IMG/VR virus record: IMGVR_UViG_3300042566_000775
Location: 1 to 31,493 of that record
Source of the DNA: a virus
Length of the DNA stretch: 31,493 nucleotides
Direction: 5' to 3' (one strand)
Below, piece after piece: positions 1 to 31,493 of the stretch (positions within the stretch are counted from its first letter, which is position 1; the number at the start of each line of letters is the position of its first letter). Position numbers and translations under genes: made by a program. The notes below the pieces were generated by a model that worked only from the letters and a program-made list of their open reading frames with translations, was not told where the DNA came from and made no database searches.

Positions 1-910
1 CACCGTTGCCTAGTATTTGCACATAAGGAGGGGCTACGTATCCAATTCCTGAATTGGTAATGCTGATTCCAGTGACTACTCCATTGCTGACTGTTGCATT
101 GGCAGTGGCGCCATAACCAATTGAGTTGTTCAGTGCCACCCTCAACAAGGGATGGAATCCCACTGCATTGAAATACACAGTTTCTGTGGCGTCATAATAG
201 CTACGACTTTCAGTTACATTGTACCAAACAGATTCGTAGTTTTCAGCGCCTTGAATTTTGACTGTGCCAGTGTAATGCACCAAGTCCATCTTGATGGTAG
301 TCAAGCTCTGCCCGTTTGTGGGAATGTAGCTTGAATAGAATTCAGTTGATTGAATACCGTTAAGAGGTTGTGGAGTAAGTGCCCAGTCTGGCCAGTTGGT
401 AGGTGCAGCACTGACCAATTGATTCTTGCCGTACATGTCGGGAACTGTGAGCACCGGGCTAGGCAAAAATTCTGGGAACACACTATTTACAATGTCACAG
501 TTGGCTCGGGCCTGACTGTTGGCGTTTACATACACTGCTTGGTGGTAATTGCCCGACACACGTTCAATACTGTAGCTGCCAGGTTGGGCCACAATATCAT
601 TGGTATCTTCAGGTGATAGAACTACCTTTACGCGACCCAGTGCAGAACTAAGGACTTCGCACTGTTTCTGAACAAACAGCTCATCGCCAGTTTGATTAAG
701 TAAACGAAACAAGAAGGTAGAGCCTGCAATGTTTACAGGCTTCTGATCTTGATTGATAAATTCAAATAGGAGTACGTTGTCGACCCCTTTGTTAATGGTT
801 AAAGTTTTTGCGTACACAGGGTCATACCTCATTGTGAAATAGCCGCCGCTGGTGTCAACTAACAATACTTTGGTAATTTGTTGGTATAGATATGCGGTAG
901 TGGAATACAT
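1..910 (-). CDS. Virion appendage/baseplate-type structural protein (3' end outside window)
   Basis: The reading frame opens at an ATG at 908-910 and stays open to the window edge, giving 303 visible residues without a stop. The N-terminal part is rich in beta-strand-like sequence (NKGVDNVLLFEFINQDQ followed by SPEDTNDI), which resembles the N-terminal domain of phage baseplate upper proteins. The last visible residues form a Gly/Asn/Val-rich repeat (ATVSNGVVTGISITNSGIGY then APPYV). This type is common in tail-fibre and neck proteins of T4-like marine phages. No enzyme motif is seen. There is no Shine-Dalgarno site; a CTAAATA box ends 4 nt before the ATG, and the gene is divergent from the gene at 956. 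Virion structure is an inference from repeat type; the exact part of the virion is unknown. Confidence 0.6.
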   Translation of the reverse strand, partial: MYSTTAYLYQQITKVLLVDTSGGYFTMRYDPVYAKTLTINKGVDNVLLFEFINQDQKPVNIAGSTFLFRLLNQTGDELFVQKQCEVLSSALGRVKVVLSPEDTNDIVAQPGSYSIERVSGNYHQAVYVNANSQARANCDIVNSVFPEFLPSPVLTVPDMYGKNQLVSAAPTNWPDWALTPQPLNGIQSTEFYSSYIPTNGQSLTTIKMDLVHYTGTVKIQGAENYESVWYNVTESRSYYDATETVYFNAVGFHPLLRVALNNSIGYGATANATVSNGVVTGISITNSGIGYVAPPYVQILGNG

Positions 911-914
911 GTTA

Positions 915-921
915 TATTTAG
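915..921 (-). promoter_or_regulatory. TAAATA box, late-promoter-like, for the gene starting at 910
   Basis: On the minus strand CTAAATA is followed by TAAC and the ATG. It resembles the T4 late promoter core TATAAATA. The same arrangement recurs upstream of five other genes in this window. Confidence 0.4.
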
Positions 922-941
922 TTTATCCAAAATTTGCCGTC

Positions 942-949
942 CATAAATA
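942..949 (+). promoter_or_regulatory. CATAAATA box, late-promoter-like, for the gene starting at 956
   Basis: CATAAATA matches the T4 late promoter core TATAAATA in seven of eight positions. It ends 6 nt before the ATG at 956, with no Shine-Dalgarno site between. By T4 late geometry, transcription would begin at about the start codon. Confidence 0.45.
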
Positions 950-955
950 ACCGCA

Positions 956-1333
956 ATGGGAAACAACATCTTTGATAAATTGACAGAAAAATATCCTTTC
1001 ATAACATTGTGCATGTATGCCAATGCAGAGTATATAGGCGTAGTACAGAACAGAGACGACATTGTCACAACCATCTACGACTTTGGAGCAGTGAAACATC
1101 AAGAAGATAAGATTCTATTCCTAGAACTAGCATCAACTTGGTGGTGGGAAAGCAATCGCAGTATTCCCATCAACATATTCTTGCGCAGAGACTGGGATCC
1201 TTTTCGTGGCACACTGCGCACTTTTAGCAACAAGGACTTGGAAATCCTACACGGTCCAACTTGTAGCCTATTAGATATAGCTCGCAAAAAGTCAAAACGC
1301 AAGAGTATTACACTGGTTCGACGGCTTGACTGA
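956..1333 (+). CDS. Hypothetical phage protein, 125 aa
   Basis: No family recognised. The protein is soluble-looking and has an acidic, aromatic middle (STWWWESNRSIPINIFLRRDW) and a basic C-terminus (RKKSKRKSITLVRRLD), which could bind nucleic acid. A conserved-looking phrase near the N-terminus (YIGVVQN) suggests a small beta-rich domain. It is divergent from the structural gene at 910 with only 45 nt between starts. Its 3' end runs 26 nt into the convergent gene ending at 1308. The gene is accepted as real because it fills the gap exactly, starts directly after a late-like box, and has no competing frame. Confidence 0.6.
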   Translation: MGNNIFDKLTEKYPFITLCMYANAEYIGVVQNRDDIVTTIYDFGAVKHQEDKILFLELASTWWWESNRSIPINIFLRRDWDPFRGTLRTFSNKDLEILHGPTCSLLDIARKKSKRKSITLVRRLD

Positions 1334-1877
1334 TCAGATTCATGTGCAGTGTAACTAATGCGGCATAAGAAATTGAGTGGCTACGCTTGAACGTGTAGCC
1401 CTGACTTTCGTCTCCATCCCACACTGACGCAAACACTTCGTCCCAAGGTCTCCGCTGCAAGTGCGCCTTACCAGGACGAATAATACTAATAAAAGCAGCC
1501 ATCCTGGGTATTGAATCTGGCCGCATGATTTTCAGTAAGTCTGTGTAATTGCCCACATGCACCAGCTGAGAAGCCCAGGCTCCATCGGTCCACAGTCGAC
1601 TCCATGGAGGTTGTTGGCTCAACATGGCTTTGTAGTGCTCAGGACTTTTTACCAAGCTGTACACACTCATGTTCAACAAGTCAATTTTGAAATAACCTCG
1701 CTGTTCTGCTGTTTCATAATCCAGGGCAGCACAGCGGTTCACGGCATCAACTGGTATGTCTGTGACATAAACGCCAGAGTTGTGACGGCGCCCATTGCTC
1801 TGACGTGCTGGAACATGCTGAATCAGCTTCAGCAATGCGTCCCTGTCGGGCATGTCAATGTCAATATCTGCGCTCAT
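1308..1877 (-). CDS. Miniature DNA polymerase III alpha-like protein (palm/fingers motifs only), 189 aa
   Basis: This small protein carries, in the correct order, short motifs of bacterial replicative polymerase PolIII-alpha (DnaE). ADIDIDMPDRD at 3-13 matches the PDIDIDF.DR block with the first two catalytic aspartates. HNSGVYV at 32-38 matches the H.SGV block. GYFKIDLLNM at 61-70 matches GLxKFDFLGL, which holds the third aspartate. MRPDSIPRMAAFISIIRPG at 118-136 matches the PxSxxxLxAxxALxRPG finger motif, and FKRSHSISYA at 163-172 matches FxKSHAxAYA. The PHP domain, HhH, beta-binding and OB regions are absent, and the protein is about one sixth of DnaE length. It is the last gene of the 5159-1308 operon, with an ATGA overlap to the gene before it. 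Polymerase activity is not shown. It may be a template-binding or regulatory derivative. Confidence 0.7.
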   Translation of the reverse strand: MSADIDIDMPDRDALLKLIQHVPARQSNGRRHNSGVYVTDIPVDAVNRCAALDYETAEQRGYFKIDLLNMSVYSLVKSPEHYKAMLSQQPPWSRLWTDGAWASQLVHVGNYTDLLKIMRPDSIPRMAAFISIIRPGKAHLQRRPWDEVFASVWDGDESQGYTFKRSHSISYAALVTLHMNLISQAVEPV

Positions 1878-2221
1878 TTTATATCACACAAGACCACTGC
1901 AATACGCAAAGCATCTTGGGCACGATCTCTGGCTAGCAGTGCATCTGCCACAGTGGGATGTTGGGCCGCCAGTGCTGTCATGCGTTCTTCCTCAATCATT
2001 CGGTTCTGCGCCCACTTTATAATTTCCATTGTTTCGTGGTCAAGTTCAATCTGCGGATAGCTGGATTGTAAAGGTAACCATGAGCTGCCATCATACACTT
2101 CAACGTTGCCACCGACGTATCGCACTATGCCAGCACTGGCTCTAGTGGTGTCGATATAAGGAACGTTGTACACACTGCCCGAAACGTGTATACCCTGGCC
2201 GCCTGTGATATTCCTAATCAT
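1874..2221 (-). CDS. Hypothetical phage protein, 115 aa (small virion-associated candidate)
   Basis: The start is set at the ATG at 2219-2221, which overlaps the stop of the previous gene as ATGA; an upstream in-frame ATG would add 23 residues inside that gene. The N-terminal half is beta-rich and fibre-like (ITGGQGIHVSGSVYN, then VGGNVEVYDGSSWLPL, a phrase type common in phage fibre and appendage proteins). The C-terminal half is a predicted helix rich in Ala, Glu and Arg (MIEEERMTALAAQHPTVADALLARDRAQDAL). The mix suggests a small structural or adaptor protein, but no family is recognised. It sits between a membrane protein and the mini-DnaE gene in the same operon. Confidence 0.6.
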   Translation of the reverse strand: MIRNITGGQGIHVSGSVYNVPYIDTTRASAGIVRYVGGNVEVYDGSSWLPLQSSYPQIELDHETMEIIKWAQNRMIEEERMTALAAQHPTVADALLARDRAQDALRIAVVLCDIK

Positions 2222-2577
2222 AATAGTGTCCAAACAATAAAAATATAAACTAGTTGATGTGCTAACTGGTCCAGGCCCAAGTGATTCCAAAATGCCTTGG
2301 TACCAATATCACGATTGCCATAGTTTGATTTTGCCCAGTCAATGTGATAGTGCAACATAAAATCTACTGCTGCCAAAAAGTATGCCCACTCAAAAGGCAC
2401 AAAGAACATCAGTATCAAGCCAGTTGCTGCACCGTGTTTGAGACTGTGTGTGATCCCGCGCCAGTCCCAGTAGGTGCCTTTGTGCGCAATCTCGTCATTG
2501 GTTTGATACACAAAGTCCATGCACCAGTGTTTGATTTGTAGCAGCACAAGAATTATCAACACAGTTTCCATTACCAA
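2218..2577 (-). CDS. DUF3307-like integral membrane protein, 119 aa
   Basis: Three or four hydrophobic segments are visible: residues 4-14, about 48-72, and the C-terminal LVYIFIVWTLL. The pattern of polar residues in the membrane segments fits the DUF3307 family: H17 with DF at 21-22 and Q25 in the first helix, HSLKHG at 44-49, then DFMLHYHIDWAK in the middle and DQLAHQ near the end. DUF3307 proteins are small inner-membrane proteins of unknown function found in bacteria and some phages. The gene overlaps both neighbours by a few bases, so it is translated as part of the operon. Function in infection is unknown; a role at the host inner membrane is inference. Confidence 0.65.
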   Translation of the reverse strand: MVMETVLIILVLLQIKHWCMDFVYQTNDEIAHKGTYWDWRGITHSLKHGAATGLILMFFVPFEWAYFLAAVDFMLHYHIDWAKSNYGNRDIGTKAFWNHLGLDQLAHQLVYIFIVWTLL

Positions 2578-3242
2578 CCTGCCTTTTTTAGTATGTCTTG
2601 AGCATAGGTCTGATCATCAGGATAGTCTTGAAACTTGCGTTGCCACACATCGCTGTTGATATAACTCCATGTCATGCCAATTTGTTCTGTACTCAGCTGA
2701 TTCAAAAAATTCATACCTGAATCAGAATTGTAAATCGCCCAGGGACTCAAGCGTCCGCTTGTGATGTCGTAGCACAATGCATTTGCATTGCCGTAACGCA
2801 ACATGTCATGTGCAGGATGCCCAGTGCGTTCCTGCCACTGTATGCTTTGTTCTACTGCACGACTCAGCGCATCGCTCACGTTCTCATTGGGCAAGTACCA
2901 AACCAAATACTCTGTGTATACTCGGTCACTGCACCACTGATCAATCTTTTTTTGTTGCTTCAACAACCACTCCATGAATCGCGCAGTATTGATCACGCGA
3001 GTGCTTACACAGTAGTTGCCAAACTTCACAAATGCCTTGAAGTAGCTGCTGTCACAAAAGTCATCATATGTTTTGACTCGACCTTTTTGATGCAGCTCAT
3101 AAAAGCGTACAAATGCTTGAAAGCCCAGTCTAGTACCTGGTTCATCACGCATGAGTCTCCTGCGTTTGGATTCGCACACATGAACGGAAATACTGTTTTC
3201 TCGAACAAAATGTTTTTGGCAGTATTCACAAACAAAACTCAT
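2571..3242 (-). CDS. C2H2 zinc-finger phage protein, 223 aa
   Basis: The first 23 residues form a C2H2-like finger: C5, C8, H21 and C23 (CEYCQKHFVRENSISVHVC). A basic stretch KRRR follows. The rest (about 25-223) is a soluble alpha-helical domain without a recognised catalytic motif, ending in DDQTYAQDILKKAGW. This architecture, a single N-terminal finger plus a conserved domain, is seen as a conserved hypothetical protein in T4-like aquatic phages. DNA binding is likely from the finger; the role of the larger domain is unknown. Start and stop overlap neighbouring genes (ATGA at the start), which supports the frame. Confidence 0.7.
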   Translation of the reverse strand: MSFVCEYCQKHFVRENSISVHVCESKRRRLMRDEPGTRLGFQAFVRFYELHQKGRVKTYDDFCDSSYFKAFVKFGNYCVSTRVINTARFMEWLLKQQKKIDQWCSDRVYTEYLVWYLPNENVSDALSRAVEQSIQWQERTGHPAHDMLRYGNANALCYDITSGRLSPWAIYNSDSGMNFLNQLSTEQIGMTWSYINSDVWQRKFQDYPDDQTYAQDILKKAGW

Positions 3243-3949
3243 GTCAACAGTTTATGCTCTTGAATGTAGTTTGTCAAATAGTTGTTGATCAAGTTGTGAT
3301 GGCCTGGTTTGGGGTGTGTCATGTCTGGGGGTACACTAGGCGAGCCAACCGTATATGTTGTTGGTTGCACACCTTGCTCATGTTGCCAGGTAATAGCACG
3401 CCACTCAAATCCGCCTATAATTTCTGGGCGTCGAAACTGCTGGAGTCTGGCGTCAGTCAAGTAACCTTGGTACAAGTTATCAGCTTGTTGATACATCAAA
3501 ACACGATGTCCGCGACTCTGTAAGTCAGCAATGGTGCCCAGCATGCGATACATGAGATCTTCTGTGCGGTCCAAGATTGAGTAAACTTCGCTGCGAAGTT
3601 TTAGTGCAACAAATTCATCAGTTTGTTTGCGAGTCCATTCATGTTGCCAACGCGGTGAAAACTCTTGATTTTGCGGATTGCACCAACGTCCTTCAAAGTC
3701 ATTGTCAGGGTTACAAATAGGCAGCTCAAGCCTAGACACAAAAGTCATGCCCAGCACATACAACGTGGGCACCGTGGTACTATAACTGTGCTTGAGTGTG
3801 GTCCTCAGTATGCGAGTGTTGGCACTACCACCTATAGCCAGGGTGCGAGCTTGGGGAATTCCTAATTGACCAGCAAGATACTCATGCCCGCCGCCCATGG
3901 CATAGCTTTCGCTATAGCTGCATCCGTTGACTACTAGTTGTTCAATCAC
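3239..3949 (-). CDS. SGNH/GDSL-like hydrolase, 236 aa
   Basis: The SGNH hydrolase blocks are visible in order: GCSYS with the candidate nucleophile S11 (block I), GGSANT at 40-45 (Gly and Asn of the oxyanion hole), and DMTH at 209-212, which gives the C-terminal Asp/His pair. Family members remove acyl or acetyl groups from glycans and lipids, so a role in trimming a surface polysaccharide or decorating a virion glycan is possible. The start codon is GTG (3947-3949), forming a GTGA overlap with the stop of the upstream gene. A second protein with the same blocks but little other similarity lies at 27012-27782. Substrate unknown. Confidence 0.65.
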   Translation of the reverse strand: MIEQLVVNGCSYSESYAMGGGHEYLAGQLGIPQARTLAIGGSANTRILRTTLKHSYSTTVPTLYVLGMTFVSRLELPICNPDNDFEGRWCNPQNQEFSPRWQHEWTRKQTDEFVALKLRSEVYSILDRTEDLMYRMLGTIADLQSRGHRVLMYQQADNLYQGYLTDARLQQFRRPEIIGGFEWRAITWQHEQGVQPTTYTVGSPSVPPDMTHPKPGHHNLINNYLTNYIQEHKLLT

Positions 3950-4389
3950 TTGTCTTGCCCGGCCTGTTTGCGATACTGATCAATCTCTTTTTGTGTGGTA
4001 ATTGCCATCATGACATCAATCTCGTCGTTTTTGTAGTGCGGGAATATTTCCTGCAGGGCCTTGCGTTTGGCACTGGCACCAGCTTCTTTCTTCTTGGGCG
4101 AAATCCAATTGTGTCGTTGTGCCCCCAGATCTGGACTCACAGTAGTAGCCATGAGCCATTGTAGTTTGGGGTGCCGACTCATGCTGTAAAAGTGTTTGTT
4201 GAATCGCTCGTTGCAGCTGATCACATAAAACTCCTGTAGCTCTCTTGAGCCTTCTACACAACTGCCCCAGCGTATCATCAAGAAGTTGCTGAATTTTTTG
4301 CGTTCTTCTGGGGTAAGATCATCATAGAATGATCTCTCCTTGCGGTCAAACATCCGCATTTCATTGGCAATGTTTAGTTTATCACTCAT
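3946..4389 (-). CDS. Conserved T4-like protein, candidate clamp-loader small subunit (gp62-like), 147 aa
   Basis: The central region (about 28-100: KFSNFLMIRWGS, then FYVISCNERFNKHFYS, then HPKLQWLMAT and RHNWISPKKK) follows the spacing of aquatic T4-like gp62. There a PFxxNRxLS-like segment is followed by a helix with NE, then QFxxL and a basic W..K end. gp62 joins gp44 to load the gp45 clamp. Neither gp44 nor gp45 is in the window, so context does not confirm the call. The N-terminal 27 residues are charged (FDRKERSFYDDLTPEERKK), and the C-terminus is a lysine-rich tail. The gene overlaps its upstream neighbour by 8 nt. It is clearly a real operon gene; the gp62 assignment is tentative. Confidence 0.45.
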   Translation of the reverse strand: MSDKLNIANEMRMFDRKERSFYDDLTPEERKKFSNFLMIRWGSCVEGSRELQEFYVISCNERFNKHFYSMSRHPKLQWLMATTVSPDLGAQRHNWISPKKKEAGASAKRKALQEIFPHYKNDEIDVMMAITTQKEIDQYRKQAGQDK

Positions 4390-4639
4390 TGGGTTTACTC
4401 AATTGATAGATCATTATAGCACGGTCCAGGCATTCTTGTAAAGCAGGATTCTTCTTTGCTGTTCGTCTAATGTTGCCCCACAGCTGATCTTCTTTTATGT
4501 GTTCATTTAGTGGTCTGCCATCGGAGGTGCGAGAGTCGTATCCTATCAATTTACGTTCAAGACTGCCAGCTTCTCGAGCATACACTTCGTCACCAACACG
4601 TTCGTAAATGTAAGTTGCGCCAGGTGTCAGTGTGCCCAT
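4382..4639 (-). CDS. Hypothetical phage protein, 85 aa
   Basis: The ATG at 4637-4639 is preferred over a TTG 30 nt upstream, because a GGTGA sequence lies about 5 nt before it and it follows directly on the stop of the previous gene. The N-terminal half is a small beta domain (TPGATYIYERVGDEVYAREAG), and the C-terminal half is helical (NIRRTAKKNPALQECLDRAIMIYQL). No family with known function is recognised. The gene overlaps the next gene by 8 nt. A cytoplasmic accessory role is all that can be said. Confidence 0.65.
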   Translation of the reverse strand: MGTLTPGATYIYERVGDEVYAREAGSLERKLIGYDSRTSDGRPLNEHIKEDQLWGNIRRTAKKNPALQECLDRAIMIYQLSKPNE

Positions 4640-4643
4640 GTTA

Positions 4644-5159
4644 TCACCAAGCCTTGTTGTAGTTGACAATTTCGCAGTTGCGGCTGACGTCTTTTACAAA
4701 ATAGATACAGTCAGGTTCAGGTTCATCGTTAATGGGTACTGCTAGCATTTGTCCGTTCTTGAGTTTGGGTGCGTACCATGAAACATCATGATACACATCT
4801 AAAATTTCAATGTCAGGAAAGCTGGGGCGATAGCTGGTAAGGGGATTGAATTGAAATACTTTAAAGCCGCGATCGTTGATTGATGTCAGTGGTAACACTT
4901 CTAGATCGCCTACATCAGGTTCACCAATTAGTACCTGCCAATCCATGGGCATCTTGATTGTTTGTGTACCAATGCGCAGTACCAAAGCAGGGCTGTTAAA
5001 ACTCTCTAGAAAAATTAGCGGGATAAAAAGATAATCAGGATCTGCAGGATTGCTGTTGTCCAAGATAGCAAAACGCATGTCATCAATTTCTTCAGGCAGA
5101 TGATCTAGGTCGTAGTGACTGTTGTCTAGTGTGAGGATCCGAATTTTTTTCTCCGTCAT
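4644..5159 (-). CDS. Conserved hypothetical phage protein, 171 aa; first gene of the operon
   Basis: The ATG at 5157-5159 is preferred; an in-frame ATG 12 codons earlier would run into the intergenic space shared with the endonuclease gene. The protein is beta-rich and acidic (pattern LDNSNPADPDYLFIPLIF, then KMPMDWQVLIGEPDVGDLEV, then NDRGFKVFQFNPLTS). It ends with a conserved-looking tail (CIYFVKDVSRNCEIVNYNKAW). I know of no assigned function for this type, although similar sequences occur in aquatic T4-like phages. It is likely transcribed from a promoter in or beyond the 5' part of the endonuclease gene. Confidence 0.65.
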   Translation of the reverse strand: MTEKKIRILTLDNSHYDLDHLPEEIDDMRFAILDNSNPADPDYLFIPLIFLESFNSPALVLRIGTQTIKMPMDWQVLIGEPDVGDLEVLPLTSINDRGFKVFQFNPLTSYRPSFPDIEILDVYHDVSWYAPKLKNGQMLAVPINDEPEPDCIYFVKDVSRNCEIVNYNKAW

Positions 5160-5227
5160 AAATAAAAATGTCAATCGCGATCTTGCAGGATCCATTGACT
5201 CTAACAGTTTACAAGGAACTATCAGCC

Positions 5228-6088
5228 ATGTATTTACAAAACAAATATACTAAATGTTATTATAGCATCATTAATCGTGCAAAGTCAAGAGATTTGCCAA
5301 AAGAAACTTATACAGAAAAACATCACATTATCCCAAAAAGTCTAGGTGGGGCAAATGATCAAAATAATCTAATAAGACTTACTGCAAAAGAACATCGCCT
5401 TGTTCATATTTTATTACCTCGGATGACCATTGATCCTGCTCATACAAAAAGTATGTGGTATGCACTGTGGATGATGTTAAGAACAAAAAATGTTGCCCAA
5501 CAAAGAAAAATATCCAAAGGAAGTGCTTTCAATCTTGCCAAGATAGAAGTGGCAAAAAACTCATCACAATTGCACAAAGGTAAAACTGTATCCAAAGAGA
5601 CAAGAGAAAAACTGTCTAAATCTTGCGCAGGCAGGCTGTCAGCTTTTAAAGGAAAAACACATTCTGCCGAAGCAAAACAAAAATTGTCAGCAGCACATAA
5701 AGGTAAAATTACTTCTCCCGAAACAGTTGCTAAAATTTTAGAATCACGCAAGCACTATCGACATTCAGAAGAAACAAAACAAAAGATATCTGCTGGTAAC
5801 AAAGGAAAAACAACCACGCACACTGTTGAATCGAGACAAAAAATGTCTGACGCTAAAAAAGGGAAGACGCCAACTTGGTTAGTAGGTAAGCCTGCGCACA
5901 ACCGAGGAGTTGCACATTCCGCAGAAACAGTTGCTAAACTACAAGGACCAAAGCCTAAATTTAAGTGCCCGCATTGCGTTAGTATAGTTGGGGGACAGTC
6001 AAATTACAATCGCTGGCATGGTGATAACTGCAAAAAACTTATGCTATTTTCATCCACTCCAGCTTTTCTACAGAGAAAGGATAGTTAG
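5228..6088 (+). CDS. HNH homing endonuclease with NUMOD3 repeats, 286 aa
   Basis: The HNH core is at residues 30-60: EKHHIIPKSLGG (H32, H33), N47 in NNLIRL, and H56 and H60 in AKEHRLVH. Residues from about 115 to 240 hold five or six NUMOD3-type units (such as SAEAKQKLSAAHKGK, SEETKQKISAGNKGK, TVESRQKMSDAKKGK), which bind the target DNA. The C-terminus has a small zinc-site pattern (CPHC, then RWHGDNC). The start at 5228 is chosen because AAGGAA lies about 10 nt upstream and homologues begin here; an in-frame ATG at 5168 is possible. The gene is more AT-rich than its surroundings and lies alone on the plus strand. Its last 50 nt overlap the 3' end of uvsW. These are marks of a mobile gene inserted at a conserved phage locus. 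Confidence 0.9.
   Translation: MYLQNKYTKCYYSIINRAKSRDLPKETYTEKHHIIPKSLGGANDQNNLIRLTAKEHRLVHILLPRMTIDPAHTKSMWYALWMMLRTKNVAQQRKISKGSAFNLAKIEVAKNSSQLHKGKTVSKETREKLSKSCAGRLSAFKGKTHSAEAKQKLSAAHKGKITSPETVAKILESRKHYRHSEETKQKISAGNKGKTTTHTVESRQKMSDAKKGKTPTWLVGKPAHNRGVAHSAETVAKLQGPKPKFKCPHCVSIVGGQSNYNRWHGDNCKKLMLFSSTPAFLQRKDS
5259..5288 (-). promoter_or_regulatory. Possible sigma70 promoter inside the endonuclease gene, reading towards 5159
   Basis: On the minus strand TTGACT (5283-5288) is followed after 18 nt by TATAAT (5259-5264) with a TGC extension, like the early promoters at 9.8-10.6 kb. It lies about 100 nt upstream of the ATG at 5159 and antisense to the 5' end of the endonuclease gene. Chance occurrence in AT-rich DNA cannot be excluded. 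Confidence 0.35.
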
Positions 6089-7508
6089 CTTCTTTATAGA
6101 AGGCCTTGCGTTTGGTCAAATGACGTTTGGCAAACTTGCAGGTACTGGTAATGTCCCAAATTTGAACATGATCCTTGTCCTCTGCTTTTCTTATGCCGCG
6201 GCCAATGCTTTGGATAACACGGACAAAACTTTTTCCAGGTTCAATAAGAACCAGATTAAAAATCCTAGGGATGTTAATGCCCACAGCGGCAACACCATAG
6301 GTAGCCACAATAATCTTATCAACGCTGTCCGCAACTTTGTCATATTCTTCTTGTCTTTTTGTTCCTTTTGTTGCGCCCGATACAAACACAGCACAATCGC
6401 CTAGGCGTTCTAATAATGCGTGGCCCGCCGCAACTCTGTCAACCAACACCAACGTATTTCCAGTTTCGTTTACCTTGCGTATAAGTTCAGCCATGGTGTC
6501 TAAACGACCCGACTCTTCCAGCAAGTATTTAAGCTCGCTTTGATATTCTTTGTACTCCACATGATCTACCAGTTGCACAATATTCACGTGACAGTTGGCC
6601 AAAACACCTTGCTGTTGCAGTTCGTTGGCACTCAAGCGACCAACTACAGGACCAAGTCCTACTAACAATGCTTGACTCTCAAACTTCTCTTTGGGAATAG
6701 TTCCGGTCAAACCCCAGCGAATTGGCACTCTAGCCATTACACCTGTCAGCAGAGTTTTCAGTGCATCTGCCTTGGCCATGTGTACTTCGTCTACAATAAC
6801 ACATACAACGCCTTCAAGGAACTCACCAATGGTACAGTCGCCTACCCCTGCCTTGGTATTCTTTAACAAGATATTCAAACTCTGCCAGGTGCAAATAGTG
6901 TGAGTGCGGCCGTACTCTTTTCTATCGCCAAAATAAACACCAACATCTTGTTGCATGTTGATGTAATCTTTTTCTGTTTGTGTTACTAGACTCTTGTTGG
7001 GCACAATCACAATGCTTCGCCCATAAGGTGCAACTGCATTGCTCAGGGCCGCTGTCATGATTGTTTTACCTGCACCTGTTGCTACTTCTTGCAGGCATTG
7101 CGGATTGGCTAAAAAGTTGTTTACGATTTCAACCTGGTAGTCCCGCATCATTATGGGTTCACCTGTGGCAGGGTGTCCTTTGGGCCACTTCACATGTGCA
7201 AATGAATCCTCACGTACCTGTTCAAAGTTAAAAGTGTTTGAATAGTCGCGTTGGTCATCCAGTTCAATATCATAATCAAACTTCTCAAGGATGGGAATGA
7301 TTTCAGGTAGCAAGTTTGTGTAGGTACTGCCTCCTAACTGGAAGTATGCTATCTTGCCGTCCCATCTTCCTAGACGCACCGCTGGCATGTAACGTGCGGC
7401 AGGGTTTTCGTATTTGAATGCTGTGACCAGGCGCTTGCGCATGTCAAGATCCAAGCCCTCAATTTTGATGTTTACTTCGTCGCGGATAACAATGGTTGCT
7501 TGTTTCAT
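6039..7508 (-). CDS. uvsW: UvsW, ATP-dependent DNA/RNA helicase (superfamily 2), 489 aa
   Basis: All main SF2 motifs are visible: the Q-like MRDYQ before motif I, Walker A ATGAGKT at 143-149, DEVH at 240-243, TGT at 268-270 (motif III), and the C-terminal motif VI QSIGRGIRKA. The N-terminal about 100 residues match the extra substrate-binding domain of UvsW (RLGRWDGKIAYF). In T4, UvsW drives branch migration and fork regression and unwinds R-loops, helping the switch from origin- to recombination-dependent replication. The length is close to the 502 residues of T4 UvsW. The ATG at 7506-7508 forms an ATGA overlap with the upstream gene; an earlier in-frame start would add eight residues. Its 3' end is overlapped by the endonuclease gene on the other strand. 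Confidence 0.93.
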   Translation of the reverse strand: MKQATIVIRDEVNIKIEGLDLDMRKRLVTAFKYENPAARYMPAVRLGRWDGKIAYFQLGGSTYTNLLPEIIPILEKFDYDIELDDQRDYSNTFNFEQVREDSFAHVKWPKGHPATGEPIMMRDYQVEIVNNFLANPQCLQEVATGAGKTIMTAALSNAVAPYGRSIVIVPNKSLVTQTEKDYINMQQDVGVYFGDRKEYGRTHTICTWQSLNILLKNTKAGVGDCTIGEFLEGVVCVIVDEVHMAKADALKTLLTGVMARVPIRWGLTGTIPKEKFESQALLVGLGPVVGRLSANELQQQGVLANCHVNIVQLVDHVEYKEYQSELKYLLEESGRLDTMAELIRKVNETGNTLVLVDRVAAGHALLERLGDCAVFVSGATKGTKRQEEYDKVADSVDKIIVATYGVAAVGINIPRIFNLVLIEPGKSFVRVIQSIGRGIRKAEDKDHVQIWDITSTCKFAKRHLTKRKAFYKEANYPFSVEKLEWMKIA

Positions 7509-8368
7509 TCTAGTATTACTTGTTGCACCCATTGGCGCTGGGCTATTTCAAACAACAACTTTTCTCGATTGCCGTCAAACTCTAGTTTGGCAACAGGAAA
7601 GCGCAGTGGTTGTGCTTTTATATTATACACACTCTTGATGTTGTGTGCAACAAAAAAGTCTTGATGTTGATCAATGTAGTTTTGAACACGGCCATAAATG
7701 TCACTTAGGTTACGATCGTAAAATGCAACATTGAAGTCTGCACTGTAGTGACTGAATGGCCGGAACGCATCTTGGCCTATGTACTTATCGTTGTCGTTGG
7801 CAAGATCTTCTACAGTTTTGCCAATTTCGCAATAGTTTAGATAAACTGTGCCAAATTGTATGTCCCAAGTGCCGTACATACCTTGCAGATCTGGATCTAG
7901 TTTGTGAGCCTTGGGCATACCAAACCAAGTGCACACAAATCTTGGGTGAGTTCCTGCCGCCACACTTTCACAACGATGCACTGCCAAGTTCAAATTGGCC
8001 AGAGCTTGGCGCACAGACTCGGGTGCTGATTTCCAAAAGTCTGATGTTTGCTGATCTAGCAAGCCGTGATGCACTTCAAATATGTGGTGCAGATAATTGA
8101 GATAGTCTTGCGATAATTCAAACTTGCCATGTATGATGTGTTGGTGGCTGTTGATGGTATGCACACAATCCTGAATCATGGCCACAGCGCGATCATGCTC
8201 TTGTGCTGGAGTGCCAAATCCGTAGAATCTGTCAGGGTTGTCCATGGGCCAGGCTGTGCGTTGTAGCATACGCTCAACCCAGCGTTCAGCCAGCGGCGAA
8301 GGAATGATTCGAAATCGCAGATCAAGATCTTTGTTATGCCCTAGACTGATGCGCAAAAATTTAAACAT
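7505..8368 (-). CDS. Hypothetical phage protein, 287 aa, first gene of the uvsW operon
   Basis: No family is recognised. The protein is rich in His, Asp and aromatic residues. It has a long central part (DPDLQGMYGTWDIQFGTVYLNYCEIGKTVEDLAND) and the phrase DAFRPFSHYSADFNVAFYDR, but no known catalytic pattern. There are no signal peptide or membrane segments. It is co-transcribed with uvsW (ATGA overlap). A good sigma70-like promoter at 8374-8402 ends only 5 nt before its ATG, so its mRNA may be nearly leaderless; no Shine-Dalgarno site is present. Similar unassigned proteins accompany uvsW in aquatic T4-like phages as far as I recall, which is weak evidence. Confidence 0.65.
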   Translation of the reverse strand: MFKFLRISLGHNKDLDLRFRIIPSPLAERWVERMLQRTAWPMDNPDRFYGFGTPAQEHDRAVAMIQDCVHTINSHQHIIHGKFELSQDYLNYLHHIFEVHHGLLDQQTSDFWKSAPESVRQALANLNLAVHRCESVAAGTHPRFVCTWFGMPKAHKLDPDLQGMYGTWDIQFGTVYLNYCEIGKTVEDLANDNDKYIGQDAFRPFSHYSADFNVAFYDRNLSDIYGRVQNYIDQHQDFFVAHNIKSVYNIKAQPLRFPVAKLEFDGNREKLLFEIAQRQWVQQVILE

Positions 8369-8373
8369 ATAAC

Positions 8374-8402
8374 ATTATATACTTACTGCAACAACAAGTC
8401 AA
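8374..8402 (-). promoter_or_regulatory. Sigma70-type promoter for the uvsW operon
   Basis: On the minus strand TTGACT (8397-8402), a 17-nt spacer, and TATAAT (8374-8379). The -35 box overlaps the T-run of the terminator at 8401-8432, so terminator and promoter are back to back. The -10 box ends 5 nt before the ATG at 8368. Confidence 0.7.
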
Positions 8403-8432
8403 AAAAACAGGTACCTTTTTAGGGGTACCTGT
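8401..8432 (-). terminator. Intrinsic terminator closing the early gene block
   Basis: A perfect 9-bp stem (8407-8415 with 8424-8432, ACAGGTACC and its complement) with an 8-nt loop is followed on the minus strand by seven T. It lies downstream of the 38-codon gene and separates the 8.4-10.6 kb early block from the uvsW operon. Confidence 0.85.
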
Positions 8433-8457
8433 CAAAACCTGGACCGGAGCCAACCGT

Positions 8458-8574
8458 TTATTGTCCAGGGAAACCGTATCTCTCACACAGCAACTGCACC
8501 GCAGTCAGTACCAAACTCCACACAAGATTGCCAGTGAGTACCAGCACCAATACTGCGAGCCATCCCATTATCAT
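8458..8574 (-). CDS. Small single-pass membrane peptide, 38 aa
   Basis: The frame begins at the ATG at 8572-8574 with MIMGWLAVLVLVLTGN and ends in CERYGFPGQ before TAA. One hydrophobic helix covers residues 3-30. The gene starts 3 nt after the stop of the 72-codon membrane protein gene, with an AAGGCG sequence about 8 nt upstream, and lies just before the terminator. This order suggests a real last gene of the early block, perhaps a small inner-membrane effector partnered with its neighbour. Function unknown; the short length keeps confidence moderate. Confidence 0.55.
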   Translation of the reverse strand: MIMGWLAVLVLVLTGNLVWSLVLTAVQLLCERYGFPGQ

Positions 8575-8577
8575 TTG

Positions 8578-8796
8578 TTACGCCTTGGTACTGACTGTGG
8601 TCTTGAACAGGAAGCCAGCTAGAATATTCAAGCCCCAGGCCTGCAGCCAGGTGACTTCTCGAACTCCGGTGATCGCATCAACCAAGCATCCGTTCCACAG
8701 CATGTAAACTGGCCAGCTCAGTAGGAAGCTTATGCCCACCATCACTGCCACAGCACCAACTACAGTACCAAACATTTCAACAGCATTTTTGATCAT
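8578..8796 (-). CDS. Small two-pass membrane protein, 72 aa
   Basis: Two hydrophobic segments (about 8-34 and 51-66) flank a short loop with CLVDAITGVREVTW. The start has an AAGGAG site 6-7 nt upstream, which overlaps the end of the AAA+ ATPase gene region. Proteins with the phrase WLQAWGLNILAGFLF occur as small membrane proteins in diverse phages as far as I recall, without known function. It is co-transcribed with the ATPase gene upstream and the 38-codon membrane gene downstream, so these may act together at the inner membrane. Confidence 0.7.
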   Translation of the reverse strand: MIKNAVEMFGTVVGAVAVMVGISFLLSWPVYMLWNGCLVDAITGVREVTWLQAWGLNILAGFLFKTTVSTKA

Positions 8797-8806
8797 CAGT
8801 TACTCC

Positions 8807-9829
8807 TTAAGATGCTTTCATACAAGTTGTTTCGGCCATGCGCTTCCAGTTACCAGGAAAGCTCTTGCGCAAGTCTGCAATCTTGATTGCCATACGCAGG
8901 CTCATTTCACGCAACCGATTCTGATTATCATTCATGAAGTCAATGATCTCATCTTGCACACAGGGTTCAAAGTCATAGTCCGCAAACAACACACCGTCTT
9001 TGGCAATCTGCTTGATACGCAGGATCTTGTCACGCATGGTGTCCAAGGTCAAGTCCAAGTAGTGGCATCGGCTTTGCAGTGCATCCAAGTGGTCCCGCAG
9101 CTTCTGCGACTTCATCTTGTCAAATTTCAAGTTAGTGATAAAGATAGCACTGCCTTTGAACTCAAAACTGTCCGGAATACCTTCACGGCGCAGGCTGCTG
9201 GATTCACTCAACCAGGAGATCTTGCGCTTTTTGCCAGAGTCTAATGCGCCCTTGAGCAAGTTCAAGGCAACGTCATCCAGCAAGATACTGTCACAGTCGT
9301 CAAACACAACCACGCAGTTCTCATCTGAATATTTGTACAGGGTTTGGTACAGGCCAATTGGAGTAGCCGAGCCTTTGACAACTTCGGCACGGAGGCGCTT
9401 GCCTGCCAGTTTGTCAAACATAGTGGCTTTGTCAATTTCTTGCTCGACACCAAAGCTCTTGCCAACGCCGGGGGGACCGCTCACAATCATGGCACGGATG
9501 TCACCACTCACAGTGGCCTTGGTCATTTCGTGCAGGATGTCAAAACGCTCACGGATACGATCCATGGCCTGCTCGTCAGTTTCGACTGGAGCTACAGACT
9601 TCTCAAAGTGTACGGGGTTATCTTGCGTCATGTCGTTAGTGTATGCAATGTCTGCGATGTTGTCAACCTTGATTCTTACCACATCAAATTCTGCTCCAAA
9701 GTAACCATCGCTTTGCACAGTTACAAAGCCGCCGCGGGCACCAGTCTGGAAACCCTTGACCAGTTGGAACGTGACATCTTTCACAGGCTTGTTACGATAA
9801 ACACCATTTAAGACTCGAATTGCACTCAT
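8807..9829 (-). CDS. AAA+ ATPase, 340 aa
   Basis: Walker A is GPPGVGKS at 118-125 and Walker B is CVVVFDDCD at 172-180. A sensor-1-like Asn sits in SAIFITNLKF, and arginine-rich helices follow (SQKLRDHLDALQSRCHYLDL). The N-terminal about 80 residues form a separate beta-rich domain (VTFQLVKGFQTGARGGFVTVQSD). This is not RuvB or a T4 clamp loader subunit; it belongs to a group of single-AAA+ phage ATPases whose partner is unknown. It has an AAAAAGGAGCC Shine-Dalgarno site and its own promoter at 9860-9888. Position in the early block points to a role in host takeover or DNA metabolism (inference). Confidence 0.8.
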   Translation of the reverse strand: MSAIRVLNGVYRNKPVKDVTFQLVKGFQTGARGGFVTVQSDGYFGAEFDVVRIKVDNIADIAYTNDMTQDNPVHFEKSVAPVETDEQAMDRIRERFDILHEMTKATVSGDIRAMIVSGPPGVGKSFGVEQEIDKATMFDKLAGKRLRAEVVKGSATPIGLYQTLYKYSDENCVVVFDDCDSILLDDVALNLLKGALDSGKKRKISWLSESSSLRREGIPDSFEFKGSAIFITNLKFDKMKSQKLRDHLDALQSRCHYLDLTLDTMRDKILRIKQIAKDGVLFADYDFEPCVQDEIIDFMNDNQNRLREMSLRMAIKIADLRKSFPGNWKRMAETTCMKAS

Positions 9830-9859
9830 AGTTGGCTCCTTTTTGTGCGTTAAAAATAT

Positions 9860-9888
9860 ATTATAGCAGATTGCGATTTATTGGTCAA
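9860..9888 (-). promoter_or_regulatory. Early sigma70-type promoter P1 (for the AAA+ ATPase)
   Basis: On the minus strand TTGACC (9883-9888), 17 nt, TATAAT (9860-9865), with TGC before the -10. It is one of three near-identical promoters in 730 nt. The -35 overlaps the end of the 58-codon gene. Confidence 0.82.
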
Positions 9889-9892
9889 TCGC

Positions 9893-10069
9893 TTAGGCTG
9901 GGGCAAACAGTTTACCCATTTCGCGAAACACCACACGGAATGCACGGCATTCCTGATCAGTGAGCTGGTCCAGGGAATCTTGCATCTGTTCCAGAGTTTC
10001 CAACAGCCCGGGCAAGGCCCAATTTTGCTGATAATCCTGGACCACTTCAAGTGCTTGGGTAAAGTTCAT
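9893..10069 (-). CDS. Small hypothetical protein, 58 aa
   Basis: The frame runs from the ATG at 10067-10069 (MNFTQALEVVQDYQQNW) to TAA at 9893-9895 (REMGKLFAPA at the end). A strong Shine-Dalgarno site (AGGAGCC) lies 5-6 nt before the ATG, identical in type to that of the ATPase gene. Promoter P2 lies 33 nt upstream and P1 just downstream. The sequence is acidic and helical with one Cys. It is a well-supported early gene by signals alone; no family recognised. Confidence 0.75.
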   Translation of the reverse strand: MNFTQALEVVQDYQQNWALPGLLETLEQMQDSLDQLTDQECRAFRVVFREMGKLFAPA

Positions 10070-10101
10070 TTCTGGCTCCTGTTTTGCTTTGCTATGTGTA
10101 T

Positions 10102-10130
10102 ATTATAGCAAATTGGGAAATTCTGGTCAA
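10102..10130 (-). promoter_or_regulatory. Early sigma70-type promoter P2 (for the 58-codon gene)
   Basis: On the minus strand TTGACC (10125-10130), 17 nt, TATAAT (10102-10107), with TTGC before the -10. Its spacer is very similar to that of P3. Confidence 0.82.
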
Positions 10131-10327
10131 CCTTTTTTCACCGGAACACATACAAACGATTTTTGCATGGCAATCCGTAAATTAATGCTTTCGTTTACAG
10201 CAGGCAAACGCTGCCCTGGCGGGTTCATTTGCACAGTTACAATTTCGCGAACAGCGTTTTCGCAACTGGGCAGGTCAGCATAAGTGCCCATGAACGCCAT
10301 TGTAGTGATGTACAACAAAGTATACAT
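10127..10327 (-). CDS. Small phage protein, 66 aa
   Basis: The sequence begins with a mildly hydrophobic stretch (MYTLLYITTMAFMGTYADLP) that may form a beta-strand pair rather than a signal peptide. Two cysteines (C22 and C60) frame the rest and could pair if exported. A VTVQMNPPGQRLPAVNESINLRI segment and a short C-terminal FVCVPVKKG complete it. The ATG follows the stop of the 67-codon gene by one base and has only a weak ribosome site, which suggests coupled translation. Function unknown. Confidence 0.65.
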   Translation of the reverse strand: MYTLLYITTMAFMGTYADLPSCENAVREIVTVQMNPPGQRLPAVNESINLRIAMQKSFVCVPVKKG

Positions 10328-10328
10328 T

Positions 10329-10532
10329 TTATTGCTTTTTCAACAGGTCAAAAATCTGATTTTGCAGTTCGTTGACTTGGTCCAGTTCCACGTAAAAATC
10401 AGTAGTAGGATCGTAGTACATTCCTTCTTTCACATCGTAGTACAAGACCTGCCCGTTGGGATAGTGGAACGGGCCTTCGAGGCCTTTGCGGGCACCGTAC
10501 TCTTTGGCGTGTTTAAAAACAACATACGACAT
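10329..10532 (-). CDS. Small phage protein, 67 aa
   Basis: A Shine-Dalgarno site AAAAAGGAG lies 7 nt before the ATG, and promoter P3 lies just upstream, so this is the first gene of the early block. The N-terminal part is a small Tyr- and Gly-rich beta domain (FHYPNGQVLYYDVKEGMYYD), and the C-terminus is a short amphipathic helix (LDQVNELQNQIFDLLKKQ) that could form a coiled coil. No family recognised. Confidence 0.7.
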   Translation of the reverse strand: MSYVVFKHAKEYGARKGLEGPFHYPNGQVLYYDVKEGMYYDPTTDFYVELDQVNELQNQIFDLLKKQ

Positions 10533-10560
10533 TGCGACTCCTTTTTGCTACTGTTCTTGT

Positions 10561-10589
10561 ATTATAGCAAAATGGGAATTTTTGGTCAA
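10561..10589 (-). promoter_or_regulatory. Early sigma70-type promoter P3 (first promoter of the early block)
   Basis: On the minus strand TTGACC (10584-10589), 17 nt, TATAAT (10561-10566), with TTTTGC before the -10. An inverted repeat begins directly upstream of the -35. Confidence 0.82.
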
Positions 10590-10590
10590 G

Positions 10591-10629
10591 TACTACAAAA
10601 GTATACATATTTGCATGAATATTGTAGTA
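10591..10629. repeat. Nested inverted repeat abutting promoter P3
   Basis: The outer arms TACTACAA (10591-10598) and TTGTAGTA (10622-10629) are perfect complements with a 23-nt spacer. Within it, ATATT and AATAT (10607-10622) form an inner symmetric element. It lies immediately upstream of the P3 -35 box in a 154-nt gap with no other gene. It could be an operator or the 3' hairpin of the glycosyltransferase transcript; no T-run follows, so a terminator is unlikely. Confidence 0.45.
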
Positions 10630-10686
10630 GGTCTAGTCTAGAATTCTTGCCTGACCCCGGCGTGCAAAGATGGTCCTAGGTTGTTT

Positions 10687-11424
10687 TTATCGCCATAATT
10701 CTTGAATCACAGGTGCAGTGACTTGATGTGGTTTGGGTATTCCGTGAAATACCACTGCTGCGGTGTTGGGCGCTATGTTTACCCCACTGCTGGGTTGTCG
10801 ATATCGTCGGCGTGCAAAATCATATCCGCCATCCAGGCATTGCCAACGATAGCTTTCAAAATATTGATCTTGAAAAAAGCGCCTGCGATTGTGATCTATC
10901 ACAGCAGCAATGTAGTCTTGATCTCCAGGATACCCTTGTGTGGTCACATCCAAGGGGCGAGCTGTGAACTTCTGCCAAACATCTGCAAACTGTGGCACAT
11001 TGAACCACATCACACTGGAGTTTATTGTTTGCAATACTGGACGTTGCAGATACTTAAAATCTCGTATGCTCCAAAAATAAGCAGGATCAAGATCACGTAC
11101 AAAATCCAATTCACGCACTACTACCATGTCAAGATCAAAATACAACATGTTACCATCATAGTGCTGAGGATTAAACAACTGTAGCTTGTACCACCAGGAC
11201 TTTTTGGGTCCCGAAATACCCCAGTCGTCTAGTATATGCTTGATCATGTGAGGAGGCACTGAACGATCATGTTCAGTATACACATGAAATCGTATGTTGT
11301 TTTCAAACACACGCATCAACATGTTGTAGAGCTTTTCCACATACTCCCAGGAATAGCCCGAGCCGTGGATTACACAAGCACAGTCTATTGTGCCTGTAAT
11401 GCTGGGGCGATTCTTTTTAGCCAT
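10687..11424 (-). CDS. Glycosyltransferase, GT-A fold with DxD motif, 245 aa
   Basis: A DxD-type metal site (YFDLDMVV, residues 95-102) follows a GT8-like order: an N-terminal nucleotide-binding strand region, WWYKLQLF before the DxD, SSVMWFN in the acceptor region, and a C-terminal VFHGIPKPH, where the His and Gly would bind the diphosphate. Such enzymes move a sugar from a nucleotide sugar to a glycan or protein. An AAGGAA site precedes the ATG, which overlaps the upstream gene by 40 nt. It is the last gene of the minus-strand glycan pair at 10.7-12.2 kb. Donor and acceptor unknown. Confidence 0.75.
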   Translation of the reverse strand: MAKKNRPSITGTIDCACVIHGSGYSWEYVEKLYNMLMRVFENNIRFHVYTEHDRSVPPHMIKHILDDWGISGPKKSWWYKLQLFNPQHYDGNMLYFDLDMVVVRELDFVRDLDPAYFWSIRDFKYLQRPVLQTINSSVMWFNVPQFADVWQKFTARPLDVTTQGYPGDQDYIAAVIDHNRRRFFQDQYFESYRWQCLDGGYDFARRRYRQPSSGVNIAPNTAAVVFHGIPKPHQVTAPVIQELWR

Positions 11425-12239
11425 GTTCCTTTTTGCAATTCTTCTAGTGTGTATTCAGTGTGACATATTTCTACCAGCCATTGTGCTCGATCTATCAAGT
11501 ACGGGCGTTCAATACTGGCCAAGTCAATTCCCACAGGTGCAGCCAAGCTGGTGTGATCCACCAAGGGCCTTGTGCCTGCAATAGCTGCCTGTATTCCTGG
11601 TCCTGAGTTATAATTTATCACTGCGTGATACCCAAGATCAAAGTCAAACGAATCATAGGTGTTGTGCAGACGACGCGGCTGCTCAAATTTTACATCAGGC
11701 GGCAATTGGGGCAACGCAATTCTGGATCTTGGGTGTGGTCTAACAACAACTGGACGATCAGTGTGCTCACGCACCTGTTGCACAGTGTGGTAAACCCACT
11801 GCGACATGTTGGCAATGTTGGCCACTTGCAGGCTGTGCTGATGTTGCAGTGCTATAACAATTCCAGACTTGGTGTTTGATGGTGTTGTTGGGTTGATACC
11901 CAAATGTTTTGGACGGTCCCAATCCAGATTGTCACGATGTCCATAGTAGCCCTGAGCTGTAACATTGTTTACAGCAACTTTCCAGGTAATACCTCGTTTC
12001 AGTGCACCTACTTCAATTACAATTACTGGACGGTTTAGGGCACGATAGTGCTCGTACACTGTGCGATTTGGTGCCATACGGCCAGACCAAAGCACACTCC
12101 AGATCACTGCGCAATCTGAGTCCATGCTGTTTTCTTGAGTTGCAATTCCTGAGCTGCTCAAGCTATCGAGCACAGCAGCCATTATTGGTGCTGAGTTCAA
12201 TGCTGACTGCAAAGGAAAATACGCCGCTGAACGTATCAC
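11385..12239 (-). CDS. Capsule-biosynthesis-like glycan protein, paralogue A, 284 aa
   Basis: Translation begins at GTG (12237-12239); the N-terminus IRSAAYFPLQSALNSAP looks intact, so this start is favoured. The C-terminal half has the shared pattern of the family in this window: HTDRPVVVRPHPRSR at about 156-170, then a YNSGPGIQAAIAGTRPLV block (sugar-phosphate-binding-like loop), and ASIERPYLIDRAQW near the end. This resembles the Capsule_synth/KpsC-KpsS type, which are Kdo transferases of capsule assembly, although the assignment is by pattern only. Its start is 11 nt from the divergent start at 12251. Confidence 0.6.
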   Translation of the reverse strand: MIRSAAYFPLQSALNSAPIMAAVLDSLSSSGIATQENSMDSDCAVIWSVLWSGRMAPNRTVYEHYRALNRPVIVIEVGALKRGITWKVAVNNVTAQGYYGHRDNLDWDRPKHLGINPTTPSNTKSGIVIALQHQHSLQVANIANMSQWVYHTVQQVREHTDRPVVVRPHPRSRIALPQLPPDVKFEQPRRLHNTYDSFDFDLGYHAVINYNSGPGIQAAIAGTRPLVDHTSLAAPVGIDLASIERPYLIDRAQWLVEICHTEYTLEELQKGTWLKRIAPALQAQ

Positions 12240-12245
12240 TAAATA
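12239..12245 (+). promoter_or_regulatory. CTAAATA box for the plus-strand glycan genes
   Basis: CTAAATA ends 5 nt before the ATG at 12251, with no Shine-Dalgarno site. Its first base lies in the GTG start codon of the divergent gene, so the promoter-like box overlaps coding sequence. Confidence 0.4.
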
Positions 12246-12250
12246 TCCCT

Positions 12251-13033
12251 ATGAAATATACAGTAGTTACCACATTTAATCAAGAAGGTTACAATGTTTA
12301 TGGTCAACGCATGATTGAAACTTTTGTAAAAACATGGCCCCAGGATGTAGAACTATTGGTGTACACAGAAGGCTTTGCTATCAAATCCCCAGCCCCAAAC
12401 GTTCGTGTACTAGACCTAGCTGTGAGCAGTCCTGAACTTGTGGCATTCAAAAACCAGTGGCGCAATGTGCCCAAGGCCAATGGTCATCCATTCCCCGGAG
12501 CAGAGAAAAAAGCATTCAAATGGCAAGCGGTGCGTTTTAGCCACAAAGTGTACGCTATATTTCATGCAGCAGCAACGGCCAACAGCAAGTGGTTGATTTG
12601 GATGGATGGAGACATGGTGTGCCACAGTACTATTGATCACCAACAGCTTGGTAAGTTTTTCCCAGATTTAGTCGACTTGTGTTTTGCAGGGCGTACCAAC
12701 AAATTTAGCGAATGTGGTTTATACGGCATGAACTTGACATCGCCTAGGATACGTGAGTGGCTAACAGAATTTCAGCGCATGTATGATGATGCTGACAATG
12801 GTATCTTTACGCTGAAAGAGTGGCACGATAGCTTTGTGTTTGATGCTGTTAGATCACGTGTATCAGTTGCAGAATTGAATTGGAGCGCAGGACTCATCAC
12901 TGGTGAGGGACACCCGCTAATCAACTGTGCCTGGGGTGCGTATATTGACCATCTCAAAGGCAATCGCAAAACAAAAGGTCGTAGTGGACAAGACGATTTG
13001 CTGGTCAAACGCAAAGAGAAATACTGGCAATGA
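12251..13033 (+). CDS. Glycosyltransferase, GT-A type with DGD motif, 260 aa
   Basis: The ATG at 12251 opens MKYTVVTTFNQEGYNVYG, a typical GT-A N-terminus; longer in-frame starts would run through the divergent gene. A basic KKAFKWQAVRFSHKV segment precedes the metal site IWMDGDMV (DGD at 119-121), followed by AGRTNKFSECGLYGMNL and a C-terminal region with GQDDLLVKR. Proteins of this type are found in glycan clusters of aquatic T4-like phages. The stop overlaps the next start as ATGA, and five genes follow in one direction. Confidence 0.75.
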   Translation: MKYTVVTTFNQEGYNVYGQRMIETFVKTWPQDVELLVYTEGFAIKSPAPNVRVLDLAVSSPELVAFKNQWRNVPKANGHPFPGAEKKAFKWQAVRFSHKVYAIFHAAATANSKWLIWMDGDMVCHSTIDHQQLGKFFPDLVDLCFAGRTNKFSECGLYGMNLTSPRIREWLTEFQRMYDDADNGIFTLKEWHDSFVFDAVRSRVSVAELNWSAGLITGEGHPLINCAWGAYIDHLKGNRKTKGRSGQDDLLVKRKEKYWQ

Positions 13034-13842
13034 ACTGGACTTATCTCAGCAAAAACGGCATTGACGAATACATGCAGATGTTTGCTGCTGGTTCAGGCAG
13101 TGGTATAACTGCGCTGGAGTCTTTTGACTACGACAGCAACACTGATCCCTTGGTACTACGCGGCATCATGAAACACAAGATTATCAAACGCTGCTGGCAG
13201 GACGGTCGTCAATTTAGATACATGGACACTGGTTATTTTGGCAACAGACCTGGTCCACGCAATCCCAATGGTTGGAAATTTTATCATCGCATTGTGCCCA
13301 ACAACCTACAACACGATCAAGTTATTGCCAGGCCTGCTGATCGTTGGGAACGATTGGGACTGCAAATGAGACCGCATCAACAACACAGTAAGACCATACT
13401 GATTGCTGCCCCTGACGAAAAGCCTTGTGCATTCTATGGCATTACTTTGCATGACTGGCTAGAGCAAACCATTGCTACAATAAAACAGCACACTGACCGG
13501 CCTATACAAATAAGACAACGACCAGTGGCCCGTACTGCAAGAAAAACACAATCTGCTGAAGAATGGCTCACAGATGTGCATGCTCTAGTAACATTCAATT
13601 CAGTTGCTGCAACTGAAAGTGTGTTGGCCGGTGTACCAGTGTTTGTAACTGCACCTTGCAATGCTGCACGACCCATGGCCAATATAGATTTAAGTCGCAT
13701 TGAAGATCCTTGGTTTCCTGAATCAGATCAAGTGCATGCCTGGGCTTGCCATCTTGCATACGGACAATTTCATACCACTGAGCTAGCTGATGGAACAGCA
13801 GCTCGTATACTAAACGAGACCAAGGAGATATCAAATGCGTGA
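13030..13842 (+). CDS. Capsule-biosynthesis-like glycan protein, paralogue B, 270 aa
   Basis: The N-terminal half has YMDTGYFGN at 69-77, KFYHRIVPNN, and IARPADRW, shared almost phrase for phrase with the gene at 16652-17623. The C-terminal half has HTDRPIQIRQRP, then LVTFNSVAATESVLAGVPVFV and LAYGQFHTTELADGTAARILN. The block of small residues before the VLAGVPV segment is like the sugar-nucleotide or phosphate-binding loop of Capsule_synth proteins. It is probably a glycosyltransferase of GT-B type or a related enzyme. Overlaps: ATGA with the gene before, 8 nt with the next. Confidence 0.6.
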   Translation: MNWTYLSKNGIDEYMQMFAAGSGSGITALESFDYDSNTDPLVLRGIMKHKIIKRCWQDGRQFRYMDTGYFGNRPGPRNPNGWKFYHRIVPNNLQHDQVIARPADRWERLGLQMRPHQQHSKTILIAAPDEKPCAFYGITLHDWLEQTIATIKQHTDRPIQIRQRPVARTARKTQSAEEWLTDVHALVTFNSVAATESVLAGVPVFVTAPCNAARPMANIDLSRIEDPWFPESDQVHAWACHLAYGQFHTTELADGTAARILNETKEISNA

Positions 13843-14485
13843 ATTCATGGGATGGCACTTTCCTGACATTGAAAGCCACTTTCCAAAGATGCTGAAGAAA
13901 AGCGTGGACAAGGGCGGGCCCGCTGAATATCAGCAGCCAGTTAGATTGCGTAGCCTGAGCTATGTAAAGAACAAGCGAGTAGCTCTAGACGTTGGAGCTA
14001 ATGTGGGGCTGTGGAGTCGGGATCTTTGTCAACACTTTGAAAAAGTCATTGCGTTTGAGCCCGTGGACATGTTTCGCGAGTGTTTGGCCAAGAACGTTAC
14101 TAGCGATCGATTATGGGCCAGCCCCATGGCCCTGGGCGACACAGACATGCAAGCCACTATGGTGATTACAGAGGGCAACACTGGGCACAGTCATATTGAT
14201 CCCAACAAGGTGAACCAAGGCAATGTGCAGGTTGTGCGCCTGGATAACTTGAATATGGAAAACGTTGATTACATCAAGATTGATTGTGAAGGTTATGAAT
14301 ACAAAGTAATTCGTGGCGCTGAACAAACCATACGGCGTTGCAGGCCTCTAATTGTGCTAGAACAAAAACCACATGACATGTATTCCAAAGAATACAGTCA
14401 ACATGCTGCTATTGCACTGCTACAGTCCTGGGGCATGACCCGGCTAGACCAAGTCAAGGATGACTGGATCATGGGTTGGAACTGA
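13835..14485 (+). CDS. FkbM-family SAM-dependent methyltransferase, 216 aa
   Basis: The SAM-binding motif I is LDVGANVGLWS at 51-61, and an acidic strand end follows in AFEPVDMF. The family hallmark DYIKIDCEGYEYKVIRGA is present near 145-162, along with LIVLEQKP. FkbM enzymes O-methylate sugars or polyketides; within this island the likely substrate is a sugar hydroxyl of the glycan. The gene overlaps the previous one by 8 nt. Length is normal for the family. Confidence 0.85.
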   Translation: MREFMGWHFPDIESHFPKMLKKSVDKGGPAEYQQPVRLRSLSYVKNKRVALDVGANVGLWSRDLCQHFEKVIAFEPVDMFRECLAKNVTSDRLWASPMALGDTDMQATMVITEGNTGHSHIDPNKVNQGNVQVVRLDNLNMENVDYIKIDCEGYEYKVIRGAEQTIRRCRPLIVLEQKPHDMYSKEYSQHAAIALLQSWGMTRLDQVKDDWIMGWN

Positions 14486-14512
14486 TAATAAGATTATAAA
14501 ATAGGAAATAGC

Positions 14513-15043
14513 ATGCCATCAAGTAATAAAGAAGGTAAGTCAGTAATAAGAGAATGGGTTACAGAATTTGGTCCTGACGTAAAAACTGTACTAGATCTTG
14601 GAGTCGGGAACGGAACTTATCATAGGCTGTATACCAGGAAGTCGCCAGCTCTTAAAGAAGCATACTGGATTGGTGTCGAAGCATGGGAGCCCTATATTCG
14701 TGAATTTGATTTGTTAACAAGATATAATAAGATTATCAACGCAGATATTAGAACAGTAGATTTCAACACCTTGAGTCCAATAGATCTAGTGTTTGCCGGT
14801 GATGTATTGGAACATATAACCAAAGAAGAAGCAATTAAAGTAGTTGACGATCTATTAAAGGTTGCTAAAAGAATTATCGTTAGTATTCCTATTGTGCATT
14901 TTCCACAAGGCGAGGAGGAAGGAAATCCTTACGAAGCACATGTAAAGGACGATTGGTCACACACAGAAATGTTAGAAACTTTCCCTCAAATTAAACGATC
15001 ATGGACTGGTAACATCATCGGAGTATATCTATTAGAGCTATGA
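14513..15043 (+). CDS. Class I SAM-dependent methyltransferase, 176 aa
   Basis: Motif I is VLDLGVGNGTY at 26-36, with DLVFAGDVLEHI (about 95-106) as the post-II/motif III region typical of small class I methyltransferases (UbiE/Methyltransf_11 style). It probably methylates a glycan precursor. An AGGAAA site lies 6-7 nt before the ATG. The coding sequence is visibly more AT-rich than the genes on either side, and it is the only gene of the plus-strand cluster not overlapped by its upstream neighbour (27-nt gap). Both point to a later insertion. The stop overlaps the next start as ATGA. Confidence 0.8.
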   Translation: MPSSNKEGKSVIREWVTEFGPDVKTVLDLGVGNGTYHRLYTRKSPALKEAYWIGVEAWEPYIREFDLLTRYNKIINADIRTVDFNTLSPIDLVFAGDVLEHITKEEAIKVVDDLLKVAKRIIVSIPIVHFPQGEEEGNPYEAHVKDDWSHTEMLETFPQIKRSWTGNIIGVYLLEL

Positions 15044-15741
15044 AAGCATACATAATTCGACTGAAAAACAACGCCATGTCTGAGAAATACGCAGACCTTG
15101 GTGTTGCCCAGGCACGCAAATTTGGCATAGATGTTGAGTATTTTGACGGCATCAACGGACTGGAATATCAACAGCATGTGGCACGATTAGGCATTGAACC
15201 AAGATACAAATTCAAAAAAGGTCGTGCCGGGGTGTTTGGATGTTTCTTGAGTCATTACTACCTTTGGAAAAAATGTGTTGAATCTAGTCAGCCGCTGTTG
15301 ATTTTAGAACACGACGGTTACTTTGTTCAGCCACTACCAGCTGATGTGTTGAATACGTTTACAGATATATTAAAATTGGATGGATTAGATCCGTTCTCAA
15401 AGCAGTACAACACCCTGTTGACTCAGCAACAAAATCTTGATATTACGGTACAAAAATATCACAACAATCAAGCAAAAACGCTTGATCCACAATCAAAATG
15501 GCATGCAAAGATTCAAACTGGTAACTACATGAGGGGAGCATACGGATATATCATCAAACCTGGCGCTGCTAAAAAACTAATCAACTGGATTGCTGTCAAT
15601 GGGTTTGTGCCAGCTGACCAACAAATAGGCGATGCAATCGTGGACATACAAGTTACCACACCCACCATTGTACGATTACATCCAGATTATTTTCAAAGAA
15701 TAGGTGAACTATCTCTTACCGGCAATCCTGAATTGTTATAG
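15040..15741 (+). CDS. GT25-family glycosyltransferase (LPS-type), 233 aa
   Basis: The N-terminus AYIIRLKNN and the GT25 hallmark AGVFGCFLSHYYLWKKC at 63-79 are clear, followed by LLILEHDGYF, where EHD replaces the usual EDD/EDA acidic motif. MRGAYGYIIKPGAAKKLI at about 167-184 matches the family phrase GTxGYlIsxxgAkkLl. GT25 enzymes add galactose or glucose to LPS or to proteins. This is the last gene of the plus-strand cluster and converges with the minus-strand gene ending at 15736 with a 6-nt overlap. Confidence 0.85.
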   Translation: MKAYIIRLKNNAMSEKYADLGVAQARKFGIDVEYFDGINGLEYQQHVARLGIEPRYKFKKGRAGVFGCFLSHYYLWKKCVESSQPLLILEHDGYFVQPLPADVLNTFTDILKLDGLDPFSKQYNTLLTQQQNLDITVQKYHNNQAKTLDPQSKWHAKIQTGNYMRGAYGYIIKPGAAKKLINWIAVNGFVPADQQIGDAIVDIQVTTPTIVRLHPDYFQRIGELSLTGNPELL

Positions 15742-16686
15742 GTAAGGAATAAATTTTTGATATATGCGGCCTGCGAGTCCATCATTGTCGCTCCAGTGGG
15801 CCGCAGCTAGATTGTATATCCATTGATCTCTTGCGAACTGTTGTGGAGATTCAATCGCAGCAACATCATGATGTGCTACCTGCCAAGTCACTGCTGATGC
15901 ATCATCTACATATGTGGGAATACCTTCTAGTACTGATGCAACACTGGCACTACTATTAAAAAATACCGCAGCGTGAGCTTGTTGTAGATCATCAATCAGT
16001 TTGGAGTCTTTGGGGTCAATAACTCTAACATTGTTTCTTGAGGCATCCTTGCCAGAATAAGCAGCAAAGTCTTGCATATTGTATTGTCCCGGATGTGGTC
16101 GAATCACAATAGGGCGACGAGTATGTTTTCTAATGTCAACAATTTTTTGCTGAAGCCATGTCATGGGACTTAGCGTTTTCATTGCAAAGCCGCCATCTCG
16201 TTGCATGCCAATCAAGATATAACCTTGCAAATTGGTACGATGAGGTTTTAACACAATACCAAGACGTTGTTGTATTTCTAACCATTTGGTGCTATCACTA
16301 TTGGCATTTGCATATTCAGCGCGATCATAAAACGGGCCGCCTAGGCTGTAGCGCAAGTATGTTCCAGTGTCATCCAGGTATTTGAAACAACTGGCATCAA
16401 TGCACATGGTTTTAAATCCATGTCTATTTTGTTCAGCAATGATTTGTTTGCGTAGTGTGATGTTTCGGCCACCAGTGTTTGTGGTAGCCCAGCCCAGAAT
16501 TACTGCCAGTTTTGAAGGCTGATATCGATAGTCCCACTCTACTGCAACTGTGTGACCAGTGGCGCGAACACCAGCAGCAAAGTTCTCAAGACAAGCAATC
16601 TTGCGTGAGTGCTTGTTGGGGTTTGCTACTGAACTTACATAAACAACACAATCAACCACCGTTGAGAATCCGCCAGGCTGTTCCAT
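15736..16686 (-). CDS. Capsule-biosynthesis-like glycan protein, paralogue C, 316 aa
   Basis: The start is placed at the ATG at 16684-16686; an in-frame upstream start at 16749 would lie deeper in the previous gene. The body shows LAVILGWATTNTGG, then ILIGMQRDGGF, HTRRPIVIRPHPGQYN and AVFFNSSASVASVLEGIPTYV, ending with an aromatic segment IYNLAAAHWSD. The RPHPG and NSSA..SVLEGIP blocks are the most conserved features of this family in the window. It is probably a nucleotide-sugar-using glycan enzyme (Capsule_synth-like). It overlaps the next upstream gene by 35 nt. Confidence 0.6.
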   Translation of the reverse strand: MEQPGGFSTVVDCVVYVSSVANPNKHSRKIACLENFAAGVRATGHTVAVEWDYRYQPSKLAVILGWATTNTGGRNITLRKQIIAEQNRHGFKTMCIDASCFKYLDDTGTYLRYSLGGPFYDRAEYANANSDSTKWLEIQQRLGIVLKPHRTNLQGYILIGMQRDGGFAMKTLSPMTWLQQKIVDIRKHTRRPIVIRPHPGQYNMQDFAAYSGKDASRNNVRVIDPKDSKLIDDLQQAHAAVFFNSSASVASVLEGIPTYVDDASAVTWQVAHHDVAAIESPQQFARDQWIYNLAAAHWSDNDGLAGRIYQKFIPYL

Positions 16687-17623
16687 CACGCATTTCTGCT
16701 TCGGTAAATTGACAATAGGAAATATGTCTACACCACGCAGCAACTTCATCTAGTGTGGGTATCTTGATGTTTTCAATTTCGCTAATGCTGTTACTGCACA
16801 GTGCAGCGGCTGCATTTGGCCCTAGAGTAATAGCCGGTTTACCTAGTAACAGAGCTTCTCCTGCTGCAATGCTGCTAAATGTAACCAAGCAGTATACATC
16901 GTCAGCTAGAGCCATTTCCATGGTGTCAGTGTTTACACGTTCAGTTCGTCCTTTTTTCAATCGTATGTCTATGGGACGATCAGTGTGTTTTTTTATTTCT
17001 TGTTGTGTTTCAGTTAACCAATCTTCAAGATTGATGTTATAGAGATTTAACAGTTTCTGACTAGGTGGAGCAATCAATACCTTGCTGCCTTGTTTGCGAA
17101 ACTTGGCCAACTGAATATTGCATCTGTCCACGCGATCACTTGGGCGATCAATAATAGGACCAAAATTTTGTACATCGTTTTTGGTAATACGATGATAGAT
17201 TTTCTTTTTACCATTACCAAAATAGCCAGTGTCAATGTAGTAGAAATCTCTACCGGTGTCTTTGCAAATTTTCATTTCTTTGCGTTTGGTTACGCCACGA
17301 AACACCGCTGGCGCCATGCTTTGTTCGTGCTTGCTCCAGGTGCCGATTTGACCACCGCAGCCCTGCACAAAACTTTGTAAAACTGGATCAAACATTTTTC
17401 CTTTTTCCTTGTATTTTGTTTCGCCAGGCTCAACGTCAATCGCCACTACACCTGCACTAGACAGTTGGTTGATTTGTTGCATCAAACTGTTTGCAGTCAC
17501 TCCATAATATTCGCCAGCTGGGTCTACACGATACTGTAATACAGCGTCAAAAACAGCACGTATGTTATCAGGCACCATGTCAAACATATGTCGAGGTGGC
17601 GGCGCTAGTTGTTCTTGTTCCAT
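16652..17623 (-). CDS. Capsule-biosynthesis-like glycan protein, paralogue D, 323 aa
   Basis: This is the closest relative of the protein at 13030-13842: the two share YIDTGYFGN, KIYHRI and the DRP/DR block, then HTDRPIDIRLKKGR, LVTFSSIAAGEALLLGKPAITL and ISYCQFTEAEMRDGTAWRILN. The first 100 residues (QINQLSSAGVVAIDVEPGETKYKEKG) are an extension with no match in paralogue B. The stop of the upstream GT8-like gene and this start share one base (TAATG), so translation is coupled. Confidence 0.6.
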   Translation of the reverse strand: MEQEQLAPPPRHMFDMVPDNIRAVFDAVLQYRVDPAGEYYGVTANSLMQQINQLSSAGVVAIDVEPGETKYKEKGKMFDPVLQSFVQGCGGQIGTWSKHEQSMAPAVFRGVTKRKEMKICKDTGRDFYYIDTGYFGNGKKKIYHRITKNDVQNFGPIIDRPSDRVDRCNIQLAKFRKQGSKVLIAPPSQKLLNLYNINLEDWLTETQQEIKKHTDRPIDIRLKKGRTERVNTDTMEMALADDVYCLVTFSSIAAGEALLLGKPAITLGPNAAAALCSNSISEIENIKIPTLDEVAAWCRHISYCQFTEAEMRDGTAWRILNGG

Positions 17624-18306
17624 TAAATATCTCTTTGTTGGCAGTATTCAGTGAGTATACGTTCACGGTGCCACTCATTGCCTTGTGGGGTATCAGCAAA
17701 CTCCTGAAAGCATGGCGTGCCAAGTGTGTAATGCAGTAACTTGGCGTCGGCATTTGGCCCATATTCATCAGGCAACCAGTTCCATTCGGGCGGAAGTTCG
17801 TCAATACGTTCATCTTCTAGCCACGAGAAGCGGTGGAGCTCACTGCCCGTGGATTGTTGGATGAACTCGGGAGTAAGTTTCCTGTTAGGAAAGCTATTAC
17901 AATTCCACAGAATAACACTACTCCAATTTTTTCGAGGATAGTCTTCATTTTTTGCTCCTAGATATTTTACTGGCATACGAGTCTTGTAGTCATGCTTGAC
18001 CACTTGTACGTCTTTGCTAGCGTCACGCAGTGCCCATAGTTCCGCAATATCGCCTCGCACAATCATGTCGCCATCAATGAAAATAGCATGACCAGCAAAA
18101 TCACAAAGATAAGGTACCAGGAAGCGTGTGTAGATAAAGTGGTTAGATCCGTCTGTGTGGGTTTCTGCATAGTCTTGAAACAGATTCAGTGCCACTGGCA
18201 CAATGGCCACAGGCTGTGAACTGTTGCGTATGATTGAGTTTGCACAGGTATGGTAAGCAATAGCTTCACGTGGGTCGTATCCCACAAATACAGGAATTGG
18301 TTTCAT
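17623..18306 (-). CDS. GT8-type glycosyltransferase, 227 aa
   Basis: The N-terminus PVFVGYDPREAIAYHTCANSI is typical of phage GT8-like enzymes. The metal-binding motif is FIDGDMIV (DGD at 78-80). RFLVPYL before it and NWSSVILWNC after it match the acceptor region. The C-terminal LLHYTLGTPCF contributes the second metal or diphosphate ligand (His). The gene overlaps the cytidylyltransferase-cupin gene by 4 nt at the start and paralogue D by 1 nt at the end. It likely transfers one sugar in the glycan made by the island. Confidence 0.82.
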   Translation of the reverse strand: MKPIPVFVGYDPREAIAYHTCANSIIRNSSQPVAIVPVALNLFQDYAETHTDGSNHFIYTRFLVPYLCDFAGHAIFIDGDMIVRGDIAELWALRDASKDVQVVKHDYKTRMPVKYLGAKNEDYPRKNWSSVILWNCNSFPNRKLTPEFIQQSTGSELHRFSWLEDERIDELPPEWNWLPDEYGPNADAKLLHYTLGTPCFQEFADTPQGNEWHRERILTEYCQQRDI

Positions 18307-19067
18307 CGGCGTTCAATATCTTCTTCCACACAGTTTTCGCCGTATTGGATTTCAATCAGTCGTAGAGGTTGGTCTGTTTCGTTGCACAGCTGATGCCATT
18401 CGTTGAGTTGAATCCAAGTATGCTGGTGCCTTGCTGGACTGGCCAACAAGTCGTAATCTGTACTGTGTGGGTCCACGGTGTACACTGTGGCTTCACCTTC
18501 GGCCACAAACCAAAACTCCGCACGATTTTCATGCCGTTGCATGCTCAGGCATGTTTTTGGTGTAACTGTAAGTTCTTTGAGTTTGACATGATTGCCCACT
18601 TCGTGCAACACACGATAATGGCCCCAGGCACGTTCAGTTCGGGGTTTTTTCCAGTCTTCAAGAATCCAACTTGAACTGTTCTTTTTGTCTTCACCACCGA
18701 CCCCAAACGCAAATTCCAGGTGTGGATCTTGCACACTCATTTCAGGAATGTTGTCTTGGGTTCTATCGCCACCGTTGGCAAACACAATATCAGCATCAGG
18801 ATATCTAGCACGGACTATTCTAATAGCGTCTGAGCTAGAACCATCTGAGTCATCAAATGTCACAACTTCGTCTACCATCACAAGGTTGCTTGTGAGTGCG
18901 AACCGTTCGCTCATGGGCATGAATGGCCGACCTTTTTTACGGGTTAGCCAAGCATCTGAATTAAGACCCACAATTAGCTGATCGCCTAGGGTGCGGGCAG
19001 CTTTGAAGTAGGCAAGGTGTCCGGAATGAACAGGGTCAAATCCGCCGGTAACAAGTACAATTTTCAT
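18303..19067 (-). CDS. Cytidylyltransferase-cupin fusion (nucleotide-sugar activation), 254 aa
   Basis: Residues 1-125 are a cytidylyltransferase domain: GGFDPVHSGHLAY has the HxGH signature (H14, H17), FANGGDR is a nucleotide-binding loop, and SSSDAIR sits where ISSTxI usually is. Residues 130-254 are a type II mannose-6-phosphate isomerase-like cupin: RAWGHYRVL, LSMQRHENRAEFWFVAEGEATV, LNEWHQLCNETDQPLRLIEIQYGE and VEEDIERR. Metal ligands in the cupin would be Q, H and E of QRHENRAE. The fusion could activate a sugar phosphate and convert or bind it in one protein. It heads a minus-strand run of glycan genes (18306-15736). A GTAAATA box ends 5 nt before the ATG. Confidence 0.88.
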   Translation of the reverse strand: MKIVLVTGGFDPVHSGHLAYFKAARTLGDQLIVGLNSDAWLTRKKGRPFMPMSERFALTSNLVMVDEVVTFDDSDGSSSDAIRIVRARYPDADIVFANGGDRTQDNIPEMSVQDPHLEFAFGVGGEDKKNSSSWILEDWKKPRTERAWGHYRVLHEVGNHVKLKELTVTPKTCLSMQRHENRAEFWFVAEGEATVYTVDPHSTDYDLLASPARHQHTWIQLNEWHQLCNETDQPLRLIEIQYGENCVEEDIERR

Positions 19068-19072
19068 AGCAT

Positions 19073-19079
19073 TATTTAC
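19073..19079 (-). promoter_or_regulatory. GTAAATA box for the cytidylyltransferase-cupin gene
   Basis: On the minus strand GTAAATA is followed by ATGCT and the start codon at 19067; there is no Shine-Dalgarno site. Confidence 0.35.
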
Positions 19080-19092
19080 AGTGACGCAACCG

Positions 19093-19545
19093 TCACAAAG
19101 ATATATCTTCCATTCCGGCTGCCCGCAATTTTACAATGTGCCCCGACATCCACTGTTTGCTGTCAAGACCTTTCATGATACCCAACCAACGATTTCGCAA
19201 ATATGCAACTTCGTTGATAATGGTTTCGTAATCAATCACTTCGTCTTCACCGTCCACATACTTTTCAGCATCCCGGCTGGTAAGTGCTCTAGCATATCCT
19301 TCTAGATATTTCTGAAAGTGTTTGCGACGGATTTTGCGCAACTGAATGTTGAGATAGTTCAACACAGCTTCAATTTCTTGCAGCTGGTTGAATCTGTACT
19401 CTGTGGTGCCCGGCAGTTCTTTGATGTTGCGTTCAATCAAACCGCCAACTTTGCAGTCTGCCCTAGCACCATCAAGCTCACGCTCGTAGTGCTGAATAAA
19501 ATCGGGCAAGGCATCCAAGCTAGCCACCACGCGGCTGTACCACAT
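19093..19545 (-). CDS. uvsY: UvsY-like recombination mediator, 150 aa
   Basis: The core pattern YRFNQLQEIEAVLNYLNIQL, LTSRDAEKYVDGEDEVIDY, VAYLRNRWLGIMKGLDSKQW and IVKLRAAGMED fits UvsY of aquatic T4-like phages. UvsY loads UvsX on gp32-coated single-stranded DNA. The protein is about 13 residues longer than T4 UvsY (137). Context supports the call: it is directly downstream of a small acidic gene and uvsX, with gp32 further upstream in the same direction. The start ATG follows the previous stop with no gap. Confidence 0.9.
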   Translation of the reverse strand: MWYSRVVASLDALPDFIQHYERELDGARADCKVGGLIERNIKELPGTTEYRFNQLQEIEAVLNYLNIQLRKIRRKHFQKYLEGYARALTSRDAEKYVDGEDEVIDYETIINEVAYLRNRWLGIMKGLDSKQWMSGHIVKLRAAGMEDISL

Positions 19546-19791
19546 TTAGTTTTCCCAATCGTTGTCGTCGTCTTCGGGCTCTTCGTCTTCGTATTCGGCG
19601 TCGGTATCTAAATAAACTGCCAAAGCACGTTTGACGTCTGCGTCTCCTTTGAAAGCATTGCGGATGCTTTCTGCACTTTCGTCATGATCAATTAGTACCG
19701 CTACCAAGGTCTCGGCTGCTTCTGCACGGTCTACGGTGTTAACAAACCTTTTGAGTTCACCCCAAATTTCTGCTGCAATTGATTCGCTCAT
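19546..19791 (-). CDS. Small acidic phage protein between uvsX and uvsY, 81 aa
   Basis: The N-terminal two thirds are helical (ESIAAEIWGELKRFVNTVDRAEAA, then VAVLIDHDESAESIRNAF), and the last 20 residues are almost all acidic (EYEDEEPEDDDNDWEN). An acidic tail in this place is compatible with a role in gp32 or UvsX binding, as acidic tails in T4 recombination proteins contact partners, but that is inference. A gene of this type is common between uvsX and uvsY in aquatic T4-like phages as far as I recall. ATGA overlap with uvsX. Confidence 0.75.
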   Translation of the reverse strand: MSESIAAEIWGELKRFVNTVDRAEAAETLVAVLIDHDESAESIRNAFKGDADVKRALAVYLDTDAEYEDEEPEDDDNDWEN

Positions 19792-20843
19792 TCTTCATCT
19801 CCTTCAACGGTACTTACCTCTTCCTTCTGATTGCCAAAATCTTGAATGACTTTGTCTAAACAACCGTCATCGTTCTTTTCCCATGCTTTACGAAACTTCT
19901 TAATAATTTCTCCATCACTTGTAGTGAATACCAAACTATTGCCTTCACGCTTGAGCAAACCTTTTTTCTCGGCCAGGTCTACCATTCCGCTATATGGGCT
20001 CATGCCTGTTGAATACGGAATTTTCACTTGCACACCCTCAAAAGGTTTTGCATAACGTGTTTTCATAATCTTGCAGCCAGCACGGATACCGTTCACTTCA
20101 GAAACTTTGTTACCGTCTTCGTCTTCTTTTAACTTCATTTTCTTCATCGCAACAACGATTGACGATGCGTAAATGAAACCTTGACCTCCAGAGATTTTAT
20201 CATCTGGGTCAAACATATCTTGTGATGCGTATGTGTGGTTAGTTGCTACTAAACCAACGTTATGCGAGCCAAACATGTTTACACAATTACGAACAAGTGC
20301 TGTTAGTGCTTTAGGCTTACGACCCATGTCACCCTTCATATCACCTGCTTCAAACTGATTAACGTCAGTTGGTGTCAACAACATACCCAACGAATCAATC
20401 ACAAATAGTACTTTCATGCGTTCGCCATCTGGAAGTGCTTTGTAATCAATCATAAATGTTGAAATTGTTTTAGCTACGTCATCTATCATAGCCATATTAA
20501 GTTTGAGTAGCTTACTTTCGTCAGTATCTACTCCAAGTGCATGCAACCACTTCTCGTCAAGTGCGTTTTCTGAGTCAACTAAGATAACAAAAATACCTTG
20601 TTCTTGTGCATGCTTAACAATATTTCCAGAACAGATGTAACTTTTACCAGCACCTGATTCACCAGCAAACACAGTGACTTTACCTAAAGGAATTCCCTTG
20701 TTAAAGTCGCCTGAGATGAGATAATTCAAGGCAAAATTGCCAGTACTAATCCAATCAGTAGGATCGTTAAATCCGATACTAAGGCCGTCGATGCTCTTAG
20801 TGATGTCCTTGCGGAACTTGCTAATGTCAAATGGTTTTGCCAT
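19788..20843 (-). CDS. uvsX: UvsX, RecA-like strand exchange protein, 351 aa
   Basis: Walker A is GESGAGKS at 61-68, Walker B lies in KVLFVIDSLGML (about 144-155), and SGGQGFIYASSIVV marks the L2/motif region. The C-terminal DLAEKKGLLKREGNS is typical of phage UvsX. It forms the filament for strand invasion in recombination-dependent replication and repair. Length is a little under T4 UvsX (391). An AAAGGA site lies about 8 nt before the ATG. Partners uvsY and gp32 are neighbours. Confidence 0.96.
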   Translation of the reverse strand: MAKPFDISKFRKDITKSIDGLSIGFNDPTDWISTGNFALNYLISGDFNKGIPLGKVTVFAGESGAGKSYICSGNIVKHAQEQGIFVILVDSENALDEKWLHALGVDTDESKLLKLNMAMIDDVAKTISTFMIDYKALPDGERMKVLFVIDSLGMLLTPTDVNQFEAGDMKGDMGRKPKALTALVRNCVNMFGSHNVGLVATNHTYASQDMFDPDDKISGGQGFIYASSIVVAMKKMKLKEDEDGNKVSEVNGIRAGCKIMKTRYAKPFEGVQVKIPYSTGMSPYSGMVDLAEKKGLLKREGNSLVFTTSDGEIIKKFRKAWEKNDDGCLDKVIQDFGNQKEEVSTVEGDEE

Positions 20844-20845
20844 GG

Positions 20846-21757
20846 TTAATCCTTTAGTATATCTAAGTATAAATTATTTTTGTTAGTATCACGACCAGCA
20901 TTGTTCCATTTTAAATTCAATGGAGACTGTTGTGTGAATTCACATACTTTTGCAATTATAATCGCTTGTTCCCAAAGATCAAATTTAGTAGTAATTATGC
21001 GTTTGTTCATAACGTCATCAGTTGCTTGTTTTATTTGTTCTAGCCAATATAAGTATGGATAGTTAACTTCAGTTACTTTATTATAAAATTGCTGGCTGCG
21101 TTCAACATCCCAAGTCCAATGTAATGTTTTTGTACATACATCAATTAATTCTTGAAATCTCCCTTGCACGTAGTCGCCCAATAACATTGTATTAGCAGAT
21201 TCAAAGTTCTTTACTGGATGTTTGCAAAATCCATCGTAGTATGCAGTTGTTAACCATTCTACAAACTGTAATTCTGATTCCAGTGTTACAGTCGGTTTGA
21301 TATATGCGTTACTAATTTCTTCTTGTATCTCTTGTGGCAACATTAAAATATCATTGTATGATGCACAATCAGGCCAAGACGGATCTTTGAAAACTGTATA
21401 AAACTCCCGCCATAACCGTGATTGTTCTTGGTCAGACAAATTTATAACATGATTATAGAACGTTGATATGTTATCTATAGTAGGACACGTTCCATATAAC
21501 TTATGGTATACCATCTTCAGTCTTAAAACTTCCCACCAATCAACCGACATAACTTCTAAAACACAATGAGTAGAGTCGTTTGGGTATTCAATCAAGTGTT
21601 CTGCAATTAAATTGGTACGATTAATTAGAGCATGGGCGTTTCCGCTTTTGCTAAAAAATTTAGTTAAGTCTATATCAATCTGATTGCAAGCAAACAAAGC
21701 ATGGGTTAATATAGTATTACCCATGCTTCCTGCTCTGTAATCAATACAGTACGCCAT
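20846..21757 (-). CDS. AT-rich phage protein of unknown function with P-loop-like N-terminus, 303 aa
   Basis: The N-terminus YRAGSMGNTILTHALFAC (residues 7-24) resembles the first nucleotide-binding loop of sulfotransferase-like and related P-loop folds found in aquatic phages. No second motif is clear, so no activity is claimed. The remainder is helical and rich in Trp, Tyr and Asn. The gene lies between gp32 and uvsX, with gaps of 2-3 nt, so it is co-transcribed. Its bases are clearly more AT-rich than gp32 next to it, suggesting a later insertion into the conserved gp32-uvsX block. Confidence 0.6.
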   Translation of the reverse strand: MAYCIDYRAGSMGNTILTHALFACNQIDIDLTKFFSKSGNAHALINRTNLIAEHLIEYPNDSTHCVLEVMSVDWWEVLRLKMVYHKLYGTCPTIDNISTFYNHVINLSDQEQSRLWREFYTVFKDPSWPDCASYNDILMLPQEIQEEISNAYIKPTVTLESELQFVEWLTTAYYDGFCKHPVKNFESANTMLLGDYVQGRFQELIDVCTKTLHWTWDVERSQQFYNKVTEVNYPYLYWLEQIKQATDDVMNKRIITTKFDLWEQAIIIAKVCEFTQQSPLNLKWNNAGRDTNKNNLYLDILKD

Positions 21758-21760
21758 GCA

Positions 21761-22762
21761 TTATTGTTTTTGTCTTGATCGAATCATAGCCAAAATGTCT
21801 TGCGCATTTTGACCAGTAGCTGCTGGCTTAACTACCGGTGCTGCTGCTGCTTCTGCTGCGTCATCTTCCCAAGCAGGAGTTTCTGCTACTGGAGCAGGTG
21901 CTGCTGGGCGAGCTGACGGGGCAGGTGCTGCGGCAGGTGCTGGAGTTTCTGCATCACCACTTGCGCCGCCTGGTGCATTAACACCTGCTGGACGGAAGTA
22001 CTGACCCCAACGTTCTGTATCGTATGGTTGACCGTCAACTGATGCTTCAAACATCTCTTTAATCACCTTCAACTCGACATCGCCTGGGCGCTTGGGTAAG
22101 AATGTGCTCAAGTCAAACAAGCCATGAGCGTCAACTGCTGCTTGTTCTGCTTCAGTTAGTGCCGACTCTTTACGTGCCCACTTGGAAGTGTTGTAATCAG
22201 CATATCCACCCTTGGCAGTCTTGGTGATACGGAAGTCAAGGCCACGCATGTAGTCGGTAGGTAGTTCTTCCAATTCAGGATCCATCAAAGCTGATTTGAT
22301 CAAGGTAAACAATTGCGGACCAATGATAAATTTACGGATTGGATTGTCCGGAGTAGTGTCATCAGAGATGGGGTTCTCACGAACAAAGCCTTGGAAGATG
22401 TAGCTGCGCTTCTTCCAATATTTGCGACCCATGTCTTCAAGACTCTTGTCCTTGAACCAGGTGCGTACTTCTGCCAAGATTGGGCAAGCATCGCCCCACA
22501 TTTCCACGCAGGGTACTTGTACCATGACCTGCTTGCTTTCCATTTCACCTTTGATGCCGTTGAAGGGCAGTCGGATCATGGCTCGCTCTTGCCAGAAGAA
22601 TGTGTTTTTGGGGTTTCCATCGGGAAGGAATCGCAGCGTTGCGCTTTGTCCTTCTTCCATGTTCCAGTGCGGGTAAATTGACCTGTCGCCACCGCCTGTG
22701 CTCTGAGAGCCTTTGTTTTCGGATGCTTGTAAACGTGCGCGAATTTCTGCTAAGGATGCCAT
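21761..22762 (-). CDS. 32: gp32, single-stranded DNA-binding protein, 333 aa
   Basis: The N-terminal LAEIRARLQAS, the core IYPHWNMEEGQSATLRFLPDGNPKNTFFW, and VPCVEMWGDACPI match gp32 of T4-like phages. The CxxxxxxxC pair is part of the zinc-ribbon region, reduced compared with T4. An Ala/Pro-rich linker (about 270-315) leads to a conserved C-terminal tail QDILAMIRSRQ used for partner binding. gp32 covers single-stranded DNA and coordinates replication and recombination proteins. AAAGG precedes the ATG by about 10 nt; the leader is AT-rich and structured (see separate entry). Confidence 0.95.
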   Translation of the reverse strand: MASLAEIRARLQASENKGSQSTGGGDRSIYPHWNMEEGQSATLRFLPDGNPKNTFFWQERAMIRLPFNGIKGEMESKQVMVQVPCVEMWGDACPILAEVRTWFKDKSLEDMGRKYWKKRSYIFQGFVRENPISDDTTPDNPIRKFIIGPQLFTLIKSALMDPELEELPTDYMRGLDFRITKTAKGGYADYNTSKWARKESALTEAEQAAVDAHGLFDLSTFLPKRPGDVELKVIKEMFEASVDGQPYDTERWGQYFRPAGVNAPGGASGDAETPAPAAAPAPSARPAAPAPVAETPAWEDDAAEAAAAPVVKPAATGQNAQDILAMIRSRQKQ

Positions 22763-22947
22763 ATTGTGTTGCCTTTCATGTGCGTTAATATGATTTAAAA
22801 AATTTAAGTCTTGCTTAAATGTTGCCTACAAGTTATTTTAACACAGCTTGTCTGTGCTTCCTACCTTTACGGTAATGAACTTTGCCTATCTAGTTGTTTA
22901 CGGAAGAGCATGCCACTACATGCCCTTCTTTTATGCGTTTATTTATG
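22763..22947 (-). promoter_or_regulatory. gp32 leader region: AT-rich, with hairpins, no gene
   Basis: This 185-nt gap holds no convincing gene. On the minus strand it has, in order: a CATAAATA box (22940-22947); a hairpin CACAG/CTGTG; and an AT-rich 7-bp hairpin (22802-22808 with 22814-22820) followed by a T-run. An unstructured A/T stretch then leads to the gp32 start. T4 gp32 represses its own translation through a structured, A/T-rich leader, so a comparable control is possible here. The AT-rich hairpin may instead be a weak terminator or attenuator. Confidence 0.4.
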
Positions 22948-25437
22948 TCACTTGCGCAGGGCTAGCGATTTTATTCTTGCCAATGGATCTTGAGATTCAT
23001 AATAGCTGCCGGTTATGGCTGCATTGTAGTTGATCGGATCATCAGCCTCCGCCACACCTTGCTTTCTATTATCCAATTTGGTAAACGCTTTAACAAAATT
23101 AGGACCACTTTTCATGCGTTTTGTGTCACTGCGTTTTGTGGGATCCATTCTGTGTTTAAGATTATCTTTATCTAATTTTGTTAGATAACTGGTTAGCGTA
23201 GCATCACTAACCTCCGCCACACCTTGCTCGCTCTCGCCTATTTCAAGTTCGCCACGACTAGCCATTCGGTTTTGTAGTTTATCCAGATTGCCTGACTGTA
23301 ACTGACTGTCAAGTTGTGGTAGCATTTGAGCAAGGGTAGCAGGATCCATTTCGATATCAAATTGATTTGATAGTATCTGTTGCCAATTTAGTATTCTTCT
23401 TTTTTCTGGGGTTCCCATAGGAGCCATGACTACTGCTTTTAGATATGCCATTGCTAAATGTGTTTTGTTTGTTCCTGAGCCTTCAGCCATGCCTTGTTTC
23501 ATGTTGCCCAGCATTTGCTCTACCTGTCGAACCCAACCTGAAACATCACTACTTCCAATCTCGTCTACATCGCCCACAAAGTCAGCAACTTCGTCAATAG
23601 CACTCATAACTTTTTCTGGACCGTACTTGGCCAGCAAGTCTGTGCGTTGCATCAAAATTCTACGTGTGATTGCTTGTGCAGCTGGGCTGTCTTCTTGCCC
23701 TGGATTACCCAACATGCCTTCGGCTGTGTCTTGTTCGCCCATTACAGTAGCTACACCGCCGGCTACTGTTCCCATTTCCATCATGCCACATTCCATTAAA
23801 CCGTGTTCTGGACAATATTCGCCTTCCATGGTCATGTTACAGCCGTTGCCTTCAACAAAAGTGGCCATGTTATCAGCTTCAGGCAATCGTGGTGCATAGT
23901 TGCCAGTGCCCAATTCCTGATCAAGTCGATCAGTAATCCACTCATACGGGTCACCGTCGCGACCTTTGGCAATACCATAAGGTATTTCGCCAGCGTCTGA
24001 GTAATAGTCAAACAGTGCATAGTACAAATCATTGTCCAAGTCGTCGCCAGTTTCAAATCGCTTGACTTCATTTTTGAATCTACTCAAAATATGGTCCAGT
24101 GTTTCGCCACTCTCGTCCAAGATTGCTTCCATCATTGGAGGGGATGCTGCACCAGGTGCGCCGCCTGCTGGGGGAGTAGGTGCTGGTTGCTCAAGACCTG
24201 CACTGGGTGTAGGCAATTGAACTCCAAGTTCTTTCAATCTACGTTGAACATCAGTATCGTCCCAGACGTTGGCGCGACCATCAGATCTCTGTGCTAGGTC
24301 TTGTAGTATGTCAAACAATTCATCGTCGCCAACCACATCATATAATTGTTCAGTAGCATTGGTAGCGTCGGGGCCAACAATGAGTTCTTTGGCCATTAGG
24401 TCATTGAGCTTTTGCTGAGTTTCGGGGTCGTCGGGCAATGCCCAAGTGCCTTCGCCCAGGGTCTCTACCCAAGATTCAAACATTTTAATTTCTTTCATAT
24501 CTTGTCCTTGTTTTTGTAATCTAGCCAGCAACGGTAAAGCTTCTTCAATTCTGGAATCAATACGTTGCTCAATGAATAAATTCTTGATACCTTCAACCAA
24601 CTCATCCTGCTCAGTTATTGTTGCAGGATGCCATGTTTCAAAATAAGATTTGTATCCACGTGGTGCTGCTAGATGTTTGATGTTTTCACGCAGTTGTTTG
24701 TAGTAATGCTGGGCCTGTTCTACAATTTGCTGTGTGACACCTTCCATTACACGACGGCTGCTGGCACGATTGAATCTGCTCAATACTGCAACTTCTCGTA
24801 TCATTTCTGTAATATGACTGCCACGTACATCATAGGGCTTGCCACCCTGACGCACATGTTCCAGCATGGCACGGGCTGCTGACAAACTACGAGACTCTAG
24901 TTTGAATCTTTCACCGTCAGTGGTTTCAATAAAAATACTTTCCACGTGACGATATCTAGCATCATCCTCACCTAGCTGTTGACTGTGTCGGATCATGAGT
25001 CTGGCTTCAGTGGGCTGGCCGCTGTAGCTCACAATTCGATTACCATAGTAACCTTCAAACAAGCCTTCTTTGATGGCTGCAAGACCTTGCATGGTGTACT
25101 TGAGTTGGTTTATATCTTGTGTGGTACGTGTCCAACGATTGCGACGAGCCAAGAGTCCCATGTGCTCTAGAAAATCAAAGAATTCATCTTTGTCTTGTGG
25201 CTCCATGGTACGTCCCAGATTGTCACCGTACATGATTTTCATGTCATTGTCAGTATCAAGCACAATGACCATGGTTCCGTAGTTTTTACCTGATCCTGAC
25301 ACATAATCAAAAGTAAAAGTTTTTGCGTCTTGTACTTGATTTGTAGGTTTACCATCTGCGCCCAGCATTTCTGTTTCAAAATTCCGGGTGGCAAGAGTGT
25401 CTTGTAATTGTTGTTCAATAGTGTTTTGTGTAGCCAT
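22948..25437 (-). CDS. Large multidomain phage protein, probable virion protein, 829 aa
   Basis: No family with known function is recognised. Residues 1-400 are a mixed domain region (FTFDYVSGSGKNYGTMVIVLDTDNDMKIMYGDN, then MLEHVRQGGKPYDVRGSHITEMI). A Pro/Ala/Gly linker follows (TPPAGGAPGAASPP, about 430-445). A Cys/His cluster CNMTMEGEYCPEHGLMEC could bind zinc. Three short repeats of Q-G-[VM]-A-E lie at about 648, 738 and 793, each preceded by K or E. They may be cleavage or joining sites between domains. It lies just after terL in the same direction, as virion genes often do; a virion or assembly role is inference. Its start has a TAAATA box and no Shine-Dalgarno site. Confidence 0.6.
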   Translation of the reverse strand: MATQNTIEQQLQDTLATRNFETEMLGADGKPTNQVQDAKTFTFDYVSGSGKNYGTMVIVLDTDNDMKIMYGDNLGRTMEPQDKDEFFDFLEHMGLLARRNRWTRTTQDINQLKYTMQGLAAIKEGLFEGYYGNRIVSYSGQPTEARLMIRHSQQLGEDDARYRHVESIFIETTDGERFKLESRSLSAARAMLEHVRQGGKPYDVRGSHITEMIREVAVLSRFNRASSRRVMEGVTQQIVEQAQHYYKQLRENIKHLAAPRGYKSYFETWHPATITEQDELVEGIKNLFIEQRIDSRIEEALPLLARLQKQGQDMKEIKMFESWVETLGEGTWALPDDPETQQKLNDLMAKELIVGPDATNATEQLYDVVGDDELFDILQDLAQRSDGRANVWDDTDVQRRLKELGVQLPTPSAGLEQPAPTPPAGGAPGAASPPMMEAILDESGETLDHILSRFKNEVKRFETGDDLDNDLYYALFDYYSDAGEIPYGIAKGRDGDPYEWITDRLDQELGTGNYAPRLPEADNMATFVEGNGCNMTMEGEYCPEHGLMECGMMEMGTVAGGVATVMGEQDTAEGMLGNPGQEDSPAAQAITRRILMQRTDLLAKYGPEKVMSAIDEVADFVGDVDEIGSSDVSGWVRQVEQMLGNMKQGMAEGSGTNKTHLAMAYLKAVVMAPMGTPEKRRILNWQQILSNQFDIEMDPATLAQMLPQLDSQLQSGNLDKLQNRMASRGELEIGESEQGVAEVSDATLTSYLTKLDKDNLKHRMDPTKRSDTKRMKSGPNFVKAFTKLDNRKQGVAEADDPINYNAAITGSYYESQDPLARIKSLALRK

Positions 25438-25444
25438 GGTTGTG

Positions 25445-25451
25445 TATTTAT
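25445..25451 (-). promoter_or_regulatory. ATAAATA box for the 829-codon gene
   Basis: On the minus strand ATAAATA, then CACAACC, then the ATG at 25437. It matches the T4 late core TATAAATA in seven of eight bases (preceding base G) and includes the stop codon of terL. Confidence 0.45.
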
Positions 25452-27034
25452 CGAAGCAGTGCTATGAACGGATAAGGCTCAATTATGCTGTCTGTGTGGT
25501 CTTTGAGGTGACTGTCAAGCTCGGTATGATAGCTTTGCAGCAGCAACAGCATGCGAGTTGCCAGCAAACTTGACATCACAAGATCGTCTGTTTCTCCGGG
25601 TTTTGCTGCAAAACTAGTGCCTGAAGCCACAAATGTTTTGAGTTCAGTAACCAAGGGCTTGGAGTATATTTTCATACGTCCAGATTCCACTAGAATTTTA
25701 AACTTGTTGCAAGCTGTGAGCTTGGACTTGTGCGTGGTGTTGAACCCTTTGCGAAACTTTCTGCTGGTTCCAGTTACCACACTGTTGTCACTCAAAAAGT
25801 ATCCAGGAATGTTTTCTTCCCCGTATTCTGCAATACTCAACAGTGCAGCTTCACCAATGGTATTGTTCTCTACTGAAAAGTAAATGCGTTTTTCGTTCTT
25901 TGTCACCAAATGAAGCTCTTTGATGATATCAACCATGGTCTTGATCTGTGTGGGGATATCACTGCGATTGTGGCGCCATTCTGCTACTTGGTGTGTGGTG
26001 TCTGCTTCAAACACCTGTATGGCTGCAGGATCTCCGCCTGTGCCCAGGCTTGGGTCAAGGGCAACAATATACATTTTGTCAGGCTCTATATTGCGATACC
26101 AACGCACTTGCCCTGTTTTACGTATGGGTTCTACCCCTTCTATTTCCAGCAGCTTGATAGGAGCAATCAATGTTTCATCATTGATAACAAAATCACAGTC
26201 CATTTCACGACGGAAACGTTCATCTCCCAGTTGGCTACGCTGTTCTTCGGCCCACTTATCATCACGATCTGGATGCTCGCGCCAGAAAGCGCGAAACGCT
26301 TTGAAACCGTTGATGCCAAGGCCATTGGGTCGCAGATTGCCAAATTCGTCTTCAATCTTGTTGGCACCCTTCCAGATATAAGCAAACTGGTCTTCGTCTG
26401 AGTTAGGGGTACTTGTGATAATTGCTTTACCACCTGTTGACAGTGTAGGTGTAATACTAGTCCAGAACTCTTTGGCAATTGTGGGTCGCACAAACGCAAA
26501 CTCGTCTAGGTACAACAGTGTAATACTCATACCACGACCGGTATTTTCAGTTGTTGTTTGACTTACAATACGTGATCCATTGTCAAACTCTAGCGAACCT
26601 TTGTTGTAACTAGTGGCACCTGCTCTAATATGATTAGGACACAATTCGTAAGCATAGCGAATACGCTGCATGATCTCTTGTGCCCCCAGGTATTTGTGTG
26701 CGGCAATAAGAATAGTAGCATCAGGTACAAACATTGCGTACCACAACAAGTAGCCTGCAGCCGATGTTGACTTGCCTGTTTGTCGAGGCATCAGACTGAT
26801 TGAAAAACGATTTTGATGATAGTTGTTGATCAGTCGTTTTTGGTATTCAAAAGGGTGGTACAACATCTTGCCCCGAACAGGATGTTGGATGTAAAAGAAG
26901 TTGTTCATAAAGTACATGGGCCCTGTTACGGGATCTGCACATTTTGCAAATTCTTCTAGCTCAGTGTCTGAGTAAGTCTCGCGTCGGTGTGGCGCTTTGA
27001 CTAGTATGGTATCAAGACCGGGTCTGATAGTCAT
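25448..27034 (-). CDS. 17: Terminase large subunit (TerL, gp17-like), 528 aa
   Basis: The ATPase domain has Walker A PRQTGKS at 83-89, Walker B LLYLDE at 173-178 and the coupling motif TSTP at 207-210. The nuclease domain has the acidic residues in ALDPSLGTGGD (D327), FSVENNTIG and TDDLVMSS. This is the motor that packages phage DNA into the prohead and cuts concatemers. The length is somewhat below T4 gp17 (610). The gene overlaps the upstream SGNH gene by 23 nt. Together with gp32 and UvsXYW it is the firmest evidence for a T4-like myovirus. Confidence 0.97.
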   Translation of the reverse strand: MTIRPGLDTILVKAPHRRETYSDTELEEFAKCADPVTGPMYFMNNFFYIQHPVRGKMLYHPFEYQKRLINNYHQNRFSISLMPRQTGKSTSAAGYLLWYAMFVPDATILIAAHKYLGAQEIMQRIRYAYELCPNHIRAGATSYNKGSLEFDNGSRIVSQTTTENTGRGMSITLLYLDEFAFVRPTIAKEFWTSITPTLSTGGKAIITSTPNSDEDQFAYIWKGANKIEDEFGNLRPNGLGINGFKAFRAFWREHPDRDDKWAEEQRSQLGDERFRREMDCDFVINDETLIAPIKLLEIEGVEPIRKTGQVRWYRNIEPDKMYIVALDPSLGTGGDPAAIQVFEADTTHQVAEWRHNRSDIPTQIKTMVDIIKELHLVTKNEKRIYFSVENNTIGEAALLSIAEYGEENIPGYFLSDNSVVTGTSRKFRKGFNTTHKSKLTACNKFKILVESGRMKIYSKPLVTELKTFVASGTSFAAKPGETDDLVMSSLLATRMLLLLQSYHTELDSHLKDHTDSIIEPYPFIALLR

Positions 27035-27782
27035 TTAGCATTTTCTCCGCAATTCTCTTGTGTATAATAGGGCCGCCGTGCATAAAATCACGTGCGTATC
27101 CTATTTCTTCTCGACTCCAATGCATATGGTCAAGAGCTTTTTCAATCAAGCAAGGCACGCTGTGTTGATCGCATAGTTGTTGTATTGCCAAACAATTTTT
27201 CAATTGATTGAGCCGGCTGTTTTCATCGTTCAGAAGCCAGTGTTTTAGGAACACATCTGAATCTGAAAATATTGTTGATTTAGTTTCAGGCATGATTATC
27301 TCAGCTTGCAAATAGCAAGGATTTGTGTCTAATAAAATTTCCAGTCTAGACGCAGGTGGCGCTAACATAGTTACTAGTTTTGGTTGCAACTTTGGGATCC
27401 AGTATTCTGCTAGTCTAAAGCATGTGTCGGTGCTGTTGCCGCCCCAGGCCAAGTTGGCAACCCTTAAGCCGAGTCTGTTTCCTACCAATGTGGGCCAAAT
27501 TGATTGTTCAGGCAATCCTATGCCCACAGTAAAACTACACCCTAAACTAATCATGCAAGGCGTTTCATAGTCAAATTCAGGGCACCTAAATCCTGCACTA
27601 TTGATGTTGTAAGTGATAGCGCCTGGCTGGTCCCATCCTAATTTTGCAAAATATTCACGGTGGCCAGGATCTTGCATCAGTCGTTCAAAATTTTCTTTGG
27701 TGTCAGTTGGCAACCACTCTTGTGTGCTGTTGGCATGGTGTGATCCAAAGTGCCAAGGAGGTATTATTGTAGAATTATTCAT
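27012..27782 (-). CDS. SGNH/GDSL-like hydrolase, 256 aa
   Basis: Block I is SLGCSFTVGIG (S83), the oxyanion-hole block is WGGNSTDT (G115, N116), and the catalytic pair is DFMH (D232, H235). The first 70 residues are an extra region (GYITYNINSAGFRCPEF-like) that is often found before the block in phage members. It probably deacylates or deacetylates a glycan. It lies between a GT10-like glycosyltransferase and terL in one operon, with a 27-nt gap to the gene before it. A second, divergent SGNH protein is at 3239-3949. Confidence 0.7.
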   Translation of the reverse strand: MNNSTIIPPWHFGSHHANSTQEWLPTDTKENFERLMQDPGHREYFAKLGWDQPGAITYNINSAGFRCPEFDYETPCMISLGCSFTVGIGLPEQSIWPTLVGNRLGLRVANLAWGGNSTDTCFRLAEYWIPKLQPKLVTMLAPPASRLEILLDTNPCYLQAEIIMPETKSTIFSDSDVFLKHWLLNDENSRLNQLKNCLAIQQLCDQHSVPCLIEKALDHMHWSREEIGYARDFMHGGPIIHKRIAEKMLNDYQTRS

Positions 27783-27809
27783 GTGTAATCCGTGAGTACT
27801 GTTGCATTG

Positions 27810-28919
27810 TTAATGTTGATAATCATATATCTTTTGTTGTATCTGCATTAAGTTGGTTTCTTCCCAAGTCCTGCTCATGACCAACTGATAATTGTGTTCT
27901 ACCCGTTGTGAAATCTTTTCAAAAACTTCCAATTGATTCATGTCACACAATCGCATCACTTGTTCAAACGCTGCTTGCCATCTTGTTTGATCATCTAATA
28001 TCAAATCATAGCTTTCGTCGATTACATTATCAAATGTTTGAAATCCTAGATTTCGAAGATTTTCTAAAAATTTATAACCTGAAAACATCACAAACAATCT
28101 GCGTGCCAACATGGGTTTAAAAGTTTTTTCACAGAAAAAACTGTATCGATTGTCTGCATTGGTTTCTGTTACTATGCTGTAAGCTGTTTGGTTATATATC
28201 TGAATTGGCACAATTGTGCTTAGAGCCATGAGTTCTCCTTGATACATAACTTGATGAGCAGAATAATTGACATTTTCCCCAAGCTCCATGACCTCAGGTT
28301 CTCGCAAAAAATTCTTTTTAAAATAATTACTGCTGACAGTTTGCATGTAAGTGGTCAAAATCTTTTGTTGCAGGTGATTTTGTTCAATAGCATTGTATAC
28401 AAAATCTCTGTGTAGTTTTTTTGCACCCAGTAGTGCATCAAAGTACATGGGCTTGATTGAGTTGTAATTTAGTTGTTGCAGTTTATGCAACATGTTCCTA
28501 TACGGATTTACTGCTCGATCAACTTGAAATTGATAAAAAATTAAATTTTTGGGATTGATCCCAGCGTCAAAATTTATTTGAATAGGACTTACCCAATATA
28601 CATTGTCTTGTGAATGCTGTTGAAACAAGTTCAAATGATAACTGTGCATTTCGTTGTCAAAAGCAAACAACAAGTCACTAATTAATTTTAATTGTGAAAT
28701 TTCTTGAGAAAATTTACGCCCATCATGAGTTTGTTCTATGCGTTGCACCTCATCTGCCGGCGGCTCATAGTTGTTTAAATGATTAACTAATGCCAGTTTA
28801 AAATTAGCCGGGGCATTGGAGTATTCTTCAATTGAATGATAGACTTGATGAGGTTTTGAAAATTTCAATTGACGAATATATAAATCTATCATTGTGTTGT
28901 TACTATAAATTGCAATCAT
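27810..28919 (-). CDS. Glycosyltransferase-like protein with GT10-type C-terminus, 369 aa
   Basis: Residues about 255-310 have the phrase SIVTETNADNRYSFFCEKTFKPMLARRLFVMFSGY, then FLENLRNLGFQTFDNVIDESYD. These correspond to the donor-binding E-K-T-K-P region of GT10 fucosyltransferase-like enzymes. The N-terminal 200 residues are helical and lack other known motifs. A strong AAAGGAGG site precedes the ATG. The gene lies 14 nt after the radical SAM gene and 27 nt before the SGNH gene, making a three-gene cassette. Activity is inferred from pattern; the sugar donor is unknown. Confidence 0.6.
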   Translation of the reverse strand: MIAIYSNNTMIDLYIRQLKFSKPHQVYHSIEEYSNAPANFKLALVNHLNNYEPPADEVQRIEQTHDGRKFSQEISQLKLISDLLFAFDNEMHSYHLNLFQQHSQDNVYWVSPIQINFDAGINPKNLIFYQFQVDRAVNPYRNMLHKLQQLNYNSIKPMYFDALLGAKKLHRDFVYNAIEQNHLQQKILTTYMQTVSSNYFKKNFLREPEVMELGENVNYSAHQVMYQGELMALSTIVPIQIYNQTAYSIVTETNADNRYSFFCEKTFKPMLARRLFVMFSGYKFLENLRNLGFQTFDNVIDESYDLILDDQTRWQAAFEQVMRLCDMNQLEVFEKISQRVEHNYQLVMSRTWEETNLMQIQQKIYDYQH

Positions 28920-28933
28920 CTATGCCTCCTTTG

Positions 28934-30085
28934 TTATCTGCATAAGTGCTCCAGCTCAGGCCATAGTCTCAAAAATTCGCCAGCTTTGTCAGGGTGATAT
29001 TTTGTTTCTATATCAGTTATATGACGCCAAAAATCAAAATCAACTTTTGTTACAGTGTCTGGCAGATTGCATTTTGCTTGGTAATTTTTCAAGGCCTGAT
29101 CAAAGAACACACGTTCTGACTCGTCAACAAGACCTTTTGATTGTAATGTTTCAATTTCAGCTGCTGCAAGTTTTGCCACAGTACTACCGTGCAAAAACGG
29201 ATCAAGGTGTGTGGGCTGAAATAAGTTTTGCCACAGCACTGAGGTATCAGTGTCATGTGCAAACTGTTTGAATTCTACTAACCGTGTGGCATTGTATATG
29301 TTGTATACAGCATGTATGCCGCCCCAGTGACCATTGTGCCGCATGAGATCTTTAACCGTAGCTAGGTTATTCTGTAGAGTTGTCCACGAGCTGCCGTAAC
29401 GAACATATTCAAAACGATCGCCAATGTTGTCAAAACTCATGCTCCATCCCACCCGGGTACGATTTGCAAGCTTTTGAAAAATCTTGTTGCGTTTGAAATC
29501 CACATTCATATTTGTTATTACTGTGACAATAGCGTGTTTGGGTATAACATCTAGTAATCGTTCATTTTCTGGCAGCAACAAAGGTTCGCCGCCCACAAGT
29601 GCTACTTCATGTATGTGGTCTTGATGTTGTTCGATAAAGTTACAAACATCTTCATAGTAGGGCCGAGAACCAGATTTAACCGGTACTTGTCGTAGTTGTG
29701 CCCACTTGGAGCTTGCACTGGGGTCACAATAGTTGCAACTTAGGTTACAAGTTGTGTTCCACCGCACATCCACAATAACAGGATAGTGATACTGGTCTCC
29801 GGCTGTGGCATAATCAAAATTGGGATTTACTCTGTTGTGCCATTGACGTTCTGAGTCTGCACCAAAGCGTTCTGCTTGCACACAGTTTGAACAGTATTCA
29901 TGTGGTTTTCCCTGTGTAATGCTTGCACGAACATCTGCCATGATTGTGTTATTGAGAATTTCATCAATGCGTTGTGAATTTAGGTTGCCCAGCAGATTGG
30001 GATTGCCGGCACAACAAGTTTTAACATCACCACGAGGATTGATATGCAGACCACGCCAAGGGGCTGCGCAAAAGAAATTGGACAT
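28934..30085 (-). CDS. Radical SAM protein, twitch/SPASM-type, 383 aa
   Basis: The [4Fe-4S] site is CNLSCNYC (C113, C117, C120), the CxxxCxxC signature, and GGEPLL at about 165-170 is the SAM-binding GGEP motif. The first 70 residues carry further cysteines (C6, C24, C25, C65, C68) in a pattern like SPASM/twitch auxiliary cluster domains, but placed N-terminal (FFCAAPWRGLHINPRGD, then KTCCAGNPNLLGNL, then YCSNC). Family members modify peptides or proteins, or carry out other radical reactions. The target here is not known. A GTAAATA box ends 4 nt before the ATG. The cassette with a glycosyltransferase and SGNH hydrolase suggests a shared modification pathway. Confidence 0.85.
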   Translation of the reverse strand: MSNFFCAAPWRGLHINPRGDVKTCCAGNPNLLGNLNSQRIDEILNNTIMADVRASITQGKPHEYCSNCVQAERFGADSERQWHNRVNPNFDYATAGDQYHYPVIVDVRWNTTCNLSCNYCDPSASSKWAQLRQVPVKSGSRPYYEDVCNFIEQHQDHIHEVALVGGEPLLLPENERLLDVIPKHAIVTVITNMNVDFKRNKIFQKLANRTRVGWSMSFDNIGDRFEYVRYGSSWTTLQNNLATVKDLMRHNGHWGGIHAVYNIYNATRLVEFKQFAHDTDTSVLWQNLFQPTHLDPFLHGSTVAKLAAAEIETLQSKGLVDESERVFFDQALKNYQAKCNLPDTVTKVDFDFWRHITDIETKYHPDKAGEFLRLWPELEHLCR

Positions 30086-30089
30086 GCAG

Positions 30090-30096
30090 TATTTAC
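30090..30096 (-). promoter_or_regulatory. GTAAATA box for the radical SAM gene
   Basis: On the minus strand GTAAATA, then CTGC, then the ATG at 30085; there is no Shine-Dalgarno site. Confidence 0.4.
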
Positions 30097-30117
30097 ATGT
30101 CCGTTATTGATGGGTGA

Positions 30118-30555
30118 TTAATTACACCAGCTTTGCTTTGCTTCGCCGTAGTACTCACGTGCAAATCCGTTGGCAATCAGCATTTGACGCAGACTTTGTC
30201 CGTTTAGTATGACATCTCCAAGCACACGTCCGCCATACTTGTCCCAGTCCATGAGCACAACTTGTCGCTTTTGGCTGTTGGCAACGGCTGCTTTGGTAAA
30301 GGCCGAGGCTGCTTCTCCACGTTGTGCTTCACTGGCACATTGAGCGCGGAATCCTTTTTCAGGAGTGTCAACACCAAAAACTCTAATACTGAGTTCTTTC
30401 TTGAGTGGTGCGGGCAAAAAGTCTGCTTGGAAAGCCACTGTGTCTCCGTCTATGACTCTGGTGATCACAGCGTCATAAACAACGCCAGGTTTTTGTTTGG
30501 GTTGTGCAAATGCCAAGCATGGCACAATGAGTAAGAGTGTTAGTAGTTTTTTCAT
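30118..30555 (-). CDS. Secreted SNase-type (thermonuclease-like) nuclease, 145 aa
   Basis: An N-terminal signal peptide is clear: MKK, a hydrophobic stretch LLTLLLIVPCLAFA, and a cleavage site after AFA (residue 17). The SNase fold residues are all present: D36 and D38 in VIDGDTV, R58 in SIRVFGVDTPE with D63, T64 and E66, and R110 in DKYGGRVLGDV. These correspond to the calcium and catalytic residues (D21, R35, D40, E43, R87) of staphylococcal nuclease. It would cut DNA or RNA in the periplasm or outside the cell. It lies between a fibre gene and the radical SAM gene. Confidence 0.9.
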   Translation of the reverse strand: MKKLLTLLLIVPCLAFAQPKQKPGVVYDAVITRVIDGDTVAFQADFLPAPLKKELSIRVFGVDTPEKGFRAQCASEAQRGEAASAFTKAAVANSQKRQVVLMDWDKYGGRVLGDVILNGQSLRQMLIANGFAREYYGEAKQSWCN

Positions 30556-30564
30556 ATTAAAATT

Positions 30565-31493
30565 TTAAGGTGTTACAACTATGATCTCACCTGTGGTGGG
30601 ATTGTAGTACATGGGAGAGAATCCTGCAGGTATTGAGCCTGATGTAGGTGCAGCAAAAGTCACACTGGTCACTGCTCGCACAGGCTTCACTGTGAATGTG
30701 TTAGCTGTGGTTTGATTCAAGTTGGCGCCAGTGGCGTTCAGGATGATTGAGTTGTTGCCTTGTGAAGTGCGACCAGCACTAAAACCAATGGCCACTGCTT
30801 GTATACCTTGACCAGACTGGCCAGCCCAATGACCAATAGCCACTGCGTTATTGCCCTGAGTGGTAACACCAGCTTCCGGACCAACGGCCACTGCGGCATT
30901 GCCTTGTGAGGTTTCGCCAGCAAGGATACCAATAGCCACGGCGTCTTCACCTTGTGAAGTTGCACCAGCGTTATCACCAATTGCTACTGCACTATCGCCT
31001 TGACTGGTATTACCAGCAGCTTGACCAATGGCTATTCCGGTAATACCTTGTGAAGTTTGTCCAGCATATAATCCAATGGCCACTGCCTGAGTACCTTGAG
31101 TATTTGCGCCTGCACCGTGACCAATGGCCACTGCGTCGTCACCTTGCAAAGCAACACCGCCACCGGCATTTTGTCCAATTGCCACTGCTGTTGATCCTTG
31201 AGTGGCACCGGCATTATCACCAATTGCAACACTTTGATTACCTTGATTGGTTAGTCCAGCACGATTACCAATGGCTACAGAACTTATGCCTTGACCGGTA
31301 TAACCAGCATTATTACCAATGGCCACTGCTGAGACGCTTTGTGTTTCGTTGCCGGCATATTGACCAATGGCCACAGCGTCAGTGCCTTGTGTGGTTTGGC
31401 CACTACTGAGTCCAATGGCCACTGATCGAGCACCTTGCAAAGTTGTTGCAGTAAATGCACCAATAGCCACGCCGTACTGGCCTTGAGCATCAA
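30565..31493 (-). CDS. YadA-like repeat fibre/adhesin protein (5' end outside window)
   Basis: At least 308 residues are visible; the true start lies past the window edge, and the first in-frame GTG (31470) is inside a repeat. About fourteen units of 16 residues follow the pattern xxAVAIGxxAGxTSQG (two units are 15 and 18 long), a left-handed beta-roll like the YadA head. The C-terminal about 60 residues differ (ILNATGANLNQTTANTFTVKPVR, ending in PMYYNPTTGEIIVV), like the C-terminal end of many phage fibres. A trimeric host-binding fibre is the likely role; proof would need the rest of the gene. Confidence 0.82.
   Translation of the reverse strand, partial: DAQGQYGVAIGAFTATTLQGARSVAIGLSSGQTTQGTDAVAIGQYAGNETQSVSAVAIGNNAGYTGQGISSVAIGNRAGLTNQGNQSVAIGDNAGATQGSTAVAIGQNAGGGVALQGDDAVAIGHGAGANTQGTQAVAIGLYAGQTSQGITGIAIGQAAGNTSQGDSAVAIGDNAGATSQGEDAVAIGILAGETSQGNAAVAVGPEAGVTTQGNNAVAIGHWAGQSGQGIQAVAIGFSAGRTSQGNNSIILNATGANLNQTTANTFTVKPVRAVTSVTFAAPTSGSIPAGFSPMYYNPTTGEIIVVTP
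30730..31470 (-). repeat. 48-bp tandem repeats in the fibre gene
   Basis: Coding units of 48 bp (16 codons) with a conserved core encoding AVAIG, recognisable on the plus strand as ccaatggccactgc-like blocks. They differ between units, so this is old duplication in a protein repeat, not a CRISPR array. Confidence 0.85.

Follow-up and report, generated by a model that had tools for sequence, protein, structure and literature searches.

A Putative Half of a Split, Minimal DNA Polymerase III α Subunit Encoded by an Uncultivated Phage

A split, minimal form of the DNA polymerase III α subunit (PolIII-α) was described in 2021 in the "group 2.2" jumbo phages (Iyer et al., PMC7824862). In the passages of that paper that deal with it, the polymerase consists of two proteins encoded at distant loci, an N-terminal NTP-binding protein and a C-terminal metal/template-binding protein, and it is accompanied by a family-B polymerase (PolB) without other PolIII domains. 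The same passages propose that the halves likely reconstitute a catalytic enzyme, and that the minimal PolIII is a model of the ancestral enzyme (PMC7824862). One of the two proteins is known from individual phages: CBB_328 is described as a truncated PolIII-α (PMC5259590), and gp316 of Atu_ph07 as PolIII-α (PMC6102473). The genes in question coincide with our matches to the N-terminal half, the one in CBB being annotated as DNA polymerase III alpha (its tag, CBB_328, is taken from PMC5259590), and the passages on CBB_328 and gp316 do not mention a C-terminal half alongside them. A search of the open-access literature found no experimental test of split PolIII-α.

Here, we analyze a gene for a 189-residue protein in a 31,493-nucleotide stretch of viral DNA (the window, by which we mean the whole of that stretch), which we read as encoding the C-terminal half (C half) of such a polymerase. 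The locus agrees with the account of Iyer et al. in that the C half is a standalone unit with the DnaE metal-binding and fingers motifs, a separate N-terminal half (N half) is encoded far away in the same genome (contig G001, see below), and that contig has a PolB gene and no other PolIII domains that we could find. The window carries T4-like genes (a UvsW-type DNA helicase, a UvsX-like recombinase, a single-stranded DNA-binding protein [SSB] and a terminase), in agreement with the T4-like setting of their group 2 (UvsW, recombinase, T4-type SSB). Homologs of the C half are present in Atu_ph07, which is named as a group 2.2 phage in the part of PMC7824862 that lists it, and in RaK2, CBB, and 121Q. 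The present case differs from the phages of Iyer et al. in that the phage is uncultivated and its C half is 26%–41% identical to the listed members from named phages. We also place the split point on solved DnaE structures, using predicted models.

A DnaE-Related Protein of 189 Residues

The gene (Table 1) is an intact open reading frame (ORF) with an ATG start and no internal stops. The original prediction held that its product carries five DnaE motifs in DnaE order, and the motifs are indeed found at residues 4–8 (DIDID), 31–36 (RHNSGV), 63–68 (FKIDLL), 133–137 (IRPGK), and 163–172 (FKRSHSISYA). Searches of Pfam, NCBIfam, and PDB sequences with the single protein gave no significant match. 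In the PHROGs profile search, it is a member of PHROG_11778, labeled "DNA polymerase" (E = 1e-49), and it also matches phrog_405, a family of full-length phage DnaE proteins (E = 7e-6).

Table 1. Coordinates of the main features. Positions refer to the window unless contig G001 is named; assignments to PolIII-α are putative
Feature	Position	Strand	Basis or correspondence
Putative C-terminal half of split minimal PolIII-α, 189 aa	1308..1877	(-)	phrog_11778, tblastn, profile-profile, fold
DIDID strand, residues 4-8	1854..1868	(-)	D4 = E. coli D401, D6 = D403, D8 = D405
HNSG block, residues 32-35	1773..1784	(-)	H32 = H511, G35 = G514 of E. coli DnaE
K-x-D, residues 64-66	1680..1688	(-)	K64 = K553, D66 = D555, third catalytic aspartate
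Fingers R-P-x-K, residues 134-137	1467..1478	(-)	R134 = R639
FKRSH, residues 163-167	1377..1391	(-)	H167 = H760, modeled steric gate of E. coli PolIII-α
125-aa ORF, convergent, overlaps 3' end of C-half gene	956..1333	(+)	phrog_11637 (E = 3e-29)
UvsW-type helicase, upstream of C half	6039..7532	(-), same as C half	phrog_16, DNA helicase (E = 4e-73)
N half, 172 aa	G001:C1:123097-123612		PF07733, phrog_11127
Family-B polymerase	G001:C1:169800-171020		PF00136 (E = 1e-35)

We compared a profile of 17 C-half members with one of 8 DnaE-type polymerases. The part from HxxG to RPG aligned with a score of 71.9 and a probability of 96%, and the KSH part aligned with a probability of 77%; 100 column-shuffled C-half alignments scored at most 31.6 and the reversed alignment scored 20.6. 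The DIDID block alone was weak in local mode (probability 1%) and was misplaced in global mode, and its pairing with D401/D403 therefore rests on structural and manual alignment. Structural alignment puts residue 1 of the C-half model at E. coli residue 398–399, at most one residue off the register of the motifs. The manual alignment has 134 positions. Of the 14 that do not vary among the 8 DnaE proteins, 10 (D401, D403, D405, H511, G514, K553, D555, L557, R639, and H760 in E. coli numbering) hold the same, unvarying residue in the 17 phage proteins; the remaining 4 are invariant in DnaE alone, a further 9 in the phage family alone, and 111 in neither (Fisher p = 2e-7, a value that is inflated by common ancestry and was obtained with hand-chosen segments). 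The earlier mapping of D4, D6, and D66 to the catalytic aspartates D401, D403, and D555 was right, and D8, which corresponds to D405, is likewise invariant in DnaE. According to the sections of the literature that treat these residues, D401, D403, and D555 serve as metal ligands, D405 sets DnaE apart from PolC (PMC3919608), and H760 is the modeled steric gate of the E. coli enzyme (PMC8485763).

An AlphaFold model of the C half (pLDDT 91.3) has D4–D8 on or beside a strand formed by residues 5–9 and D66 on a strand formed by residues 65–69. Among the matches listed, the model aligned with 14 C-family polymerase entries with VIA-align Z scores of 6.3–9.8, the next, unrelated row having a Z score of 3.3; with Foldseek alone, the best E value was 3e-3. 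The Pfam model DNA_pol3_finger found no match in G001 even at E = 10, and so the fingers assignment rests on the profile-profile and fold evidence. This shows that the C half is itself below the reach of that model.

The segments between the motifs are strongly shortened, as had been noted: E. coli residues 418–508, which we take to be mostly thumb, are reduced to 9 residues in the manual alignment, and residues 644–740 (97 residues, from RPG to KSH) are also reduced to 9. The LRRAMGKKK stretch, whose arginines presumably touch the incoming triphosphate in DnaE, is lost with the second of these segments. What the phage proteins have in common with bacterial DnaE and PolC structures (2hnh, 3e0d, 3f2b, and 5lew) is the palm and fingers fold and the equivalents of D401, D403, D405, K553, D555, R639, and H760. 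Bacterial PolIII-α, however, carries PHP, thumb, complete fingers, HhH, and clamp-binding regions on a single long polypeptide, whereas the phage version comprises two chains (172 and 189 aa) that lack all of these. Judged by the features of the C family, the C half has the three catalytic aspartates (D401, D403, and D555), but the palm, which in that family shares one chain with thumb and fingers, is divided between two genes, and the PHP domain and the (HhH)2/clamp-binding part are missing, as is the OB region; the C half spans only E. coli residues 399–780. The absence of PHP, clamp-binding, and OB regions had been predicted correctly.

Catalytic residues are conserved in all relatives examined that reach their positions. 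In 17 diverse C halves the invariant residues are D4, D6, D8, H32, G35, P42, K64, D66, L68, and W92, followed by L105, P120, S122, A127, I133, R134, P135, K137, H167, and Y171. Over all fetched loci, 200 ORF matches gave 152 distinct C halves, counted without a length filter. D4, D6, and D8 are kept in all 152; H32 and G35 in 151 of 152; K64 and D66 in all 151 that extend that far; and R134 and H167 in all 150 that extend to them. The only ORFs without some catalytic position are a truncated copy in locus L018, which is the exception for H32 and G35, and a contig-edge fragment (L290). Because some of the IMG/VR loci were fetched with patterns that hold the catalytic motifs, these counts favor invariance, and the set of phage records found by tblastn, which is free of that bias, is the fairer witness. 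The original prediction took the motif order and the intact aspartates to argue against decay, and in this it was right.

The truncated copy is a second C-half sequence of about the first 31 residues (L019:3733-3891; also in L018, L020, and L025). It lies upstream of the intact gene, at a distance of 1.3 kb that includes an unrelated ORF, as if the insertion of a gene cassette had duplicated the 5' end.

The Putative Second Half and Its Fit to the First

DnaE has an R362-G363-S364 motif before DIDID, which is invariant in the 8 DnaE proteins and absent from the C half. We looked for it in G001, a 209,543-bp contig to which window positions 1–26418 are 99.95%–100% identical over 26,418 bases. 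G001 encodes one C half (24539-25102) and one N half, about 98 kb away. The N half is the small ORF with the contig's single match to PF07733 (PolIII-α, DNA_pol3_alpha), which is above the Pfam curated cut-off, and it is a member of PHROG_11127, labeled "DNA polymerase" (E = 2e-40). Its 172 residues stop at the equivalent of E. coli residue 393. Both halves are clear members of their PHROG families, and the labels are silent on the two belonging together. Neither PF02811 (PHP; E 0.01) nor PF14579 (HHH_6; E 0.1) had a match in G001, a contig that may be incomplete. Residues 1–69 of the N half had no Pfam match, leave no room for a PHP domain, and were barely covered by the fold comparison, in which the alignment begins at E. 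coli residue 278.

The equivalents of R362, G363, and S364 are kept in all 66 distinct N halves (from 90 ORF matches, again without a length filter). The DnaE-invariant R390 is glutamate in 66 of 66, and the DnaE-invariant T377 and P381 are also replaced in the manual alignment. R390, the arginine of the DnaE FERF motif, corresponds to E170 in the N half of our phage (P0001), right at the split end, where the glutamate is possibly an adaptation of an interface.

The AlphaFold model of the N half (pLDDT 81.4) is least confident in the RGS stretch, with residues 141–144 below a pLDDT of 50, as would be expected if the other half were required. Among the matches listed, it aligned with 12 C-family entries with VIA-align Z scores of 6.1–10.1, and the next row had a Z score of 2.5; with Foldseek alone the best E value was 0.34. 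The separate models of the two halves tile on the solved structures: on E. coli PolIII-α (2hnh) the N half covers residues 278–393 and the C half 399–780, on 5lew they cover 305–413 and 418–807, and on 3e0d they cover 294–455 and 460–837; each time, four or five residues are left between the two.

In cyanobacteria, DnaE is also encoded by two genes, and a split intein joins the products by protein splicing near the KSH motif. That system, which is mentioned in PMC3919608, is spliced at another site. We rejected a split intein for the phage proteins, as both halves end at the split and have no intein-sized room. The profiles phrog_13169 (463 positions) and phrog_7513 (461 positions) end at most about 60 positions past the part that matches the N half, and they may represent longer N-terminal parts of further split PolIII-α proteins of phages.

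Distribution and Gene Neighborhoods

Relatives of the C half were found by tblastn in 63 of 50,697 phage records, 61 of them with a coverage of at least 80%. For the 60 of these 63 that were listed, identity to the C half is 26%–41%; most are longer than 280 kb, and their hosts include Pseudomonas, Klebsiella, Escherichia, Salmonella, Erwinia, Agrobacterium, Sinorhizobium, Vibrio, and others. Some members are annotated as DNA polymerase or DnaE-like, and many as hypothetical or membrane protein. Among IMG/VR stretches, one pattern search gave 130 confirmed C halves and another gave at least 598. The original prediction of a widespread but undescribed family is therefore borne out as to its spread, and corrected as to its novelty by the label of PHROG_11778 and by the description in PMC7824862.

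The two halves occur together. Comparing the listed records (60 of 63 for the C half and 60 of 67 for the N half), we found 59 of the 60 C-half records among the N-half records, the exception being a record of 109.5 kb; one listed N-half record, from a Stenotrophomonas phage, is absent among the listed C-half records. Escherichia phage Sharanji, whose host is given as K12 MG1655, is among the phages that carry both. We also examined two sets of 10 large IMG/VR contigs, the first picked for the C half and the second for the N half. The N half was present in 8 of the 10 picked for the C half, and the C half in 6 of the 10 picked for the N half. Each of the 14 contigs with both halves has one copy of each, on the same strand (14/14), and in 13 of the 14 linear contigs the C-half gene comes first in the reading direction, which is the reverse of the DnaE order. 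A PolB gene was found in 15 of the 20 contigs, among them 11 of the 14 that have both halves; the 6 contigs that lack one half and the 3 two-half contigs without a PolB match may all be fragments.

Replication genes are frequent neighbors. In G001, the N half is followed within about 2 kb by a clamp-loader gene, as it is in RaK2, XacN1, SCTP-2, and Atu_ph07, 4 of the 7 annotated named phages that we viewed; in the other three (PA5oct, Phosso, and Vibrio phage 2.275.O), the part of the locus viewed showed none. A primase or a replicative helicase is encoded no more than 4 kb downstream of the C half in 8 of 9 annotated named phages viewed, XacN1 being the one without. As in the window (Table 1), a helicase gene is found a few genes before the C half in RaK2 (where it is named uvsW), GAP32, and XaC1. 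The convergent 125-aa ORF has relatives in 58 phage records, and in 8 of the 9 annotated named loci viewed, the gene immediately 3' of the C half is on the opposite strand, again with XacN1 as the exception.

Several further observations were made on these stretches. In the window, a homing endonuclease gene at 5168-6088 (+; phrog_655, E = 2e-50) is on the opposite strand to its neighbors and overlaps the 3' end of uvsW. The T4-type late promoter TATAAATA had no match in the window. A phrog_931 "head morphogenesis" gene (L297:5856-6257) stands between the N half and the clamp loader in our phage. In PA5oct, Phosso, and Vibrio phage 2.275.O, the like-placed gene, two after the N half, bears the annotation chaperonin or co-chaperonin.

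We considered an epsilon-type exonuclease as a partner in a PolIII core because epsilon-type genes are present in CBB (PMC5259590), in Atu_ph07 (PMC6102473), both as given in the parts of those papers that list such genes, and in XacN1, where the gene is 2.3 kb from the C half. We rejected this arrangement: PF00929 was found in 2 of the 20 large contigs and not in G001.

What the Two Halves May Do

We put at roughly two in three the probability that the 189-residue protein is the C-terminal half of a two-protein, DnaE-related polymerase core of a T4-like jumbo phage, with a composite active site and a capacity for limited synthesis beside PolB; homology, tiling, conserved residues, and co-occurrence are what we observed, and the pairing and the activity are what we infer. 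The C half would provide the metal-binding strand of the palm, another palm segment, and fingers of reduced size, and the N half would supply the palm segment with the R-G-S motif. On association of the two chains, the RGS loop of the N half would dock next to the C half's metal site (D4/D6/D66) and so complete a single nucleotidyltransferase active site. Conservation of the metal ligands and of the dNTP-selecting histidine points to chemistry on dNTPs. With about 9 residues for the thumb, short fingers, and no PHP, tandem HhH, or clamp-binding region, processivity of the pair alone should be poor, and the loss of thumb, mid-fingers, and clamp-binding parts disfavors a processive replicase, a role served by PolB. 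Short DNA synthesis is therefore the probable activity, in gap filling, repair, or the finishing or re-starting of lagging strands, beside the family-B replicase. A more specific proposal, which we advance tentatively, is that the two chains, together about 360 residues long, form an active C-family DNA polymerase that lacks a thumb and that T4-like jumbo phages keep as a second, specialized polymerase beside PolB; such an enzyme would perhaps be the smallest C-family polymerase.

The halves might instead form a nucleotidyltransferase that reuses the DnaE site without being template directed, such as a terminal transferase, an end-modifying enzyme, or a nucleotide sensor. Retention of the catalytic residues alongside loss of the thumb, mid-fingers, and clamp-binding region would suit such an enzyme, as would the change of R390 to glutamate and the phage's possession of its own PolB replicase. 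We nevertheless consider it the less likely reading, since the histidine that selects dNTPs over rNTPs and the RP motif of the fingers are invariant, which argues for dNTP chemistry, and the neighbors include replication genes. It is quite improbable that the proteins act without catalysis, in a structural or regulatory role such as a replisome scaffold or template-binding factor. Their small size, the presence of invariant residues outside the active site (for example, W92), and neighboring genes annotated as virion structural proteins in loci of named phages are compatible with a role of that kind, but invariant metal ligands and an invariant steric gate at 26%–41% identity would be unexpected.

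Two further readings concern the C half by itself. The original prediction raised the possibility of a minimal polymerase consisting of the 189 residues alone, and the protein modeled without a partner folds well (pLDDT 91.3) and has all three metal ligands. This is very improbable, however, because the R-G-S palm segment is absent from it and is located in a second conserved gene of the same phage, with which it nearly always co-occurs. The PHP, clamp-binding, and OB regions of DnaE contact its partners in the replisome. A decoy that sequesters parts of the host replisome, which had also been suggested and for which nothing speaks beyond the resemblance to DnaE, would be expected to keep such regions, but it is these that are missing and the catalytic residues that are kept; the protein is also found in phages of hosts as diverse as Pseudomonas, Agrobacterium, Vibrio, and enterobacteria. 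We regard a decoy as barely credible.

If the two halves pair as a polymerase core, jumbo phages hold a natural minimal core of the bacterial replicase and a second polymerase beside PolB. The pair would then define a minimum for a functional PolIII active site and would indicate that such a site can be built from two independently expressed proteins. For annotation, many of the genes called "hypothetical" or "truncated DNA polymerase III" in these phages would be two matching halves. The proposal of Iyer et al. on the ancestral enzyme would, given pairing, become directly testable with two small proteins.
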